Source: Natrialba swarupiae (GTDB lineage: Archaea; Halobacteriota; Halobacteria; Halobacteriales; Natrialbaceae). Taken from it: a stretch of 64,000 nucleotides of DNA. The position numbers and the translations under genes were made by a program. The DNA lies in NCBI RefSeq assembly GCF_008245225.1, contig NZ_VTAW01000011.1, positions 1 to 64,000 on the forward strand, written 5' to 3'. Of the stretch, positions 1-64,000 are shown piece by piece (positions within the stretch are counted from its first letter, which is position 1; the number at the start of each line of letters is the position of its first letter). The notes below the pieces were generated by a model that was given only the letters and a program-made list of their open reading frames with translations, did not search any database and was not told where the DNA came from.

Positions 1-130
1 GTGGGGTGGGTATCATTGCGGGGTGGGGGTAGTTTTTTTGAGTTGGGTGGAGGCTGGTTGTGGTGTTGGCGTGGCGTTTTCGTGATCTATAGGGTGACAT
101 TTCGACACACCTCGACATAACATTCTTTCT
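1..130. other. G/T-rich leading segment, no gene assigned
   Basis: The first 60 bases of the plus strand are strongly G/T-biased, unlike the rest of the window. I see no start, stop or motif that assigns them. They may be the edge of the accessory region or the tail of a gene lying outside the window. Confidence 0.4.
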
Positions 131-403
131 GTGGGCGGAGAAAGAATAGCAGCTGTTATCATGGTTGGATTAGGTCTCGTTTCCATGGAATTAATACGTG
201 GTGTGGCGACGATCGAACCTGCGGTGACGACGAGTCGGTCGACAGGTGTCTCGCTGCCGACTTCGTTCCTGACAGGGATGTGGAGTGGACCTGCCGTTTC
301 GGACGACGTATCGCCCAGTTTTGGTGAGGGGCGTTCTCGAGCGGATCGATCCGGTGTGGCCCGTGAACGTGGTTTGTCTCCTGGTGGAGGTAACCGTCGA
401 TGA
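131..403 (+). CDS. uncertain small ORF coupled to the tail-fibre gene
   Basis: A possible 90-residue product starting at GTG 131, or at ATG 161. Its TGA overlaps the ATG of the next gene in an ATGA arrangement, and GGAGG lies just upstream of that ATG. These are the only arguments for coding. The protein is Ser/Arg/Gly-rich and not acidic, codon third positions are only weakly G+C-biased, and I recognise no domain. It may be only the leader of the tail-fibre gene. Confidence 0.3.
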   Translation: MGGERIAAVIMVGLGLVSMELIRGVATIEPAVTTSRSTGVSLPTSFLTGMWSGPAVSDDVSPSFGEGRSRADRSGVARERGLSPGGGNRR

Positions 404-2250
404 GCGATCACTATCCGGATCCGCCGCGTACCGAGTGGGGTGATCTCGCAGTGTTGACCGATGCGGCCGATCCGTCGGTGTTCGAAGACCGCTGGGGGTC
501 CGTCCTGGACGAAGAAGGATGGAAACAACTGCAGTCTCAAATTCTCGAGGACGGGTCCCTCGAGGCGCGCCCCGATCAGGGGCCGTTCGACGGCGCGAAG
601 TACCACGCGACGGATACGAACGCCGTCTTTCAGTGGGACGACTCGGCCGAGATGTGGCGACCGCTGGGCGGCGGGACGTTGGCCGATCCGGTTCCCGGGA
701 CGAACTATCTCGAGTCGATACGGAGCCAGGAGTCGAACGGCGTCGTCTACGCCTCGCCGGGGGACGTTCAGTCGGCGATCGACGACGTGTACGAAGCGGC
801 CAAAGAGTGAGAAGAGGCCGAGGACGGTGAGGCGTACGAAGAGGTCGGTGGGATGGTGAAACTGTACCCAGACGAGGTTTACAGTTTCACTGGGCTCAAC
901 GTGTTGGAGAAGGTGACCTTCGATTTCAACGGTGCGACAAACGTCGTCCACGAGGACGAAGACTGTGTGTACGTCTGTGAGGGGTCGACCGTCCTCGAGC
1001 CGCGGATCGCCATCGAGGATACGTTTACGTCGAACGTCTGGAATATCAACGCTAACGTAGCCGGTGGCTTTTCCGGGACGCGGGCGAACCGTATCGTCGG
1101 TGGCCGGACGATCGGCGGCGACTACTACGACCCGGAGGGAACGTGTTTTCACTTCTACGCGGACAGCGAGACGTACGATCCCGACGCCACCCTGTCGGAC
1201 GATCCGTCCAGCCGAGCGAGAGTCGAGTTTTTCGAGGTCATCGGGCACGCGATTTCCCGGTTCGATACCGCAGTTCGGATCGAGTCGATCAATGGTGGTT
1301 CGGACGATGAGGACTTCGCATACGTCAACAACAACAGCTTCCGTGGCGGGACGGCGAGACACTGTCGGCGCTTCGTCGAGGTCTGCGGTAACTCGTCGGC
1401 GAATCAGAACCGATTCGACATCGACGTTCAGCCGGAGGTTTTCCGGGTGGACGACGACGATAACCCAGTCGATATGACGGAGGTCGTCTGGTACACGGAG
1501 AACGGCTCCCGGAATATCTGGACGGGCCAGATGTGGGACTTTCACGCCACGGAGAACGGGGCCTGGCAGATCGAAGAGGGGACTGGCTCGTGGAACCATA
1601 TTATCGTACGGACGCGATCGATCAGGGAGGATCGTATCGATCGACCGGAGGAGGGGGATCCGACGAACTTCATCTGGTATCCTCCGCGTGAGGGCCAGCG
1701 CTTCGAAACGTTCGTCGACTTCGATCGGACGTACTACACCGACGATGCCGAGCTCAGATTCGAGTTGCCGAATCCGATGACCTTCGCGACGAACGTTCGG
1801 CTGGAGGTTAGATACCTGGACGATGAGAACGGCGGGAACAATCCGCTCACTCTCCAGTTCGATTCGGATGGCGTCGGCGATGGTGATTACTGGTACACGC
1901 TCGAGGACGAGGAGTTGAACGGTCACCACGAACGAGGGGCCGACGGTATCGTGCTGATCGAGCCGACGTCTTCGGCCAGATACGACTGGAACGACGGCGT
2001 CTGGACGATCTCTAACTCCTCCAGTTCTGGAGAGGGGAGTACGATGAGCGTGTACGGAAGTGGGGCCGCGTCCAACCGAATCGAGGGGCGTCACCTCCGA
2101 AAGGGTGGAACGTCGTCGACGATGACAGATACGAAGAACCTAGAGATCGTCCTCTCCGCATCCGCGGAGGGCGGTGGAGACGATGTTGCGATTGCGGCTG
2201 CGGTGTTTATGGACCGCGATCGGGACGACGTACTCAGCGAGCTGTACTGA
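400..2250 (+). pseudogene. virus-type tail fibre/beta-helix protein interrupted by an in-frame TGA
   Basis: Two reading pieces, 400-810 (136 residues) and 853-2250 (465 residues), lie in the same frame. They are separated only by a TGA at 808-810 and 14 sense codons. Read through, they give about 616 residues. The first part has a short Trp-rich module (FQWDDSAEMW near residue 75) ending in VQSAIDDVYEAAKE. The second opens with MVKLYPDEVYSF. This AIDD...GG-V-L-P-Y pattern is the usual entry into a right-handed parallel beta-helix (pectate-lyase-like), here split by the stop. The rest is rich in Asp, Asn and aromatic strands, as in host-recognition fibres of haloarchaeal tailed viruses. The viral assignment is inferred from architecture, not from a database match. 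The downstream piece could be translated from ATG 853 or by read-through. Confidence 0.6.
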
Positions 2251-2489
2251 TTTCCCGAGGGTGATCGGTTCGAGCGTTCGATTGAGCGATCCACAGCCCC
2301 GTTGTCTGATGCGGTTTGCGGTCCATCAGTTCCGGTGGGATCGAAGGACGGGCCGCGGGCGGCACATCGGTACAGTATTCCGTACGAGGCGTCCGCGCCA
2401 CGACCCGTTCTAACGGCGTCGACTCGAGCCCCGTCTCTGTCACTGGGGACCGTAACCGTTATGCGCGCAACTCGCCAACTTTTAGTCGC

Positions 2490-2565
2490 GCCAAGGTGGC
2501 AGAGTCCGGCCGAACGCAGCTGCCTGCAGAGCAGCCCACCGCCGGTTCAAATCCGGCCCTTGGCT
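2490..2565 (+). tRNA. tRNA-Cys(GCA)
   Basis: The acceptor arm GCCAAGG pairs with CCTTGGC, followed by discriminator T. The anticodon stem GCTGC/GCAGC encloses the loop CTGCAGA, giving anticodon GCA. The T arm carries GGTTCAAATCC. The CCA end is not encoded. Its 3' end is repeated about 100 bp downstream, marking it as an integration target. Confidence 0.93.
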
Positions 2566-2640
2566 TTCTGCGACGAACGACCGTGAGGAGCGAAAGCGAA
2601 ACCAGGATTTGAACTCTGGGACGAGCGAAGCGAGGTCCCT

Positions 2641-2664
2641 CCGGTTCAAATCCGGCCCTTGGCT
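2641..2664 (+). repeat. duplicated 3' end of tRNA-Cys (att-like)
   Basis: This is an exact 24-nt copy of tRNA-Cys positions 2542-2565, covering the T arm and the acceptor 3' strand. Between the copies, at 2605-2614, GGATTTGAAC is the reverse complement of the T-loop core. Integrases that use tRNA 3' ends leave such direct repeats as attachment sites. No integrase lies between them, so this looks like a footprint of an excised or deleted element. Confidence 0.75.
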
Positions 2665-2764
2665 CTCATACGTTCCCCTAACGCCCAAGACGACTTCGTC
2701 TGAACACTTCTCATCTCGAGGCGATATGAGCGGTTGTCGAGAGGACCTCTCTCGAGAAGATCGC

Positions 2765-3027
2765 CTACGTTGAACCGGCGTCGGACTCGTCGCTCATTTC
2801 CAGGATCTCCGCCGCTACGTCTTCTACGTGCTGTTGGTGGTCCGCCGACGTCTGTACGCTTTGAACCGCCCCGAGTTGATCGTTGATGACGGCGTTCTGT
2901 TGTGGTCTCCACGCTCGGGTGGCTCGGACTCGATGTATTCGACCCAACGCTTGATGCTCTCGATGCGCTGCTCACAGTTGTGTTCGTGCTTCGCCTCGAG
3001 GTGTTTACGCGCGTTTGAGCCGGTCAT
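2765..3027 (-). pseudogene. frameshifted remnant of a plasmid/virus-type hypothetical gene
   Basis: The 5' part starts at 3027 and reads MTGSNARKHLEAKHEHNCEQ onward to WVEYIESEPPE. The sensible continuation PQQNAVINDQLGAVQSVQTS to the stop at 2765 lies in another frame. The shift falls at about 2905-2925. Joined, the product would be about 85 acidic, mostly helical residues. I recognise no function. It sits beside the tRNA-Cys att-like repeat and is probably debris of an integrated element. Confidence 0.5.
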
Positions 3028-3046
3028 ATTTAGTTTCGACGTCGAG

Positions 3047-3346
3047 TCACGTTACCCACTCTTCGGGGTGGAACACACTGACACTGTCCTCACAAAGGGT
3101 GTAGAGGTAGACCCCGTCCTCGACGTCCTTTTTCCCACCGCAATCGAACGTATACGCGATCCGGAGCGCTAATCGACCTATTGGAACTGTTTTGGCACCG
3201 ATTCGGGCCGTGATCGCGTTTTCGAGGGCCGCGCGGTCGAGATCGTTTTGTATCCTCGTCGTGTGGATACTTTCCACCACCGGTAGCCGCCGCTCCCGTT
3301 CCCGCAGTGTCGTCCTTTCGGATTGACCGTATCTGGCTCGAGACAC
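3047..3346 (-). CDS. small hypothetical protein, accessory
   Basis: A possible 99-residue protein ending 19 bp before the start of the frameshifted remnant, so the two may once have formed an operon. The N-terminal third is Arg-rich. The C-terminal part (FDCGGKKDVEDGVYLYTLCE) looks like a small folded domain with two cysteines. The start is uncertain and may lie further inside. No family recognised. Confidence 0.4.
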   Translation of the reverse strand: MSRARYGQSERTTLRERERRLPVVESIHTTRIQNDLDRAALENAITARIGAKTVPIGRLALRIAYTFDCGGKKDVEDGVYLYTLCEDSVSVFHPEEWVT

Positions 3347-3519
3347 GGCTCTCTCCTGAAATCACCCTCGTTCCACCCCTCCGCTTAAAAACTGCCTTCA
3401 CTCGGGCCCTCAGCATCTCGCAGACGATGTTCGTTCGTGAGCGAGGTATCAGATGTAATTCCCAACGGACGGTCGAAGCGGCAGACGGGATCGACACCGT
3501 CGCGATGATCCGCCGTCGA

Positions 3520-4524
3520 CTACGCGTCCCGACCCAGTTCGGCGAGCAGGTGCGAGACGTGAATTCGATCGCTCGTCCCCTGGTGCATTTCGAACTCGAT
3601 GTCGGCGGCCAGCCGGTGGATGCGGGCGAGTTTCCGGCCCTGATAGCGCTTTCGGGCGACGTCGAGAATCGACTCGACGACCTCCTCGCCGTCGAGTCCT
3701 TCGTCGACGAGCAGGTCGTCGAGGGTCTTGCGGGCGTCGGTAAACTCGCCGGCTTCGGCGGCCTCGAGCATCGACTCGATCTCGTCGTCGAGGCCGACCT
3801 CGCCGATGGTCTCGTAGGCCGCACTCATGGAGAGTTCACCTTCGGATTCGACCGTCGTCTGGGCCGCGAGGATCGCCTTGCGGAGGTTTCCGCTGGCGTA
3901 GCCGGCGACGAACTCGAGGCCGTCCTCGTCGTACTCGACGCCTTCCGCGTCGACGATGCGGGTGAGGACGTCGACGGTTTCTGCAGTCGTGGGCGAGCGA
4001 AACGAGACGGGAAAACACCGCGAGCGGATCGGCGGGATCAGTTTGGTCGGCTGGCGTGTCGCGACGATAAACTGGGTGGTCCGGTGGTGTTGTTCCATGA
4101 TGCGGCGCAACGCCTGCTGGAAGTCCTCGCGGACGTCTTCTGCGTTGTCTAGCAGGATCGTCTTGTACTCGCCGGAGACGGCGGCGTAACTCGCAGACTC
4201 TTTCAGGACGCGGTTGATCATGTCCCGCTTCGAGAGGTTCGATCGCCCGACGAGAAACTGGGCGAAGCGGGGGTCGTTCTTGATCTCGGTTTTGGTTCGG
4301 CCGAAGAAGTCGGCGACGTTGATCTCGACTAGATCGTTGTCCGGATCGGTGTGGGCTTCTCGAGCGAGTGCGCGTGCTGCGGCCGTCTTTCCGCTCCCGG
4401 GGGGACCGTACAGGAGGAGATTGATCGGCTCCTCGACGGCCCGCGTTAGATACTCGCGGGCGTCGTCCTGTGGCAACTCGGCCAGCTCGGGGGCGTGGGT
4501 GTCGGTCCACAGCGGCGCGTCCAT
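3520..4524 (-). CDS. rfcC: replication factor C small-subunit paralogue
   Basis: A 334-residue AAA+ clamp-loader subunit. It helps load the PCNA sliding clamp at primer-template junctions in an RFC complex. Walker A is GPPGSGKT at 40-47, and the arginine-finger motif SRC at 168-170 is present, followed by the helical lid and collar domains. The Walker B position reads ILLDNAED (123-130) instead of the usual D-E-A-D, so the canonical catalytic Glu is replaced by Asn. Haloarchaea encode two small RFC subunits and this resembles the divergent second one. It can probably bind ATP and supply an arginine finger, but hydrolysis at its own site may be reduced. Start ATG at 4524. Confidence 0.85.
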   Translation of the reverse strand: MDAPLWTDTHAPELAELPQDDAREYLTRAVEEPINLLLYGPPGSGKTAAARALAREAHTDPDNDLVEINVADFFGRTKTEIKNDPRFAQFLVGRSNLSKRDMINRVLKESASYAAVSGEYKTILLDNAEDVREDFQQALRRIMEQHHRTTQFIVATRQPTKLIPPIRSRCFPVSFRSPTTAETVDVLTRIVDAEGVEYDEDGLEFVAGYASGNLRKAILAAQTTVESEGELSMSAAYETIGEVGLDDEIESMLEAAEAGEFTDARKTLDDLLVDEGLDGEEVVESILDVARKRYQGRKLARIHRLAADIEFEMHQGTSDRIHVSHLLAELGRDA

Positions 4525-4569
4525 CGGGTTCCGGTAGGGAGGGCACGGGTAAGAATCGGTCGGTCCATC

Positions 4570-5706
4570 TCAACCGTTTCCGTCGCTTTGGTCGTCGGCT
4601 TCGGGATCGTCGCTCTCGCCGTTGCTCTCGTCGTCTGCTGTCACGTCCGCGATCGTGAACGCGGTTTCGACGGTCTCGTTGTCGTGTTCGATCGGCTCTG
4701 CGCCGTCGGGCTCTTCGGGATCTCCCTCGTAGAGTGTCGCGATCAGTTCCTCGTCCTCGTCGACCGACTCCTCGAGTTCGATCGTCACGTTTTCGTGTTC
4801 GCCGGGGCCGAGTTCGTCGCTCGTCCCGAGTACGGACTCGTTGTCCTCGATGGCGACGAAGCCGTCCGTGGGGATGGCGACGCTGACTGTAACGTTTTCG
4901 TCGTCCGCGTCCACGATGTCGACTGTGGGCTCGGTGTGGAACTCGAGGATAATCGGTTCGACAGCGCCGTCGCCGTCGGTGTAGACGCCGAAGGTCTGTT
5001 CGCCGGGTGACGATCCGGTCGTGTTGATCGCGAACGTTACTTCGCGGGTCTCACCGCCGTCCAGTTCGAGTGCCTGTTGCTCGAGGACCGCGCCGTCGAC
5101 GCGGAAGTCGACGGATTGCTGGGTATCGAACTCCGTCGGATTGCGGATTTCAGCGACGATATCGATCGTTTCGTTCGTCGTGGCTTCCGTGGGGATTTCG
5201 AGGGATTCGACTACGAACGAGTCGGTAAGCGCGTCGTCGTCGGTCGTCGTGACCGTGGCGGTGTCGCTGACCGGGAAGCCGTCCGAGAGATACGGCCGGT
5301 CTTCCTCGCCGTCCGTCTCGTCGTAGGCGTAGGTCTCGTCCTCGGTGGTGTCCTGGTGGACTGTCGCGGTCAACTGGCCGAACAGTTCCGGTTCGTCGTC
5401 CTCCTCGAGTTCGACGGTGACGTTCTCGTGTGTGCCACTCGAGAGGTACTCCGAGACGACGATCGGATCCGTGCTCCCGTCGGTGATCACGACGAAACCA
5501 CCATCGGAGAGAGTCAGTTCGTCGATGGTCACGTTCGTCCCGTCACCTTGCTGATCGTCGAACACGATCGACGCCTCGGGGTCCTGGTCGATGCCGAAGA
5601 TCGCAGGTGCCTGTCCGACGATGATCCCTGCCGCGAGAACGATCGCGATAGCGATCAGGATCGCACCGATGCGTTTTACCGTTCCGAACGTCGATCTCGT
5701 GCTCAT
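4570..5706 (-). CDS. membrane-anchored secreted protein with DUF7282-like repeats
   Basis: A 378-residue protein starting at MSTRSTFGTV. A longer in-frame start exists at 5841 but its Arg-rich leader is not plausible. One transmembrane helix or uncleaved signal (about residues 10-33) precedes a very acidic exterior. Two copies of a DUF7282-like beta module are visible: GGFVVITD...SGTHENVTVELEE near the start and DGFVAIED...GPGEHENVTIELEE near the end. A CARDB-like adhesion domain (DTQQSVDFRVDGAVLEQQAL) lies between them. The tail is Asp/Glu/Ser-rich. It is probably a cell-surface protein. Substrate and partners are unknown. It lies 45 bp beyond the rfcC start and on the same strand. Confidence 0.7.
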   Translation of the reverse strand: MSTRSTFGTVKRIGAILIAIAIVLAAGIIVGQAPAIFGIDQDPEASIVFDDQQGDGTNVTIDELTLSDGGFVVITDGSTDPIVVSEYLSSGTHENVTVELEEDDEPELFGQLTATVHQDTTEDETYAYDETDGEEDRPYLSDGFPVSDTATVTTTDDDALTDSFVVESLEIPTEATTNETIDIVAEIRNPTEFDTQQSVDFRVDGAVLEQQALELDGGETREVTFAINTTGSSPGEQTFGVYTDGDGAVEPIILEFHTEPTVDIVDADDENVTVSVAIPTDGFVAIEDNESVLGTSDELGPGEHENVTIELEESVDEDEELIATLYEGDPEEPDGAEPIEHDNETVETAFTIADVTADDESNGESDDPEADDQSDGNG

Positions 5707-5954
5707 CTGGGGGTGTTGTCGCTCGTCTTCTGGTAGGGACTGGAGGGACGTAAAACGCGCCCTCCGTTCGCAGGATTCGGGCCGTTCTCTTCGATCACCT
5801 GATACCGGGTGGGTAGTTTCGATCGGCCGTCCAATCGTCACCGATCACAGCCGAAACCGGCCTCCACGACGACTCGTTTTCGCCGCCACTGATCCGTCGA
5901 ACCGTTCACGTTGATCCGAAGCGGGTTTAGCCCCGGCTCCCGGAGGATCAACGC

Positions 5955-6881
5955 ATGTCTCTGCGCGTGACGTTTCTGGGTACGGCCGGGGCGATTCCGA
6001 CGACCGAACGGAATCCGAGCGCGTTGTTCGTCGCCCGCGAAGGCGACCAGTTGCTGTTCGACGCCGGTGAGGGGACCCAGCGCCAGATGATGCGGTTCGG
6101 AACGGGGTTTTCGATCTCTCATCTGTTCGTGACACATCTCCACGGCGACCACGTCCTCGGGATCCCCGGATTGTTACAGACGATGGACTTCAACGACCGG
6201 GAGGATCAACTCGTAATTCACACCCCGCGGGGCACGCGTCGCAAACTCGAGTCTCTCGTTTACGCGCTGGACAGCCGCCCGTCGTTTCCGGTTCGAATCG
6301 ACGCGGTCGGCGACGGTGACGTTGCCTATCGGGCCGACGAGTACGAGGTTCGGGCGTTCGGGACCGATCACGACGCACGGTCGGTCGGCTACGCGCTCGT
6401 CGAGGACGAACGAAAGGGGCGATTCGACCGCGAGCGTGCGGAGGAACTCGGCGTTCCGGCCGGGCCGAAGTTCTCACAACTCCACGAGGGTCGATCGGTC
6501 GAACTCGAGGACGGAACGATCGTCGAACCCGAGCAGGTCGTCGGCGAACCTCGGCCTGGGCGGTCGATCGTCTACACCGGGGATACGCGCCCGACGGCGG
6601 CGACGATCGAGGTCGCAGCGGAGCCGGAGTTGCTCGTTCACGACGCGACGTTCGCGGAGAATCGTGCCGACCGCGCTGCGAAGACGGCGCACTCGACGGC
6701 GCGTCAAGCCGCCGAAATCGCCAATCGGGCGAACGCAAAGCGGTTAGCGCTTATCCACCTCTCCTCGCGGTATGCCGGAGACGTCGGTGACCACGTTACA
6801 CAGGCCCGTGCGGTTTTCGAGAACGCGTTCGTTCCCGACGACGGGGAGACACTCGAGATCGACTACCCCGACAGCCGATAG
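5955..6881 (+). CDS. rnz: ribonuclease Z
   Basis: A 308-residue metallo-beta-lactamase-fold endonuclease that removes the 3' trailer of tRNA precursors. The zinc-binding motif THLHGDH lies near residues 59-65. Further ligands are seen in YTGDT near 203 and the C-terminal LIHLSSRY. Length matches the short RNase Z form. The start MSLRVTFLGTAGAIPT matches the family N-terminus. It is probably transcribed divergently from the surface-protein gene upstream. Confidence 0.93.
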   Translation: MSLRVTFLGTAGAIPTTERNPSALFVAREGDQLLFDAGEGTQRQMMRFGTGFSISHLFVTHLHGDHVLGIPGLLQTMDFNDREDQLVIHTPRGTRRKLESLVYALDSRPSFPVRIDAVGDGDVAYRADEYEVRAFGTDHDARSVGYALVEDERKGRFDRERAEELGVPAGPKFSQLHEGRSVELEDGTIVEPEQVVGEPRPGRSIVYTGDTRPTAATIEVAAEPELLVHDATFAENRADRAAKTAHSTARQAAEIANRANAKRLALIHLSSRYAGDVGDHVTQARAVFENAFVPDDGETLEIDYPDSR

Positions 6882-7104
6882 CGTACGACCGGCTCCGACG
6901 GACCGACTTTCTCTCGGGGCGAGTGCTCTTCAATTGTTCCATACGTGTTTATCATTATAGATTGTGTGTTTCGGATGTGACGAACCGCGTTCCCCGATTG
7001 TCATCCGAGCTGTGGTCGATCCCGGCCGTTTCGTGGACACCGATTGCTCCTCCCAGACGGAAATGGTAGGTCTTTTACCCTCATCGGGGCACCGTACACA
7101 CGAG

Positions 7105-8367
7105 ATGAGTTACGAGAATATCGAGGTCCCTGAAGGGGGAGAGAAGATCACGCTGAAAGAGGGTACCGAGGACGAACTCGAGGTTCCTGACAATCCGATT
7201 ATCCCGATTATCCACGGTGACGGCGTCGGGAGCGATGTCGGTCCTGCGGCGCAAAAAGTACTCGACGCCGCCGCGGAAGCGACCGGCCACGAGATCAACT
7301 GGATGCGCGTCTACGCTGGCGAGTCCGCCCGCGAGCGCTACGACGAGAACCTCCCCGACGAGACCGTCGAGGCGATCAAGGACCACCGCGTCGCGATCAA
7401 GGGCCCACTGACGACGCCCGTCGGCGCTGGCTTCCGCTCGCTGAACGTCGGTCTGCGCAAGCTGCTCGACCTCTACGCGAACGTTCGTCCGACCTACCAC
7501 TTGGACGGCGTTCCGTCGCCAGTCTCCGAGCCGGAACAGATGGATATGGTCACTTTCCGTGAGAACACGGAGGACGTCTACGCCGGCATCGAGTGGGAGC
7601 AAGGCACCGACGAAGTCGAGCAGGTCAAGGAGTTCGTCGAAGAGGAGATGGGCGAAGACGACGTCATCCACGACGGCCCCGTCGGCATCGGCATCAAGCC
7701 GATCACGGAGTTCGGAACCAAGCGCCTCGTCCGCCGTGCCATCGACTATGCCTTAGAGCACGGCCGTGACTCCGTTACCCTCGTCCACAAGGGCAACATC
7801 ATGAAGTTCACCGAGGGCCAGTTCCGCGACTGGGGCTACGAGGTCGCCAACGAGGAGTACGGTGACGAGGTCATCACCGAGGACACCCTCTGGGAGGAAC
7901 GCGACGGCGAAGCGCCAGACGATGCCGTCGTCGTCAACGACCGCATCGCGGACAACATGCTCCAGCAGCTTCTTACGCGAACGGACAACTACGACGTCAT
8001 CGCGACGATGAACTTAAACGGTGACTACATGTCCGACGCCGCCGGCGCCCAGATTGGCGGCCTCGGCATCGCACCCGGCGCCAACTTCGGCGACGGCCGC
8101 CTGCTCGCCGAACCCGTCCACGGCTCCGCACCCAAATACGAAGGCCAGGACAAGGTCAACCCGACCGCGATGATCCTCTCGGGTCGTATGATGCTCGAGT
8201 ACATCGGCTGGAGCGACGCCGCCGACCTCGTCCGCGACGCCGTCGAAGAGACGATTTCCTCCGGAAAAGTGACCTACGACCTGGAGCGCCAGCTCGAGGA
8301 CGCCGAGAAGCTCGCGACCAGCGAGTACGCCGAGGAAGTCGTCGCGAACATTGAAAAGTTGTCGTAG
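7105..8367 (+). CDS. icd: isocitrate dehydrogenase (NADP+)
   Basis: A 420-residue TCA-cycle enzyme that oxidises isocitrate to 2-oxoglutarate. Start at MSYENIEVPEGGEKI, as in other haloarchaeal ICDs. An open frame extends upstream to 6964 without coding character. Visible family motifs: the isocitrate phosphate-site region GAGFRSLNVGLRKLLDLYAN, the fingerprint NLNGDYMSDAAGAQIGGLGI, and the cofactor loop EPVHGSAPKYEGQDKVNPTA. The stop codon lies in the loop of a perfect hairpin. Confidence 0.93.
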   Translation: MSYENIEVPEGGEKITLKEGTEDELEVPDNPIIPIIHGDGVGSDVGPAAQKVLDAAAEATGHEINWMRVYAGESARERYDENLPDETVEAIKDHRVAIKGPLTTPVGAGFRSLNVGLRKLLDLYANVRPTYHLDGVPSPVSEPEQMDMVTFRENTEDVYAGIEWEQGTDEVEQVKEFVEEEMGEDDVIHDGPVGIGIKPITEFGTKRLVRRAIDYALEHGRDSVTLVHKGNIMKFTEGQFRDWGYEVANEEYGDEVITEDTLWEERDGEAPDDAVVVNDRIADNMLQQLLTRTDNYDVIATMNLNGDYMSDAAGAQIGGLGIAPGANFGDGRLLAEPVHGSAPKYEGQDKVNPTAMILSGRMMLEYIGWSDAADLVRDAVEETISSGKVTYDLERQLEDAEKLATSEYAEEVVANIEKLS

Positions 8368-8377
8368 ACAACTTTTC
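8353..8377 (+). terminator. perfect hairpin overlapping the icd stop codon
   Basis: The 11-bp arms GAAAAGTTGTC and GACAACTTTTC flank a 3-nt loop. The stop TAG at 8365-8367 straddles the loop and the 3' arm. There is no poly-T tract. Probably a 3'-end transcript structure. Confidence 0.55.
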
Positions 8378-8684
8378 ATGCAGTCAGAACGCGCAGGCGT
8401 TCTGACGATATCGAGATGCTGTCGCAACTCGCGTCCGTCCGCTTGCGTGGCAAACCACGCAAACTCTGAGGTTTACTGTTCTTTCGTCGTCTCGTTGTAC
8501 ACCCCTCCACCCAGAACCTGCCATCTCGAGTGTCACTTCCGCCGTTGTACCGGTGTGTAGTAGGATAACGGAGTCGGTCGTGACACTGATATTAGTCAGC
8601 GACAGCCCGTACCGATGGTCGACCGTCAACAGAGGTGGTGTCGAACTCGATCGTTCGGAGTCGATCGTCTCGGATCAGCCCCAA
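8368..8684. other. icd/pilin convergent intergenic region
   Basis: About 320 bp between two convergent genes. It holds the two tandem hairpins after icd and a third, GCGTGG-CAAA-CCACGC, at 8445-8460. I see no convincing gene in the rest. Confidence 0.6.
8384..8405 (+). terminator. second perfect hairpin downstream of icd
   Basis: TCAGAACGC and GCGTTCTGA form a 9-bp stem with a 4-nt loop GCAG, starting 6 bases after the first hairpin. Confidence 0.5.
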
Positions 8685-10256
8685 TTATTCGGCAGGCGGA
8701 TCGTAATCCTCGCAGTCAGTCCCGTTGATTTCGGAGTCGCCGTTGCAGCGGATGTTGCCCGGTTCGACGTACGCATCGCCGTCGACGGTCCCATCGTCAA
8801 GGTCGAGTTCCCCGTAATCTTCGGCGATCTCGACGTCTTCTTCGACGACCGTCCCGTCGTGAATGTCGACGTCCTGATTCACCGAGACTGTTCCATCGAC
8901 GGTCGTCCCTTCGATCGTCGTATCGAGGTTTTGTATTGCGTGTACGTCTCCGACCTGGCTGTCCCTGATCGTAATCTCCTCTGCCTCGACGTAGCCGTCG
9001 ACGACGACGTCCTCGAGGGTCGCTGGTCCAGCACTCCCGCCGTCCAGCGTGCTGACGTCACCACTAATCTGACTCTCGGTAGCTTCGACCCCGTTTTCGG
9101 CATCGAGACTGCCGCCGACAGTCGCGTTGTGAAGCGTCGCATCGCCAGTGTCCGGATTGACGTCTCCGCCGACCTCACTGTCGGCTATGTCGACACCGGA
9201 TTGGGCGTCGAGATCCCCGGTGACGTTTGCATTGCGAAGCGTCGCATCACCGCCGGAAGCGTTGACACTTCCAACCACATCACTATCGATAATTTCGACC
9301 CAGTCGTTCGTGGTGATGTCGTCTTCGACGGTCGCATCGGTGAGGACGACGACGTCGTACTCCGAACTAATGCCGCCCTCGACGTCTCCGCTTTCGATTG
9401 CGACTCGATACCCAGCAGTGATTTCTCCCTCGACGTCACTGTTGATCGATTCGACCTCGTTATCGACGGTGAGGTCGTCGTACAGGTCCGCGTCCTCAAG
9501 GTGGGCTTCGCGTTGACCGGTCGCCGCCTCGGTAATGTATCCGTCGGTGACGTTCACGTTACCGTAGGTGTTGACGCTGCCGTTGACGAACCCATCGTCT
9601 ATCATCAACCCATTTACGGTATTGTTGTTCCCGATGTTGCCGATAACGCCGCCGCCACGGACGACGTGCACGTAATGTGGTTCGTTGATGTCGCACTCGA
9701 TAACCTCCTCGACGACGATCACTTCCTTGCCGTCGATCATCTCGGTATCGTTGAGGATCGTCGAGCAGTTACCGGTGACCGGTGGATTCTCCGGCGGTCC
9801 ACTGGGTGGTGGACTCCCACCGTTGCCGCCACCACCGCCGCTCCCCTCGTCGACGGTCAACGTCGCCAGTAGGTGCTGGGTTTCGCCGTCTTCCGACTCC
9901 CAGACGACGCGAATCTCGCCGTCCGGGTTCGTCGGCTCGAGTTCCACGCGTTCGCCCGATCGCAACGCGTCCTCGCTCCAGCCCTCCTCGGTTTCGTTGC
10001 CAACCAGTCGGACCTGGTCGGGATCGAGTTCGTCACCCGCGTAGTTGGACAGTTCGTAGCCGTCACCATCGGCTGACTCTTTGACCTCGAGGCCGGTATC
10101 CGGTGCCGGTTCCGGCGTCTCGGTTAGCCCCATCAGGACGGTCGCGGTAACCGTCACGACCGCCACGGTAATGGCGATCATCAACACGACGGCGATGACC
10201 GGGGAGACCGCCCGTTCGTCTCCCGTCGCGTGTCTTTTCTTCCCTCCAGAAAACAT
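8685..10256 (-). CDS. pilin-like protein with a long beta-solenoid ectodomain
   Basis: A 523-residue surface protein. Residues 14-45 (RAVSPVIAVVLMIAITVAVV...) are the classic archaeal type IV pilin N-terminus: a basic, charged leader, then the conserved hydrophobic helix that anchors or polymerises after prepilin peptidase cleavage. A small beta domain follows (to about residue 135), then a Gly/Pro linker (GSGGGGGNGGSPPPSG). The rest is about 330 residues of short degenerate repeats such as V-x-G-x-V...V-x-I-x-x-S-x-V and ATLRNANVTGDLDAQSGV, predicting a stacked beta-solenoid like polymer-forming (bactofilin/adhesin) domains. Ordinary haloarchaeal pilins are much shorter. The function, adhesion or surface polymer, is inferred. 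Confidence 0.75.
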   Translation of the reverse strand: MFSGGKKRHATGDERAVSPVIAVVLMIAITVAVVTVTATVLMGLTETPEPAPDTGLEVKESADGDGYELSNYAGDELDPDQVRLVGNETEEGWSEDALRSGERVELEPTNPDGEIRVVWESEDGETQHLLATLTVDEGSGGGGGNGGSPPPSGPPENPPVTGNCSTILNDTEMIDGKEVIVVEEVIECDINEPHYVHVVRGGGVIGNIGNNNTVNGLMIDDGFVNGSVNTYGNVNVTDGYITEAATGQREAHLEDADLYDDLTVDNEVESINSDVEGEITAGYRVAIESGDVEGGISSEYDVVVLTDATVEDDITTNDWVEIIDSDVVGSVNASGGDATLRNANVTGDLDAQSGVDIADSEVGGDVNPDTGDATLHNATVGGSLDAENGVEATESQISGDVSTLDGGSAGPATLEDVVVDGYVEAEEITIRDSQVGDVHAIQNLDTTIEGTTVDGTVSVNQDVDIHDGTVVEEDVEIAEDYGELDLDDGTVDGDAYVEPGNIRCNGDSEINGTDCEDYDPPAE

Positions 10257-10399
10257 TTGCTAGAAATACTCTCCTCACTCATATAAAATTGTTCGTTACC
10301 GTGTGCCACTCGAGAGCGCGGAATTCACACACGGCCTCCCTTCTATCTTCTCCGGTTCGGTCGTAACGTTCTCGCCGCCGGACTGCTTACGGCCGTTCG

Positions 10400-10822
10400 A
10401 TGGTCGAGATACGTCTCGCCGAGAACGATCGCGAACGGGCGGACGCCTTCGCGGTTCGCCACCGCGTGTTCGTCGAGGAACAGGGCGTCGACGAGGACCT
10501 CGAGTACGACGAACACGATGCCGAGGCGACTCACTTCGTTGCCTACGACGACGGGGAACCGATCGGGGCGGCCAGACTTCGGACGCTCGCGGGCGAGTGT
10601 GGCAAAGTCGAACGAGTCGCGGTCGTCCAGTCGCGCCGGGGGGAAGGGATCGGCCGAGCGCTGATGGAGACACTCGAGGACGAGGCCGAGTCGCGCGGCC
10701 TGTCATCGTTCATCTTACACTCACAGACGCGGGTAGCCGAGTTCTACCGGCGTCTCGGATACGAACGATGCGGCCCGGAGTTCGAGGAAGCAGGGATCCC
10801 GCACGTCGAAATGCAAAAGTAA
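10400..10822 (+). CDS. GNAT family N-acetyltransferase
   Basis: A 140-residue acetyl-CoA-dependent acetyltransferase. The N-terminus RHRVFVEEQGVDEDLEYDEHD resembles the YjcF/ElaA branch. The acetyl-CoA loop is VERVAVVQSRRGEGIGRALM (about 71-90), and the C-terminal strand FYRRLGYERCG completes the fold. The substrate cannot be read from sequence. It stands alone, with a 142-bp gap to the divergent pilin gene. Confidence 0.8.
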   Translation: MVEIRLAENDRERADAFAVRHRVFVEEQGVDEDLEYDEHDAEATHFVAYDDGEPIGAARLRTLAGECGKVERVAVVQSRRGEGIGRALMETLEDEAESRGLSSFILHSQTRVAEFYRRLGYERCGPEFEEAGIPHVEMQK

Positions 10823-11000
10823 TCGCGAGACTGGATTGCATCTCGGGAGGTCCGCGCTTCGTGAGCTCGGTTGTGAGCGGTCAGCGTTGTCGTGTATGGA
10901 CCCACCAGTCGCTGTCGGTCTCACAGATACCGCCAAATATTGACGACGATACTAACAACCATCAGTGATCTTTTTCTATGTTGCGTTCGAGCGGACAGCC

Positions 11001-11303
11001 ATGCCTACACCGCCGACTCCCTACGACGACGTTCCAAACTTTATCGTGGATCGATTCGACGATCATTCGAAAGACGAACTCCGAGCGATTGCGACGTACG
11101 CGGAAACGCTCGACGGATCGCTCGACGTCCCCGATTACATCGTCCAGGCGTTTGCGATCCAGGACGAGGAAACGCGGACGGTGGTCGCGATCTACGCCAA
11201 CGAGTTGGCCACCTATCTCGAGGAACTCGAGGATCAAGCGGACGACGACGACGAGGACGAAGACTTCTCTCCCGGGCGAATGGGCGGCGCATTTTTCGGT
11301 TGA
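11001..11303 (+). CDS. acidic hypothetical protein
   Basis: A 100-residue soluble protein starting at MPTPPTPYDDVPNFIVDRF. The predicted helices (DELRAIATYAETLDG, TVVAIYANELATYLEELED) are followed by an Asp/Glu run and a C-terminal GRMGGAFFG. The gapless helical pattern and haloarchaeal codon bias make it a credible gene. I recognise no domain. Confidence 0.65.
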   Translation: MPTPPTPYDDVPNFIVDRFDDHSKDELRAIATYAETLDGSLDVPDYIVQAFAIQDEETRTVVAIYANELATYLEELEDQADDDDEDEDFSPGRMGGAFFG

Positions 11304-11431
11304 CGATCTCACGATGACGCTCGTCTCCCACGGCCCCGACAGCGTTGGGACGGAAAGTCGCCGACCGCTCTTGTTTGCCGAGCACCGACCGCGTCTGATC
11401 GTCCTCGGGACGCGTTGCTCGAGTCGAGGTA

Positions 11432-11770
11432 TTACTCCTGCCAGCTCGGGCTCTCCCGGGGCGGGCTGAAGATGTCGACGCCGCGGACGGCTTCGTCGCC
11501 GCGGTTCTCGACCGCGTGGGCTTGTCCGCCCGGGATCGCATAGGAGTCCCCCGCCGCACAGGCGATCTCGTCGCCGTCGGTGAGAAACACCAACTGACCC
11601 TCGTAGATGAACCCTGTCTGTTCGTGGGGATGGCTGTGCTCGTCGACGACTGCACCGGGTTCGATCTCGAAGTGTTGGACGTTCATCGACTCGGAGCCGG
11701 CCATCAACGCCAGGTGGACGCCGTCTGTGGCTTCCGTGCGCTCGAGGTCGGAGAGGGAAACGCGTTCCAT
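11432..11770 (-). CDS. single-domain cupin protein
   Basis: A 112-residue beta-barrel. Cupin motif 1 is HSHPHEQTGFIYEG (about 45-58), with the metal-binding His/His/Glu. Motif 2 is PGGQAHAVENRGDE with a further His. It could be a small metal-dependent enzyme or a sensor. The substrate is unknown. It runs convergently with the hypothetical gene at 11001. Confidence 0.8.
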   Translation of the reverse strand: MERVSLSDLERTEATDGVHLALMAGSESMNVQHFEIEPGAVVDEHSHPHEQTGFIYEGQLVFLTDGDEIACAAGDSYAIPGGQAHAVENRGDEAVRGVDIFSPPRESPSWQE

Positions 11771-11833
11771 AGACGGCGTACGATCACCTTCCGCTAAACG
11801 TTTCCCGATAACACTCCGTCCGAGAGTCGCCGC

Positions 11834-12811
11834 TCACAGTCCCAGCCAGACCATCGCGAGCAGGCCGACAGCGGTCAGGCCGCTGCCGGCCATCGCGTTC
11901 CACCGGACGAGCATGTCGACCGACGACCGGACGTCCTCGAGGCTTCCCGTGGCGACTACGAACGCCGGTGACTCGCCCGCATCGGCGACGACGCGGTTCG
12001 ACGCGTAGCCGTGACCGACCGACTCGCAGTGTCCGACGACGGTGACTTCGTCACCGGGTTGAATGTGAGCTTCGCGGTACGACCGATCCCGGGAGGTAGA
12101 GCCAATTCCGAGTTCGTCGACCCGTTCTACGACGTGGGCGGGCGGGCGCTCGTCGCCCTCGACTTCGATCGTCACGTCCCGCGCGAAGACGTCCGCCGGA
12201 TCCGCCGGGAGGACGTCGGCGGCTTCGGGGTCGACCAGGAGTTCCCCGCTGCCGTCGTCCACGTAGAACTGCGTCGCGTCTGAGTCCACCGCTACGGGAA
12301 CCATCGTAGAGCTGGAGCTTCGCGAGTTGGGTATCCACCGTCGTTCCTGGACGCTTGCCGCGTACGCCAGACAGGGTTCGTCCGAGAACGGTCCGACGAG
12401 CGCGTCGTCGACGGGCCGAACGTCGCCCGTGACTCGAACCGGCCCGTCGTGGATGAACCCCGCTCGATCCGACTCGATCCCGAGCGCCCGATACCAGTCC
12501 GCGTTCGACGCGGCGATCGTCAGCAACCCGACGCCGCCGACGAACGAGGCGGCTGCGAGCCAAAACCACACCGAGTCGGGAAACGGCCCGAGAACGCGAA
12601 GGGGAGCGAAGACGGCCATCACGAGGATGCACGCGGCGAACCCCGCCCAGGCCCCGACTCGAGTCCGTCGACTGACGATCCGCAACTCGTTCCCGATGCG
12701 AACGTAGTATAGACAGGCGAGAAACGGAATACCGACGAACACCAGCAGGAACGCGGCGGCGAACGCGTAGATCACCAGCGTTCCCGTCGGTGGAACGACA
12801 CTGGACATCAT
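11834..12811 (-). CDS. membrane protein with a GIDE-like domain
   Basis: 325 residues. Three hydrophobic helices at the N-terminus (about 10-35, 50-75, 80-100) and one at the C-terminus frame a central beta-rich domain. That domain has VRVTGDVRPVDDALVGPFSDEPCLAY and FYVDDGSGELLVDPEAADV, then GDEVTVVGHCESV. This pattern resembles the GIDE domain of the MULAN/MAPL mitochondrial E3 ligases and of archaeal homologues, but there is no RING here. Function unknown. Two adjacent ATG codons could serve as start. Confidence 0.65.
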   Translation of the reverse strand: MMSSVVPPTGTLVIYAFAAAFLLVFVGIPFLACLYYVRIGNELRIVSRRTRVGAWAGFAACILVMAVFAPLRVLGPFPDSVWFWLAAASFVGGVGLLTIAASNADWYRALGIESDRAGFIHDGPVRVTGDVRPVDDALVGPFSDEPCLAYAASVQERRWIPNSRSSSSTMVPVAVDSDATQFYVDDGSGELLVDPEAADVLPADPADVFARDVTIEVEGDERPPAHVVERVDELGIGSTSRDRSYREAHIQPGDEVTVVGHCESVGHGYASNRVVADAGESPAFVVATGSLEDVRSSVDMLVRWNAMAGSGLTAVGLLAMVWLGL

Positions 12812-13035
12812 TATCCGTAGCTGATGTGATCGATAGAAAAACGTTCCCCTTCGGCGACCGATCTCGGCTCGGCTCGGGTCGAGTGGCGTCGGGCGGTATC
12901 GAGCCGTATCGATCGGTTCCGGTCTGCGTCGACGGCTGTCCGATCCGATTCATCGGATCTGCTCGCCCGCTCGCAACCTGCCACGTCCGGTCCGGTCGCC
13001 GAAGATTGAACTGTCGTCACGACCCACTCGAAGAC

Positions 13036-13560
13036 ATGTACGCCGTCGTCGGCTGTAGCGAGTGTTCGAATCTCTGGATCATCGAGGGACGATCGGAGAC
13101 GACCCAGTGTCCTCGCTGTGGGTCTCGCCGGCCCTACGAGAAACGAAAGAAGTTCGTCGAGACGGACGACGCGAATCACGCTCGAGACGTTCGTGCCTCG
13201 ATGCTCGCGAACCGCCAGGGCGAGGGCGAGGCGTTCGCGAATCTCGACTCGTTTTCCGACCTCGAGGGAGACGTCGCTGACGGCGTGGTCGACGAGACGG
13301 AGTACCTCGAGGCGTCCGGACTCGACGTCGAGGAGGTCGAAGCGGCCGGCGACCGCGACCCGCGAGGCCCGTCACGAACCGGGAGCAAGACGGAAATCGT
13401 CGAACGGGCGCTCGAGAATCTCGAGAGACCGACCGAGGACGAGATCGTTGCCTACGCCGACGAACGCGGCGTCTCCGCTTCGTACGTCCGGGACGCCCTC
13501 GAGAAACTCGTTCGTCGGGGCGCAGTTAGCGAGAGTGGGGGGCGATACCGGACGCTGTAG
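13036..13560 (+). CDS. DUF5817-type zinc ribbon plus winged-helix protein
   Basis: 174 residues. The N-terminus MYAVVGCSECSNLWII...CPRCGSRR holds a four-cysteine zinc ribbon, followed by the conserved KKFVETDDANHARDVRASML segment typical of haloarchaeal DUF5817 proteins. After an acidic linker, residues about 120-174 form a helix-turn-helix (EIVAYADERGVSASYVRDAL...LVRRGAVSESGGRYRTL). It probably binds nucleic acid. An upstream in-frame GTG/ATG extension lacks coding character, so 13036 is preferred. Confidence 0.75.
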   Translation: MYAVVGCSECSNLWIIEGRSETTQCPRCGSRRPYEKRKKFVETDDANHARDVRASMLANRQGEGEAFANLDSFSDLEGDVADGVVDETEYLEASGLDVEEVEAAGDRDPRGPSRTGSKTEIVERALENLERPTEDEIVAYADERGVSASYVRDALEKLVRRGAVSESGGRYRTL

Positions 13561-13667
13561 GGGCGACGTTTCGCGGGTAACCGCCGGCGTCCGCTCGTCG
13601 GTCGGATCTGTCGGCCGTCGAGACGGGAACGGCAGGACTTTGGGCCGAGCGGCCGAATCTCGAGTCG

Positions 13668-14024
13668 ATGACGGAGGAGGTCGACGTTCAGGAGCTCGCG
13701 ATCGGCGTCGGGACGGTGCTCGCGCTGGTCCTCTACGGCTACGGTACGTTCGTCCGCGAGACGATCCTGGGCGTCGACGCCCGGATGCTTGCGGTGCTCT
13801 CGTTTGCGGCGACGTTTCTCGCCGTCGCCGTCCTCCACGGCGCCTACGGTCGTCGGGACTTCGCGCTCGCCCACGCCGCCGCCGGCGTCGGCCTCGTGTT
13901 CGTCGTGGTCGCCTCGAGCGGTCCACAGGTACTCTTGGGTATCGTCCTGCTCGCAGGCGGCGGTGCGTACGTGGCGATCAAGACGTTGCGGGCTCGCCGA
14001 ACGGTCGGCGACGCCACTGGGTAG
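13668..14024 (+). CDS. small integral membrane protein
   Basis: 118 residues with four predicted transmembrane helices (about 10-28, 40-58, 62-85, 88-105) and a basic C-terminal tail. No motif identifies a function. It lies about 110 bp after the DUF5817 gene on the same strand. Confidence 0.65.
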   Translation: MTEEVDVQELAIGVGTVLALVLYGYGTFVRETILGVDARMLAVLSFAATFLAVAVLHGAYGRRDFALAHAAAGVGLVFVVVASSGPQVLLGIVLLAGGGAYVAIKTLRARRTVGDATG

Positions 14025-14134
14025 CGCGATCCGTCGGTTCGTCGCGGACGGGGCACCCGAGTGCCTCGTTGTCTTTCTTGTCCTGGCATACTGATTACTT
14101 TCAGTTATTCCCGACGCAGCCGCGACCCGGGCGG

Positions 14135-14170
14135 CGGGTGTGCCGGGACATCGGGACAGCAATCCGTATC
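14135..14170 (+). repeat. 36-bp dispersed repeat, copy A
   Basis: It matches 35751-35786 at 33 of 36 positions in the same orientation (core CGGGACAGCAATCCG). It overlaps the very 3' end of the HtpX-like gene on the opposite strand. Confidence 0.6.
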
Positions 14171-15194
14171 AGTGTGTCTCGCTCCCGGCCATCGACCTGA
14201 GGACGGCGATACGCCGTTCGGTCGTCGGATGTGTTCGAAAGAGATCGCTGGCACGCCGTTTCTCGTCGGGTGGGAGGATGTCGAGTGCACCCGCGGATCG
14301 CCTGAAATCGCGCAGGTCCTCGTCGGGTCGGCCCCGAACGTCGTGGAGCGTCTCGAGTGCGCTCGCGAGCGCGCCCGGCGAGCCGGTCAGTTCCGCCGCG
14401 GCCCTGTCCGCCGCGAACTCGCGCCCGCGAGAGAGGAATCCGACACCGAGTTGGCACGCAAGCAGTTGCGCCGTCGTCACGGCTGTCAGCACGGTCCAGA
14501 CGAAAACGTGGGCGACGTAGGCGAAAACGCCCAGCCCGTGGAAGAACTGAAACGCCGGTCGCTCGCGGGAGCCGAGGTGTTCGGCGACGAGCATCGGAAC
14601 CAGAAGCAGGGTGACGAGCCGACCATCGCCGTTCGCGAGGTGGCTCACCTCGTGGGCCAGGACGGCTTCGATCTCCTCGTCCTCGAGCGCCCGGACGACG
14701 CCACGGGTGATGACGATCGTTCCGTTCGACCGGCCGCCGAGTGCGTACGATTCCGGACGGCGGCGGTTGACGATCCGAACCTCCGGCTCGGCGATATCCG
14801 CCTGCTGGGACAGGCGTCGCGCCATCGTCGCGATCTCTGGGTGGCGTTCCGTCGCCAGCGTTCCGGTGGTCCCGATCTCCGCGTTGAATCGCCGGATCTC
14901 CGCTCTGATGGGGTCGCGGTAGAACAGGGGGAGTGAGACGATGCCGATCACCATCGCGATCGGTCCGGCGTTCGATACCCACAGCCCCCAGAGTTCGCCT
15001 CCCGGAACGCCGCCGCCGAACGAGAGCACGTAGCCTCTCACCACCGCGAACGCGACGGTGATCGCGAGGTAGACGGCGGTGCCGATCACGGCCGCCGCGA
15101 ACAATACGATCGTGAGCGCGACGATCGACATAATCGCGAACGAGCCGATCATGCGGGCAAACAGCCACGGTCGCGTACTCGGCTCGAGTCCCAT
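14169..15194 (-). CDS. HtpX-like M48 membrane metalloprotease
   Basis: 341 residues. Two N-terminal transmembrane helices (about 15-45 and 60-80) precede an M48 peptidase domain. The zinc motif HEVSHLANGD lies near residue 175 and the third ligand is in REFAADRAAAELTG. Another hydrophobic stretch (FFHGLGVFAYVAHVFVWTVL) separates the two. HtpX-type proteases degrade damaged membrane proteins. The start MGLEPSTRPW at 15194 is preferred over an upstream in-frame ATG whose extension lacks family character. Confidence 0.85.
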   Translation of the reverse strand: MGLEPSTRPWLFARMIGSFAIMSIVALTIVLFAAAVIGTAVYLAITVAFAVVRGYVLSFGGGVPGGELWGLWVSNAGPIAMVIGIVSLPLFYRDPIRAEIRRFNAEIGTTGTLATERHPEIATMARRLSQQADIAEPEVRIVNRRRPESYALGGRSNGTIVITRGVVRALEDEEIEAVLAHEVSHLANGDGRLVTLLLVPMLVAEHLGSRERPAFQFFHGLGVFAYVAHVFVWTVLTAVTTAQLLACQLGVGFLSRGREFAADRAAAELTGSPGALASALETLHDVRGRPDEDLRDFRRSAGALDILPPDEKRRASDLFRTHPTTERRIAVLRSMAGSETH

Positions 15195-15359
15195 TCTGTT
15201 CTCGAGGAGACGTGTGCAACCGACGACCAATAGCGTTACGTGATCGACGTGTTCCTCACGTTCGGGCCGGGTCCCGATTTCAAAGCCAGTCCGTTTCCCG
15301 GTTGCAGAGGAAGAGTTTCCGCTGATTCGAGACCACGAGGTCACGGCGGCGCGTGCAGT

Positions 15360-16598
15360 CTACCGGCCGAGGTCTTCGTGTGCGCTCGCGAGGTGTCTGG
15401 AAGCCAGCGCCGCGAGCAAGGAGAGTTCGCCGGCGAGTGCCCCCACCGCGATGATCTCGGCGAGTGCGTCGGCGTTCGAGCCGGCCGGTTCGCCCCCGCC
15501 CCGCACGCCGAGGATCTCGAGCGCTTCGGACTGGGTCGGGAGCTTCGTCCCGCCGCCGACGGTCCCGACCTCGAGGGAGGCCAGTGAGACGCTGGCGTAG
15601 AGGTCAGCGGGCGCGTTCTCGTCGCCGTCTGCGGGCGCTCGAGTGTCCATAGTCGTGATCGCGTTCGCGCCCTCGACGACCTGTGCCTCGTCTTGGCCGG
15701 TCGCGAGGAAGGCCGCGGCGACGACGTTCGCGGCGTGGGCGTTGAAGCCCAGACTGCCCGCCTTGGCGCTCCCGATCAGGTTCTTGCGGGTGTTCGCCTC
15801 CGCAATCGCCTCGGCGGTCGTGTGGAGGCGGTCCTCGACGATCTCGCCGGGGATCACCACGTCGGCCGTGACGGACCGCCCGCGGCCCTCGACGGCGTTG
15901 ATCGCGGCTGGTTTCTTGTCCGAACAGAGGTTCCCGGAGAGGGCGACGAGATCGGCCGGCGTCTCGCGTTCGACGACCTCGCAGGCCTCGCCCGTCGCGA
16001 TGGTGGCCATGTTCATCCCCATCGCGTCTTTCGTGTCGTAGGCGAATCGCAGGTAGACCGAGTCGCCGACGACGTACGGTTCGACGCCGAGCAACTCGCC
16101 GTGGCTCGTCGTCGACTCGGCGGCCTCGCGTAGCGCCTCGAGGTTGCCCTCGACCCACTCGACGGTTTCGGCGGCCTCCGCGACGCCCGCGACCCGAAAC
16201 ACGGGGGCGCGGGTCATCCCGTGTTTCGTCACGCGGGCGTCCGCTCCGCCCGCCGAGCGGATCACCGAGAGGCCGCGATTGACCGAGGCGAGCAGCGCTC
16301 CCTCCGTGGTCGCCAGCGGGAGGTAGTGCTCGCCGTCGGCCGCGCCGCCGTGGACGGGAACCGGGCCGGCGACGCCCATCGGCACCTGGGCCGCCCCGAT
16401 CATGTTCTCGACGTTCGGCTCTGCACGTTCGGCGGGAAAGCCGTACTCGCCGACCGTCTCGAGATCGGCACCCGTCTCGCGCTCGACGAGTCGCCGGCGG
16501 GCCGCGGCCGCGACGTCGTGGTCGGCGTGTTCCTCGAGTTCGTGGATTCGCAACTCGCCGTCGCGTACCCGGTCGGCGAGGGAGTCCGGATCGGTCAT
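15360..16598 (-). CDS. hmgA: hydroxymethylglutaryl-CoA reductase (class I)
   Basis: A 412-residue enzyme of the mevalonate pathway, making mevalonate for isoprenoid ether lipids. Signatures: ENMIGAAQVPMGVAGP (HMG-CoA binding), DTKDAMGMNMAT with the catalytic Asp, and GTVGGGTKLPTQ. It lacks the membrane anchor of eukaryotic enzymes, as in other haloarchaea. It is the cellular target of statins. It lies 165 bp upstream of the HtpX-like gene on the same strand. Confidence 0.93.
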   Translation of the reverse strand: MTDPDSLADRVRDGELRIHELEEHADHDVAAAARRRLVERETGADLETVGEYGFPAERAEPNVENMIGAAQVPMGVAGPVPVHGGAADGEHYLPLATTEGALLASVNRGLSVIRSAGGADARVTKHGMTRAPVFRVAGVAEAAETVEWVEGNLEALREAAESTTSHGELLGVEPYVVGDSVYLRFAYDTKDAMGMNMATIATGEACEVVERETPADLVALSGNLCSDKKPAAINAVEGRGRSVTADVVIPGEIVEDRLHTTAEAIAEANTRKNLIGSAKAGSLGFNAHAANVVAAAFLATGQDEAQVVEGANAITTMDTRAPADGDENAPADLYASVSLASLEVGTVGGGTKLPTQSEALEILGVRGGGEPAGSNADALAEIIAVGALAGELSLLAALASRHLASAHEDLGR

Positions 16599-16716
16599 GG
16601 CTCACTCGAGACGGTGGTCCGTCCTAAGTATTGCTGATTCTCACTGTCGTCCCGCCCGCAAGTTCGCGTATCGGAGCGCTCGACGCTGTCTAGTCTACAG
16701 AGAGACAGCGAGAGTG

Positions 16717-17061
16717 CCTCGGGGATTGACCCCGAGGGTGAATCGCGTAAGCTTTACTACTCATCCAACCGTACTGAAGGATACAGTTGCGACGGGGATT
16801 GAAGACCTCAATCCGAAGCAACTGCTGGCAGTTGCGAGGAATGCGACACCTCTCAAAACCCGCTATGGCGGTGAGACGGGTGTTGTCGGGCGGGGTGGAG
16901 CCGTCGACCCTCACGGACGCGCCGGGCGTTCGGGTGTTAATTCCAACCGACCCATCGCGGGGAGGACGAGGGGAATTAAATTCGCCTGCGACAGCACGGC
17001 CCGTTTTGAGACGTGCGGTCAAAACGGTGAAGCCGCGGGGCTTGCCCCCGCGGTACTTCAC
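16717..17061 (+). mobile_element. hairpin-rich remnant resembling an IS200/IS605 (tnpB) right end
   Basis: No intact gene is present, but perfect stems follow one another: CCTCGGGG/CCCCGAGG (16717-16737), GGATTGA/TCAATCC (about 16797-16815), GCAACTGC/GCAGTTGC (about 16818-16835), CCGTTTTGA/TCAAAACGG (17001-17027), and a nested stem with GTGAAG + CCGCGGGG pairing with CCCCGCGG and CTTCAC (17027-17061). IS200/IS605 elements have palindromic ends, and tnpB elements carry a structured RNA at their right end. This layout fits a tnpB-less remnant. The family assignment is inference. Confidence 0.45.
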
Positions 17062-17112
17062 TGGTGTCGCGTCTCCACAACCGTTTTCCGCCTCGCCGTC
17101 GCGCGTTCTGTC

Positions 17113-18756
17113 ATGACTGCGGCCGCGGATCTGCTGGTGACGAACGCGGAGATACACTCCCTGGCGAACCCCGACGACGTTTGCGAGGCCATGGCCGTCC
17201 GCGACGGCGAGATCGTCCGCCTCGGGAACACCTACGAGATCGAGTTCCTCGAGGGCGTCGAGACCGACGTGATCGACTGCGGCGGCCGGGTCGTCCTCCC
17301 CGGGTTCGTCGACGCCCACACCCACCTCGAGCAACTCGGCCAGCACCTGGTTCACGCGGACCTCTCGAGTGCCGACAGCGCCGACGACTGTCTCGAGTTG
17401 CTCGCCGCGGAGGCCGAGCGAACCGACGACGGCGACGAAGGTGACAGCAACGACGGCCGCGAGTGGATCCTCGGCTTCGGCTACGACGAGAGCGAGTGGG
17501 ACGATCCCGCGGCGGGTCGGCTGACCCGCGAGCAACTCGACGCCGTCAGCGAGGACCGTCCCGTCGCCGCGCTCCGCGTCGACCTCCACACCGCCTCGTT
17601 GAACTCGGTCGCCATCGAGTATCTGGCCGAGGAGATGCCCGACGACGACCTCGAGTGCGAGGCTGGTCAGCCGACGGGGGTCGCCGTCGAGGATGCGGCC
17701 GCAGCGGTTCGGCGGGAGATCACCGCCGACCGCGCGACAATGTGTGAGGTGCTCGAGGCGGCGACGGCCCACGCGGTCGAACGCGGCGTCACGTGCGTCC
17801 ACGACAAGATTCGCGGGTCGACGGCGCCGCAGGTCTACCGCGAGATGGCCGCCGACGGGGCGCTCCCCTTGCGCGTGCGTATCGACTACTGGAGCGACCA
17901 CCTCGAGTCGCTCGTCGACGTCGGCCTCGGGACCAACGATGGCGACGCCCTCGTGGAGACCGGCGCGATCAAGAGCTTCTCCGACGGGAGCATCGGGAGT
18001 CGGACCGCCAAACTTCGGGTGCCGTATGCGGACCTCGACGTGGCACCGGACGGCGACGGACCAGACGACGACCGCGCTGGTGAGGAAACCGCGGGCGACC
18101 GGGGGTATGCGACCGGCCAGTGGATGGTCGACCCCACGGATCTCGCCGCACTCGTCGAGCACGCCGACGGCGCCGGCTATCAGCTGTCGGTCCACGCCAT
18201 CGGCGACGAAGCCGTCGAGGAGACGCTGTCGGCGCTCGAGCGAACCGACGACCCCGCGGGCGCACGCCACCGGATCGAACACCTCGAACTCGCGACCGAC
18301 GACCACCTCGAGCGGATGGCCGAGGCGGGAATCGTCGCCTCGATGCAGCCGAACTTCCACCGGTGGGCCGACGACGGCGGCCTCTACGACCGTCGAATCG
18401 GGAAACGACGGCGACGGCGGACGAACCGGCTCCGACGGGTGCTCGAGGCCGGCGTCCCGCTCGCGTTCGGCTCGGATTGTATGCCGCTCGATCCCCTGTT
18501 CGGCGTCCACCACGCGGTGAACGCGCCGACCGAAGCCCAGCGTCTCTCCGTGACGGAGGCGTTGCGGGCGTACACCCGCGGGGGAGCGTACGCCGGATTC
18601 GACGAGGACCGGTTCGGGACGCTCGCGGTCGGCAACCGGGGGGATTTCGTCGTGCTCGAGGAGTCGCCGTGGGATCGACCGGAGCGGATCGACGAGATCG
18701 AGGTGGTGACGACGGCCGTCGACGGTGACGTCGTCTTCGACGAACGTGACGGGTAG
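17113..18756 (+). CDS. amidohydrolase family 3 (YtcJ-like) metal-dependent hydrolase
   Basis: 547 residues. The N-terminal beta-sandwich strand leads into the metal motif GFVDAHTHLEQLG (about 71-83). The TIM-barrel carries the central segment IKSFSDGSIGSRTA, the His-rich LSVHAIGDEAVE and HRIEHLEL, and the late Asp in FGSDCMPLDPLFG. The C-terminal strands GTLAVGNRGDFVVLE close the composite domain. The family hydrolyses amide or imine bonds. The substrate is not readable. The true start at ATG 17113 follows the hairpin-rich element by 51 bp, so that element may affect its 5' region. An Asp/Asn-rich insert sits near residues 105-115. Confidence 0.8.
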   Translation: MTAAADLLVTNAEIHSLANPDDVCEAMAVRDGEIVRLGNTYEIEFLEGVETDVIDCGGRVVLPGFVDAHTHLEQLGQHLVHADLSSADSADDCLELLAAEAERTDDGDEGDSNDGREWILGFGYDESEWDDPAAGRLTREQLDAVSEDRPVAALRVDLHTASLNSVAIEYLAEEMPDDDLECEAGQPTGVAVEDAAAAVRREITADRATMCEVLEAATAHAVERGVTCVHDKIRGSTAPQVYREMAADGALPLRVRIDYWSDHLESLVDVGLGTNDGDALVETGAIKSFSDGSIGSRTAKLRVPYADLDVAPDGDGPDDDRAGEETAGDRGYATGQWMVDPTDLAALVEHADGAGYQLSVHAIGDEAVEETLSALERTDDPAGARHRIEHLELATDDHLERMAEAGIVASMQPNFHRWADDGGLYDRRIGKRRRRRTNRLRRVLEAGVPLAFGSDCMPLDPLFGVHHAVNAPTEAQRLSVTEALRAYTRGGAYAGFDEDRFGTLAVGNRGDFVVLEESPWDRPERIDEIEVVTTAVDGDVVFDERDG

Positions 18757-18834
18757 CTGTCGTCTTCGTTGATATACACGAGTTTTGTAACCTCTCAAAC
18801 ATTATCTGTGGGTTCGTTGTACCGGGCCCCAGAG

Positions 18835-19605
18835 ATGGGATACGAATCGGATTCGGCCGCGACGGCGGTCGTCGCCGAGGACGTGCGTCGAACCTACCAC
18901 CTCGCTGAGCCGGTCCACGCGGTCGACGGCGTCTCGTTGTCACTGGCTGAGGGCTCGTTCACTGCGGTCATGGGTCCGAGCGGCTCCGGGAAGTCGACGC
19001 TGATGAATCTGGTAGGCTGTCTGGATACGCCGGACGACGGGCGAGTCGCGATCGCCGGCCAGTCGGTGGGGGAGCTGTCGGACGACGACCGGGCCCACCT
19101 CCGGGGGACGGAGATCGGCTTCGTCTTCCAGACGTTCGACCTGATGGCTCGGCTGACCGCCGCGGAGAACGTCACGCTGCCGATGGTCTTTCACGATCCG
19201 GTCGACGCCGATCGCCGCGAGCGGGCGCGAGCGCTGCTCGAGCGCGTCGGCCTCGGCGACAGACTCGAGCACAAACCGACCGAGCTGTCGGGCGGCCAGC
19301 GCCAGCGAGTGGCGATCGCTCGCGCGCTCGCGAACGAGCCGTCGCTCGTGCTGGCCGACGAGCCGACTGGGAACCTCGACTCGGAGACGGAAGCCGAGAT
19401 CATGGATCTCTTCGTCGAACTGAACGACGAGGGGACGACGATCCTGTTGGTCACCCACGAGCGCGAGGTCGCCGAGTACGCCGATCACGTCGTCCACTTA
19501 CTCGACGGACGAATCGAGGACGTCGAACACCTCGGCGAGCGTCGCGACGTCGCAGTGGGTGATCGGGTGACGGGCGCGCTCGAGGAGGTGACCGGCGACG
19601 TATGA
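18835..19605 (+). CDS. ABC transporter ATP-binding protein, MacB/LolD type
   Basis: 256 residues. Walker A GPSGSGKST (about 46-54), signature LSGGQRQRVAIARAL, Walker B LVLADEPTGNLDSET and H-loop LVTHERE are all present. The sequence belongs to the MJ0796/LolD/MacB branch, which pairs with FtsX-type permeases. Its stop overlaps the permease start by 4 bp, so the two are translationally coupled. Confidence 0.9.
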   Translation: MGYESDSAATAVVAEDVRRTYHLAEPVHAVDGVSLSLAEGSFTAVMGPSGSGKSTLMNLVGCLDTPDDGRVAIAGQSVGELSDDDRAHLRGTEIGFVFQTFDLMARLTAAENVTLPMVFHDPVDADRRERARALLERVGLGDRLEHKPTELSGGQRQRVAIARALANEPSLVLADEPTGNLDSETEAEIMDLFVELNDEGTTILLVTHEREVAEYADHVVHLLDGRIEDVEHLGERRDVAVGDRVTGALEEVTGDV

Positions 19606-20825
19606 ACTTTCTCGAGAGCATCCGAATCGGCTGGCGGTCGATCGGTTCGCACAAGCTCCGGTCGACGCTGACGACGCTGGGTGTGATCATCGGCGTCGCC
19701 GCCGTCATCACGTTCATGGTGTTGGGGTCGGGGTTTACCGCGAGCATCATCGGCGATATCGAAGCGGATCAGGAGCCGGTGATGATGGTCCAGACCCAGA
19801 CCGTTCCGGAGGACGGTTTCGGCATCATGACGGTCGATTCGCCGATCTACACCGAAAGCGATATTGCGGAACTCGAGGAGCTCGATGGCGTCGAGTTCGT
19901 CGCCCCCGAAGGCGGACTCGACGTCGTCCAGGCCGGAACCGACGACGAACAGGTGACGGGTGTGATCGACGTTCAGGCGACGACAGCGGACGCCTTCGAG
20001 TTCTCTACGTTCGTCGACGGCGAGACGTTCGACGGGCCGGACGAAGCGGTCGTCAACGAACAGGCGAGCCAGGCGTTTGAAGCGAATCTCTCGGCGGGCG
20101 ACGAGCTGACGCTTACGTTCGAGGACGGCGAGACGGAAACGGTCACCGTCGCTGGCGTCGTCGAGTCCGAACTCGGCGACCAGACGCCGCCAACCGTCTA
20201 CGTGCCCGCGGAGCCGTACTACACGACGACGATCGGGACGCCGGACGGCGACGAAGAGCGGGCGTACCCGTTCCTCCAGGTCGGCGCGGAGGACCTCGAC
20301 GCGGTCGATCCGGTCCAGGAGGACGTCACCGAGTACGTCGAGGACGAGTCGCACGCGGCCGAACTCAAACAGGACGGCGACGAGATCGAAGTCCAGACCG
20401 TCGAGGACGCGATCGAGCAGTTCTCCGACATCGTCGACCAGCTGACGCTGTTTATCGGTGCGGTCGCCGGAATCGCACTCGTCGTCGGCTCGATCGGGAT
20501 CGCGAACATCATGATCGTGAGCGTCACCGAGCGCACCCGCGAGATCGGCATTATGAAAGCCGTCGGTGCGAGGCGACGCGACGTCATGCAACTGTTTCTC
20601 GTCGAGTCGGTTATCCTGGGGGTGATCGGCGCACTGGTCGGGGTCGCGCTCGGACTCGCCGCCGGGTACGCCGGCGTCACGCTGCTCGAGTGGCCGATGG
20701 CGTACCCGCTCGAGTGGATCGCCATCGCGATCGTCGTCGGGGTGAGCGTCGGCGTCGTCTCCGGGCTGTACCCGGCCTGGCGGGCCGCTCGGGTGGATCC
20801 GATCGAGGCGCTTCGCCACGAGTGA
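19602..20825 (+). CDS. MacB/FtsX-family ABC transporter permease
   Basis: 407 residues. One N-terminal transmembrane helix (about 20-45) is followed by a large extracellular MacB periplasmic-core-like domain (about 50-270). The FtsX core has three helices at the C-terminus, with the signature IMIVSVTERTREIGIMKAVGARRRDV. Together with the upstream ATPase it forms an export or mechanotransmission complex, possibly for lipoproteins or peptides. The substrate is unknown. Confidence 0.88.
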   Translation: MNFLESIRIGWRSIGSHKLRSTLTTLGVIIGVAAVITFMVLGSGFTASIIGDIEADQEPVMMVQTQTVPEDGFGIMTVDSPIYTESDIAELEELDGVEFVAPEGGLDVVQAGTDDEQVTGVIDVQATTADAFEFSTFVDGETFDGPDEAVVNEQASQAFEANLSAGDELTLTFEDGETETVTVAGVVESELGDQTPPTVYVPAEPYYTTTIGTPDGDEERAYPFLQVGAEDLDAVDPVQEDVTEYVEDESHAAELKQDGDEIEVQTVEDAIEQFSDIVDQLTLFIGAVAGIALVVGSIGIANIMIVSVTERTREIGIMKAVGARRRDVMQLFLVESVILGVIGALVGVALGLAAGYAGVTLLEWPMAYPLEWIAIAIVVGVSVGVVSGLYPAWRAARVDPIEALRHE

Positions 20826-20990
20826 CCGTGGGAGAATCCGGCTCGAGCGTCGTCGCCGAACTCACACTCGTCTCTCCGGATTCGGTCGACGTGCGACGAG
20901 GACTCGTGTCGCCGCGAGCCGCGGTGTTCGGGGAAACAGCGGCGCGCGGACGCTTCGACGGCACACTCGTCGCTCGAGGCCGGCGCCCGT

Positions 20991-22061
20991 TTACGCGAGA
21001 TCGATCTGTCGGCTCGTCCGCGCGGACTCGTAGGTCGCTTCGATCACGCGCAGGTCCGTCAGCCCGTCGATCCCGTCGGGTTCGGGCTCCGTCCCGGTGA
21101 GGACGCAGTAGCCGAAGTAGTCGAACTCCTCGCGGACTTCGTCGACCGGCGGTCCCGTATACTCCATGCGCATATCGCCGCTCTCGACGACCATCTCGTG
21201 TGGGACGACACCGCCGAACGGTGAGGCGATCGAAATTCTGCCATCGGTTCCCACGAGTTGGAGTCGACTGGCCGCGTGGGCGTCGAGCGACGCCGTACAC
21301 GAGGCCGTCGCGCCGGTCGGAAACTCGAGTTGGAACGCGACGTGCTCGTCGACGTCCGCAAACGCGCCGTCACTCGAGTGGGTGGTGGCGTACACTCCTT
21401 CCGAATCGCAGCCGAGAATAAAGCGGGTCGTGTTCAGCGGGTAGACGCCGAGGTCGACCATCGCGCCGCCGCCGGCGAGATCGGCGTCCAGTCGCCAGGT
21501 ATCCGCATCCGCGTACTCGAGCAGCGGGTTCGAGAAACTCCCGTGTACCTGTACGACTTCGCCGACGACGTCGCTGTGAACGAGTTCCCGCGTTCGGCGA
21601 ACCGACGGTTCGGTCTGGAGCCGGTAGGCTGTCATGAGCGTCACGCCGGCGTCTTCGCAGGCGTCTACCACGGCTCTCGCGCGTTCGAGGGTCGTCTCGA
21701 GCGGTTTCTCACAGATGACGTGTTTTCCGTGCTCGGCCGCCGCGACGGCGTACTGGCCGTGGAACGCGTTCGGCGTCGCCACGTACACCGCGTCGTAGGC
21801 GTCGGCGTGGTCTCCCTCGAGGAAGGCCTCGTAGTCGAGAACGTGTGAAACGTCGAACTCCTCGGCGGCGGTCGTCGTCCGTTCGGGTGATCCGGTGACC
21901 AAAACGGTCGTTTCGCAGTACTCTCCGTCGGCGATCCCGGGGAGGGCACGCTGGCGAGCGAAGCCGCCGACGCCGACGATCGCGAGACGAACCGTTCCGT
22001 CGACGGACTCGCGTTCCCAGTCCCGGCGCGTGAAATTCGCAAACGCGTTCTCGAGGTTCAT
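20991..22061 (-). CDS. Gfo/Idh/MocA oxidoreductase, D-xylose dehydrogenase-like
   Basis: 356 residues. The Rossmann N-terminus VRLAIVGVGGFARQRALPGI starts near residue 24, and the conserved EKPLE follows at about 120. The C-terminal alpha/beta domain carries the WRLDADLAGGGAMVDLGVYPLN dimer and substrate motif. The unusual N-terminal extension (ENAFANFTRRDWERE) and overall pattern resemble the haloarchaeal NADP-dependent D-xylose 1-dehydrogenase (Gfo6/Xdh) as I recall it. There are no other pentose genes nearby, so the substrate is uncertain. Confidence 0.75.
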   Translation of the reverse strand: MNLENAFANFTRRDWERESVDGTVRLAIVGVGGFARQRALPGIADGEYCETTVLVTGSPERTTTAAEEFDVSHVLDYEAFLEGDHADAYDAVYVATPNAFHGQYAVAAAEHGKHVICEKPLETTLERARAVVDACEDAGVTLMTAYRLQTEPSVRRTRELVHSDVVGEVVQVHGSFSNPLLEYADADTWRLDADLAGGGAMVDLGVYPLNTTRFILGCDSEGVYATTHSSDGAFADVDEHVAFQLEFPTGATASCTASLDAHAASRLQLVGTDGRISIASPFGGVVPHEMVVESGDMRMEYTGPPVDEVREEFDYFGYCVLTGTEPEPDGIDGLTDLRVIEATYESARTSRQIDLA

Positions 22062-22239
22062 ACCACGTCTACGACTTGGACCGAGAAGGAATCAATCCAC
22101 GACGCGACGACTATCACTAATAGAAACCACTCTGGGTCGATGACCGACAGGAATATACAATTCATCCCTGGAATAATTCTCTGGAAACCACTCGATGTCG
22201 GTATTCGAAGGAAAAAGTTATTCAACACGGCACAATGAT

Positions 22240-22255
22240 CTGTGATCACTCACAG
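22240..22255 (+). promoter_or_regulatory. palindrome upstream of nadA
   Basis: CTGTGA-TCAC-TCACAG lies 10 bases before the nadA start and contains the 8-bp palindrome GTGATCAC. Its position suits a repressor operator or a translation-affecting hairpin for the NAD operon. Confidence 0.35.
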
Positions 22256-22265
22256 GTGACGTGAT

Positions 22266-23399
22266 ATGGCCAAGATGGAAACTGCAGAGCTAGAAACCGA
22301 CCTCAGTCTGTTCAAATACGACAATCTCGAGCAGTTACCGCCGAGATACCGCGATCTCGAGAAATCCGAGCGAACAGAGCGCATCGAGGCGGCGCTCTCC
22401 GAGTTAGGCGACGACGTCGTCATTCTCGGGCACAACTACCAGCGCCGGGAGATCGTTGAACACGCCGATTTCGTCGGGGATTCCTACCAGCTCTCGAAGG
22501 AAGCAGCCGAGGCGGACGCCGAGTACGTGATCTTCGGCGGCGTGACGTTCATGGCCGAGAGCGCGGACATCATCACCGACGACGACCAGACGGTGATCCT
22601 CCCGAGCATGGAGGCCTCCTGTCCAATGGCGGGGATGGCTGAAGCGCTGCAGGTCGACGCCGCGTGGGCCGAGATCACTGACGCTGCGCCCGACGAAGAG
22701 ATCATCCCGATCACCTACATGAACTCCTACGCCGACCTGAAGGCCTTCTGTGCGAGCCAGGGCGGGCTCGTCTGTACCTCCTCGAACGCCCACAGGGCCT
22801 TCGAGTACGCCTTCGAGAAGGGCGACAAGGTCCTCTTCCTCCCCGACAAACACCTCGGAGAGAACACCGCCTACCGGCTGGGCATGGAGGACGCGATTGC
22901 GAAGTGGGACCCCTGGGACCCCGAGGGCAAGGACGCCGACGAGGTCGCCGAGAGCGACATCATCCTCTGGGACGGCTACTGTCAGGTCCACGAGCGGTTC
23001 CGCGTCGAGCACATCGACGACATCCGCACGGAACACCCGGACGCGAACGTCGTCGTCCACCCCGAGTGCCGCCGCGAGGTCGTCGAGGCCGCCGACGTCG
23101 TCGGCTCCACCGCCACGATCTGCGAGACCGTCGAAAACGCCGATCCCGGCGAGCAGTGGGCGATCGGCACCGAGATCCATCTCACGAACCACCTGCAACG
23201 GTGGCACCCCGAAGTCGAGGTGCTCCCGCTCTGTGGCGACGCCTGCATGGACTGCAACGCCATGCGCCAGATCGACCCCAACTACCTGACGTGGGTCTTA
23301 GAGGAACTCGTCGAGGGTCGCGAACGCAACGTGATCGAGGTCGCCCCCGAGGAGAAAGAACTGGCGGAAGTGGCGCTCGATCGCATGCTCGAGATCTAA
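22266..23399 (+). CDS. nadA: quinolinate synthase
   Basis: 377 residues. It condenses iminoaspartate with dihydroxyacetone phosphate to quinolinate, using a [4Fe-4S] cluster. The three pseudo-repeat domains are visible, with cysteines in SMEASCPMAGMAEAL, GLVCTSSNAHRAF and LPLCGDACMDCNAM. The N-terminus GHNYQRREIVEHADFVGDS is typical. It is the first gene of nadA-nadB-nadC, 15 bp from nadB. Confidence 0.93.
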   Translation: MAKMETAELETDLSLFKYDNLEQLPPRYRDLEKSERTERIEAALSELGDDVVILGHNYQRREIVEHADFVGDSYQLSKEAAEADAEYVIFGGVTFMAESADIITDDDQTVILPSMEASCPMAGMAEALQVDAAWAEITDAAPDEEIIPITYMNSYADLKAFCASQGGLVCTSSNAHRAFEYAFEKGDKVLFLPDKHLGENTAYRLGMEDAIAKWDPWDPEGKDADEVAESDIILWDGYCQVHERFRVEHIDDIRTEHPDANVVVHPECRREVVEAADVVGSTATICETVENADPGEQWAIGTEIHLTNHLQRWHPEVEVLPLCGDACMDCNAMRQIDPNYLTWVLEELVEGRERNVIEVAPEEKELAEVALDRMLEI

Positions 23400-23414
23400 C
23401 ACTGATACCAGACC

Positions 23415-24959
23415 ATGAGTGAGACATCCACAACCCACGAAACCGCAGACGTGCTCGTCGTCGGTAGCGGCATCGCCGGCTGTGCGGCCGCCCTCGCCGC
23501 GGCCCGTGAGGGCAGCGAGGTCCTGTTGCTGACGAAAGCCACGAAACCCGACGGCGCAAGCACCGACTGGGCCCAGGGCGGCATCTCGACCACCCGCGAC
23601 GATCCCGCGTCGCTCAAAGAGGATATCATCGCTGCCAGTGACGGCACCGCCGACCCCGATGCGGTCGACGTACTCGTCGACAACGCCGACGACGCCGTCG
23701 AAGACGTCCTCCTCGAGACGCTCGAGATCGAGTTCGACGGCACCGAAGGCGACGCTGAGGATAGCAGGGAGTTCGACTACGCTCGCGAAGCCGCCCACTC
23801 CGAGAATCGCATTCTCCACGTCGACGCCTCCACGGGCACTCACATCCTGCGTCCGTTCCTGAACTACATCGACGACCACGCGAACATCGAGGTGCGCCAA
23901 GATACGGCCGCCCTCGAGTTGATCACTCACGAGGGACGGGTCCACGGCATCGTTAGTGACGAAAAATCGGACGGAAACCCCATCTATGCGGGCACGACGG
24001 TCCTCGCAACCGGCGGTATCGGGGCCCTCTACGGTCGGTCGACCAACCCCGACGACGCCACCGGCGACGGGATCGCCATGGCCGCGCTCGCCGGTGCGGA
24101 AACTGCGGACCTCGAGTACGTCCAGTTCCACCCGACAGCCTATGCCGGGGACGATCCGTTCCTGCTCTCTGAGGCCCTGCGCGGTGAGGGCGCTATCCTC
24201 CGAAATGCAGAGGGCGAGCGATTCATGTCCGACTACCACGCAGACGCCGAACTCGCGCCCCGCGACGTCGTTGCCCGCGCCGTCGCGAGCGAGCGTGAGG
24301 AAACGGGCGAGGTCGTCCTCGACGTGAGCCCCCTCGAGTTCGAGGCCGAGTTCCCCAACCTTGCCGAGAAGTGTCGCGAGCGCGGCGTCGACGGCGACGA
24401 GATTCCCGTCGCCCCCTGCGAGCACTTCCTCTGTGGCGGCATCGACGTCGACGACCGCGGGCGGACGACGCTCGACCGACTGTACGCCGTCGGCGAGTGT
24501 GCCCGCACCGGCGTCCACGGCGCGAACCGACTGGCGAGCACGAGCCTGCTCGAGGGGCTGGTCTGGGGACTGCGCGCGGGTGAAGATGCAGCCACCGCCG
24601 ACGCAACACCCGAGGCCGTCGAAGCCCCCGACCTCCTCAACCGTGACCCCGACCTCCCCGAGCGCTTCGCTGCCGAAAAGTTCACCCGCCTGAAGCGGAC
24701 GATGGACGAGTACCTCGGCCTCGAGCGCGACCCCGACGAGATCGCCCGCGCGAGCGCCGTCCTTCGGCGACTCAAGGGTGAGGTCGACGCCTACATCCGC
24801 ACGCGGACGGCGCGGGACCTCTACGAACTCCGGAACGCGAGCGTCGTCGCCTTGCTGATCGCGCGCGCTGCGAGCGAGAACACTGAATCGAAGGGGTGTC
24901 ACTACGTCGTCGACGACGCTGCCGACGAACGAACCGCGGAGCCACCGGCCGACGACTGA
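23415..24959 (+). CDS. nadB: L-aspartate oxidase
   Basis: A 514-residue FAD enzyme oxidising aspartate to iminoaspartate for NadA. The dinucleotide motif VLVVGSGIAGCAAALAAAR lies at about 14-32. The active-site region includes HPTAYAGDDPFLLSEALRGEGAIL and the FAD segment GECARTGVHGANRLASTSLLEGLVWG. The C-terminal helical domain is present. NadC begins only 3 bp after its stop, so the two are cotranscribed. A long antisense open frame covers it but reads only as a G+C shadow. Confidence 0.93.
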   Translation: MSETSTTHETADVLVVGSGIAGCAAALAAAREGSEVLLLTKATKPDGASTDWAQGGISTTRDDPASLKEDIIAASDGTADPDAVDVLVDNADDAVEDVLLETLEIEFDGTEGDAEDSREFDYAREAAHSENRILHVDASTGTHILRPFLNYIDDHANIEVRQDTAALELITHEGRVHGIVSDEKSDGNPIYAGTTVLATGGIGALYGRSTNPDDATGDGIAMAALAGAETADLEYVQFHPTAYAGDDPFLLSEALRGEGAILRNAEGERFMSDYHADAELAPRDVVARAVASEREETGEVVLDVSPLEFEAEFPNLAEKCRERGVDGDEIPVAPCEHFLCGGIDVDDRGRTTLDRLYAVGECARTGVHGANRLASTSLLEGLVWGLRAGEDAATADATPEAVEAPDLLNRDPDLPERFAAEKFTRLKRTMDEYLGLERDPDEIARASAVLRRLKGEVDAYIRTRTARDLYELRNASVVALLIARAASENTESKGCHYVVDDAADERTAEPPADD

Positions 24960-24962
24960 TCC

Positions 24963-25778
24963 ATGATCACCGACGCAGACGTCGAACGCTGGCTTCGCGA
25001 GGACGTCGGCCACCACGACGTCACCAACCACGTTCCGGGCGAAACACAGGGCCGACTCGTCGCCAAGGAATCGGGCGTCGCCGCCGGTCTCGACGCCGCA
25101 CAGGCCGTCTTCGACTATCTCGGCGTCTCGGTCGTCGATCGACTCGCAGACGGAACAGCCGTCGACTCCGGCGACGCACTGCTTCGAGTCGACGGACCTG
25201 CACGCGAGGTGCTGCGGGGCGAACGCGTCGCCGTCAACCTCGCCGGCCACGCGTCCGGTGTCGCGACGCGAACCCGTACGGCCGTCGAGGCCGCCCGAAC
25301 TGAGTCCGAGGAGGTCCGGATCGCCGCTACCCGGAAGACGACGCCGGGTCTGCGCGGCCTCGAGAAACGCGCCGTCGTCGCCGGCGGCGGCGACACCCAT
25401 CGTCTCGACCTCTCGCACATGGTGATGGTCAAGGACAACCATGTCGCCGAGATGGGTCTCGAGAACGCGGTCTCGCAGTTCCGCGAGCGCGTCTCGTTCG
25501 CGACCAAGATCGAAGTCGAAGTCGAGGCGGTCGACGACGCGCCACTCGCCGCGGCGGCGGGTGCCGACATTGTCTTACTCGACAACATGACGCCCGCGAA
25601 GACCGAAACGGCAGCCGACGCGCTCGCCGACGCCGATGGCGTCCTCACGGAAGCAAGCGGCGGGATCACGGTCGCCGACGTCCCTGACTACGCCGCGACG
25701 GGCGTCGACGTGATCTCGATGGGCTCGCTTACGCACTCGGCGCCGTCGCTGGACCTGTCGTTCCGGACCGGCGAGTAA
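24963..25778 (+). CDS. nadC: nicotinate-nucleotide pyrophosphorylase (carboxylating)
   Basis: A 271-residue quinolinate phosphoribosyltransferase producing nicotinate mononucleotide. Signatures: VNLAGHASGVATRTR, the PRPP/quinolinate-site ATRKTTPGLRGLEKRAVVAGGG, MVKDNHV, and LLDNMTPAKT with the acidic residue after IVLLD. The C-terminus EASGGITVADVPDYAATGVDVISMGSLTHS is typical. It completes de novo NAD precursor synthesis in this operon. Confidence 0.93.
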   Translation: MITDADVERWLREDVGHHDVTNHVPGETQGRLVAKESGVAAGLDAAQAVFDYLGVSVVDRLADGTAVDSGDALLRVDGPAREVLRGERVAVNLAGHASGVATRTRTAVEAARTESEEVRIAATRKTTPGLRGLEKRAVVAGGGDTHRLDLSHMVMVKDNHVAEMGLENAVSQFRERVSFATKIEVEVEAVDDAPLAAAAGADIVLLDNMTPAKTETAADALADADGVLTEASGGITVADVPDYAATGVDVISMGSLTHSAPSLDLSFRTGE

Positions 25779-25876
25779 CTCGCCTGCTCGTCCCGGAGTG
25801 GATTCCGGTGGATTGACGGAACCGGCCGACGCGCGAGACCGACCGACATTTTCCCCTCGAGCGCGCAATCCCGACC

Positions 25877-26557
25877 GTGACGACACCCGTTCGAATCTGT
25901 CCGGAACACGGTCCGTTCCAAACCGAGGGCGACGGTTGTCCGATCTGTGGTGCTCGTGGAACACGACTGCTCTCGAGCGAGCGCCGTCGACGACTCTCGA
26001 CGTTCACGAGTGGGCTGCTCAGACACTTCCCCGACGACGCGGGGCTCGAACTGGACGAGCGCGGCTGGGTCGACTACGACGATCTCGTCTCGGCGATCGA
26101 ACGGCAATACGAGTGGGCACGCGACCGTCACCTCGAGGCAGTCGTCGAAACCGATCCGAAGGGACGATTCGAGCGGACGGGCGACGGTGCCGACGGGAAA
26201 ACGGAACACGACGACCGCGTTCGCGCGGCCTACGGCCACTCCGTCGACGTCTCCCTCGAGCCGACCGACGCACCGGTTCCCGACGAACTCTACCACGGTA
26301 CTGCTCCCGGCAATCTCGAGTCGATCCGTTCCGAGGGGCTGCGACCGATGTCTCGCCAGCACGTCCACCTCTCGGGGAGTCAGGAGGCGGCTCGAACCGT
26401 CGGTCGGCGACACGCGTCCGATCCCGTCGTTCTCGTCGTGGACGCGGCAGGGATGCTCGCCGACGGCTACCGGCTCACGAAACGCGGCCGGGAGACGTAC
26501 ACGACCGACGCGGTACCGCCGACGTATCTCTCGGTGGCTGGCTCTGCAGACGAGTAA
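25877..26557 (+). CDS. kptA: RNA 2'-phosphotransferase (Tpt1/KptA) with N-terminal zinc finger
   Basis: 226 residues, GTG start. Tpt1 transfers an internal RNA 2'-phosphate to NAD+, giving ADP-ribose cyclic phosphate. An archaeal N-terminal zinc-binding module (CPEHGPFQTEGDGCPICG) precedes the winged-helix half (LLRHFPDDAGLELDERGWVDYDDL) and the catalytic half: AAYGHSVDV, LYHGTAPGNLESIRSEGL, QHVHLSGSQEAA. It follows nadC by 98 bp on the same strand, linking an NAD-consuming enzyme to NAD synthesis. Confidence 0.88.
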   Translation: MTTPVRICPEHGPFQTEGDGCPICGARGTRLLSSERRRRLSTFTSGLLRHFPDDAGLELDERGWVDYDDLVSAIERQYEWARDRHLEAVVETDPKGRFERTGDGADGKTEHDDRVRAAYGHSVDVSLEPTDAPVPDELYHGTAPGNLESIRSEGLRPMSRQHVHLSGSQEAARTVGRRHASDPVVLVVDAAGMLADGYRLTKRGRETYTTDAVPPTYLSVAGSADE

Positions 26558-26634
26558 GCGCCGACAGATCCGGTTAGTGACCGACAAGACGGTGACACGT
26601 CCGTCCTGGTCGCTGCAGTAGGGGCTCCGAAGGG

Positions 26635-26648
26635 TATAAGTATAAAAT
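26635..26648 (+). promoter_or_regulatory. TATA-like promoter element
   Basis: TATAAGTATAAAAT lies about 16-29 bases upstream of ATG 26664, a spacing expected for a leaderless archaeal transcript. Confidence 0.45.
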
Positions 26649-26663
26649 ATCCAATCGTTGTAT

Positions 26664-27092
26664 ATGCACACGTCCCGCGGATCGGACGCGAACCTGTTCG
26701 AGGAGACGCCTCTGTCACCGAATCACTTCGGCCTCCTCAGTGCAGCCGTCGGTTTTCTCGGGAACGGGCTCACCGCGTTCTTGTTGTTTCGTGATCCGGT
26801 GTGGAGCGTGATCATCGGTCTCGGTACTGCCATCGGACTCTTTCTGTTCGTCCCTGCAGTGATGGTCGGCCTCCTCGAGGAGCGACTCGGGGATCTGTTG
26901 TCTCTCGAGGGGTCGCTGTTTAGCGATCCTCACCGACTCGCAGCCGGGATCGCACTCGCGACGGCGAGCGTGGTGACATTCGCCTGGCGGACGACGGGCG
27001 ACGATCTCGTCGTCGGTCTCTCGACGCTGTTCGTCGCTACCGCGGTCTGCTACGTCGTCGTTGCGTGGCTGTTGCCGGACGTCGACGTGTGA
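26664..27092 (+). CDS. membrane protein, four helices
   Basis: 142 residues with four hydrophobic helices (about 23-40, 45-70, 92-108, 118-137), joined by a short acidic loop LLEERLGDLLSLEG. The ATG at 26664 suits the TATA-like element better than an in-frame TTG at 26658. Function unknown. Confidence 0.65.
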   Translation: MHTSRGSDANLFEETPLSPNHFGLLSAAVGFLGNGLTAFLLFRDPVWSVIIGLGTAIGLFLFVPAVMVGLLEERLGDLLSLEGSLFSDPHRLAAGIALATASVVTFAWRTTGDDLVVGLSTLFVATAVCYVVVAWLLPDVDV

Positions 27093-27158
27093 TCGTGACA
27101 AAAACCGTCCCGACGGTCGTGCTGGTGGAGGGCAGACCGGCGTCTCGTACTGGCCGGG

Positions 27159-27266
27159 TTATCGGCGATCCGCTCGTCTCGCCTCGGCCTCGAGCGTCGC
27201 GGTGACCTGTTCGACGGCTTCGATCGCGGCGCGAGCCCGTTCTTCCTGCGTGATATGTGTCGCCAT
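27159..27266 (-). CDS. 35-residue conserved-looking microprotein
   Basis: The reading frame encodes MATHITQEERARAAIEAVEQ then VTATLEAEARRADRR. It is a short amphipathic helix with strong haloarchaeal codon bias. It starts 2 bp after the stop of the DUF7123-like gene and so is probably translated from the same mRNA. It could be a regulatory peptide. No function is known to me. Confidence 0.55.
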   Translation of the reverse strand: MATHITQEERARAAIEAVEQVTATLEAEARRADRR

Positions 27267-27268
27267 GG

Positions 27269-27526
27269 TTACGCCGTTTTCGCCACTCGCCAGGTCGTCG
27301 CGGACGTGTACGACCACTTTTCGATCTCGAGATCGTCGACGGATTCCTGAAGCTGGACCATCAGCGCGCCGATCTCCTTCGGTGAGAGGTCGACGTCGTT
27401 GGCGATGAACTTTCCTTTGACGTAGAGGTCGCCGGATCGTTCCTCGAGTTCGTCCCTGAAGTAGGAGACGAGTCGCTGTGCTTTCGGGGAACCGTACTGT
27501 CCGGAGGGTGAAGCTCGTGTGCTCAT
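27269..27526 (-). CDS. DUF7123-like small protein
   Basis: 85 residues, with LVSYFRDELEERSGDLYVKGKFIANDVDLSPKEIG followed by ALMVQLQESVDDLEIEKWSYTSATTWRV. The pattern (helix, K-G-K/I turn, winged-helix-like end) matches the haloarchaeal DUF7123 family as I recall it, possibly a DNA-binding winged helix. It is the middle gene of a three-gene minus-strand operon. Confidence 0.65.
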   Translation of the reverse strand: MSTRASPSGQYGSPKAQRLVSYFRDELEERSGDLYVKGKFIANDVDLSPKEIGALMVQLQESVDDLEIEKWSYTSATTWRVAKTA

Positions 27527-27530
27527 GGAT

Positions 27531-27773
27531 TTAGTTTGGGGAGTGGTTGTGGCCAGCGACCGCGCACGTACCGTAGGCGGTGAGGAAGCTGACCGTGGTC
27601 AGTAGTGAAACCGAGACGGTACCAGTTGCGAGCAAGACGAGTGCGACGATCGGCAACGCGATCGTCGCCCAGAAGGCGCTCGCTCGGAGTGGCGAAACGA
27701 CCGACTCGCTCACGCTAGACGCGTCAGTGGGGCCAGCGTGAACGTGGGGATCAGGGTTCGAAGTCGACGGCAT
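27531..27773 (-). CDS. small two-helix membrane protein
   Basis: 80 residues from MPSTSNPDPHVHAG. Two transmembrane helices (about 28-50 and 54-72) follow a His-containing polar N-terminus and end in GHNHSPN. An alternative in-frame start at 27812 gives a 13-residue extension. It heads the operon with the DUF7123-like and 35-residue genes. Confidence 0.6.
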   Translation of the reverse strand: MPSTSNPDPHVHAGPTDASSVSESVVSPLRASAFWATIALPIVALVLLATGTVSVSLLTTVSFLTAYGTCAVAGHNHSPN

Positions 27774-28083
27774 GTGTCTCACCTCGATCATCGCTTGTAC
27801 CGCCGACCCCATATAAAGGACGTATCATTAGCCGTGATTCACATCTTTTCACGACTTTCAGTGGAGCCTGTTCGTTTCCCGTCGTTTCACGAATATTCGA
27901 TACGGCCTGAGATACTTTTAGAAATTTTAAAACCGCCCCTGAGTCCGTATTGTTCTGTTATCACACACACTGTTTGGAGGTGTATTTCACTCCCTCGGGG
28001 TCGAATAAATCTCGGTTCACGGGCGCCACTCTGGTGTTCGTGAGTGGCCGAGAACGTTTAACCCGCCAACCCGGACGAGTGGT

Positions 28084-29037
28084 ATGGGATTTACAGCCGA
28101 CCACATTCCGTACCAGGACGGTCGGACCGCCGTCGTAACCGGTGCAAACAGTGGTATCGGCCTCGAGACGACTCGAGAGCTTACTCGCAACGGTGCCACG
28201 GTCGTCATGGCGTGTCGTGACGACCGCCGCGGCGTCGCGGCGGCCCGCTCCATCAGGAGTGAGATCCCTGTCGCCGACGTCCGCGTCGAGACGTGTGATC
28301 TCGCCAGCCTCGAGTCGATTCGGGCGTTCGCTGATCGGCTCGCGGACGAGCCTGTCGACGTGTTGATCAACAACGCGGGCACGATGGCGATTCCGCGCCG
28401 GGAGACCGAAGACGGTTTCGAGACCCAGTTCGGCGTCAACCATCTCGGCCACTTCGCGCTCACCGGATCGTTGCTCGAGAACCTTCGCCGTGCTGGCGAT
28501 ACCGGTCGAAAGGCACGGGTGGTCTCCGTCTCGAGTGGACTCCACGAACGCGGCGAGATCGATTTCTCGGACCTCCACGGCGAACGTGGGTACGATAGGT
28601 GGGCGGCCTACGCCCAGTCGAAACTCGCCAACGTCCTGTTCGCGTACGAACTCGAGCGCAGGCTTCGAACTGAAGGCGCTGACGTCCTGAGTACGGCTGT
28701 CCACCCCGGCTACGCGGATACGAATCTCCAGTTTCGCGGCATCGAGGGCCGCGGGGCGTGGCTTCGAACGGCAGTTCGCCGACTTTCGAACGCCGTGTTC
28801 GCCCAGTCTGCGTCGAAGGGCGCGTTGCCGACGCTGTACGCCGCGACGTCGCCGGACGTCGAGGGTGGCGGATACTACGGACCTGGGGGTCTGCTAAACA
28901 TGCGCGGCCCTCCACAGCGACAGGCGTCTTCGGATCGGTCCTACGACCGCAAGGCTGCTAGGCGGCTGTGGGATCTCTCGCGGGAATGTACCGGTGTCGA
29001 GTACGATCTGCCGGTGCCAAAGCAACCGTCGACGTAA
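28084..29037 (+). CDS. short-chain dehydrogenase/reductase
   Basis: 317 residues. Classical SDR with the NAD(P) motif TGANSGIG (about 19-26), NNAG at about 96-99, the catalytic Ser in VVSVSSG and YAQSK. The arrangement and C-terminal extension resemble the retinol dehydrogenase/WWOX-type SDRs. The substrate is unknown. An AT-rich gap of about 270 bp precedes it and probably holds its promoter. Confidence 0.85.
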   Translation: MGFTADHIPYQDGRTAVVTGANSGIGLETTRELTRNGATVVMACRDDRRGVAAARSIRSEIPVADVRVETCDLASLESIRAFADRLADEPVDVLINNAGTMAIPRRETEDGFETQFGVNHLGHFALTGSLLENLRRAGDTGRKARVVSVSSGLHERGEIDFSDLHGERGYDRWAAYAQSKLANVLFAYELERRLRTEGADVLSTAVHPGYADTNLQFRGIEGRGAWLRTAVRRLSNAVFAQSASKGALPTLYAATSPDVEGGGYYGPGGLLNMRGPPQRQASSDRSYDRKAARRLWDLSRECTGVEYDLPVPKQPST

Positions 29038-29128
29038 TTCCCCATCCGTTCGGTCGCGGGGGTTTGATACCCGATTCGCCGACTTTCCCAACCGCAACGC
29101 GAAAGGTCCACCGGCCCAACTCTCGAGC

Positions 29129-29467
29129 ATGAGCGACGACGGCATTCAGCGTGCGAGCGACGTTGGCTCCTCCGACGCGCCGCCGGTAGAGGAAAAGCCC
29201 TACAAGATCATCTTCGAGGCCAACAAGTGCTTCGGTGCGGGCAAGTGCGCCGAAGTCAGCGACAACTGGGAGATGTCCCTCGCGTCCGGACTCGCCAAAC
29301 CGACGGCCTACTTCTTCAGCGAGCAGGATCTCGAGCACAACGTCCGCGCGGCAGCGGTCTGCCCGGCGAAAAAAGACGACGGCTGTATCCACGTCGTCGA
29401 CCGCCGAACGGACGAGGAGATCGCCCCGGACCCCTACGGTGACGGGACGCTGAGCCTCGATTGGTAA
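29129..29467 (+). CDS. single-cluster ferredoxin
   Basis: 112 residues. After a 25-residue acidic lead, the cluster-binding cysteines are in NKCFGAGKCAEVSDNW and near the end in AAVCPAKKDDGC. This is the spacing of a [3Fe-4S] or [4Fe-4S] single-cluster ferredoxin. An electron carrier. The partner is unknown. The start ATG at 29129 fits the compact domain better than an in-frame ATG at 28994 inside the upstream gene. Confidence 0.8.
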   Translation: MSDDGIQRASDVGSSDAPPVEEKPYKIIFEANKCFGAGKCAEVSDNWEMSLASGLAKPTAYFFSEQDLEHNVRAAAVCPAKKDDGCIHVVDRRTDEEIAPDPYGDGTLSLDW

Positions 29468-29560
29468 GGTGTCCGTTCGATCCGTTCCCGCGGCGAAATC
29501 GCTCGAGCGCACACCGAAACGCACATCCACCCCGACTGCCAACAGACGAACGCCTTCTGT

Positions 29561-29644
29561 GCGAGGGTAGCCAAGCAGGCCAACGGCGGTGGGCTTAAGA
29601 CCCGCTCCCGTAGGGGTCCTTGGGTTCAAATCCCAACCCTCGCA
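29561..29644 (+). tRNA. tRNA-Leu(UAA)
   Basis: The acceptor GCGAGGG pairs with CCCTCGC plus discriminator A. The anticodon stem GTGGG/CCCGC encloses CTTAAGA, giving anticodon TAA. A long class II variable arm and GGGTTCAAATCCC T arm are present. Its 3' end is repeated 114 bp downstream. Confidence 0.92.
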
Positions 29645-29736
29645 TGTCGCTGCGAACAATACGTGAGCAGCGACTGCGTTCTTGGATTTGAATCAGACCG
29701 AGGTTCTGCGAGCGACGCGAGCAGGTTCTCGGGCGT

Positions 29737-29759
29737 GGTTCAAATCCCAACCCTCGCAT
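29737..29759 (+). repeat. duplicated 3' end of tRNA-Leu (att-like)
   Basis: A 23-nt copy of 29623-29645 (T arm to acceptor end). It is part of a 114-bp tandem duplication: CGTGAGCAGCGACT recurs at 29662 and 29776, and GGATTTGAA at 29684 and 29798, all at the same 114-bp offset. No integrase is present. It is probably a site of repeated element integration and loss. Confidence 0.75.
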
Positions 29760-29917
29760 ACTGGCTTGAACAACCCGTGAGCAGCGACTCCGTTCTTGGA
29801 TTTGAACGAGTGAAGTATCTGTTGGGCGTAATCCACGACAGACGGAATCAACTGGTCGCGATACGACCTAATGTGTCTCCGGCCCCCGAGGAACGGCGTT
29901 CGTTACAGAAACCGGCC

Positions 29918-30763
29918 TCACACGTTTCGACGTCTGGTGCTGGCGAACGCGGCCGCGCCGGTGATCGCCGACAGGGAGACGGCAGCGCCGGAGACGGCGA
30001 GCGCCGACTCGAACGCCAGTCGAACGTGGCCGAGCCACGGAATGCGGACCGCCCCCTTACCGACGACCCAGTCGGGTTTGACGACGTCGGAGACGCCGTC
30101 CGGGCTGAACTGGTCGTAGTTGTTGTTGTTGTCGCCTTTCGTGATGAACCCGTCGTGGGCGGCCGGACAGGACGAGACCCGCTCACAGTCCGTCGCCGAC
30201 GATGGCGCGTACGCCGACTCTCCCATCGCGACCCAGTCGTCGCCTTCCTCGACCCAGAAGTGAGCCCGGTGGATGATCGGGGTCTGGCTCGCGTCGCCGT
30301 TGGGTTCGAAGACGATCACGTCGCCGGGTTCGCCGAACGTCTCGTGGTCGGTTCCCGCGCCACGGTCGGCCGGGACGACCCCGGTGTCGTCGACCGCACC
30401 CTCACCCACGAACCGGTCGTCGTCGACCAGAAAGACCATGTCCCCGACGTTCGCGTTGGGCTCCATGCTCGGACTCTCGATGGCGACCAGCGGCGGCCAG
30501 ATTCCGCTCACGGCGAACAACAGGCCGCCGAGGATCGAGACGATCACGACCACCGTCACCGCGTCGCGAGCCAGCAGAGCGATACCGCCGTCGGCGCTCA
30601 GTGCCCGCCGGATCGACCCTCGGACGGTTCGGCTCTTTCGGCGTCTCCTCGACGTCGGGCCGTCACGGGCTCCCCTCCCTGCCGTCTGATCCCCCTTCGA
30701 GTCGGCTCGTCCTCGAGTGCCGTCGCTCTCGTCGGCGGATCGTTCGGAGCGAGGACCGTTCAT
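29918..30763 (-). CDS. signal peptidase I (S26, archaeal/ER type)
   Basis: 281 residues. A basic N-terminus (RGRADSKG to RRRRKSRT) precedes a transmembrane helix (about 70-95). The catalytic Ser box ESPSMEPNANVGDMV (near 103) and the His box PIIHRAHFWVEEGDDW (near 165) follow, then KGDNNNNYDQ. A C-terminal hydrophobic helix is present. The His in place of the bacterial catalytic Lys marks the archaeal/ER type. It removes Sec signal peptides. The start at 30763 gives the family-like length. Confidence 0.85.
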   Translation of the reverse strand: MNGPRSERSADESDGTRGRADSKGDQTAGRGARDGPTSRRRRKSRTVRGSIRRALSADGGIALLARDAVTVVVIVSILGGLLFAVSGIWPPLVAIESPSMEPNANVGDMVFLVDDDRFVGEGAVDDTGVVPADRGAGTDHETFGEPGDVIVFEPNGDASQTPIIHRAHFWVEEGDDWVAMGESAYAPSSATDCERVSSCPAAHDGFITKGDNNNNYDQFSPDGVSDVVKPDWVVGKGAVRIPWLGHVRLAFESALAVSGAAVSLSAITGAAAFASTRRRNV

Positions 30764-30878
30764 TACCACTGCTTTTGCTACGCAGTTATTCAACGTTCCG
30801 TCTCCACCGAGGCCCAAAATTGGGCCGGAGCCTGCAAGTACAAACGCTTCACGCCGTCCGTGACTAGCCCGGTCGACG

Positions 30879-31121
30879 ATGGCACGGTTGAACCACGCCG
30901 ACTCCCGGATCGACGCGAACAGGCTCGCGGTCTCGATCGTCGCCGGATCGGTGGTGATCCTCACGCTCGTCTTCTTGCTCTACTGGATCGGCGTCCTCGA
31001 GTATCTCGTCCCGGACCACGGCCCGACGGCCGACGCCGTTCCGCTTTACTTTTTGGTCGCCGTCACCGCGATCTTGCTCGCGGTCTGGGGCTGGCTCCGT
31101 GTTCTCTCCTTGTTTCGTTGA
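30879..31121 (+). CDS. small two-helix membrane protein
   Basis: 80 residues. Helices at about 18-40 and 52-72, with a short loop EYLVPDHGPTADAVPLY between. Divergent from signal peptidase with a 115-bp shared upstream region, and convergent with the FAD dehydrogenase gene 9 bp beyond. No function recognised. Confidence 0.65.
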   Translation: MARLNHADSRIDANRLAVSIVAGSVVILTLVFLLYWIGVLEYLVPDHGPTADAVPLYFLVAVTAILLAVWGWLRVLSLFR

Positions 31122-31130
31122 GAGCGACGA

Positions 31131-34100
31131 CTACTCGAGGGCCGCCTGGAGCAGTTCGATCGGCGTCGGCGGCTCCGACGCCACCGAGGAGCGATTCTCG
31201 AGTTGGGTCCGACAGGACGCGCCGGGGGCGACGACCCGGTCGCCGTCGCTCTCGGCGACCTGTTCGTAGAGGATCGACGCGATTGCGTCGCTCATCGAGG
31301 CGTGTTCGGCCTCGTAGCCGAAACTGCCGGCCATTCCACAACAGCCCGAATCCAGCGGATCGACCTCGTATCCGGCGCGCCGGAGGACGCCGACGGCGTG
31401 GTGGTCTTTCCGCGTCGCCTTCTGGTGGCAGTGGCCGTGATAGGTCAGCGACTCACCCGCGACGTCGGAATCGAACGCGAGGTTCTCGTCCAGTCCGAGG
31501 CTGTCGACGTACTCACAGACGCCGTAGGTGGCGCTCGCGAGCATCTCCGCGGCGTCGTCCGCGAGCAGATCGAGGTAGTCCGACTGAAACATGACGGCGT
31601 CGGAGGGCTCGATGACGACGACGTCCCAGCCGTCGGCGGCAAGCGGCGCGAGCGCCTCGACGTTTTCGACCGCTGTGTTGCGAGCCTTCTCGAGGAATCC
31701 CTTCGAGAACGCAGGGCGGCCGGTGTCGCCGACGCCGTCGGGGACGCGTACGTGAACGCCGGCGGCCTCCAGCACTCGTACTGCGGCCTTGCCGGCTTCC
31801 GGGTGGTTGTGATTGGTGTAGGTGTCGGGGTAGAGGACGGCCTTGTGCACCGCCTCGGTCTCCGAGACGCGACATCCGCCACGTCGGTCGAACCAGTCGC
31901 GGAATGTCATCGCGTGAAACGTCGGGAGCGAGCGACTCGAGTCGATCCCGATGGTGGCCTCGAGCAGCCGACGGGAACCGGGGAGTTTCGATGCGAGGTT
32001 CGAAAGCGGTGCGAGCCGAGAGCCCCAGGCCGAAAGCGTGGCGACCTCGGCAAAGAGCCGGTCGCGGAGCGTCGCGCCGTTTCGCTCGTGGTACTCGTGG
32101 GTGACCTCCGCTTTGAGCTTCGCCATGTCGACCTCGCTCGGGCAGTCGATCGCACAGCCCTTACAGCCGATACAGAGTCCCATCACCTCCTCGACGAACT
32201 CGTCGGAAAACGCTTCACCGGGCTCGATATCTCCGCTCATGGCCTGACGGAGCGCGTTCGCACGTCCACGCGTCGCCGTGATCTCTTCGTGGCTCGCGCG
32301 GTAGGTCGGACACATCACGCCGCCGGTCGTCGACTGCTCGCCGCGACAGCCGCCACAGCCGTGACAGAGTTCGACCATCCCCTGGAAGCCGTTGTCGTTG
32401 TCCCACTCGAGGCTCGGTTCGAAGCCGGCCTCGAAGGCGTAATCGGGATCGAACCGGAGGTGGTCCCGAAGGTCGGTCGGATCGTCCGCTCGGAAGACGA
32501 CCTGTCCTGGATTCAGCAGCCAGTCGGGGTCGAACGCGGTCTTGAGATCCTGGAACGTCTCCCAGAGGTCGTCGCCGTAGAGCTTCTGGTTCCACTGGGT
32601 TCGTGCGCGCCCGTCGCCGTGTTCACCCGAGACCGAGCCGCCGAGTTCGACGACGAGGTCGGTCACGTCGTCGGCGATGCCGTACAGCTGCTCGAGTCCG
32701 ATCTCCGTCTTCGTGTTGACCAGCGGGCGGACGTGGAGCACTCCCGGACCCGCGTGGGCGTAGATGCTGGCGTACGTGTCGTGGTCCTCGAGGATCGCCT
32801 CGAACCCCTCGACGAACTCCGGTAGGTGCGCGGGCGGGATGCCGGTGTCCTCGATGAACGAGATGTGTTTCTCGTCGGTCGTCCGCGAGAGCAAGATCGG
32901 AAGCCCGGATTTGCGAAGCTTCCAGAGTTTCGCTCGCTCCGCGTCGTCGTAGGCCTCGATCGCCGCGAGTGCGAGCGTTTCGCCGTCGGTTTCGAGGGCA
33001 TCGTTGGCCGGCTCTCCCTCGGCGTCAGCGTCGGGACAGCGATCGGCGAGGAGACCGGCGACCTGTTCGCGGCCGTGGGCCGCGTCGTCGGCGTAGAACT
33101 CCACGAGCAAGACGGCGTTCGTCCCGTCCGGGAGGATCTCCGTGACGGGGCCGAACTCGGCAGTGCCTCGCGCCAGATCGATGAGGACGTCGTCGAGTAC
33201 TTCGACCGCGGAAGGATCGTGTTCGAGGACCGGCGCGACGTCGCGCATAGCGTCGTGGAGCTCCGGATAGCAAAGCAGGGAGACGGCTTTCGTCTCCGGA
33301 ACGGGCTCGAGCGAGACCGTCGCCTCGGTGACGATCGCGAGCGTTCCCTCGCTGCCCGCGAGCATGCGTGCGAGGTTGACCGTTCCCGCGTCGCCGGTCT
33401 CTTCGCCGCCCGGCAACGTGTCTCCCCGAGACTCGGCAACGAGCCGATCCAGGTTGTATCCCGAGACGTTTCGCTTGAGATCCGGATACGCATCCTCGAT
33501 CAGGTCGGCGTCCTCCTCGAGAATCCGGTCGACTTCGGCGTAGATCCGCGCCTCGAGGTCGCCGTCGGGGTCGGCGCGATCCGTGATCTCTTCGAGGCTC
33601 ACCTCACCGAACTCGGTGACGGTGCCGTCGGCGAGGACCACTTCACACGACTCGATGTACGCGTCGGTTTTCCCGTATTTGAGCGAGTGCGCACCGGTCG
33701 AGTTGTTGCCGATCGCACCGCCGATCGCACTCTTGTCACCCCAGGCCGGGTCGGGCGCGAATTTGAGGTCGTGTGGTTCGAGTGCCTCGTTGAGCGTCCC
33801 GAGGATCGTCCCCGGCTGGACGGTCGCACGCCGACCGTCGGCGTCGACCTCGAGGATCTCGTTCATGTGTCGGGTGAAATCGAGGACGACCGCACGGTTG
33901 ACCGTCTGACCGGCGAGACTCGTCCCGCCACCCCGGGGGAGGACTGGGATCGTCCGCTCGGCGCAGTACTCGAGGATGCTGGCGACGTCCGCCGTCGACT
34001 CCGGGAACGCGACCGCGATCGGCGTCACCTCGTAGGGGCTCGCGTCCGTTGCGTATAGCTCTCGAGAGTACGAATCTGCACGGACCGTACAGCCGACGAC

Positions 34101-34205
34101 GCGCTCTAAGTCGTCGACCAGCGCCGGTCGATCGACATCGTCGCTCCGATAATCGTAGTTCGCCCGTCGGTCGGCTGCCGGATCGACACTCGGCTCGAGG
34201 GACAT
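31131..34205 (-). CDS. fused FAD-linked oxidase and Fe-S oxidoreductase (GlcD-GlcF/YdiJ type)
   Basis: 1024 residues. The N-terminal half is an FAD_binding_4/GlcD dehydrogenase (AVAFPESTADVASILEYCAE then LPRGGGTSLAGQTVNRAVVLD, with IGGAIGNNSTGAHSLKYGKT). The C-terminal half carries a cysteine cluster CHGCGGCRGE, a second one CIGCKGCAIDCPSEVDMAK, and two CCG-type domains, the second ending YHGHCHQKAT...DSGCCGMAGSFG. This architecture oxidises D-2-hydroxy acids such as D-lactate or D-2-hydroxyglutarate and passes electrons to the respiratory chain. The substrate is not determined by sequence. It has no operon partner. Confidence 0.85.
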   Translation of the reverse strand: MSLEPSVDPAADRRANYDYRSDDVDRPALVDDLERVVGCTVRADSYSRELYATDASPYEVTPIAVAFPESTADVASILEYCAERTIPVLPRGGGTSLAGQTVNRAVVLDFTRHMNEILEVDADGRRATVQPGTILGTLNEALEPHDLKFAPDPAWGDKSAIGGAIGNNSTGAHSLKYGKTDAYIESCEVVLADGTVTEFGEVSLEEITDRADPDGDLEARIYAEVDRILEEDADLIEDAYPDLKRNVSGYNLDRLVAESRGDTLPGGEETGDAGTVNLARMLAGSEGTLAIVTEATVSLEPVPETKAVSLLCYPELHDAMRDVAPVLEHDPSAVEVLDDVLIDLARGTAEFGPVTEILPDGTNAVLLVEFYADDAAHGREQVAGLLADRCPDADAEGEPANDALETDGETLALAAIEAYDDAERAKLWKLRKSGLPILLSRTTDEKHISFIEDTGIPPAHLPEFVEGFEAILEDHDTYASIYAHAGPGVLHVRPLVNTKTEIGLEQLYGIADDVTDLVVELGGSVSGEHGDGRARTQWNQKLYGDDLWETFQDLKTAFDPDWLLNPGQVVFRADDPTDLRDHLRFDPDYAFEAGFEPSLEWDNDNGFQGMVELCHGCGGCRGEQSTTGGVMCPTYRASHEEITATRGRANALRQAMSGDIEPGEAFSDEFVEEVMGLCIGCKGCAIDCPSEVDMAKLKAEVTHEYHERNGATLRDRLFAEVATLSAWGSRLAPLSNLASKLPGSRRLLEATIGIDSSRSLPTFHAMTFRDWFDRRGGCRVSETEAVHKAVLYPDTYTNHNHPEAGKAAVRVLEAAGVHVRVPDGVGDTGRPAFSKGFLEKARNTAVENVEALAPLAADGWDVVVIEPSDAVMFQSDYLDLLADDAAEMLASATYGVCEYVDSLGLDENLAFDSDVAGESLTYHGHCHQKATRKDHHAVGVLRRAGYEVDPLDSGCCGMAGSFGYEAEHASMSDAIASILYEQVAESDGDRVVAPGASCRTQLENRSSVASEPPTPIELLQAALE

Positions 34206-34702
34206 ACCTACATCTTGCCGTTCGCCGGCTTAAAGCGTCGGGCTTTGGTGCGTGCGGGTTCGAGAACCTCACGCTCTCCACGTGATTACAGAATGAAAAA
34301 TCAAAATAGTTATATATAATATTAGCTACTGTATTCCAGAACCATCAATTTATGATACGTTAGCCAGAACATCTCTCATCGACATATTCGTCTAACTCTC
34401 AAAACGACGATAATGGGTGCTGTAAGGCCGAAATACCAGTTTTCCGCGGATATGAGCCAGCTGCGAGTTACGTGGTTGTACAACTCGGTTGCGGGGCATA
34501 AAACCGATTGAAACGGTAGATTACGATCGATATCGAAAGAATGTCGAATACGTCAATGAAACTGGTGGCTCTATATATAACACAATAGTAAGATAATACT
34601 TTTTTTGAAACTATCACTCGAGATCCCGTTGGTCGACGACGGTGACCGAGAGCGAGCGGACTCCTTCGTCCGTCTGCACTCCTCATACGGATTCCTTTCC
34701 TG

Positions 34703-34803
34703 GGAGGGAGTATCGTCGCAGTTCAGCGATTCGAAACACGGGACCGTGCGACGTGACTGCGTCGAGGACCACGAACCACCCGGTTGGAGACGATACTCCC
34801 TCC
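34703..34803. repeat. 15-bp perfect inverted repeat
   Basis: GGAGGGAGTATCGTC at 34703-34717 and its exact reverse complement at 34789-34803, 71 bp apart. Function unknown. It could bound a small decayed element. Confidence 0.6.
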
Positions 34804-34945
34804 GATCTCCCGGCGCAGCCGCCCAGTAGTCGCGATTGTGCCGGCACTGACGGCCAGGAAACCGTATCACTGTGAGCCGCCGCGTGATCGGATCTATTAT
34901 AGTACCAACTGCACCAATGTACACACCGATCGCCGATCCGTCTGA

Positions 34946-34977
34946 CGATCGGGTGTGTGATGACGTGCGGTGGCTAC
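34946..34977 (+). repeat. 32-bp inverted repeat, left copy
   Basis: It matches the reverse complement of 36074-36105 at 30 of 32 positions (core CGATCGGGTGTGT). The two copies face each other about 1.1 kb apart. Confidence 0.6.
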
Positions 34978-35750
34978 CGTATCCGTGCGACCGCGAGTCG
35001 AATCCCTTGAGACGGGCTGTCATCGTTCGAGTCGTCGCGACGATCGTCGTTCGTCTCTCGTCGGGGACGTGTCGGGCGCTGCCAGTCCCTGGCCGTCCAA
35101 CGACGACGGAGTGGTCTGCGTACGTTTCGAACACGCCCCGGGCGTGTCAGAACACCACTGTCCCTCGAGTACCGAATACCATCTTTTCGAGGGGCCACTT
35201 GTTCCGCTGGTCACTCTCCGTCGCCGGTCTCTGATCGTCTCGATCGGCATATGGTACGCTGTCTGATACGTTCGGTGCGGGAAATACGGTCGACGCTCGA
35301 GGGCCGGAAACCCTCGACAGCGTTGCATTCGTGACCGATCCTCTTCTCGCCGTGTTGGACGATCTAGATTACATGTGTATGTTCGTAAATCGAAACGGTG
35401 ACGACCGGGGCGCAGCGGGCAGTTCGCGTGAGACGAAACCGTCGTTTTCAGGCTCGAGTTCGTCGGCGAGTTCACCTATCGGCGCCGTCAGTTTTGTCCC
35501 TAAATTGAACGATTATGCTCGTTCGAGTCGTTACCGCAGTAGTGGCCATTTCGCACTCGTTTCTGGATAGACACATGTCTGATTATTGATTGCGGTTGTT
35601 CCGTATCGTCAGCGGCTTCGGCGTTCGTTTGGGGGTTGAACGATGCGGGTTGGTGTCTAATCGATACGCGACTCGTCGAACGTTCTGCGGTCGCAGGTCA
35701 TTTTTCGCACCGGTTACTGCAGTCAGTGTTGCGCAGCTGCCCAGCGGTCA

Positions 35751-35786
35751 CGGGTGCGCCGGGAGATCGGGACAGCAATCCGCATC
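35751..35786 (+). repeat. 36-bp dispersed repeat, copy B
   Basis: It matches 14135-14170 at 33 of 36 positions, same strand. Similarity appears to continue weakly for about 40 bp upstream (ACTG/CAGT and GCAGC blocks). Confidence 0.6.
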
Positions 35787-36073
35787 GGAAAACACATATG
35801 CGAAAAAGTATTATCCTAAAACTAGTTAGTATCCGTGAGGTCCGATACCATCTCGAACAATGTCAAGACAGTCGATTAACCGTCTTTGATGGGTAGATGA
35901 TCGACTGACAATGATACATATCTCGATAATATATTTATCGTTCGGTGTCGACGAATCTCTGTTCTCGAGAACCGATAGTCTGGTATAGTGTTTTGGCAAG
36001 CCTACGCTGCATGGTCGAATCGGACCACACCACCGAATTCGACCCTGCAGTCAACACTTGGGAGAATACTATA

Positions 36074-36105
36074 GTAGCCATCGCACGTCATTACACACCC
36101 GATCG
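36074..36105 (-). repeat. 32-bp inverted repeat, right copy
   Basis: Inverted partner of 34946-34977, with two mismatches. Together they bracket 1.1 kb of gene-free DNA. Confidence 0.6.
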
Positions 36106-36705
36106 GGCCGTCCTTCGTCGATCTCGTGGGGTGACGTCGTCGACGAGAGCGGATTCGACTCGACCACGGAGGGGTCTGACGATCGAGGGGATTTGACGAC
36201 GTCTCGGCACCGTCTCCGGCTGTCAACCGGCACGCCACAGAGCGACTGGTCAGCTCTTGACCGGTTCACACGGCGTTCTGGTCGAGTTCAGATCCGCTGT
36301 GACGTGTGTGGAACGTACGAGGTTACGAGCCTCCCGGTCCGGCGCGTGTGACTGCGCCGAGTCGTCGCTCCCACTCCGTTCGGGGTCGGTCTCGAGTCGC
36401 CCGATCGGGACCGGTGTTCGAACTCTGCGGTAGCGTTTACGTCCCGCGATCGACGGACGAACCACACGATCGGTGGTCGCACCGGACTGTCGTCGTGTAG
36501 TGAACGGATGTTTTACTATACTAAACAGTTTCTCACTCGAGAGAACAGTTGGTATCGCCGGGAGACGAACGGTCGAGGAAAACGGATACCAGGAGTACCG
36601 TCGTTTCAGATTCGGAGGTTGTTAGTAGCGTCCCAAGCCTGAACTGATGGGCGAAATCACGCGGCGGGTGTCGATTTCGCTCATCGATCGATGGTTGGCG
36701 GTGTA

Positions 36706-38688
36706 CTATATTTCGGTGATACGTTCGTGGCTCTCGTCGATCGCCTCGGCGTCTTCCGGCAGGAGGGCGACGACGAGGAAGTCCGTGTACTCTTCGAAGT
36801 ACTCGACGAGGGCCGCGATCCGGTTCGAGTCGAGCGCCTCGAGTGAGTCCAATAGCATGAATGGAACGACGTCGTACACCTCGTGAACCAGGTAGCCTGC
36901 GAGTGCGAAGATCAATCCCGTCACCTCGCGTTCGCTCTCACTCAGGTGGTCGATCGTGTCCTCGTAGGTTCGACCGTCATCGGTGCTTCGGACGATGTGC
37001 AGGTCGAACTTCGTCTGTTCGGACTTCTGGCGTCCCTGTCGGACCGTCTCTGCGACCCGTTCGATCCAGATTCGATCGATATTGTCGTACTCGAGTACTT
37101 CGAGGACGGCGTCCATGTGCTCGTTGAACGATTCGACGGCCTGTTGTTCGATCCGGTCGATCCGGGTTCGAAGCTCCTCGAGTTCGTCACGGATCTCCTC
37201 GCGGCGACTCGTGAGTCGTTCCTCTTCGCCGAGTGCGGACTCGATCTCGTCGATCTCTTCGGTCGTCGTCTCGAGTTCGCGTTCGAGGCGGCCGAGCGAG
37301 AACTCGAGTTCGTTCGCGCGTCGGTTGAGGTCGAGGAGACCGTCCTCGTCGCTTTCGTCTTCCGTCTCGTCGTCGGCTTCGGCCTCGAGTTCGGCTGCTT
37401 CGGCCTCGAGCGTTTCGATCTCCGACTCGAGTTCCTCCTGGCGTTCGGTGAGGTCGTCGAGGCGGTTCTCGCGGCGCTCGATTTCGTTTTCGACGTCGGT
37501 TAGTCGGTTCTCGACGCGCTCACGTCGCTTGCGCGTCTGATCGATCTCCCGTCGTTCGGTTCGGAGCGATTTGATCTGTTCTTCCAGGTCGTCGCGCTCG
37601 CTCAGTTTCGTCTCCTGGAGCGAGCGGAGTCGATCGATCGTCCCTTCGATCTCGCTTCGTTGGACTTCGCTCCCGCAGGTCCAACAGCGGACCGTCTCGT
37701 CGTCTTCGATCAACTGGTCCGTGACCGTCCCGTCCCCGGCGGTGTCGCCGTCGGCGAGCAGTTCTCGAATTTCGGGGTGAGAGCCTTCGAGCATCTCCTC
37801 GTTGAACTGGACGATGCTCTGGAGTTGGCTGACGACGCCGTCGATCGACTGGGACCGACGCTGGAGTCGGTCGATTTCCGCGTCGATATCGTCTCGATTC
37901 AGCGATCCGTCCTCCGGGAGGTCCTCGGCTTCCTCCTGTAACTCGTCGCGTTCCTCTCGGAGCGCCGCCAGACTCTCGCGTTCGGTATCGAGATCGAATC
38001 GGATGTCTTCGAGCGACGATCGGCGCTCCCGAAGTTCGTTCAGTTTCTCCTCGAGTTCGTCCTGGTCGTCGCGACGTGTTTCGGCGTCCGCCTCGGCCTC
38101 TTCGATCGCCTCTTTGACACGTTCGAGCTCCGATTCTTTCTCCTCGATCTGGCTCTGGACGTCGGTTCGTTGTTGTTCGAGCCCGGGAAGTTCGTTCTTG
38201 AGCGCCTCGAGACGACCGAGTTCGTCCGAGATCTGTTCTTTTTCGGCACTGAGACGCGTAATCTCGGATTCGATCTCGTCGGTGTCGACGGGTCGAAGGA
38301 TGATCTCACGGAGGTCGTCTCCCGTCGTCACCGCTCGTCTGGCCGGGTTCGACTCCAGTAGGAACGCAAAGAGATCGGCGAGTTCGGCGTCGTCGAGATA
38401 CGGCTCTCCCCCCATGATGACCGCTCCGCCGCTTCGCTTTAGCGTCCGACGGTAGGTGTCATCGCCGATCTGGAGTTCGGCGTACCCCTCGTCGGTGTCT
38501 GCCTTCAACGAGGCGTATTCGCCACCGAGCGCGGCCATAAACGCCTGCAGAAGCGACGTTCGGTTGGTCGCGTTTCGCCCCGCGAGAACGGTGGCCCCCG
38601 ACTCGAGTTCGACTGTCGTTTCGTCGATACCGCCGATATTCTCGGCCCGTAATTGTATCTCTCGGGCAACAGGTTGCTGCGTAGCCAT
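36706..38688 (-). CDS. archaea-specific SMC-related (Rad50-like) protein with altered ATP site
   Basis: 660 residues starting at MATQQPVARE. An upstream in-frame ATG at 38766 lacks family character. The N-terminal ATPase half is followed by a long coiled coil (about 150-560), split by a zinc-hook-like CWTC at 335-338, then the C-terminal ATPase half. The Walker A region reads GRNATNRTS (37-45): the usual lysine is Arg 43 and the glycine pattern is changed. Walker B reads MLLDSLEALD, without the D-E pair. It resembles SMC/Rad50 architecture and the haloarchaeal SMC-related family. It may have a structural chromosome or repair role with little ATP hydrolysis. Confidence 0.8.
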   Translation of the reverse strand: MATQQPVAREIQLRAENIGGIDETTVELESGATVLAGRNATNRTSLLQAFMAALGGEYASLKADTDEGYAELQIGDDTYRRTLKRSGGAVIMGGEPYLDDAELADLFAFLLESNPARRAVTTGDDLREIILRPVDTDEIESEITRLSAEKEQISDELGRLEALKNELPGLEQQRTDVQSQIEEKESELERVKEAIEEAEADAETRRDDQDELEEKLNELRERRSSLEDIRFDLDTERESLAALREERDELQEEAEDLPEDGSLNRDDIDAEIDRLQRRSQSIDGVVSQLQSIVQFNEEMLEGSHPEIRELLADGDTAGDGTVTDQLIEDDETVRCWTCGSEVQRSEIEGTIDRLRSLQETKLSERDDLEEQIKSLRTERREIDQTRKRRERVENRLTDVENEIERRENRLDDLTERQEELESEIETLEAEAAELEAEADDETEDESDEDGLLDLNRRANELEFSLGRLERELETTTEEIDEIESALGEEERLTSRREEIRDELEELRTRIDRIEQQAVESFNEHMDAVLEVLEYDNIDRIWIERVAETVRQGRQKSEQTKFDLHIVRSTDDGRTYEDTIDHLSESEREVTGLIFALAGYLVHEVYDVVPFMLLDSLEALDSNRIAALVEYFEEYTDFLVVALLPEDAEAIDESHERITEI

Positions 38689-39233
38689 CGTTCGAATAAC
38701 TTCCCACGCGAGTGATAAACCTTTGGTGCTTGGGTCGACGCCGTGATAGACAGTAATAACGAGCAATTTGGAACGTGGTACTATTGACGTTTTAATATAA
38801 CTTCTATTATTTGTATACTGTTCTGTCGTATTGACTCAACTGACGGATCGCAGCTGGTTTTTCCCGATTGTATGTGGTTAAAATCGCTAATTTAGTTGTG
38901 TTTTTAGTTATTTAGGCCTAATAACCCATCTAAACAAAATTCGAATAGCACGTTCACTCACTCTTTATATATTATCTATCTTATCATAGTCTCTAAATAT
39001 TATCTTACTTATTATACAGGCTCGAGACTAACCAATCTCTCACATCCTATCGTGTTTCTCGGTTGCCGTTTCCTCAAAAGTGGGGTATCAGTACTCTGCT
39101 GTCGGCGAAAACGCGAACGAACCAGGACCGACGAAATCACGGCAGTCGGACGGCAACGGCCACGAGTTGCCGAGACGGATCGACTGGCGGTGACCGATAC
39201 CGCCTCGAGCGGTACGGGATGCCGTCCGTGGGA
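38689..39233. other. AT-rich intergenic region
   Basis: 38760-39010 is markedly AT-rich (for example TTTATATATTATCT near 38963) in a G+C-rich genome. It lies upstream of the SMC-related gene and probably contains its promoter. No gene with protein-like composition is visible in the rest. Confidence 0.5.
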
Positions 39234-40223
39234 TCAACGCCCGCGATTCGACGAATCCTCTCGAATCACTGCGACGCTGGCGAGTTGATCTCCCGCCGTC
39301 ACGGTCGCCTCGTGGGTGAGTGCGTAGAGAATACCGCTCCGATCGGCGACTGCGTCGTGGAGGGGTTCGTACGTCGTCGGATCGTAGACGGTTCCGACTC
39401 GGTCTCCCTCGTCGACTGCTGTTCCGACCGTCAGCGAGGGCTCCGGACGAAACAGGCCGGATTCGTCCGCACTGAGCTTTCCGAGGTGGTTCCGTGCGAT
39501 CGTCTGGTCTCGCTTCGTCGCCGTTCCGGGGAGCATCTCGAGTGACCGAAGGACGTTTAGCAGGCCCTCGACGCCCAATTCGACGGCGTCCTCGACGATC
39601 TGTTTGTTGTACGCGAGTTCGGGAGTGATCGACGGAATCCCCTCGTCGGCTGCGGCAACTCTGAGCTTCCCGTCGAACTCTCGTCTGTGCCACTCCTCGG
39701 ACGCGTCGTCGTTGGCCGGTTCCGAGAGCAACAGATCGGTGCCGAACGCCGCCGCCAACTGACGCGAGCGTTCGTCCCCCTGGCGAAAGACGACGTGTGG
39801 GTACATATTGGGGCTCCCGGTGTGGAGGTCGACGATGGCGTCTGCATCGACGGCGAGCTCCCAGAGGCGTGCGGCCATTCGCTCGTGGAGGGTTCCGTCG
39901 TCGTCTCCCGGCCAGACCCGGTTCATGTTCGGGTTGACGCTATCGAAGGGTTCCGGCGTCGTGTAGGTGACGCGGTCGAACGTCAACGGGTTCGCCACCG
40001 GGACCGCGACGACGGTTCCCGAAAGCGACTCGAGGGGCAGTCGGTCGTGAAACCGTCTGAGCGTCTCGGTGCCGTTGACCTCCCGGCCGTGCTGGGCGGC
40101 CTGGACGTAGACGGTCGGACCGTCAGTCGCTCCCCGGTAGGTATGGATCGTCGTCGTGAGTTCGACTCCCGACGACAACCGGGCGAGCGTCACGGACTCG
40201 ACCGAGTGCGATCCGGCGTTCAT
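39234..40223 (-). CDS. succinylglutamate desuccinylase/aspartoacylase family protein
   Basis: 329 residues. Zinc carboxypeptidase-like fold with the metal motif [10 protein letters not shown] (about 42-51), the Arg segment [10 protein letters not shown] and [14 protein letters not shown] (near 115) carrying the third ligand. The C-terminal beta domain ([16 protein letters not shown]...[22 protein letters not shown]) is lipoyl-like, as in the AstE-like M14 branch. It deacylates N-acyl amino acids or similar compounds. The substrate is unknown. Confidence 0.8.
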
Positions 40224-40333
40224 ACGTGTCCGTTTGCCAGCCGGTGATATATACTGTCGGCCGGAACGATGTGGCGGCGACGCCGTCGACTCGAGACCAC
40301 CACCGTTTTGAGGCGGCCCGTCGTCGCCGAGGT

Positions 40334-40852
40334 ATGGGCAACGTTACTGCGACCCTGCATACGAGCGAGGGAGATATCGAGGTCGAACTCTACGACGAGC
40401 GCGCGCCGCGGACGGTCGACAACTTCGTCGGCCTCGCCACCGGCGGCAAGACCTGGACCGACCCCGAGACGGGCGAAGAGGTCGAGGGCGAACCGCTGTA
40501 CGACGACGTGCTGTTCCACCGGATCATCGACGGCTTCATGATCCAGGGCGGCGACCCGACCGGCACCGGGCGGGGCGGGCCGGGCTACCAGTTCGACGAC
40601 GAGTTCCACGACGACCTGCGCCACGACGACGCGGGCATCCTCAGCATGGCGAACTCGGGTCCCGACACGAACGGCTCGCAGTTTTTCATCACGCTCGAGG
40701 CGACGCCCCACCTCGACGACCGCCACTCGGTGTTCGGGAAGGTCATCGACGGGATGGACGTCGTTCGCGAGATCGGAAACGCACCGACCGACCGTGACGA
40801 CCGACCGAAAGAGGACATCCTGCTCGAGTCGGTTTCCGTCGACTACGAGTAA
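40334..40852 (+). CDS. cyclophilin-type peptidyl-prolyl isomerase (cytoplasmic)
   Basis: 172 residues from [20 protein letters not shown]. It catalyses cis-trans isomerisation of prolyl bonds. Catalytic and binding residues are in [36 protein letters not shown] and [12 protein letters not shown]. There is no signal peptide. The following gene is a secreted paralogue with nearly identical DNA over the catalytic core, indicating tandem duplication. Confidence 0.92.
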
Positions 40853-41008
40853 CGCGACCGCTCCGGCAGAGAGTCCGATCGCTGTCCCAGTTTTCCGGTA
40901 CGATCACGAACGAGTCTCCGTCGCGGACGACACCTTCCCGTCACCGCGCCGAATCAGCACCGTTATTTCCCCGCCCGTCACACCACCGACATCCACCGAC
41001 GAACCCTC

Positions 41009-41728
41009 ATGGCGGTCACCGCCACAGGATTTGGCAGTATCGTCGCCGGTTGCTCGAGTTCGGGTGACGGCGAGACCGGTAACGGCGCAACGACGGACGA
41101 CGGGACCGATGCCGGTGTGTCAGACTCGAGTTCCGACTCCCGTGCGGAGCCCGACGCCGACGAGGGACTGGAGTCGGACACCGACGCTGACGCCGGTTCG
41201 CAAGCGGACGTCGACGTGATCGACGCGACGTTGCAGACGAGCGAAGGCGACGTCGAGGTCGAACTCTATGCTGGCCGCGCGCCGCGGACGGTCGCCAACT
41301 TCGTCGGCCTCGCCACCGGCGAACAGGCTTGGGTCGATCCGGAGTCCGAGGAGGTGATCGAGGGCGAACCGCTGTACGACGACGTGCTCTTCCATCGCGT
41401 CATCGACGGCTTCATGATCCAGACCGGCGACCCGACGGGAACCGGCCACGGCGGCCCGGGCTACCAGTTCGACGACGAGTTCCACGACGACCTGCGCCAC
41501 GACGATGCGGGCATCCTCAGCATGGCGAACTCGGGTCCCGATACGAACGGCTCGCAGTTTTTCATCACGCTCGAGGCGACGCCCCACCTCGACGACCAGC
41601 ACGCGGTCTTCGGGAAAGTTACCGACGGGATGGACGTCGTCCGCGAGATCGGTTCCGTCGAGACCGACGGGAACGATCGTCCGGCGGACGATGTCCTGCT
41701 CGAGTCGGTCACCGTCCGTACCGAGTAA
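41009..41728 (+). CDS. lipoprotein cyclophilin, signal peptide apparently truncated
   Basis: 239 residues. Starting at MAVTATGFGSIVAGCSSSGD, a lipobox cysteine lies at residue 15, followed by a 50-residue acidic Ser/Asp linker and a full cyclophilin domain ([32 protein letters not shown]). Immediately upstream and in frame, codons read T-T-D-I-H-R-R-T-L, a twin-arginine motif as in haloarchaeal Tat lipoproteins. No ATG, GTG or TTG precedes them: the codon where a start would be expected (40979-40981) is CAC. Either the true start was lost, leaving a shortened signal, or a non-standard start is used. Confidence 0.8.
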   Translation: MAVTATGFGSIVAGCSSSGDGETGNGATTDDGTDAGVSDSSSDSRAEPDADEGLESDTDADAGSQADVDVIDATLQTSEGDVEVELYAGRAPRTVANFVGLATGEQAWVDPESEEVIEGEPLYDDVLFHRVIDGFMIQTGDPTGTGHGGPGYQFDDEFHDDLRHDDAGILSMANSGPDTNGSQFFITLEATPHLDDQHAVFGKVTDGMDVVREIGSVETDGNDRPADDVLLESVTVRTE

Positions 41729-41741
41729 CGGGATCTTGCAC

Positions 41742-41939
41742 TTACCGTCGCTCGTTCTCGAGTTGCTCGACGCGTGCCTCGAGTTGCTCGATTCGCTGCT
41801 CGTAGCCGCGTTTTCCGTCGAGGAAGTTGAAGATCGCGACGATGACGACGATCGGGATCGCCACGTAGAAGACGAGCATCACGAGGATGAGCAGCAGTTC
41901 TGGACCACCCGGGGCACCGGGGATGAACTGGGGGACCAT
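41742..41939 (-). CDS. small membrane protein with coiled-coil tail
   Basis: 65 residues. One long hydrophobic helix (about 15-42) is followed by a heptad-like tail YEQRIEQLEARVEQLENERR. N-terminus MVPQFIPGAPGGPE. The shape is TatA-like but lacks the amphipathic Gly-Phe hinge, so I do not call it TatA. Convergent with the lipoprotein cyclophilin. Confidence 0.65.
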   Translation of the reverse strand: MVPQFIPGAPGGPELLLILVMLVFYVAIPIVVIVAIFNFLDGKRGYEQRIEQLEARVEQLENERR

Positions 41940-42182
41940 ACCGACGTGTCGATTCGCTCGTTACATCAACCTATCGACATCCTGCCCGGATCGGTTGGAT
42001 GCGGTTGGGGGTGTCGTAGAACGAGTCGAGTGGTGTTCTTTTCGTCCCAATCGGTCTGGACTATCCGTTCACTATACGTGCGAATCTGTCGATAAATCTG
42101 AAGGGTTGAACCCGGACGAAAAATCACTACGGCTTCCCTTTGCGTAGCCGCCCCCTCCCGAGAAGGTGAAGTTCCTAAAGGG

Positions 42183-42506
42183 CTACTGTTCGAAGTTGGT
42201 TCGTTGGTCGAGTACGGATTCGGAAGTGTCTATCGATGCGTCTCCATCGTGAGCCGAGACGCTCACCGTGGGGCCGTTCCGGATCTGAACGACATAATCC
42301 AGGTACGTGAACTTGATTTCTACCCCACTGGTGGTTGAGTCCGCATCCGCCTGAATAAGCGCGTCCAGCGCGTCCGGATCGACGACGCTAAACAACGGTG
42401 GTGATAACTCGCTTGGCGAAACGCCCTCTTTCCTGGCTACCATCTCAATTATCTGGTACGACGGATCATGTGCCCCCATTACCAACACCAGGTTGCGATA
42501 GTCCAT
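42183..42506 (-). CDS. HalOD1 output-domain protein
   Basis: 107 residues. The second half (PPLFSVVDPDALDALIQ...VEIKFTYLDYVVQIRNGPTVSV) matches the halobacterial output domain HalOD1, found alone or attached to bat-like regulators. Divergent from the Lrp-family gene at 42684, suggesting shared regulation. Start ATG at 42506. An in-frame upstream extension to 42641 is not protein-like. Confidence 0.75.
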   Translation of the reverse strand: MDYRNLVLVMGAHDPSYQIIEMVARKEGVSPSELSPPLFSVVDPDALDALIQADADSTTSGVEIKFTYLDYVVQIRNGPTVSVSAHDGDASIDTSESVLDQRTNFEQ

Positions 42507-42552
42507 CAATGTTCCCCCGAATATGGCACATTCAACAAATATGGGGCTCAAA

Positions 42553-42567
42553 TGTGCAAAATGCGCA
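42553..42567 (+). promoter_or_regulatory. imperfect palindrome in the HalOD1/Lrp divergent region
   Basis: TGTGCA-AAA-TGCGCA lies between the two divergent starts, with one arm mismatch. Lrp/AsnC regulators often bind such dyads near their own genes. Autoregulation is inference. Confidence 0.35.
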
Positions 42568-42683
42568 GCCCAGTTCCCGGGCGAGCAATCACAGTGGGTC
42601 ACCCTCGTCGTATGGGACACCAACAGTGTAGATTCCCGCAATACGGACGAAGATTTACACAGATAGCGGGATTGTGCCTACCT

Positions 42684-43160
42684 ATGGGCCAAATCGCACT
42701 CGACGACGTCGATCGCGGTATCCTCTTCCTGCTCCAGGAGGATGCCCGGAATACCACCATCGCTGAGATCGCAGAGAAGGTGGAGGTCTCCAACAGTACC
42801 ATCCGTAACCGGATCGAGCGTCTGGAGGGGAGGGGCATCATCGAAGGGTACTATCCAAAGATCGACTACGAGCAGGCGAACTACCCGCTACACGTGCTGT
42901 TCGTCTGTAGCGCCCCCGCCGACGAGCGCGAGGAGTTGGCCCTCAACGCACTGGATTGCCGCGGGGTAGTTGACGTCCGTGAGATGCTCACGAGCAGGCT
43001 GAACATCTTCATCGAGGTCGTTGCCACGAACACCCGGGATCTGGCCGAAATCACCAGCGATCTCACTTCCTTGGGCTTCGAGATCGAGTCCTCCGAAATC
43101 GTCACTAACCACTACACCCGCCCCTGGGGGGAGTTCGAGTTCGAAGAAGCCGAGGAGTAG
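42684..43160 (+). CDS. Lrp/AsnC family transcriptional regulator
   Basis: 158 residues. N-terminal helix-turn-helix ALDDVDRGILFLLQEDARNT...VSNSTIRNRIERLEGRGIIEGY (about 4-55), then the RAM-type ligand and oligomerisation domain with beta-alpha-beta-beta pattern (LHVLFVCSAPADERE, NIFIEVVATNTRDLAEI). Start ATG at 42684 (MGQIALDDVDRG). The ligand is unknown. A HalOD1 gene lies divergently 177 bp away. Confidence 0.88.
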   Translation: MGQIALDDVDRGILFLLQEDARNTTIAEIAEKVEVSNSTIRNRIERLEGRGIIEGYYPKIDYEQANYPLHVLFVCSAPADEREELALNALDCRGVVDVREMLTSRLNIFIEVVATNTRDLAEITSDLTSLGFEIESSEIVTNHYTRPWGEFEFEEAEE

Positions 43161-43340
43161 CCCGACTGGCCGATTATCGAATTCCTTGATAAATATGTGG
43201 AATGTGCAACTCCGTGGTGAGATAATGCGGATTAAACAGTGATTATTCTGAGTTTGGCGCAATCTTTTTGCGGATTCGAGCCGAGCGTTAGAACGAAACA
43301 GATGGGTCGGTGAGACAAGCTCGTCTGTTCTTACCAACAT

Positions 43341-43701
43341 ATGACCGACCAATCCCCACGCGATCCGACCATTCAACGGGAGCGTGCCACCCTCGACGAG
43401 CTGTTCGAGGCGCTCAGCAAGCCCCCTCGTCGCCGCATCCTGACGACGCTTGCTGACGCGAGACGCGAATCCGAGAGGCGAAGCCGAGTTTGTCCCGGGT
43501 GATTTCACCAGTGATGGGCGACGCGAAGACGTCTTGATGCGGCTGCACCACACTCATCTCCCAAAGCTCGATGAGGCGGGCTTCATCGAGTGGAACCCCA
43601 ATTCGAAGACGATTACACGAGGGTTGCGCTTCGACGAAATTGCGCCACTTATCGAGTTGATAATCGCTAACCGGGACGAACTTCCAGCGGGCTGGCCGTA
43701 G
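43341..43701 (+). pseudogene. DUF7344 winged-helix gene, frameshifted
   Basis: The start MTDQSPRDPTIQRERATLDE continues ELFEALSKPPRRRILTTLADA, a DUF7344 (haloarchaeal ArsR-like) N-terminus, then runs into nonsense and a TGA near 43500. The expected continuation NPRGEAEFVPGDFTSDGR and HLPKLDEAGFIEWNPNSKTI lies in another frame and runs to the stop at 43701. Removing seven bases in the GACGCGAGACGCGAAT stretch (about 43456-43471) restores one frame. The seven bases look like a local slippage duplication. Confidence 0.7.
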
Positions 43702-44022
43702 GTCGGTGTGACGTTCCGGTGTAGACTCCAATTTCGGAGGCTCCAGTGGGACTCTGTTGGTAGGGAGTCAGAGGGTACATCGTACGACCACCGAGACCAC
43801 GGCACTGTCATCGTCACTGGAATACGGTAACGAACCCAGCAGCCTCACTCAGTCAAGAATCCAGACGAGGAGAGCAAAATCGTCATTCGGTTCGTGCCTA
43901 GCGAGGACGCAACCTGGATGGATGAACTCGCCGAATCGTACGACGAAGCAACTCGCTAATCCACATTCTATGACATCCTGTACGATTACGTGGGAAACAG
44001 GATTTCAGTCGTGTGGCGGAGG
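43702..44022. other. intergenic with a decayed coding fragment
   Basis: Most of this 321-bp gap shows nothing. From 43859 one plus-strand frame reads NPDEESKIVIRFVPSEDATW then MDELAESYDEATR, a TAA at 43957-43959, then STFYDILYDYVGNRISV. The protein-like text on both sides of the stop suggests a dead gene. I do not recognise the family. Confidence 0.4.
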
Positions 44023-45063
44023 TCACGACGACAGGATCTCGTCGTAGCGGGCACCGGTCTGTTTCAACGTCTTCGTCGAGTAGAGCCGTTCGTGCTCGAC
44101 CGGCAGGTGCTCCGAGGCGAGTTCGTCGATCTTCGCGTCGACAGCCGCGGCGTCCCGGCCGTGGATCATCGTAAACAGGTTGTACGGCCACTCGAGGTTG
44201 GACCGTCGAGGGCGGTGATAACAGAGCGTGACGGACGGCAGTTGGCCCGCCCGTTCGCCTCGTTCGTCGAGTTCGTCGTCGGGGACGTCCCAGACGACCA
44301 TGCAGTTTTCGTCGAACCCGGTGACGACGTGGTCGATCACGCAGCCGATGCGCTTGAGACAGCCGTTGTCCTGCAGGCGGGAAATCGCCTCGAGCACCCG
44401 GTCGACGTCGGCTCCGAGTTCGTCGGCGATCTCGGCGTACGGGGTCGCCGAGAGGGGAAAGCCGTTCTGAATCGCGAGCAGGAGATCGGCGTCGAACGCG
44501 GAGAGATTCCCCGTCGCCTCCTCGCTGATCCGGGTCGCCGTCGCGTCCGTCCGATCCGCGAGCGACTCGCGGGCGAACCGATCGGCGTTGACGACCGGGA
44601 ACTCGAGGTCGATGTAGTAGTCGGTCAGCATCGGCAGATCGAGTACGCGACAGCCCGTCTGCGCTTCGATCTCCGTGAGAATCCGGTCGCGGGTCTCACG
44701 CGAACCGGCGGTGACGACGAACCACATGTTCCACTCGTGATCGCGGGCGTAGTTGTGGTTGACCTGCCGGTAGCCGTTGACGACCGCTGCAACCTTCGCG
44801 AACCGCTCTTCGGGCGCTTCGACCGCCGCGAGCGTCGAGGAGCCGATGACCGGCGGATTGAGGACCGCGCCGAACCGCCGGACGATGCCGAGGTCGACGA
44901 GTCGGCGCACGCGCTCGAGTGCCTCGTCGCCGTCGGTTCCCAGTTGCTCGCCGATGCGGTCGAACGGACGCGTCTCGACTGGGAGACCGCTCTGGTAGCC
45001 GTCGACGATGGCGGCGTCCACGTCGTCGATCTCTTCGCGCCACTCCCCCGAGAGGCTGCTCAT
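44023..45063 (-). CDS. fused siroheme decarboxylase, AhbA-AhbB type
   Basis: 346 residues made of two Lrp/AsnC-like halves, each with a winged helix and a RAM-like domain. The haem-pathway hallmarks are VNHNYARDHEWNMWFVV in the first half and SVTLCYHRPRRSNLEWPYNLFTMIHGRD in the second. AhbA/B (NirDLGH family) decarboxylates siroheme to didecarboxysiroheme in the alternative archaeal haem route, and haloarchaea often carry fused forms. Start ATG at 45063. A TTG one codon upstream is also in frame. Confidence 0.82.
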   Translation of the reverse strand: MSSLSGEWREEIDDVDAAIVDGYQSGLPVETRPFDRIGEQLGTDGDEALERVRRLVDLGIVRRFGAVLNPPVIGSSTLAAVEAPEERFAKVAAVVNGYRQVNHNYARDHEWNMWFVVTAGSRETRDRILTEIEAQTGCRVLDLPMLTDYYIDLEFPVVNADRFARESLADRTDATATRISEEATGNLSAFDADLLLAIQNGFPLSATPYAEIADELGADVDRVLEAISRLQDNGCLKRIGCVIDHVVTGFDENCMVVWDVPDDELDERGERAGQLPSVTLCYHRPRRSNLEWPYNLFTMIHGRDAAAVDAKIDELASEHLPVEHERLYSTKTLKQTGARYDEILSS

Positions 45064-45116
45064 CAACGGCCCTAGGGGGATTCGAAAGGTATCGCTTTCG
45101 GCCCGTTCGCGCGCGG

Positions 45117-45341
45117 TTACAGCCAGCCGACGCCCCGCAGCAGGTACGGAACGGCACCCGCGCAGGGACCGAGCGCGAACACGTCTTCGCCGATCCGCGC
45201 TCGGTAGCTCGCCTCGAGTTCCGAAACTGACGTCGCCAGCGACGGTCCGTTCTCCGTCCCCTCTCGAATTTGCGGACCGGTTCTCGAGGGAGTATCGTCA
45301 CGGTAACAATTATTGCCGTGGGTGTCGTTATCACTCGACAT
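45117..45341 (-). CDS. possible 74-residue hypothetical protein
   Basis: The frame ends in SVSELEASYRARIGEDVFALGPCAGAVPYLLRGVGWL, which has protein-like and codon-like character. Its putative ATG (45339-45341) overlaps the ATG of the divergent GNAT gene within the same CATG. The N-terminal part also covers a promoter-like palindrome, so the true start may be elsewhere or the gene may not be real. Confidence 0.35.
   Translation of the reverse strand: MSSDNDTHGNNCYRDDTPSRTGPQIREGTENGPSLATSVSELEASYRARIGEDVFALGPCAGAVPYLLRGVGWL
45299..45320 (+). promoter_or_regulatory. palindrome upstream of the GNAT gene
   Basis: Arms CACGG and CCGTG flank a near-symmetric AT-rich core (TAACAATTATTG), 18 of 22 positions symmetric. 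It ends 19 bases before ATG 45340, where an operator or core promoter would lie. Confidence 0.35.
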
Positions 45342-46101
45342 GGTACTGACCGACCCGATCACGATCGACGGGGACGAACGCGAGCGGATCTACGGCTACG
45401 TCGAGGCCCACGGTGCGGTCGACACACGACAGGCCCGCCGGGACCTGTTCCCACAGGACCCACACGGCGATCCGCAACACGAGCGGGCGTTTCGCCACAA
45501 CGTGGCGATCCTCAAACGCGACGGCTACCTCGAGGAGGGTGAGGACGATACGTTGCGAATCGCCATCGATCTCTCGGACGAACGCGAGGAGTTCTCGGCC
45601 GACGATGTCGACGTCACGATCCGGCCGGCCAGCCAGGAGGATTTGACGGGGATCGTCGGTGCGATCCGCCGCGTCGTCGAGGAGATGACCTCCATCGAAG
45701 CGGAGTCGGTCGCGGACGCACTCGACCACGAGGACGTCCTGTTGCGCCACAACGACGTCGAGTCGCGCATGTTCTTCGTCGCGACCGTCGACGGCGACGT
45801 CGTCGGCTGGGCCCACCTCCACGTTCCCAAACTCGAGAAGCTGAGCCACACCGCCGAACTCACCGTCGGCGTCCTAGAGGAGTACCGCGGGATCGGAATC
45901 GGCAGCGGCCTGCTGGATCGCGCACTCGAGTGGGCACTCGAGAACGGTCAGGAGAAAGTCTACCAGAGCGTTCCGTCGACCAACGAGGAGGCGATCGCGT
46001 TCTTCGAGGACCGCGGCTGGACGATCGAGGCGGTCCGCGAGGACCACTACAAACTCGACGAGGAGTACATCGACGAGGTGATGATGGCAATCTCGCCGTA
46101 A
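45340..46101 (+). CDS. GNAT acetyltransferase with N-terminal winged-helix-like region
   Basis: 253 residues. Residues 1-75 (ERIYGYVEAHGAVDTRQARRDLF...HNVAILKRDGYLEEGEDDTLRI) look like a small winged helix. Residues about 90-240 are a GNAT domain with the acetyl-CoA loop TVGVLEEYRGIGIGSGLLDRALEWA and the C-terminal SVPSTNEEAIAFFEDRGW. A DNA-binding-like domain on an acetyltransferase suggests a regulatory or chromatin-type target. This is inference. Confidence 0.8.
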   Translation: MVLTDPITIDGDERERIYGYVEAHGAVDTRQARRDLFPQDPHGDPQHERAFRHNVAILKRDGYLEEGEDDTLRIAIDLSDEREEFSADDVDVTIRPASQEDLTGIVGAIRRVVEEMTSIEAESVADALDHEDVLLRHNDVESRMFFVATVDGDVVGWAHLHVPKLEKLSHTAELTVGVLEEYRGIGIGSGLLDRALEWALENGQEKVYQSVPSTNEEAIAFFEDRGWTIEAVREDHYKLDEEYIDEVMMAISP

Positions 46102-46237
46102 CTGGCTCTATATCGATACATCCGTCGACGATATCCTCTCTTTGGGAGGCGATCTCTCCACTACAGTCCGTAATCTCGCGTGATCGGTCAACCCCGGAAA
46201 CGGGACGCTTTTGCGTCGTCCCATCCAACACCGGTCC

Positions 46238-47329
46238 ATGACTCAGGCGACCCAGGCGTTCGGCGAGTGGCCGCTGAAGCGGTTGATGACCGACGTCGTC
46301 GGCTCCGGACACAAATCGGCCGACGACATGACCCGCGACCAGGCTCGCGAGGCCTTCCAGCGGATCCTCGCCGGCGAACCCGACGGGACGACGCTTGGCG
46401 CGTTCTGGCTGGCGAACCGGTGGAAGCGAAATACACCGGAGGAACTCGCGGCGTACACCGACGTCATGCGCGAGGAGTCGGTCGTCACCGCCGAACCCGA
46501 CTGTGATCCTGTCGACTGCGGGGCGAACTACGACGGCAAGCACACCTCGGCCGTCCTCGGTGTCGGCGCCGGCGTCGTCGCTGCGGCCGCGGAAACGCCG
46601 GTCGTCGTTCACTCCGGTGACCGAGTCCCCACCCAGAAGGCGACGGCGTACAAGCACGTCCTCGACGAGCTCGGCGTCCAGACGGAACTCGAGCCCGGCG
46701 AAAGCGCCGCGATGGTCGACGACACCGGTTTCGGATTTTACTACCAGCCCGCGTTCAATCCGGGAATTCAGGAACTCTACGACCGGCGCGACCGGATGGG
46801 TGTGCGAACGTTCGTGAACACGATCGAGACGGTCGCCAACCCCGCGAACGCCGACGTCCATCTCGGCTCGTTCTACCACCTCGCGTTCGCAAAGAAGATG
46901 ATCGATCTGATCGAAGAGAGCGAGGAACTCGCGTTCTCGCGGGCCATCTTCTTTCAGGGGATGGAAGGCTACGACGACATCCGCCCCGGATACACCAAGG
47001 TGGCCGAGTGGGATCGTGCGGCGGGTGCCTCCGAGGATGCGAACGGCGACCTCGAGGACTACGAGATCGAAACCGCCGACTACGGCATGGAGATGGACGG
47101 CGACGACCTCGCCGTCGACGACGTCACCGCCGACTCGGCGACGATCACCGAGGAGGTACTCGCCGGCGAGCGCGAAGACCAGTTCGCCGACGCTATCGCA
47201 CTCAACGGGGCGTTCCGGATGTACGCCCGCCAGGACGTCGATACTCTCGAGGACGGACTCGAGCGGGCCCGCGAGGCCCTCGCAGACGGCAGCGCCGAGG
47301 CAGTCCTCGAGGCGCTTCGCGCGTTCTGA
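46238..47329 (+). CDS. TrpD2-like glycosyltransferase family 3 protein
   Basis: 363 residues. Related to anthranilate phosphoribosyltransferase: an N-terminal helical domain (LMTDVVGSGHKSADDMTRDQAREAFQRIL) and a glycine-containing nucleotide loop region (CGANYDGKHTSAVLGVGAGVVAAAAETPVVVHSGDRVP), but the classic GTGGD loop is replaced by NYDGKHTS. No other trp genes lie nearby. The divergent loop places it in the TrpD2/YbiB-like branch, whose role may be nucleic-acid binding or another phosphoribosyl transfer. Confidence 0.75.
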   Translation: MTQATQAFGEWPLKRLMTDVVGSGHKSADDMTRDQAREAFQRILAGEPDGTTLGAFWLANRWKRNTPEELAAYTDVMREESVVTAEPDCDPVDCGANYDGKHTSAVLGVGAGVVAAAAETPVVVHSGDRVPTQKATAYKHVLDELGVQTELEPGESAAMVDDTGFGFYYQPAFNPGIQELYDRRDRMGVRTFVNTIETVANPANADVHLGSFYHLAFAKKMIDLIEESEELAFSRAIFFQGMEGYDDIRPGYTKVAEWDRAAGASEDANGDLEDYEIETADYGMEMDGDDLAVDDVTADSATITEEVLAGEREDQFADAIALNGAFRMYARQDVDTLEDGLERAREALADGSAEAVLEALRAF

Positions 47330-47428
47330 TTTCCGTCGCCATTTCTCGGCCGTAACCGGTCTCAATTGCAAATCAGCCGAAAGGTAACTGCCAGAACGTA
47401 TAAGACGCCTTTCGTCCTCCGCTAGGCC

Positions 47429-47719
47429 ATGTGTCGGGAACTAAAGCGGGAGCCGTCGTGGGTGGCGGCTATCCGTCTCGCTTTCCTTCGCGGACGCGTC
47501 GACGTCGAGAGCGTCGTCGAGGAGGCGAACCTGGTCCCCGGCAAGGAACGAACGGTCCGCGACGTCCTCGAGACGATGGCCCGACGGGGCGTCCTCGAGG
47601 AGACCGACGCCGACGGCGCGTACGTTCCTGGTCCCGTGCTCCTCGAGTCCGACCGGTACGATCTGAACTTCGAGCGGGCGTCCGACGGCGGCGCACACCG
47701 CTGGCGATCGACCGGATGA
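47429..47719 (+). CDS. small winged-helix-like hypothetical protein
   Basis: 96 residues. FLRGRVDVESVVEEANLVPGKERTVRDVLETMARRGVLEET reads as a helix-turn-helix plus a wing. The remainder is a short acidic strand region. A possible TATA element (GTATAAG) lies about 30 bases upstream of the ATG. Probably a small DNA-binding protein. No target known. Confidence 0.65.
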   Translation: MCRELKREPSWVAAIRLAFLRGRVDVESVVEEANLVPGKERTVRDVLETMARRGVLEETDADGAYVPGPVLLESDRYDLNFERASDGGAHRWRSTG

Positions 47720-47775
47720 TCGGGGGCGACGCGTCGATGGCCACCCGACGACGTATAGCGAAAACTATGTAGTCA

Positions 47776-47791
47776 CTACGAAAAAACGTAG
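47776..47791 (+). promoter_or_regulatory. inverted repeat before the AbrB-like gene
   Basis: CTACG-AAAAAA-CGTAG is a perfect dyad ending 5 bases before the ATG at 47797. A related CTATGTAG sits just upstream (47765-47772). This suits autoregulation by the encoded AbrB-like protein. Confidence 0.45.
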
Positions 47792-47796
47792 CGCAC

Positions 47797-47955
47797 ATGG
47801 GCCGTCTCACGGACACGAAAGTCTCCGAGAAGAACCTGACGACAGTGCCGAAACCCGTCCGCAACTTCCTCGACGTTGGTGCCGGTGATCGGGTCGAGTG
47901 GCACGTCGAGGACGGACGCATCATCGTCGAAAAGCAGACGAACGACTCCTCGTAA
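47797..47955 (+). CDS. 52-residue SpoVT/AbrB-like swapped-hairpin DNA-binding protein
   Basis: The sequence MGRLTDTKVSEKNLTTVPKP then VRNFLDVGAGDRVEWHVEDG and RIIVEKQTNDSS is the whole of one AbrB/MazE-type beta hairpin unit: a strand, the T-x-P-K-x-V-R-x-x-L loop-helix, G-D-x-V-x-W and a final strand. Such proteins dimerise to bind DNA and act as antitoxins or repressors. No toxin gene follows within 200 bp, which argues for a stand-alone regulator. Confidence 0.8.
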   Translation: MGRLTDTKVSEKNLTTVPKPVRNFLDVGAGDRVEWHVEDGRIIVEKQTNDSS

Positions 47956-48113
47956 GGGTCGTTTTCTTCACGCTCCGCCGTCGAGAGACGAATCTCTGTG
48001 TCTCGACACGCGAGTCGACGGGAATGCGGGATGATATCTATTATCGGGGTAACATTTATCATGGCTGTGACCGTCATCATCGATCGTGGTAATAGCATGC
48101 CCATAGTGAGGGG

Positions 48114-48122
48114 TTATAAAAG
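48114..48122 (+). promoter_or_regulatory. TATA-like element of the cox operon
   Basis: TTATAAAAG lies about 50 bases before the coxG start, in an otherwise G+C-rich leader. It is the best TATA-box candidate for the cox cluster. Confidence 0.45.
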
Positions 48123-48172
48123 ATGACGCACCAGTACGCCAGTCCGATCCATCCAACAGGAGGTCGATCGTA

Positions 48173-48769
48173 GTGGAGTTCGACGGCGAGTTCGAACTCG
48201 AGGGCGTCCCGCCGGAGAAGGCGTGGATCGTCCTCTCGGATCCGATCGCGGTCCGAAACTCCCTGAAGGGCTGTCGGTACATCACGCCGATGGACGACGA
48301 GTTCAGTTTCGACGAGTACGAACCGGACGAGGGCGCGGAGACGCTCCCGGAGGCCGACCCCGAGGTCGTCGCCGATCGCGCCTTCCGGGAGGGGGAGCGC
48401 TACGCCGCGTTGATGCAGATCGGCGTCGGTAGCGTGAAACCCCGGTTCGAGACGACGGTCACGATCGACGAGCGCGACGACGAGAGCCTCGAGATGATCG
48501 CCTCGGGCGGCGGCGACGCGAGCTCCAGCAGCTTCAGCATGACCTCCGGCATGCGGATCCACGATCTCGAGGGCGGGGAGGGCGCGCGCATCGAGTGGTG
48601 GACGGAAGCCGACATCACCGGGCGGATCGCCCAGCTCGGCTCCCGCGTGATCAAACCGGTCGCCGACAAGATCGTGACCAACTTCTTCGGGAGTATCGAG
48701 CAGCAGATGACCGACGTCGACGCGGAGACCGACGAAAGCGTCACCGATAGACTCAGGAACATGCTATGA
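48173..48769 (+). CDS. coxG: CoxG-type SRPBCC protein of the CO dehydrogenase cluster
   Basis: 198 residues, GTG start. A START/SRPBCC-fold protein of the CoxG family: FDGEFELEGVPPEKAWIVLSDP near the start and SGMRIHDLEGGEGARIEWWTEADITGRIAQLG in the C-terminal half. In bacteria CoxG helps recruit CO dehydrogenase to the membrane. It starts the operon and its stop overlaps coxM by 4 bp (ATGA). Confidence 0.85.
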   Translation: MEFDGEFELEGVPPEKAWIVLSDPIAVRNSLKGCRYITPMDDEFSFDEYEPDEGAETLPEADPEVVADRAFREGERYAALMQIGVGSVKPRFETTVTIDERDDESLEMIASGGGDASSSSFSMTSGMRIHDLEGGEGARIEWWTEADITGRIAQLGSRVIKPVADKIVTNFFGSIEQQMTDVDAETDESVTDRLRNML

Positions 48770-49653
48770 AAGCCGCACAGTTCGAACACCACGAACCGTC
48801 GACGGTCGACGAGGCGGTCAGCCTCCTCGAGAGTCTGGACGAGCCGACGATCCTCGCGGGCGGGCAGAGTCTCGTCCCGATGCTTCGATTTCGGCTGGCC
48901 CGTCCCGAGACGGTCGTCGACATCAACGGCATCGACTCGCTCGACTACCTCCGGGAGGAAAACGGCTTCCTCACACTCGGCGCGCTCGCACGGCACGCGG
49001 ACGTCGAGAACTCGGCGACCGTCGCCGACCGCTACGGGAGCTTCGCCGACGCCGCGCCGCTCGTGGCCGATCCGCAGATCCGCAATCGCGGGACGGTCGT
49101 CGGTTCGGTCGCGCAGGCGGACCCGAAAGGCGACTGGGGGAGCGTCCTGTTGGCCCACGACGGCGCGGTCGTCGCCCACGGCCCCGACGGCGAACGGACG
49201 ATCCCCGCGGACGACTTCTTCCTGTTGCCCTACGACACGACGCTCGCGGAGGACGAACTCGCGACCGCACTCCGGGTTCCGACGCCCGAGCCGCGGGAGG
49301 GAAGCGCCTATCACAAGTTAAAGCGCAAGACCGGTGACTACGCGATGGCCGGCGTCGCCGCACGGCTCGTCTTCGACGACGACGGGCGGATCGCGGACGC
49401 GGGGATCGGGATGACCGCGGTCGACATCACGAACGCCCGGGCGAAGGAAGCGGAGGCCCACCTCGAGGGCGAGCGGCCGAGCCCGGAGCTCCTCGAGGAA
49501 GCCGGCGAACTGGCCGCAGAGGAGTCGAATCCCGAATCGGACGAACACGGCGACGCCTCCTACAAGGAACGGATGGTCGACGTCCTCACCCAGCGGGCGC
49601 TGGCGGACGCCGCCGAGCGCGCGGGCGTCGTCGAACGGAGGGTTCCACAATGA
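48766..49653 (+). CDS. coxM: CO dehydrogenase medium (FAD) subunit
   Basis: 295 residues. FAD-binding motifs are [18 protein letters not shown] (about 27-44) and the region [19 protein letters not shown] (near 108). The C-terminal CO_deh_flav_C domain has [19 protein letters not shown]. It passes electrons from the CoxS Fe-S clusters to the quinone pool through FAD. Coupled by 4-bp overlaps to coxG and coxS. Confidence 0.92.
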
Positions 49654-50348
49654 CGGAGACGCGAGAAATCACGCTGACGGTCAACGGTACGGAACGAACG
49701 ATCGACGCCGAGCCGAGGCAACTGCTCGTCCACGCGATCCGCGAGGATCTCGACCTGACGGGCACCCACATCGGCTGTGACACCGGAAACTGTGGCGCCT
49801 GTACCGTCCTCGTCGACGGGGAGCCGCTCAAGTCCTGTCTCATGCTCGCGGTGCAAGCCGACGGGAGCGAGGTGCTCACCGTCGAAGGAATGGCGGAGCT
49901 TCCGGAGTCGGCCGGCGACCTTCATCCCATTCAGGAGGGGTTCCACGAGGAACACGGCCTGCAGTGTGGCTACTGTACGCCGGGGATGATCGTGGCCGGG
50001 AAGGCGTTGCTCGACGAGAATCCGGATCCCGACGAGGAGGAGATCCGCGAGGCGATCAGCGGCAACCTCTGTCGGTGTACCGGCTACCAGAACATCGTGC
50101 GCTCGATCGAGTACGCCGCCGAGGAACTCGAGGCGCGTGCGGCCGCGGACGGCGGAACGGACGTCGCTTCGCCCGCCGAATCCACGCCCGACGTCGCCGG
50201 TGGCCAGGACGGCCCGGCGTTCGACTGCGGCGTCGAGAACTGCTGTGGCGGGCCGTCGCTCGAGGCAGATGAGGCCGACCAACCGACCGACGGTAAGACG
50301 GCGAACGGCCACGACGCGGCCCGCGACGACGGAGGTGCCAGCCGATGA
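49650..50348 (+). CDS. coxS: CO dehydrogenase small (2Fe-2S) subunit with C-terminal extension
   Basis: 232 residues. The plant-type 2Fe-2S motif is [16 protein letters not shown] (about 46-61), and the second cluster is [11 protein letters not shown]...[10 protein letters not shown] (near 108-150). Normal CoxS is about 160 residues. Here a further 70-residue acidic tail contains CGVENCCGG, an additional cysteine cluster of unknown purpose. Overlaps coxL by 4 bp. Confidence 0.9.
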
Positions 50349-52834
50349 GCAGCGACCACGAGAACTCGGCCGACACGGAGTACCAGCACGCCGAGGACGG
50401 CGGCCCGCAGCCGGAGAAACACTGCGGCCACGGCCGCGGCGGGATGGGCGAGGAGGTCAGACGCAAGGAGGACCAGCGGTTCATCACGGGTCGGGGTAAC
50501 TACGTCGACGACGTGAAGAAGCCGGGGATGCTCCACTGCGAACTCGTTCGCAGCCCTCACGCCCACGCCCGGATCGAGGAGATCGACGGCTCGCGGGCGA
50601 TGGACATGGACGGCGTCGTCGCCGTCCTCACCGCCGAGGACCTCCTCGAGTACGATCTGGCGACGATGCCGACGCTGATGGACGACACCCAGGACGTCCT
50701 CGTCAACGACAAGGTCAAGTTCCAGTCCCAGGAGGTCGCGGCGGTGATCGCCGAAGATCGGTACGTGGCCAAAGACGGTGCGGAGAAAGTCGACGTCACC
50801 TACGACGTCCTGGATCCGGTCGTCGACGCCGACGACGCCCTCGAGGACGATGCGCCGTTGATCCGCGAGGACATCGAGGACAAGGAGGACAACCACATCT
50901 TCGACTGGGAGACTGGCGACGAGGAGGCGACCGCGCAGGCGTTCGAGGAGGCCGACGTCACGGTCGAAGAGGAGATGTTCTACCAGCGTCTCCATCCCGC
51001 CCCGATCGAGACCTGCGGTGCCGTCGGCGACTACGATCCCGGGAAGGACAAGTTGACGGTTCACATGACCTCGCAGGCACCTCACATCCACCGGACGCTG
51101 TTCGCGCAGGTGTCGGGGATTCCCGAACACAAGATCCGGATCGTGAGTCCGGACGTCGGCGGCGGCTTCGGCAACAAGGTGCCGATCTATCCCGGCTACG
51201 TCGTCGCCGCGGCCGCGTCGTACGTCCTGGAACAGCCCGTCAAGTGGGTCGAAGAGCGCTCGGAGAACATCCAGACGACGGGCTTCGCCCGCGACTACGA
51301 CATGACAGGCGAGATCGCCGCCACCGAGGACGGCGAGATCCTCGCGGTCAGAACCGACGTGCTCGCCAACCACGGCGCGTACAACGCGGCGGCCCAGCCC
51401 TCGAAGTTCCCCGCCGGCTTCTTCAACATCTTCACCGGCTCCTACGACATCGACGCGGCCTACGCCTCGCTGTCGGCGGCGTACACCAACACCGCGCCGG
51501 GCGGCATCGCCTACCGGTGTTCGTTCCGGGTCACCGAGGCCGTCTACCTCATCGAACGGATGGTGAAGGTGCTCGCCGACGAACTCGAGGTCGATCCCAC
51601 GGAGATCCGGCGGAAGAACTTCATCCAGCCCGAGCAGTTCCCCTACGAGAGCCCGACCGGCTGGAACTACGATTCGGGCGACTACGAGTCGGCGCTGGAT
51701 CTCGCCCTCGAGATGGCTGAGTACGAGGAGTACCGCGAGGAACAACAACGGCGAATCGAGAACGACGCCGACAAACTGCTCGGCATTGGCATCTCCTCGT
51801 TCACGGAGGTCGTCGGGGCCGGCCCCGGCAAGACCTGTGACATCGCGGGCGTCGAGATGTTCGACTCCGCGGAGATCCGGATCCACCCGACCGGGAAAGC
51901 GACGGTCCGGGTCGGTGTCCAGACCCAGGGCCAGGGCCACGAGACGACGTTCGCCCAGATCGTCGCCGAAGAGCTGGGAATGGACGTCGACGATATCGTC
52001 GTCGAACACGGCGACACCGACACCGATCCCTACGGTCTGGGAACGTACGGCTCCCGGAGCACGCCCGTCGCCGGCGCGGCGACCGCCGTCGCCTCGCGCA
52101 AGGTCCGCGACAAGGCCAAAACGATCGCCGCGAACGAACTCGAGGCCGACGAGGGGGACATCGAGTGGGACCGCGAGAGCGGCGAGTTCCACGTCGCCGG
52201 TGCACCGGATCGATCGATCACGATCACCGAGATCGCCGCGGGTGCGTACATGAACAACCCGGCTGGCGAGGAGCCCGGCCTCGAGGCGGTCAACTACTAC
52301 GACCCGCCGGAGATGACCTACCCCTTCGGTTCGTACGTCGTGGTCGTGGAGGTCGACCGCGAGACCGGCGAGGTCGAGTTCGAGAAGTTCGTCGCCGTCG
52401 ACGACTGTGGCAACCGGATCAACCCGATGGTCATCGAGGGCCAGATCCACGGCGGCCTCGCCCAGGGGATCGGCACCGCGATGATGGAACACGTCACCTA
52501 CGACGACAACGGCAACGTCACCGGCGGGGACTTCATGAACTACCTGTTGCCGACGGCGATGGAGATCCCGGAGTTCGAGACGGGCCACACCGTCACGCCC
52601 TCCCCCCACCACCCGATCGGCGCGAAAGGCGTCGGCGAGTCGCCCACCGTCGGCTCGCCGCCGGCGATCGTCAACGCCGTCGTCGATGCGATGGCCCACG
52701 CGGGCGTCTCCCACGTCGAGATGCCGATGACGCCCGATGTCGTCTGGGAGGCCCTCGACGAGGCTGGCCTCGCACAACAGCCCGCCGCGAACCTCGAATT
52801 CGAACTCGAGAGCGGGGAAGCGGCCGACGACTGA
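50345..52834 (+). CDS. coxL: aerobic CO dehydrogenase large subunit, form I
   Basis: 829 residues. A molybdenum/copper hydroxylase oxidising CO to CO2. The active-site loop AYRCSFR is present with Cys 392, the residue that ligates Cu in Oligotropha CoxL (Cys 388). This separates true form I CO dehydrogenase from form II and xanthine dehydrogenase-like enzymes. Other cofactor-binding motifs: [26 protein letters not shown] and the conserved Glu in [15 protein letters not shown]. The N-terminal 25 residues ([11 protein letters not shown]) form an acidic and His/Gly-rich extension. Confidence 0.93.
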
Positions 52835-52844
52835 CCGATCACGA

Positions 52845-54044
52845 ATGACCAGGGACACGACACCACCCGACGACGCGGCGGACGGCGACCCGGCCCACTC
52901 CGACGAGGGCGATCCGGCACGATCTACCGAGGCCGATCTGCCCCGATCGGACGAGGGCGACGAACAAACGGACGAAACCGCCGTCTCGACGATCGAACGC
53001 CGGCTCTCGAGTCGCAGAGAGCCCTACGCGCGGGCGACGGTCGTCCGCCGGGAGCCGCCGGTCTCTGCCAACGTCGGGGATCGAGCCGTCGTCACCGCCG
53101 ACGGCGAACTCCACGGCTGGATCGGCGGCGCCGCCTGCGCCCAGTCGATCGTCGCGGCCGAAGCTCAAGCGGCTATCGAGGCGGACGAGGCCCGGCTGAT
53201 CGGTATCGCACCCGACCCCGACCGGATCGACCGCGCGGGTCTCGAGGCGTTTCCGATGCGCTGTCACAGCGAGGGCATCCTCGAGGTGTTTCTCGAGCCG
53301 GTCAACACGGCGCCGGATCTGTTGCTCGTCGGTGACTCGCCGGTTGCCCGCTCGCTCGCCCGCCTCGCGAGCGAGCTGACGTTCGACGTCACGCTCGTCG
53401 CCGGCGAGAGCGCCGGGCTCGAGGGCTCGATCCCGGCGGGGACGACCGTCCTCGGGGAGACGGATCCCGAGACGGTTGCGGCCGCCGTCGACGGCGAGCC
53501 GATCGTCGTCGTCGCCTCGATGGGGTCGTTCGACGCTCGCGGCGTCGCGGCCGGCGTCCTCGCGGACGCGCTCTACGTCGGCCTCGTCGCGAGCGATACG
53601 CGCGCCGAGGAGGTGATCGATCGCGCCGCGAGTATCCTCGAGCGTGACCCGGAGGCGGTCCGGGCGGCGGTGACCAACCCTGCCGGCGTCGACGTGGCTG
53701 CCTACACGCCGGCGGAGATCGCCGCGAGCCTGCTCGCCGAGGTCGTCGACGTCCGCGGAACCGCCGGCGGTGCGAGCGGGAGCTACACGCCGACGTCCTG
53801 TGGTGTGGCCGCGGACTCTGGCGATGCCAGTTCGGATTTCCAGACCGACGACGGCGTCCGAGATTCCGGCGAGGAGCTGGCGACCGACCCCGTCTGCGGG
53901 ATGACGGTCGATCCGGCGGACGCACCGGCCAGCGTCGACCACGCGGGGGAAACGTATCACTTCTGTTGTCCCGACTGTGCGGACTCGTTTCGCGAGGATC
54001 CAGACTCGTATCTCGAGCAACCCGACGAGACGGCAGCGCCGTGA
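52845..54044 (+). CDS. XdhC/CoxF-like maturation factor fused to a YHS metal domain
   Basis: 399 residues. An acidic, low-complexity lead (1-45) precedes an XdhC-like domain: ATVVRREPPVSANVGDRAVVTADGELHGWIGGAACAQSIVAAEA, then a Rossmann half DLLLVGDSPVARSLARLA...VVVASMGSFDARGVAAGVLADA. XdhC-family proteins bind and sulphurate the molybdenum cofactor. At the C-terminus is a YHS module, DPVCGMTVDPADAPASVDHA and FCCPDCADSF, normally a metal-binding domain of copper transporters. This fusion could pair cofactor sulphuration with copper delivery for the CoxL Mo-S-Cu site. That role is inference. Confidence 0.8.
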   Translation: MTRDTTPPDDAADGDPAHSDEGDPARSTEADLPRSDEGDEQTDETAVSTIERRLSSRREPYARATVVRREPPVSANVGDRAVVTADGELHGWIGGAACAQSIVAAEAQAAIEADEARLIGIAPDPDRIDRAGLEAFPMRCHSEGILEVFLEPVNTAPDLLLVGDSPVARSLARLASELTFDVTLVAGESAGLEGSIPAGTTVLGETDPETVAAAVDGEPIVVVASMGSFDARGVAAGVLADALYVGLVASDTRAEEVIDRAASILERDPEAVRAAVTNPAGVDVAAYTPAEIAASLLAEVVDVRGTAGGASGSYTPTSCGVAADSGDASSDFQTDDGVRDSGEELATDPVCGMTVDPADAPASVDHAGETYHFCCPDCADSFREDPDSYLEQPDETAAP

Positions 54045-54222
54045 CCGGTCTTTTCGATCGCAGTCGGTGCCGTTGTGGCCAACGGACCGGCGAGAAGCGA
54101 GGAGACCGCACTCGACAGGGCACTCGCCGTCGGGCCAACGATCGCGGCGTCGGCGCGAATCCGGCCCGAAGCACTGATCCCGTTTCGGACGCACTCTCAA
54201 ACTCAGCGGGTGAAACTAACCG

Positions 54223-55107
54223 ATGAACTCCCTCCTCACAGCAGTTCGTGGCCACCTCGAGGCCGGCGGTGCACTCGAGGGGACGAGCGTCGACCGGATC
54301 ACCGTCGGGAAACGTGTCGTTCTCGTGGAGTTGACCGCGGACGACGCGTCCGAACCAACGCTCGCCGGCCTCGCCCACCGTCCGCGAGGGGTCCCCCCGT
54401 CCCCGACGCCGCGGACGCTCGAGGACCTCCTCGAGCCGCTCGCCGCTTCCGCCGGCGCGTCGGCCGACGACGAACTCGACCCGATCGCCGGTTCTCGATC
54501 CGCCTCGAGCGACGGTGGGGAGCGGTTCGATCGAGCCCTCGCGGTCGCGACGCTGAACGCGCTGTCGGCTCCGTTTCTCGAGTGGCGCGACGGCGATCCG
54601 ATGGCGTTGCTCGAGCCGTCCGTCGAGACGATTGCAACGGTGGGTCTCTTTCGGCCAGCGTTTCGGAAGTTCGGCGACGTCGACGTTCGCGTGATCGAGC
54701 GGACGCCGATCGACTCGGTGTCGACGCCCCCCGGCGTTCGGGTGTCGACGTTCGGCCCCGACGAGGCCGAACGGGCGATGACCGACGCCGACGTCGTCTT
54801 CGTCACCGGTTCGGCGTTCGTCTACGGCGGCACGAGTCGCTACATCGACCTCGCGCCGTCGTCCGCGACCGTGGTCGTCGTCGGTGCGACGGCCTCGTTT
54901 CTGCCCGACCCGCTGTTCGAGGCCGGTGTCGACGTCGTCGCGGGGGCGACGGTCGACGATCCGGCGAGTGTCCGCGAGGCGGTCCGTGACGGCGAGTGCG
55001 GCACCGGCCTCCACGACCGCGGCGTCCGGAAAGTGTACGTCGCAGCCGACCGCCCGTCAGGACTCCGGTTGGACTCCGAGACGAACCCCACGACGGACGA
55101 GCGATAA
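54223..55107 (+). CDS. DUF364-like protein, putative heavy-metal chelation fold
   Basis: 294 residues. The C-terminal half (VGLFRPAFRKFGDVDVRVIER...ADVVFVTGSAFVYGGTSRYIDLAPSSATVVVVGATASFLPDPLFEAGVDVVAG) matches the Rossmann-like DUF364 family, called putative heavy-metal chelation. The N-terminal half is the associated DUF4213-like domain with a disordered insert. Following the cox genes by 178 bp on the same strand, it could serve CoxL metal insertion. Direct evidence is only proximity. Confidence 0.7.
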   Translation: MNSLLTAVRGHLEAGGALEGTSVDRITVGKRVVLVELTADDASEPTLAGLAHRPRGVPPSPTPRTLEDLLEPLAASAGASADDELDPIAGSRSASSDGGERFDRALAVATLNALSAPFLEWRDGDPMALLEPSVETIATVGLFRPAFRKFGDVDVRVIERTPIDSVSTPPGVRVSTFGPDEAERAMTDADVVFVTGSAFVYGGTSRYIDLAPSSATVVVVGATASFLPDPLFEAGVDVVAGATVDDPASVREAVRDGECGTGLHDRGVRKVYVAADRPSGLRLDSETNPTTDER

Positions 55108-55197
55108 GAGGCGTCGGCCAGCGGTGACGACGTCTGTGCCGGACTCGACGACCTGCGTACACGGATCGCCGACCTGCAGTCGACGCTTGTCGAAGTA

Positions 55198-55815
55198 CTA
55201 GAAGAATTTGAACAGATCGTCCCGTTCTTGCTCGTGGAGGTGTTCGCGGACGGCCTCGTTCAGCGGTTCGATTTTGCCTTTTTTGGCCGTAATGGGAGCG
55301 ATCGTCTCCTGCCACTGCTTCCAGGGCGGGAGCAGTCCGAGCCGATCACAGAGGTCGTTTAGCCGCTCGTCGCGGTCGTCGACTTTGTCCATCTTGTTGA
55401 CGGCGACGACGGTCGGGATCTCCAGCTCGCGAAGGAAGTGAAACATCTCGACGTCGTAGGGAATCTCGTCCGGGCCGGAGTGGCGGTCGATGATGTCAAT
55501 GACGCTCTTGCCGTCGACGACCAAGATTGCGACGAGGACGTTGTCGGCGTACTCCTCTAAGTAGTGGACGATGTTCGTCTTGATCTCCTCGCGGTACTCC
55601 TCGTGGACGCCGCTCATGAAGCCGAAGCCGGGCAGGTCGGTGATGACGAAGTCTTCGGGTGCCCAGTCGTAGTGGTTGGGCTCGCGGGTGACGCCGGGTT
55701 TGCCGCCGGTGTCGAAGCTGTGGCCGGTCAACTCGCGCATGAGCGTCGACTTCCCCACGTTGGAGCGGCCGACGAGCGCGACCTCGGCCTCGCGGTCGGG
55801 ACGTGTCTCGAACAT
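55198..55815 (-). CDS. engB: EngB family ribosome-assembly GTPase
   Basis: 205 residues. G1 GRSNVGKST (16-24), G2 region [10 protein letters not shown]3 DLPGFGFM, G4 NKMD and a short C-terminal helix with KKGKIEPL. EngB-type GTPases assist large-subunit assembly. Convergent with the DUF364 gene. Confidence 0.92.
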
Positions 55816-56052
55816 ACCGACCGTTGGGTCGTCTCGAGGAAATATGTAGCGTCACGCCACGAGCACTGACCGGAGGCCAGCCCCGATCCGTCGCCGTTCG
55901 GCGCTTCGCCACCGACCCGACGCGTCACCGCCCCGGTTCGCCCCGTCCCTCGAGTGAAGCCCTGGCCCTCGAGTGAACCTCCGTCACCGATGCCGTCGAT
56001 GTTCACCGCAGATGACCGAAAGTTATGATCCCCCGCCGTCTCAGAGAGTGGT

Positions 56053-57354
56053 GTGCGGCTCGTACAGCTGACGGTTCCGACGGGGAGACGAGAGACGATC
56101 CTCGAGACGTTGGACGAACGGGGGATCGACTACGTCGTGACCGACGAGGATAGCAATCGCGACTACACGGCGGTCGTCTACTTCCCGTTGCCGTCGCCGG
56201 CGGTCGAGGCTGTCCTCGACGAACTCCAGGAGGCGGGAATCGACGAGGACGCCTACACGGTCGTCGTCGACGCGGAGACGGTGGTCTCCCGCCGGTTCGA
56301 GTCGCTCCGAGAGGAGTACGAGAACGGCGACGTCGAGTCCGACCGGATCTCGAGACAGGAGCTCCAGGCCGAAGCGGAGTCGCTGACGCCGACGTTTGCG
56401 GTGTACGCGATCATGACGGTCATCAGCTCCGTCGTCGCGACCGCGGGCCTCTTGCTCGACTCGCCGGCGGTCGTTGTCGGGTCGATGGTGATCGCGCCGC
56501 TGATCGGACCGGCGCTTGGTGCGAGTGTCGGGACCGTGATCGACGACGAAGACCTGTTCTTCGAGAGTCTCCGCTACCAGATCATTGGCGTCGTCCTCGC
56601 GATCGCGGCGGCAGCGATCTTCGCCTGGATGGTGCGAGTGACCAACATCGTCCCACCCGGGCTCTCCATCGGCGACGTCGACGAGATCTCCGAGCGCCTC
56701 GCCCCCGACCTCCTCTCGCTGGCGATCGCACTCGGTGCCGGCGTCGCGGGGATCATCAGCATCGCGACCGGAACCTCGGTCGCGCTCGTCGGCGTCATGA
56801 TCGCCGCAGCGTTGATCCCGCCCGCGGCCGCGGCGGGCATCGCCATCGCCTGGGGACAGCCCTCGGCGGCGATCGGTTCGACCGTCCTCGTGCTCGTCAA
56901 CGTACTCTCGGTCAACCTCGCCGGCCTGCTCACACTGTGGTACGCCGGCTACCGACCGGAGAACCTGTTCTCGCTGGGTCCGACCGAAGAGCGAGTCCGC
57001 CGCCGGGTCGTCGGCCTGGGCGTGATCGTTCTCGTCTTCACCGTCTTTCTCGGCGCGATCACGTACTCCTCGTTTGCCGTCGCGTCGTTCGAGGAGAACG
57101 CCCGTAGTGAAGCTGAACTCCTCCTCGATGACGAAGCGTTCGCCCAGTACCAGCTGCTCGAGTTCGAGGTGATCATGGACCAGGATTATCCGTTCCAGAG
57201 CCCGGAGCGGGTGATCCTGACGATCGGTGGTGCGCCGGAGGAGCCGCCGCCGGAGTTGGCCGATGCGTTACACGAGCGGATCAACCAACACGCCGAGAGC
57301 TCCGTCGATGTCGAGATCAGATACATCGGCCTCGTCGAGCGAGAAACGGCGTAA
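56053..57354 (+). CDS. DUF389 (TIGR00341-like) membrane protein
   Basis: 433 residues, GTG start. The N-terminal 110 residues are a ferredoxin-like soluble region (MRLVQLTVPTGRRETILETLDERGIDYVVTDEDSN). A six- to seven-helix DUF389 core follows, with the glycine/proline-rich signature VVGSMVIAPLIGPALGASVGT and GVMIAAALIPPAAAAGIAIAWG. The C-terminal segment after the last helix is soluble. Function is unknown. Transport has been proposed for the family. Confidence 0.88.
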   Translation: MRLVQLTVPTGRRETILETLDERGIDYVVTDEDSNRDYTAVVYFPLPSPAVEAVLDELQEAGIDEDAYTVVVDAETVVSRRFESLREEYENGDVESDRISRQELQAEAESLTPTFAVYAIMTVISSVVATAGLLLDSPAVVVGSMVIAPLIGPALGASVGTVIDDEDLFFESLRYQIIGVVLAIAAAAIFAWMVRVTNIVPPGLSIGDVDEISERLAPDLLSLAIALGAGVAGIISIATGTSVALVGVMIAAALIPPAAAAGIAIAWGQPSAAIGSTVLVLVNVLSVNLAGLLTLWYAGYRPENLFSLGPTEERVRRRVVGLGVIVLVFTVFLGAITYSSFAVASFEENARSEAELLLDDEAFAQYQLLEFEVIMDQDYPFQSPERVILTIGGAPEEPPPELADALHERINQHAESSVDVEIRYIGLVERETA

Positions 57355-57385
57355 CCGCCCGCCGCTCACTCGGGCCGCGGACCGT

Positions 57386-57709
57386 TCATCGTTTGCGAAG
57401 CCGGTCAAGCGGGCTCGAGAGCGTCGGATCGCTTCCGTCATCGGACTGTCGACGCTCGGATTCGGGCTCGCTCGAGCCGGCGTCGGTGTGTCCGAGTCGG
57501 CGACGAATCCAGGCTCGTGGCCCGCCGATGCGGTTGACGAGGTACGTCGGGAGATAGAGTGCGACGAGCCCGACGGCGAACATCCCGACACCGGGTGCGA
57601 TTCGCCCCGTCCGGACGAACTCGAATCCGACGATGAACATCGGCCCCGCCATCGAGAGTCCGGCGGCGGTCTGGAGCATCCAGAGGAGTCCCGGACTCTT
57701 CATCGTCAC
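57386..57709 (-). CDS. small haloarchaeal membrane protein
   Basis: 107 residues. Two transmembrane helices (about 8-28 and 36-60) and a charged tail with GRIAPGVGMFAVGLVALYLP. It starts at GTG 57709, overlapping the NOG1 stop by 4 bp (GTGA), or at ATG 57703. Operon-coupled with NOG1. No function known. Confidence 0.65.
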   Translation of the reverse strand: MTMKSPGLLWMLQTAAGLSMAGPMFIVGFEFVRTGRIAPGVGMFAVGLVALYLPTYLVNRIGGPRAWIRRRLGHTDAGSSEPESERRQSDDGSDPTLSSPLDRLRKR

Positions 57710-58701
57710 CCCTCGAAGGGGAGTGTCGGCTCGTAGTCGATCGCGTCGACCGCCGCCTCGAGCACTGTATCGACGTTCTCACCGGTTTCGACGCTCATTC
57801 GATAGTCGGCGTCCATCTCCGCGACCGCGTCGCCGGTCCAGACCTCCGTGCGGTCGGCCTTGTTCGCCACCGTGAGGACGGGGACGGTATCGAATCGGGC
57901 CGCGATCGCGTCCCGAAGCTCGAGTTGTGACTCGAGTGGGTAGCCACACTCGGCGCTCGGATCGAGGACGACGAGCATACAGTCGGCGAGGTGTTCGATC
58001 GCGCTGACTGCCTGGGATTCGATCTCGTTTCGTTCGGCCGGCGGGCGGTCGAGGAGGCCGGGGGTGTCGACGATCTGGTAGCGGATGTGATCTCGCTCGA
58101 AGTGGCCGACACCAATACCTTTCGTCGTAAACGGGTAGGAAGCGGTCTCACCGCGAGCGTTAGTGACGTCGTTGACGAGCGAGGACTTTCCGACGTTCGG
58201 GTAGCCCGCGACGACGATCGTCGGCTCGTCGGGGTTGATCTCCGGGAGGTCCCGAAGATCGTTGCGGGATTTGTTGATATACAACAGCTCGTCGTCGACC
58301 TGTTCGACGATGTCGGCAAGCCGTGCGAACGCCTGTTTGCGGTGCTTTCGAGCGGTGTCGACGTCGGTCTTCCGAAGCTTCGACTGGTACTCCTCGTGGA
58401 TCTCGCGGGACTTTCGACTGGCCCACATTACTTCCGAGAGACTCTGGCGCAGTTCGTCCACGTCGACGATTGCGTCCGCGAGTTCGTAGTAAAACGGGTG
58501 GACGTCGTCTTCGTACGCGAAGTCCGGCCAGGCCGTCACCACGTTCTCTAAGTTGTCCGAGATGATGTTCGCCGCCGTCTGGAGCATCGACTGCTGGGCC
58601 TCGAGGCCACCTTTGGCGTTCCCGGCCCGTGCTGCCCGCGAAAACGACTTATCGATCAACTCTTCCGCCGTGGGCGTCGTCGGAAGATCTTCGAAAATCA
58701 T
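57706..58701 (-). CDS. NOG1-type ribosome biogenesis GTPase
   Basis: 331 residues from MIFEDLPTTPTAEELI. An N-terminal helical NOG1 domain is followed by the G domain: G1 GYPNVGKSS, G3 DTPGLLDRPPAERNEIE, G4 ANKADR. NOG1 acts in late 60S/50S subunit maturation. Longer upstream in-frame starts exist but their Arg/Ser-rich extension lacks family character. Confidence 0.9.
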   Translation of the reverse strand: MIFEDLPTTPTAEELIDKSFSRAARAGNAKGGLEAQQSMLQTAANIISDNLENVVTAWPDFAYEDDVHPFYYELADAIVDVDELRQSLSEVMWASRKSREIHEEYQSKLRKTDVDTARKHRKQAFARLADIVEQVDDELLYINKSRNDLRDLPEINPDEPTIVVAGYPNVGKSSLVNDVTNARGETASYPFTTKGIGVGHFERDHIRYQIVDTPGLLDRPPAERNEIESQAVSAIEHLADCMLVVLDPSAECGYPLESQLELRDAIAARFDTVPVLTVANKADRTEVWTGDAVAEMDADYRMSVETGENVDTVLEAAVDAIDYEPTLPFEG

Positions 58702-58831
58702 ACTCCGTCGTAGGACGCGCGACGGTAAAAGGTCGTTCGTTACGCGGCGCAGCCTCGCTACGGTCTCGATTGACATGGGGGATAATAACACTCCAATCGA
58801 AGCGACTCGTCCTCTATTCCTCGCACCCGGC

Positions 58832-59002
58832 TCAGGAAACGTCTCCGAACGCCTCCTGGAGGATGTAGTAGGACTGCTTGCGCCGGTCGTGGTACTCGGG
58901 GATCTCCCACGTGAACGTCGGGGACGAATCGAACTCGAGTCGGTTGCCACGGATCGCCGACAACGAGTCGGTGACGTTCGGTGACGACTCGATTCCGATC
59001 AC
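58832..59002 (-). CDS. short hypothetical protein
   Basis: A 56-residue reading frame from a GTG: NRLEFDSSPTFTWEIPEYHD followed by RRKQSYYILQEAFGDVS. It has good codon character, two aromatic strands and a helix. A small unassigned protein or the tail of one. It is convergent with nothing and divergent from the DUF5518 gene. Confidence 0.4.
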   Translation of the reverse strand: MIGIESSPNVTDSLSAIRGNRLEFDSSPTFTWEIPEYHDRRKQSYYILQEAFGDVS

Positions 59003-59062
59003 TACCTCCGGTACTTGGACCGAGGACCGTGACGTTATCTTTGTCGTCCACCTAGGACAGCT

Positions 59063-59434
59063 ATGACCGACTGGCGTGCCGTCATCATCGGCTTTCTCGT
59101 CATCACCGTCCTCGGAATCATCGGACTCACGCTGCCGGGCGTCGGCCAACTCGCGGCGGGACTCATCGGCGGCTTCGTCGCCGGCTATCTCGCCGGCGGC
59201 GGGATCGGACGTGGCTTCTGGCACGGGCTGCTCGCGGGGGCGTTCGGCGGAATCGTCGCCGGGGTGCTCGTGGCGCTCGTCGTCGGCGTCGTCGGCTGGG
59301 CGGGCGGCCCCGTCGGCGGATTGATCTCGGGTCTCGCCGGGATCGGCATCCTGGCTGTCGCCATCCTCATCTCGTTCGTCATGGCCATAGAGAGCGCACT
59401 CGCCGGCGCGCTCGGTGGCCTCCTCGAGTCGTAA
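59063..59434 (+). CDS. DUF5518 glycine-rich membrane protein
   Basis: 123 residues, almost entirely hydrophobic and Gly-rich, with four helices separated by short turns (VGQLAAGLIGGFVAGYLAGGGIGRGFWHGLLAGAFGG). Pattern of the haloarchaeal DUF5518 family. Function unknown. Immediately followed by an 11-bp tandem repeat. Confidence 0.75.
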   Translation: MTDWRAVIIGFLVITVLGIIGLTLPGVGQLAAGLIGGFVAGYLAGGGIGRGFWHGLLAGAFGGIVAGVLVALVVGVVGWAGGPVGGLISGLAGIGILAVAILISFVMAIESALAGALGGLLES

Positions 59435-59446
59435 CTCATCAGTACC

Positions 59447-59501
59447 GACCCAGCGCCAACCCAGCGCCAACCCAGCACCGACCCAGCGCCGATCCAGCGT
59501 C
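59447..59501 (+). repeat. 11-bp tandem repeat, five copies
   Basis: Five units of consensus RACCCAGCGCC run from 59447, directly after the DUF5518 stop. The last copies diverge (GATCCAGCGTC). The block lies in the leader of the citrate synthase-HTH gene. Confidence 0.8.
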
Positions 59502-59563
59502 GACGGCCGTCCGGCGTTTTCTTCGGTACGCTTACGAGCGCCGAAGCCGACCGTCGATCCATC

Positions 59564-60355
59564 GTGGCGCCATCGGTGTTCGATCCGGAACTCGAGTCGA
59601 TTACCGTCGCCGAGACGGAACTCTGTGACGTCGACGGCGAGGCCGGCGAGCGACTCGAGGGGTTTGGCCACCGAATCTACCGGGTTCGCGATCCGCGGGC
59701 GGCCGTCCTCGCGGCCGCGGCGGAACGGTTCTACGAGCGGGCAGGGGAGGACGACCTCCTCGAGAGTATCCGGGTGTTCGAGACGATCGCGGAGGCGGTC
59801 CTCTCCGAACGGTTGCCGACGCGGGACGTCCGGGCGACGGTCGAGTTCTACGCCGCCGCCTTGCTCCACGGTGTCGGCGTTCCGCCGGCGCTGTTTACCG
59901 CGACGTTCGCCGCCTCGCGGGTCGGCGGCTGGTGTGCTCACTGCCTCGAGCAACTCGCGAACAACGGGCTCGTCCGGCCGACCGCGCGCTACGTCGGCGC
60001 GACGGAGCGAAACTGGACGCCGCTCGGCGAACGGTTCGTCGCGGGCGACGACATCGTTCGAACGCCCGCCCGGTCGTCGCTCGAGCCCGTTTCGGAGACG
60101 CTGTCGGTGCTTTCGGAACCCAATCGCCTGCAGATCCTCCTGGCGCTTGCGGAACGCGACGAACCGATCGCGTACTCGACGCTCCGTGCGTCGGTGTCGG
60201 CGAAGGACAAAGGCCAGTTCAACTACCACCTCAGACAGCTTCGAGAGTCTTTCGTCGCCAACTGGGAGGAGGGGTACGAACTGACCGACGCCGGTCGGAC
60301 GGTCGTCGATGCCGTTCTGACCGAGGATCGGCTGCTCGAGGACGTCCTCGAGTGA
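59564..60355 (+). CDS. citrate-synthase small domain fused to ArsR-type HTH regulator
   Basis: 263 residues, GTG start. Residues about 30-146 read as the citrate synthase small domain: LEGFGHRIYRVRDPR (His 36 = oxaloacetate-site His), VEFYAAALLHGVGVPPALFT, FAASRVGGWCAHCLEQLANN and RPTARYVG. The large domain is absent and the catalytic Asp is Glu 94 (VEFY where active enzymes read VDFY). Residues about 175-262 are a winged HTH: LSVLSEPNRLQILLALAERDEPIAYSTLRASV and FNYHLRQLRESFV. I infer a metabolite- or CoA-sensing transcription factor rather than an enzyme. The acyl-CoA synthetase next door is a plausible target. Confidence 0.8.
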   Translation: MAPSVFDPELESITVAETELCDVDGEAGERLEGFGHRIYRVRDPRAAVLAAAAERFYERAGEDDLLESIRVFETIAEAVLSERLPTRDVRATVEFYAAALLHGVGVPPALFTATFAASRVGGWCAHCLEQLANNGLVRPTARYVGATERNWTPLGERFVAGDDIVRTPARSSLEPVSETLSVLSEPNRLQILLALAERDEPIAYSTLRASVSAKDKGQFNYHLRQLRESFVANWEEGYELTDAGRTVVDAVLTEDRLLEDVLE

Positions 60356-60413
60356 CCGCCGATACCGATCGACATCGACGCCGAACGGGTTCACGTCTCG
60401 ACTGACGACTCCT

Positions 60414-60462
60414 GTCGTAGGTTGTCGCCTCGAAACGGCCGTCGTGGGTTGTCGCCTCGAAA
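60414..60462 (+). repeat. 22-bp direct repeat pair in the acyl-CoA synthetase leader
   Basis: Two 22-bp copies at 60414-60435 and 60441-60462 agree at 21 of 22 positions (GGTTGTCGCCTCGAAA within both), 27 bp from start to start. They lie between the citrate synthase-HTH gene and the acyl-CoA synthetase start, in operator position. Confidence 0.6.
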
Positions 60463-60553
60463 ATCTGTATCCGGACAGGTAAGCGCAGTCGGACGGTTCG
60501 TACGTCGGGCTCACCGCAACGGATTTGTCCGGCGGCGTTGGCGTCTGGTGTGT

Positions 60554-62236
60554 ATGCACAAACCACTGCTCGTGACGGCGTTTCTCGACCGGGCGCGAAC
60601 CCACTACGGTGACGACGAGGCGGTGGTCGCGACGACGGGGGAACGATTCACCTACGAGGAGCTCGGCGAGCGCGTCGACCGATTCTCGGCCGCGTTGCAG
60701 GCCCGCGGGGTCGAGAAGGGTGACCGGGTAGCGGTACTCGACCCGAACACGCACTACCACCTCGAGGCGGCGTACGGAACGATGCAGATCGGCGCGGTCC
60801 ACACGCCGTTGAACTACCGGCTCACGCCGTCTGACTTCGAGTACATCCTCTCGGACGCGGGCGTCGACGCGATCTACGTCGACCACGAGTACGTCGAGAA
60901 GATCGAACCGATCCGCGAGTCGGTGCCGACGGAGACGTTCGTGACGAACGATCTCGACGCACTCGAGGAACTCGACGCCGAGAGAGCGGAATCCAGCGAC
61001 GACGGCGAACCGTCGGGCTCGAGTGGGGACGTCGCCGACGCGTGGGAGTCGTTCGACGTGATGCTTGAGGAGGCCGGGACGGCGTACGAACGGCCGGAGA
61101 TGGCCGAGGACGAAATCATCACGATCAACTACACCTCGGGGACCACGGGCGATCCGAAGGGCGTCTGTCGTACCCACCGCGCCGAGACGCTCCACGCCTA
61201 CCAGGTGACGATCCACCAGGAGATCGCGGACGACGACGTCTACCTCTGGACGCTTCCCATGTTCCACGTCAACGGCTGGGGCCACATATACGCCATCACG
61301 GGGATGGGCGCGAAACACGTCTGTACGCGTGGCGTCGACTCTGGGGACGTCTTCGAGGCGATTCGATCCGAGGACGTCTCCTACCTCTGTGGTGCGCCGA
61401 CCGTGTTGAACATGCTGATCGACCACTACGAGGCACACGACCCCGAGACGACCGGCGACAACGACGTACGGATCGCGACTGCGGGGAGTGCGCCACCGGA
61501 GGCGACCGTCCGAACGGTCGAAGACGAGTTCGGCTGGTATCTGAAACACGTCTACGGGGCGACGGAGACGGGACCGCTGATCACCACGTCGGACGCACGC
61601 CGTCACTTCGACGACGAGAGCGAGGGTCGCTTCGCGATCAAGAAGCGACAGGGGCTCGCCTATCTCGGGACCGACGTCAGGGTCGTCAACGAGGACGGCG
61701 AGGACGTCCCGCGGGACGACGAGACTGTCGGTGAGGTCGTCGTCCGGGGCAACCAGGTGATGGAAAAGTACTGGAACAAGCCCGACGCGACCGAGGAGTC
61801 GTTTACCGACCGCATCGAAGGCTACTACCACACCGGTGATCTGGCGACGGTCGACGAGAACGGAATGGTCGCCATCCAGGACCGGAAGAAAGACATCATC
61901 ATCACTGGCGGCGAGAACGTCTCGAGCATCGAACTCGAGGACACCCTCTTCGACCATCCCGCGGTCTCGGAAGTCGCGGTCATCCCCTCGCCCAGCGACG
62001 AGTGGGGTGAGACACCGAAGGCGTTCGTCGTGCCAGCCAGCGGCGACCCCGACGATCCGGGGGTGACGAGCGACGAACTCGTCGCGTTCACGCGCGACGA
62101 ACTCGCGAGCTACAAGGCGGTCAAACAAGTCGAGTTCGTCGAGGAGTTACCGACGACGGCGACCGGAAAGATCCAGAAGTACGAACTCCGCCAGGAGGAG
62201 TGGGAAGACGAAGATCAGATGGTCGGAGAAGGGTAG
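60554..62236 (+). CDS. acyl-CoA synthetase (AMP-dependent ligase)
   Basis: 560 residues from MHKPLLVTAFLDRARTHY. Adenylation motifs: YTSGTTGDPKG (about 194-204), LPMFHVNGWGH, YGATETGPLI, GYYHTGDLATVDENG and the C-terminal catalytic Lys in TATGKIQKYELR. It activates an organic or fatty acid with ATP and CoA. The family includes medium/long-chain acyl-CoA ligases. The chain length is not readable. Probably regulated by the adjacent fusion regulator. Confidence 0.88.
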   Translation: MHKPLLVTAFLDRARTHYGDDEAVVATTGERFTYEELGERVDRFSAALQARGVEKGDRVAVLDPNTHYHLEAAYGTMQIGAVHTPLNYRLTPSDFEYILSDAGVDAIYVDHEYVEKIEPIRESVPTETFVTNDLDALEELDAERAESSDDGEPSGSSGDVADAWESFDVMLEEAGTAYERPEMAEDEIITINYTSGTTGDPKGVCRTHRAETLHAYQVTIHQEIADDDVYLWTLPMFHVNGWGHIYAITGMGAKHVCTRGVDSGDVFEAIRSEDVSYLCGAPTVLNMLIDHYEAHDPETTGDNDVRIATAGSAPPEATVRTVEDEFGWYLKHVYGATETGPLITTSDARRHFDDESEGRFAIKKRQGLAYLGTDVRVVNEDGEDVPRDDETVGEVVVRGNQVMEKYWNKPDATEESFTDRIEGYYHTGDLATVDENGMVAIQDRKKDIIITGGENVSSIELEDTLFDHPAVSEVAVIPSPSDEWGETPKAFVVPASGDPDDPGVTSDELVAFTRDELASYKAVKQVEFVEELPTTATGKIQKYELRQEEWEDEDQMVGEG

Positions 62237-62356
62237 GTCCGTCGTCGGTTTCTGCTGGCCTTTTCGCGCGTGAGAGTGCTACTCGTCGACGTTCCGTCCG
62301 TCGAGTCGGGGTCGCTACTGTTATTGGAACCGAAACGGCGTGCGTTCGAGTCGACC

Positions 62357-62680
62357 TCACCGCTCGTCTCGATCCGGCTCGAGCCCCCAGGAGCCGTACT
62401 CGAGGCGGTCGTCATCGGCGTTCTCGGACGAACTCGAGCGGTCGGACTCGTCTCCAGCAGTCGTTGCCGCCGAACGGATCTTCGAACCGTTCGGCGAGAG
62501 TCCGCCCCGTGCTTTCGCCTCGTGCTCGGCCGTCTCGCGGTCGACGACCGTCGGGTCCCACGTTTCGGCGTCGATCAGCAGATACAGCACGAGCGGTGCT
62601 CCCAGCCCGAAGACGAGGACCATCAGGACGATTCCACCGCCGGTCATCGCGTTCGCGTTCGACCGCCCATCGGAAGACAC
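62357..62680 (-). CDS. small single-helix membrane protein
   Basis: 107 residues. One transmembrane helix (GIVLMVLVFGLGAPLVLYLLI, about 15-36) and a Ser/Asp-rich cytoplasmic-type tail. Unassigned. Lies between the acyl-CoA synthetase and the zinc ribbon gene on the opposite strand. Confidence 0.6.
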   Translation of the reverse strand: MSSDGRSNANAMTGGGIVLMVLVFGLGAPLVLYLLIDAETWDPTVVDRETAEHEAKARGGLSPNGSKIRSAATTAGDESDRSSSSENADDDRLEYGSWGLEPDRDER

Positions 62681-62708
62681 TTACCATACTCGTCTGACAC
62701 TACCGCGT

Positions 62709-62921
62709 ATGAACGATCACGACCGAGACGATCACGGCTGTCCGAAATGTGGTCACACCGAAACCGAAGTCGACGACATTTCGACGACGGGAACCGGACT
62801 CTCGAAGTTCTTCGACATCCAGAACCGTCGGTTTCGGGTCGTTTCCTGTACGAACTGTGGCTACGCTGAGCTGTACAAGGGCGGGCAAACGAACGATATG
62901 GTCGATCTGTTTCTGGGCTGA
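62709..62921 (+). CDS. zinc ribbon nucleic-acid-binding protein
   Basis: 70 residues. Cys pairs in HGCPKCGHTE and SCTNCGYAEL, separated by a beta hairpin STTGTGLSKFFDIQNRRF. This is the pattern of PF09855-type zinc ribbons thought to bind nucleic acid. Function unproven. Confidence 0.78.
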   Translation: MNDHDRDDHGCPKCGHTETEVDDISTTGTGLSKFFDIQNRRFRVVSCTNCGYAELYKGGQTNDMVDLFLG

Positions 62922-63070
62922 ATCCGTCGCTGACTCCGCGCTTCCGGAGTTCGCCTCGAGGCGGCGCCTCGAGTGAGACTCGACCCGAATCGGGCGACGG
63001 TGAGCGGGCCGAAACCCGGCAACTGAAACTGTAAACAGTTATCCGGCTGGGAGCGCAACCGTCCCACAAG

Positions 63071-63787
63071 ATGGCCGAGGACGTCAAACCAACCCGCAAG
63101 AACCTGATGGAGATCGAGGATCGTATCGACCTCTCCGAGCGGGGCCACGGGACCTTAGAGAAGAAACGGGACGGGCTGATCATGGAGTTCATGGACATCC
63201 TGGACAAGGCCCAGGACGTCCGCGGGGAGCTCTCCGACGACTACGAGGAGGCCCAGAAGAAGATCAACATGGCCCGCGCAATGGAAGGGGACGTCGCCGT
63301 TCGCGGAGCAGCCGCCGCGTTACAGGAGCACCCGGAGATCACCACCGAGTCGAAAAACATCATGGGCGTCGTCGTCCCCCAAATCGAGTCCTCGCGCGTC
63401 TCGAAGAGCTTAGACGAGCGCGGCTACGGGATCATGGGAACCTCCGCCCGCATCGACGAGGCCGCCGAGGCCTACGAAGACCTGCTCGAGAGCATTATCC
63501 TCGCCGCGGAAGTCGAGACCGCGATGAAGAAGATGCTCCGCGAGATCGAGACCACCAAACGACGCGTCAACGCCCTCGAGTTCAAACTGCTTCCCGAACT
63601 CTACGAGAACCAGGAGTACATCGAGCAGAAACTCGAAGAACAGGAACGCGAGGAGACGTTCCGCCTGAAGAAGATCAAGGAGAAGAAAGAACAAGAAGAG
63701 CGCGAAGAGCGTGAAGCCGAGGCCGATGCGGCCGCCGACGAACCCGAGATGGAGCAGGCGACCGCTGGCGGCGTTCCCGGAAACTGA
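63071..63787 (+). CDS. atpD: A-type ATP synthase subunit D
   Basis: 238 residues. The central-stalk D subunit forms a long antiparallel coiled coil that rotates inside the A/B head. The signature start is [34 protein letters not shown]. Coiled coils flank a short globular part, and the C-terminus is charged and disordered. The other ATP synthase genes lie outside the window. Confidence 0.93.
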
Positions 63788-63836
63788 ACGCCTCTCCACC
63801 GATACCGTTTCGGACGCGGGCGACGACTGCTCTCGT

Positions 63837-64000
63837 ATGGCCTGTCTCGAGTGCGAAGCGCCGACGATTTCGTTTGCCGTCCCGGCCGAGTGTCGCGAGT
63901 ACACACCCGAAGCGGCGTCCGGCGTCGAATTTTGTACGCGGTGTCTCACGCTCGAGCCGGTCGACTCGAGTGCGGGCCGATCGGACGACCAGGTCGACTT
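63837..64000 (+). CDS. DUF6276-like cysteine protein (partial, runs off the window)
   Basis: The 5' end of a gene: MACLECEAPTISFAVPAECR continues EYTPEAASGVEFCTRCLTLE. The Cys pairs (CLEC and CTRC) suggest a zinc-binding fold, as in haloarchaeal DUF6276 proteins. The window ends before the stop. Confidence 0.65.
   Translation, partial: MACLECEAPTISFAVPAECREYTPEAASGVEFCTRCLTLEPVDSSAGRSDDQVD

Follow-up and report, generated by a model that had tools for sequence, protein, structure and literature searches.

A haloarchaeal type IV pilin with a predicted β-solenoid module

On the minus strand of the window analysed here, a 64,000-nucleotide stretch of Natrialba swarupiae DNA (contig NZ_VTAW01000011.1, positions 1 to 64,000), is a gene whose product opens as an archaeal pilin and continues as a long series of short repeats. 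Is this protein a pilus subunit that displays a large module, a surface anchor equipped with a pilin leader, or the building block of a fibre of its own? The gene comprises the following parts.

8685..10256, minus strand: whole gene with ATG start, encoding a 523-residue putative modular pilin, in which a β-solenoid is fused to a type IV pilin head
10209..10256, minus strand: class III signal peptide, residues 1–16 (MFSGGKKRHATGDERA), which the prepilin peptidase is predicted to remove by cleaving just before VSPVIAVV (sequence; matches to Pilin_N and TIGR02537)
10125..10208, minus strand: hydrophobic filament-core helix, residues 17–44 (AlphaFold2 helix 19–44; sequence)
9849..10124, minus strand: pilin head, a β-sandwich, residues 45–136 (phmmer and Foldseek matches to 8fj5; AlphaFold2 strands 54–134)
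9768..9848, minus strand: Gly/Pro linker, residues 137–163, 27 residues (sequence, composition; pLDDT <50 at 138–151)
9693..9767, minus strand: cap at the N-terminal end of the solenoid, containing Cys164 and Cys188 (cysteine conservation; AlphaFold2 helix 164–168)
8748..9692, minus strand: β-solenoid rungs, residues 189–503, about 17 rungs in 17–18-residue turns (repeats, AlphaFold2, fold matches)
8712..8747, minus strand: C-terminal cap CNGDSEINGTDC with Cys504 and Cys515, then an EDYDPP tail (conservation of both cysteines)
10280..10289, minus strand: candidate TATA box ATTTTATATG, whose centre lies some 29 nt upstream of the start codon (sequence reading)

The candidate TATA box is possibly consistent with the gene having its own promoter and a near-leaderless mRNA.

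A complete pilin followed by a predicted solenoid

At the N-terminus is a basic leader, read from the sequence, that ends in DERA immediately before VSPVIAVV and is followed by the hydrophobic helix. Pilin_N (Pfam PF07790) matches residues 15–89 with an E-value of 3.8e-13 and 50.5 bits, about twice the cut-off of 25.2, and the archaellin/pilin N-terminus model TIGR02537 (NCBIfam) scores 26.6 against a cut-off of 20. The 145-residue chain of 8fj5, the type IV pilus of Haloferax volcanii, aligns, nearly in full, to residues 12–134 (phmmer, E 2.8e-8). This structure is also the top Foldseek match for both of the models that we made, of the 523-residue protein (E 2.7e-5) and of its relative L077; together with 8gi2 it heads the matches to the pilin part of the former, and it aligns with the head of L077 over 118 of 133 residues (VIA Z 10.4). 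The AlphaFold2 model places the N-terminal helix and the subsequent strands in the same layout as in solved pili. Combining a class III signal peptide and an above-cut-off Pilin_N match with a long N-terminal helix and an Ig-like β-head, residues 1–136 are a complete ordinary archaeal pilin, to whose C-terminal end the solenoid has thus been added as a further module. An earlier note had recognised a pilin N-terminus and hydrophobic helix in exactly this open reading frame; the assignment holds and now extends to the whole pilin. Its remark on the shortness of known haloarchaeal pilins is correct only in part, as archaeal proteins with predicted class III signals that can exceed 1000 residues have long been on record (PMC4371748).

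Nine open reading frames of the genome carry Pilin_N, and only the 523-residue protein is longer than 320 residues, the other eight being of 152–320. The genome also encodes a single A24 prepilin peptidase and yields five matches to T2SSE-family ATPases. The H-domain is near-uniform among the ordinary pilins of the genome, and co-assembly with them is not certain because the helix of the modular pilin departs from it.

Between the pilin (residues 1–136) and a non-pilus module (residues 164–515) is the disordered linker. Within the module, V-x-G-D-V-type motifs recur mostly every 16–22 residues, and hydrophobic autocorrelation at a lag of 35, corresponding to two turns, reaches a z of 3.8 (95% maximum of shuffled sequences, 3.06). 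The same lag gives a z of 5.0 in the ortholog from the congener G003, and z exceeds 8 at lags 17 and 34 in two relatives. The monomer modelling that had been proposed as a check, run in AlphaFold2 on an alignment of eight rows, predicted a continuous solenoid over residues 171–520 (block pLDDT mostly 88–98, with most of the solenoid above 90; pTM 0.65) and disorder in the linker, and so did not yield the disordered region that would have contradicted the earlier note; the model of L077 has the same arrangement, again with a high-confidence solenoid. Periodicity and model both agree with the stacked solenoid that the earlier note had foreseen beyond the Gly/Pro linker, with a length nearer 350 residues than the 330 given there.

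Bracketing the solenoid, one pair at each end, are the only four cysteines of the protein. Cys164 and Cys188 are invariant in ten family members, and at least 90% of them keep Cys504 and Cys515; the solenoid is probably capped at either end by a disulfide-stabilised structure, whose formation we infer from this pattern. The module is strongly acidic (pI 4.05, 24% Asp/Glu, 2% Lys/Arg). Extra glycosylation was considered and dropped: the solenoid has 8 sequons against 3.4 ± 1.6 in shuffles, but the G003 ortholog has 4 against 2.7.

The best fold matches to the solenoid (VIA) are mostly secreted adhesins and phage tailspikes, led by the autotransporter adhesin UpaB (Z 19.5, rmsd 3.5, 273 residues aligned) and including the autotransporter adhesins Ag43b (Z 17.4) and TibA (Z 16.5) and the adhesin EtpA (Z 15.3). 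For the solenoid of L077, two Caldicellulosiruptor tapirin/adhesin C-terminal domains are matched (Z 12.8–13.1). As β-helices match one another readily, these adhesins lend no more than general support to a role in surface binding. The matches also include PL6 alginate lyases and phage depolymerases, and no ligand-binding site was identified.

In sequence, the Bactofilin family (PF04519) matches eight of the ten family members (best E 5.7e-19); the relative L058 passes the gathering threshold with 68.6 bits, and the 523-residue protein falls below it (22.1 against 27.9 bits). Bactofilin structures were absent from the fold matches listed, the aligned set being the best 1000 of Foldseek. Elsewhere in the genome, on contig C9, is an apparently secreted protein with GGGPPGN repeats (L006:1465-3024:-) that is not a pilin and matches Bactofilin with an E-value of 8.4e-24; it gives the genome another bactofilin-like solenoid, one that is probably extracellular.

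Distribution and a shared carrier head

A profile of ten members was searched against 391 genomes of the class. At E<=1e-20 it hit 96 genomes, a tally that included ordinary short pilins and was set aside; counting long matches only, at E<=5.4e-52, homologs of the same layout occur in 23 of the 391 (about 6%). These have a Pilin_N-type head and, in nearly all cases, the Cys caps, and they vary in rung number, from about five in L083 to about seventeen in the 523-residue protein (L058 and L051 are also long). They are spread over several families of the order, and hosts with species names occur in Halorientalis, Haloparvum, Haloarchaeobius and Halopiger, among them the culturable Haloarchaeobius iranensis and Halopiger djelfimassiliensis. 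Outside the order, no match at E<=1e-28 was found in 393 sampled genomes of the phylum, and a search for plasmid-borne copies with L077 as query found none.

Among three congeners searched, a full copy is present in one only, G003, where it is syntenic, lying between genes for a GNAT acetyltransferase and isocitrate dehydrogenase. Beyond this gene order we found no shared operon or conserved neighbours; close sister species share their own surroundings. Compared with this ortholog, the pilin module is 79% identical and the solenoid 44%, with dN/dS of 0.21 and 0.44, respectively; by these sequence measures the head is conserved and the module is fast-evolving. In the congener G002, at a different locus (L038:9415-9936:-), is a frame-disrupted, truncated remnant of the C-terminal part of a solenoid without the pilin module. 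Within the window, at 4570-5841 on the minus strand and adjoining a replication factor C-like ATPase, is a protein, either secreted or anchored, in which DUF7282 matches twice and a CARDB domain is present; it is likely to be another cell-surface protein.

The same profile search also recovered pilins of about 415 residues that have a closely similar head and, as their second half, an FG-GAP β-propeller. They are found among L070–L075 (for example L070:1465-2769:+, L073:619-1911:- and L074:625-1935:-), and FG-GAP_3 matches the three that were checked, L070, L073 and L074, with E-values of 8.5e-10 to 2.6e-6. On domain matches, archaea thus have modular pilins of a second kind. In a pilin-head tree, whose members were chosen for their similarity to the solenoid family, the solenoid pilins (21) and propeller pilins (5) group together, apart from the ordinary pilins (SH-aLRT 96 in a quick tree; bootstrap 97 and SH-aLRT 69 in a careful one, which leaves the group unstarred). 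The distant solenoid pilin L020 falls outside this group in the careful tree, and a single clade of the solenoid group without L020 is neither shown nor rejected (p-AU 0.52). With moderate support, this looks like a head lineage specialised for carrying large, swappable modules. In another haloarchaeal family is a 481-residue Pilin_N protein (L031:1405-2847:+) with repeated domains of a different type, whose only convincing Pfam match is to the head; it is possibly a third kind.

A broader proposal, which we put forward tentatively and hold to be somewhat doubtful, is that haloarchaea possess a dedicated carrier pilin lineage, of an origin independent of the bacterial system. On type IV pili, it may present exchangeable modules, either solenoids derived from bactofilins or FG-GAP propellers of integrin-like type, and the number of rungs may be adjusted from species to species for reach or stickiness.

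Display on a pilus and its alternatives

The best explanation, to which we give a probability of roughly 0.6, is that the protein is a haloarchaeal modular pilin: a minor type IV pilus subunit displaying an adhesive or receptor solenoid, most likely at or near the tip. The prepilin would be made, exported through Sec and cut by the single A24 prepilin peptidase, and one of the secretion ATPases would assemble it as a minor component of type IV pili, inserted through the hydrophobic helix and Ig-like head. The Gly/Pro linker would hold the rigid, acidic, disulfide-capped solenoid outside the filament, where a stiff rod, estimated at roughly 8 nm from 17 rungs of 4.8 Å each, may touch, and presumably bind, matrix, surfaces or other cells. 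The analogy with bacterial modular pilins favours a place at the tip, and a position along the shaft is possible given the 27-residue linker. The variable rung number among homologs fits, as it would for a display rod. Counting against a modular pilin are the lack of adjacent pilus genes, the patchy presence of the gene among congeners, the divergent helix, the lack of an identified ligand-binding site and the limited tree support for the solenoid-plus-propeller group. Of the roles suggested in the earlier note, the adhesive one, here taken as adhesion or display, is the likeliest, whereas a polymerising solenoid or separate fibre is disfavoured by the Cys-pair caps at both ends and the varying rung number.

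The main rival, itself unlikely, is a pseudopilin-like surface anchor: the pilin part, once processed, would remain membrane-bound or join a short assembly like the bindosome, and the solenoid would serve as a stalk or receptor through the S-layer, never entering a long pilus. In archaea, binding proteins that are not pilins can bear class III signal peptides, as in the bindosome (PMC4371748), and the solitary position of the gene and the helix unlike those of the ordinary pilins of the genome both suit an anchor. A simple anchor would not, however, need the whole pilin head that is retained here and that matches a filament subunit to its last strand, and the head is the better conserved part. 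Very unlikely is a self-polymerising, bactofilin-like fibre, in which solenoids would stack end to end and the pilin helix would anchor the fibre. The Bactofilin matches across the family and the 17–18-residue turns speak for it; the sub-threshold score of the 523-residue protein and the cytosolic location of bactofilins speak against. The solenoid is moreover predicted to be secreted, capped at both ends by conserved Cys pairs and tethered at its N-terminal end to the pilin head, all of which is evidence against end-to-end polymerisation.

An enzyme acting on surface polysaccharides, displayed on a pilin as a lyase- or depolymerase-like β-helix, is likewise very unlikely. The alginate lyases and depolymerases among the fold matches point that way, but such matches are non-specific, the rungs vary from about five to about seventeen among homologs, and what is invariant is not a catalytic set but the caps, glycines and core positions. 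Least probable of all is a DNA receptor of a competence-type pilus. The acidity of the solenoid, although acidic proteins are normal in halophiles, argues against it, as does the position of the solenoid, appended rather than inserted in the pilin sheet as in Thermus ComZ. ComZ, for which such a role has been proposed, is nonetheless a solved pilin-like protein that has a large β-solenoid and binds DNA (PMC6561018).

Should the modular-pilin reading hold, it would bear on a field in which specific adhesion by archaeal pili is largely open, haloarchaeal minor pilins are poorly defined and the solved archaeal pili consist of short subunits. The carrier head with its swappable solenoid and propeller modules would provide a concrete gene list for archaeal pilus-borne adhesins.

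Comparison with known systems

Bacterial modular pilins, bacterial pilin-borne solenoids and long archaeal class III signal proteins are already known. Within the open-access literature, we found no description of an archaeal pilin with a solenoid, bactofilin or propeller module, and archaeal solenoid and propeller pilins are so far undescribed there.

Homologous to the pilin module over the full subunit are the Haloferax volcanii adhesion pilin (8fj5) and Natrinema PilA1/PilA2 (9myg, 8gi2), which end where the linker and solenoid of the 523-residue protein begin. Caldicellulosiruptor tapirins, which are linked to type IV pili, have a β-helical adhesin domain to which the solenoid of L077 is similar (Z 13.1), but are separate proteins without a pilin module. 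Bactofilins and halofilins (PF04519) share V-x-G-D-V-type repeats and a β-solenoid with this family, several members of which exceed the Pfam cut-off. They are, however, cytosolic polymers, whereas the 523-residue protein has a prepilin leader and pilin domain, is predicted to be secreted and pilin-tethered, is Cys-capped and lies below the cut-off.

Thermus thermophilus ComZ is likewise type IV pilin-like, with a large triangular β-solenoid of ~380 residues, and has been argued to sit at the pilus tip (PMC6561018). It differs in being of the bacterial class, in binding DNA and in having its solenoid inserted within the pilin β-sheet; here, a very acidic solenoid follows a complete head.

The closest parallel in architecture is with bacterial modular pilins, which are diverse and include the adhesin PilB of S. 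sanguinis (PMC8179133). As in S. sanguinis PilB and PilC (PMC8179133, PMC9934059), a complete pilin module is joined through a linker to a bulky C-terminal non-pilus module, and, as among bacterial modular pilins generally, many alternative modules are borne on similar carriers, with a display role that is presumed here. The carrier in S. sanguinis is of the IPR012902 type, as opposed to the archaeal PF07790, and the module is vWA or lectin rather than a solenoid; adhesion has been demonstrated for PilB/PilC and is predicted for the haloarchaeal protein. The modular-pilin principle, described for bacteria, would thereby be extended to archaea, in tractable haloarchaeal hosts in which it can be tested.

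Follow-up and report, generated by a model that had tools for sequence, protein, structure and literature searches.

An internally deleted citrate synthase–winged helix gene in a haloarchaeon and the intact family predicted to regulate a neighbouring citrate synthase

A precedent for an enzyme domain joined to a helix-turn-helix (HTH) is GfcR, a phosphoribosyltransferase-HTH protein. Similar in design to the haloarchaeal citrate synthase (CS)-HTH fusion described here are bacterial proteins annotated as "citrate synthase family protein" with an N-terminal HTH of the HTH_17/MerR type (Agrobacterium C58 WP_236762366.1, Chelatococcus WP_245303247.1). Like the haloarchaeal fusion, they combine a CS homologue with a DNA-binding domain and are encoded beside a plain CS, and they have Pro after the equivalent of H320, as do some haloarchaeal fusions. 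They differ in that their HTH belongs to another family and occupies the other end of the protein, and in that the two genes are divergent instead of tandem. Their loci, divergent from plain CS, lie on Agrobacterium and Chelatococcus plasmids (L115:2686-5062, L117:2603-5074), and no functional description of these proteins was found in the papers searched. Caulobacter CitA is likewise a CS used for regulation (a trigger or moonlighting enzyme), but acts without a fused DNA-binding domain being described (eLife 2020, PMC7083601). In the same study (PMC7083601), an E. coli gltA mutant was not rescued by Caulobacter CitC, which is encoded beside CitB. Among solved structures, the CS part of the fusion is closest to Bacillus subtilis CitA (2c6x), which has Glu at the catalytic Asp position and no HTH. 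The parent family of the fused domain is a haloarchaeal paralogue that we call CS2 (annotated "citrate synthase/methylcitrate synthase", e.g., Haloferax mediterranei WP_004060952.1), with Glu at the same position and, unlike the fusion, no HTH. On the HTH side, the haloarchaeal DUF7347-DUF7351 regulators contain the same winged HTH family but another sensor domain, and their generic members lack the inverted repeat discussed below. A small DUF7347 HTH encoded beside azlCD groups with the fusion HTH and has the same repeat, without a CS sensor. In the literature searched, which covered few subscription papers, we found neither a haloarchaeal CS joined to an HTH nor DUF7347 by name. This agrees with a first-pass annotation of the locus, which knew of no family joining CS to an ArsR-type HTH; the intact haloarchaeal protein is apparently undescribed.

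The analysis started from a 64,000-nucleotide stretch of Natrialba swarupiae DNA (the window), which contains a single open frame with a GTG start that joins CS sequence to an ArsR-like winged HTH (Table 1) and has a coding-like GC content by codon position (0.73/0.47/0.84). Profile searches matched both parts, as the annotation had proposed: Pfam Citrate_synt at residues 28-140 (E 1.4e-31), where the named CS motifs are present, and Pfam DUF7347 at residues 178-251 (E 3.5e-24; 85.3 bits, gathering score 27.6). The NCBIfam model HTH_metalloreg scored 20.7 bits with a cut-off of 55, which is below the threshold for ArsR/SmtB metalloregulators, and the only HTH is the C-terminal DUF7347 domain, with no MerR-type HTH at the N-terminus. 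Residue 94, at the acidic catalytic position (D375 equivalent), is Glu as stated in the annotation. The protein covers only positions 247-357 of the 357 positions of PF00285, nearly all of which are covered by intact relatives, and aligns only to the C-terminal third of the NCBIfam CS models; the retained CS part starts past the first catalytic His (H274 equivalent). The first 28 residues are also CS, with 48-72% identity to the N-termini of full-length CS-HTH proteins over the first ~30 residues, and the GTG is orthologous to the GTG of the intact fusions (V[TA]PSVFDP). The large domain, described in the annotation as missing, is mostly lost, but its C-terminal strip is kept and residues 1-28 are a CS N-terminus. 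What is left is an incomplete small domain with this strip. AlphaFold2 prediction of the protein alone, without an alignment, gave an uninformative model (pLDDT 44.6, pTM 0.32).

Table 1. Features of the window at and around the CS-HTH gene.
Feature	Position	Strand	Basis
EngB	55198-55815		synteny with g9 fusions
DUF389	56053-57354		synteny with g9 fusions
Nog1-type GTPase	57706-58773	-	synteny with g9 fusions
DUF5518 membrane protein, a neighbour conserved at the g9 fusion locus	59063-59434	+	synteny
CS-HTH gene, internally deleted copy, 263 aa	59564-60355	+	frame and Pfam/NCBIfam matches, alignment to intact fusions
Residues 1-28, fusion-type CS N-terminus	59564-59647	+	48-72% identity to fusion N-termini
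Deletion junction CGGCGAGC	59644-59651	+	8-mer that borders the missing 660 bp on either side in the relative L054
Residues 28-140, CS C-terminal part; H320, R329, D375 (Glu94), R401 and R421 equivalents kept, H238 and H274 equivalents gone	59645-59983	+	Pfam, CS alignment
Residues 178-251, DUF7347 winged HTH; SAKDKGQFNYHL in the recognition region, where most other fusions have SIEDKGRFNYHL	60095-60316	+	Pfam, HTH alignment
Acyl-CoA synthetase (AMP-binding), at the place of the partner CS2 in relatives	60554-62236	+	synteny

Intact relatives consist of a complete CS and the same C-terminal HTH in one frame of 473-509 aa, and occur in 18 other haloarchaeal genomes from ten genera and four families. 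Across 392 scanned genomes of the order, this protein was recovered at E values down to 1e-102 in frames of ~480-530 codons. With one genome surveyed per species, family-wide scans placed intact fusions in 8 of 125 genomes of the window's family (f1), 7 of 146 in f4, 2 of 170 in f5 and 1 of 28 in f17; three other genomes of the window's genus contain none. At least one intact member, the plasmid-encoded WP_276256089.1 of Halomontanus rarus TS33, carries no annotation beyond citrate/2-methylcitrate synthase. These 18 in-frame homologues rule out a chance joining as well as a frameshift or read-through of separate genes, in line with the annotation's view of one real fused gene. They also eliminate the idea of a family built on the small domain only, since all of them carry a complete CS; the HTH fusion is spread over four families, and the small-domain-only form was seen nowhere else. 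Phylogenetic analysis of CS domains places all 18 fusions in a single clade (support 100/99) within the CS2 family, apart from canonical CS, which shows on sequence grounds that the intact fusions arose once, from a CS2 paralogue. The window copy does not combine a complete CS and a C-terminal HTH in one frame; it clusters with the fusions of genus g9 (89/86) and, being homologous to both ends of the intact fusion, was filed as a degraded derivative.

All 18 intact loci contain a plain CS2 paralogue 3' of the fusion on the same strand, at 155-304 bp measured to the likely CS2 start, or at 3.6 kb in G081. Alignment of these gaps revealed a shared inverted repeat within otherwise diverged DNA, GGRGAA-N6-TTCYCC (the dyad). 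Every gap (18/18) holds a site matching at least 11 of the 12 positions and most hold two, one shortly past the fusion stop and the other typically 34-44 bp ahead of CS2 and immediately 5' to a TATA-like box of the CTTA/CCTATC type; in L095 and L098 the assigned CS2 start is 92 and 128 bp away from the nearest dyad. Sites of this quality number 30 in 7.5 kb of gaps versus 6 in 268 kb of flanks. The exact dyad occurs 0-4 times per 4-5 Mb genome and falls within the gap in 16-17 of the 18 fusion genomes, often as the sole match; G042 has near matches only, and in G232 the exact match overlaps the 3' end of the fusion gene. Upstream of the fusion gene itself no dyad was seen, only short promoter-like blocks conserved within groups.

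The fused CS domain retains oxaloacetate-binding residues. Of the numbered CS residues, whose roles we take from established knowledge of the pig and E. coli enzymes, the equivalents of H274, H320, R329, R401 and R421 are present in all 18 intact fusions and that of H238 in 17, and the D375 position is always acidic (10 Asp, 8 Glu). The first-pass annotation had noted the Glu at this position. We reject an Asp-to-Glu exchange as sensor adaptation, because the NVEFY motif with Glu is also found in unfused CS2 paralogues and in B. subtilis CitA (2c6x), and more than half of the intact fusions have Asp. Conservation of the oxaloacetate-binding residues makes an oxaloacetate-like ligand likely for the intact fusions, whereas full catalysis by them appears doubtful. 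The HGGA[NP] motif is changed in 18/18, and the Arg after H320 is replaced in 15/18 (GHR to GH[PSIVA]). These changes bear on the possibility that catalysis is the main role of the intact fusion, which would then be bifunctional, acting both as a citrate (or methylcitrate) synthase and as a regulator of its own operon, perhaps in hetero-oligomers with CS2. The core catalytic His and acid kept in every member and the constant pairing with CS2 would fit such a protein, but the altered motifs, together with tree branches that are longer for the fused CS domains than for the paired CS2, render it unlikely. A dedicated regulator that would sense CS ligands and control CS2 remains the most likely reading of the intact protein.

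The window gene has probably lost this function. Window residues 1-33 align to the N-terminus of the intact fusions and residues 27-263 to their C-terminus, with the intervening positions absent, so that ~28 first and ~235 C-terminal residues are kept and 220 codons are lost in frame; the offset is the same 220 codons against L054, L055, L056 and L093. Since an 8-mer that flanks the missing stretch on both sides in L054 is found once at the junction, the simplest account is an in-frame deletion between short direct repeats. With this segment went the large domain, through which CS dimerises, and the first half of the oxaloacetate pocket with its equivalents of H238 and H274. Therefore, the window copy cannot have the pocket, and the annotation's proposal that a bare small domain serves as the sensor is not supported, as intact relatives have the whole CS with its oxaloacetate pocket; sensing of CS ligands is plausible for the intact family only.

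Synteny with g9 (Table 1) indicates that the window gene occupies the ancestral place of a fusion/CS2 pair; in several g9 genomes without a fusion this site is empty and a DUF326 gene adjoins DUF5518. The only CS2 remnant in the window genome (G000) is a 51-codon C-terminal scrap on contig C9 (L023:4854-5006), which adjoins DUF326 and MoxR genes, the genes that flank CS2 in g9. This scrap sits at the breakpoint of a rearrangement and is followed by an MFS gene. Apart from the canonical CS, a whole-genome search found no other CS2 and no other CS large domain. The pair has thus been broken and mostly lost in this lineage. The window locus also lacks what all 18 intact loci have, a downstream CS2 with a dyad in the gap. 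The exact dyad is absent from the entire window genome, and none lies near the window gene; two matches with two mismatches, fewer than expected by chance, lie far away in the window. The region 60414-60462, which the annotation had singled out for footprinting, is a two-copy 22-bp direct repeat (GTCGTRGGTTGTCGCCTCGAAA at 60414-60435 and 60441-60462, one mismatch, 27-bp period) between the CS-HTH and acyl-CoA synthetase genes. It is unrelated to the dyad and not the operator; the likely operator is the inverted repeat upstream of CS2, which is absent here. Elsewhere, an HTH-less CS in G349 (L111:3575-4708, - strand) has a fusion-type N-terminus (MSPSVFDPGLES) and a CS2-type body. This gene is apparently a recombinant between the tandem paralogues, and would represent another decay route of the fusion/CS2 pair.

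It is conceivable, though quite improbable, that the 263-residue protein is a functional new regulator in which the leftover CS C-terminal part serves the HTH as a compact module for sensing or dimerisation. The deletion is in frame, start and stop are intact, no internal stop codon interrupts the frame, and the HTH is largely kept. Moreover, pN/pS is below 1 (CS part 0.44-0.59, HTH 0.28-0.50) and only somewhat raised over the values among g9 relatives (0.24-0.50 and 0.09-0.36), which shows that the frame is still under constraint. On the other hand, the short form occurs in no other genome, including three of the same genus, half of the pocket and the dimer-forming domain are missing, the partner gene is down to 51 aa, and the genome has no operator. 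Two substitutions in the recognition region, I188A and R193Q (counted from where the aligned part begins), affect residues that do not vary among the 18 other fusions; in total 3 of 24 invariant HTH positions are changed, versus 0-1 in each of those fusions. Accelerated pseudogene evolution was considered and rejected, as the overall branch length is within the range of the relatives; our argument for decay therefore rests on the lost genes and the altered recognition region instead of on evolutionary rate. With its partner a scrap, no operator left and the large domain lost, the window copy is most likely vestigial, although a working DNA-binding protein could still be encoded, or the deletion may have occurred recently.

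Since the dyad consensus was tuned on fusion-CS2 gaps, the only independent test comes from azlC loci. In G011, a genome without the fusion, an exact dyad lies just past a small standalone DUF7347 HTH gene and before azlC. Relatives of this HTH were collected first and their loci were then checked for the dyad. In this prospective test 10 of 10 new azlC-linked HTH loci contained it (11/11 with the prompting locus), matching 11-12 of 12 positions at -7 to +64 bp from the HTH stop and ahead of the next gene. The loci L138-L147 and L150 each present a small DUF7347 HTH gene, the dyad and an azlC-type gene in this order; AzlC/AzlD was confirmed by Pfam in L099. The azl and fusion HTHs, whose recognition regions have S-[IV]-x-D-[KN]-G in common, group together (100/100), separate from generic DUF7347. 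Sequence comparison thereby ties this HTH subfamily to the dyad without recourse to CS2 loci, and the azlC-linked protein is a probable autonomous regulator of branched-chain amino acid export. A dyad common to all DUF7347 proteins can be dismissed, since none of 20 generic regulator loci has it; beyond the fusions, it is confined to their sister group of HTHs and to the divergent locus L106. There, an exact dyad (L106:2533-2550) precedes by 80 bp the gene of a DUF7347-DUF7351 regulator that falls outside the fusion/azl group and has DDKG as its recognition motif. That the dyad abuts a TATA-like box could mean that it is part of the core promoter, or the site of another regulator, and unrelated to the fusion HTH. 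This is very unlikely given that the dyad is absent from promoters of unfused CS2 (best matches 7-10 of 12, about shuffle level) and from generic DUF7347 loci, and that it accompanies this HTH subfamily at two targets as unrelated as CS2 and azlC. That the missing 660 bp reflect faulty assembly of a strain with an intact fusion is scarcely credible: although the deletion rests on a single draft assembly of 99 contigs, the repeat at the junction measures only about 8 bp in a relative, too short to collapse, the large domain is found nowhere else in the genome except in the canonical CS, and CS2 is destroyed too.

The sequences themselves show that the two domains are fused, that the fusion arose once, that it is paired with CS2, that the gaps contain the dyad and that this dyad is linked to the HTH subfamily; on these observations we base the following proposal. 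With good confidence we regard the window gene as a degraded member of a haloarchaeal regulator family with a complete CS and a C-terminal winged HTH, the intact form of which is predicted to bind the dyads in the gap and to repress CS2 until a ligand is present. The fusion may bind the dyads as a dimer, with the CS dimer holding two HTHs. As one dyad is directly 5' of the TATA-like box, at the position of TFB recognition, the bound protein would cover this region and repress CS2. Binding of oxaloacetate, probably with acyl-CoA, or of citrate to the CS pocket would then release CS2. That the protein acts as a repressor rather than an activator is a guess from the operator position.

Haloarchaea have probably turned a duplicated CS into a dedicated one-component transcription factor that reads the substrate or product of the enzyme and controls the adjacent CS2 through paired GGRGAA-N6-TTCYCC operators, as bacteria would have done independently with a MerR-type HTH at the other end; we infer that the two kinds of fusion are of independent origin. 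Because a similar design exists in bacteria, with an HTH that differs in family and end, the haloarchaeal fusion is a variant among enzyme-derived one-component regulators, not a wholly new kind. To our knowledge, few archaeal metabolite-responsive regulators have known ligands. In this family, the recruitment of a TCA-cycle enzyme fold for transcriptional sensing can be put to a concrete test; the predicted operator, the target gene and the partner are all encoded within about 3 kb. Since the same type of HTH and operator occur with and without the CS sensor, as the azlCD link indicates, the role of the sensor can be isolated, and the window copy illustrates how such a fusion/CS2 pair decays.
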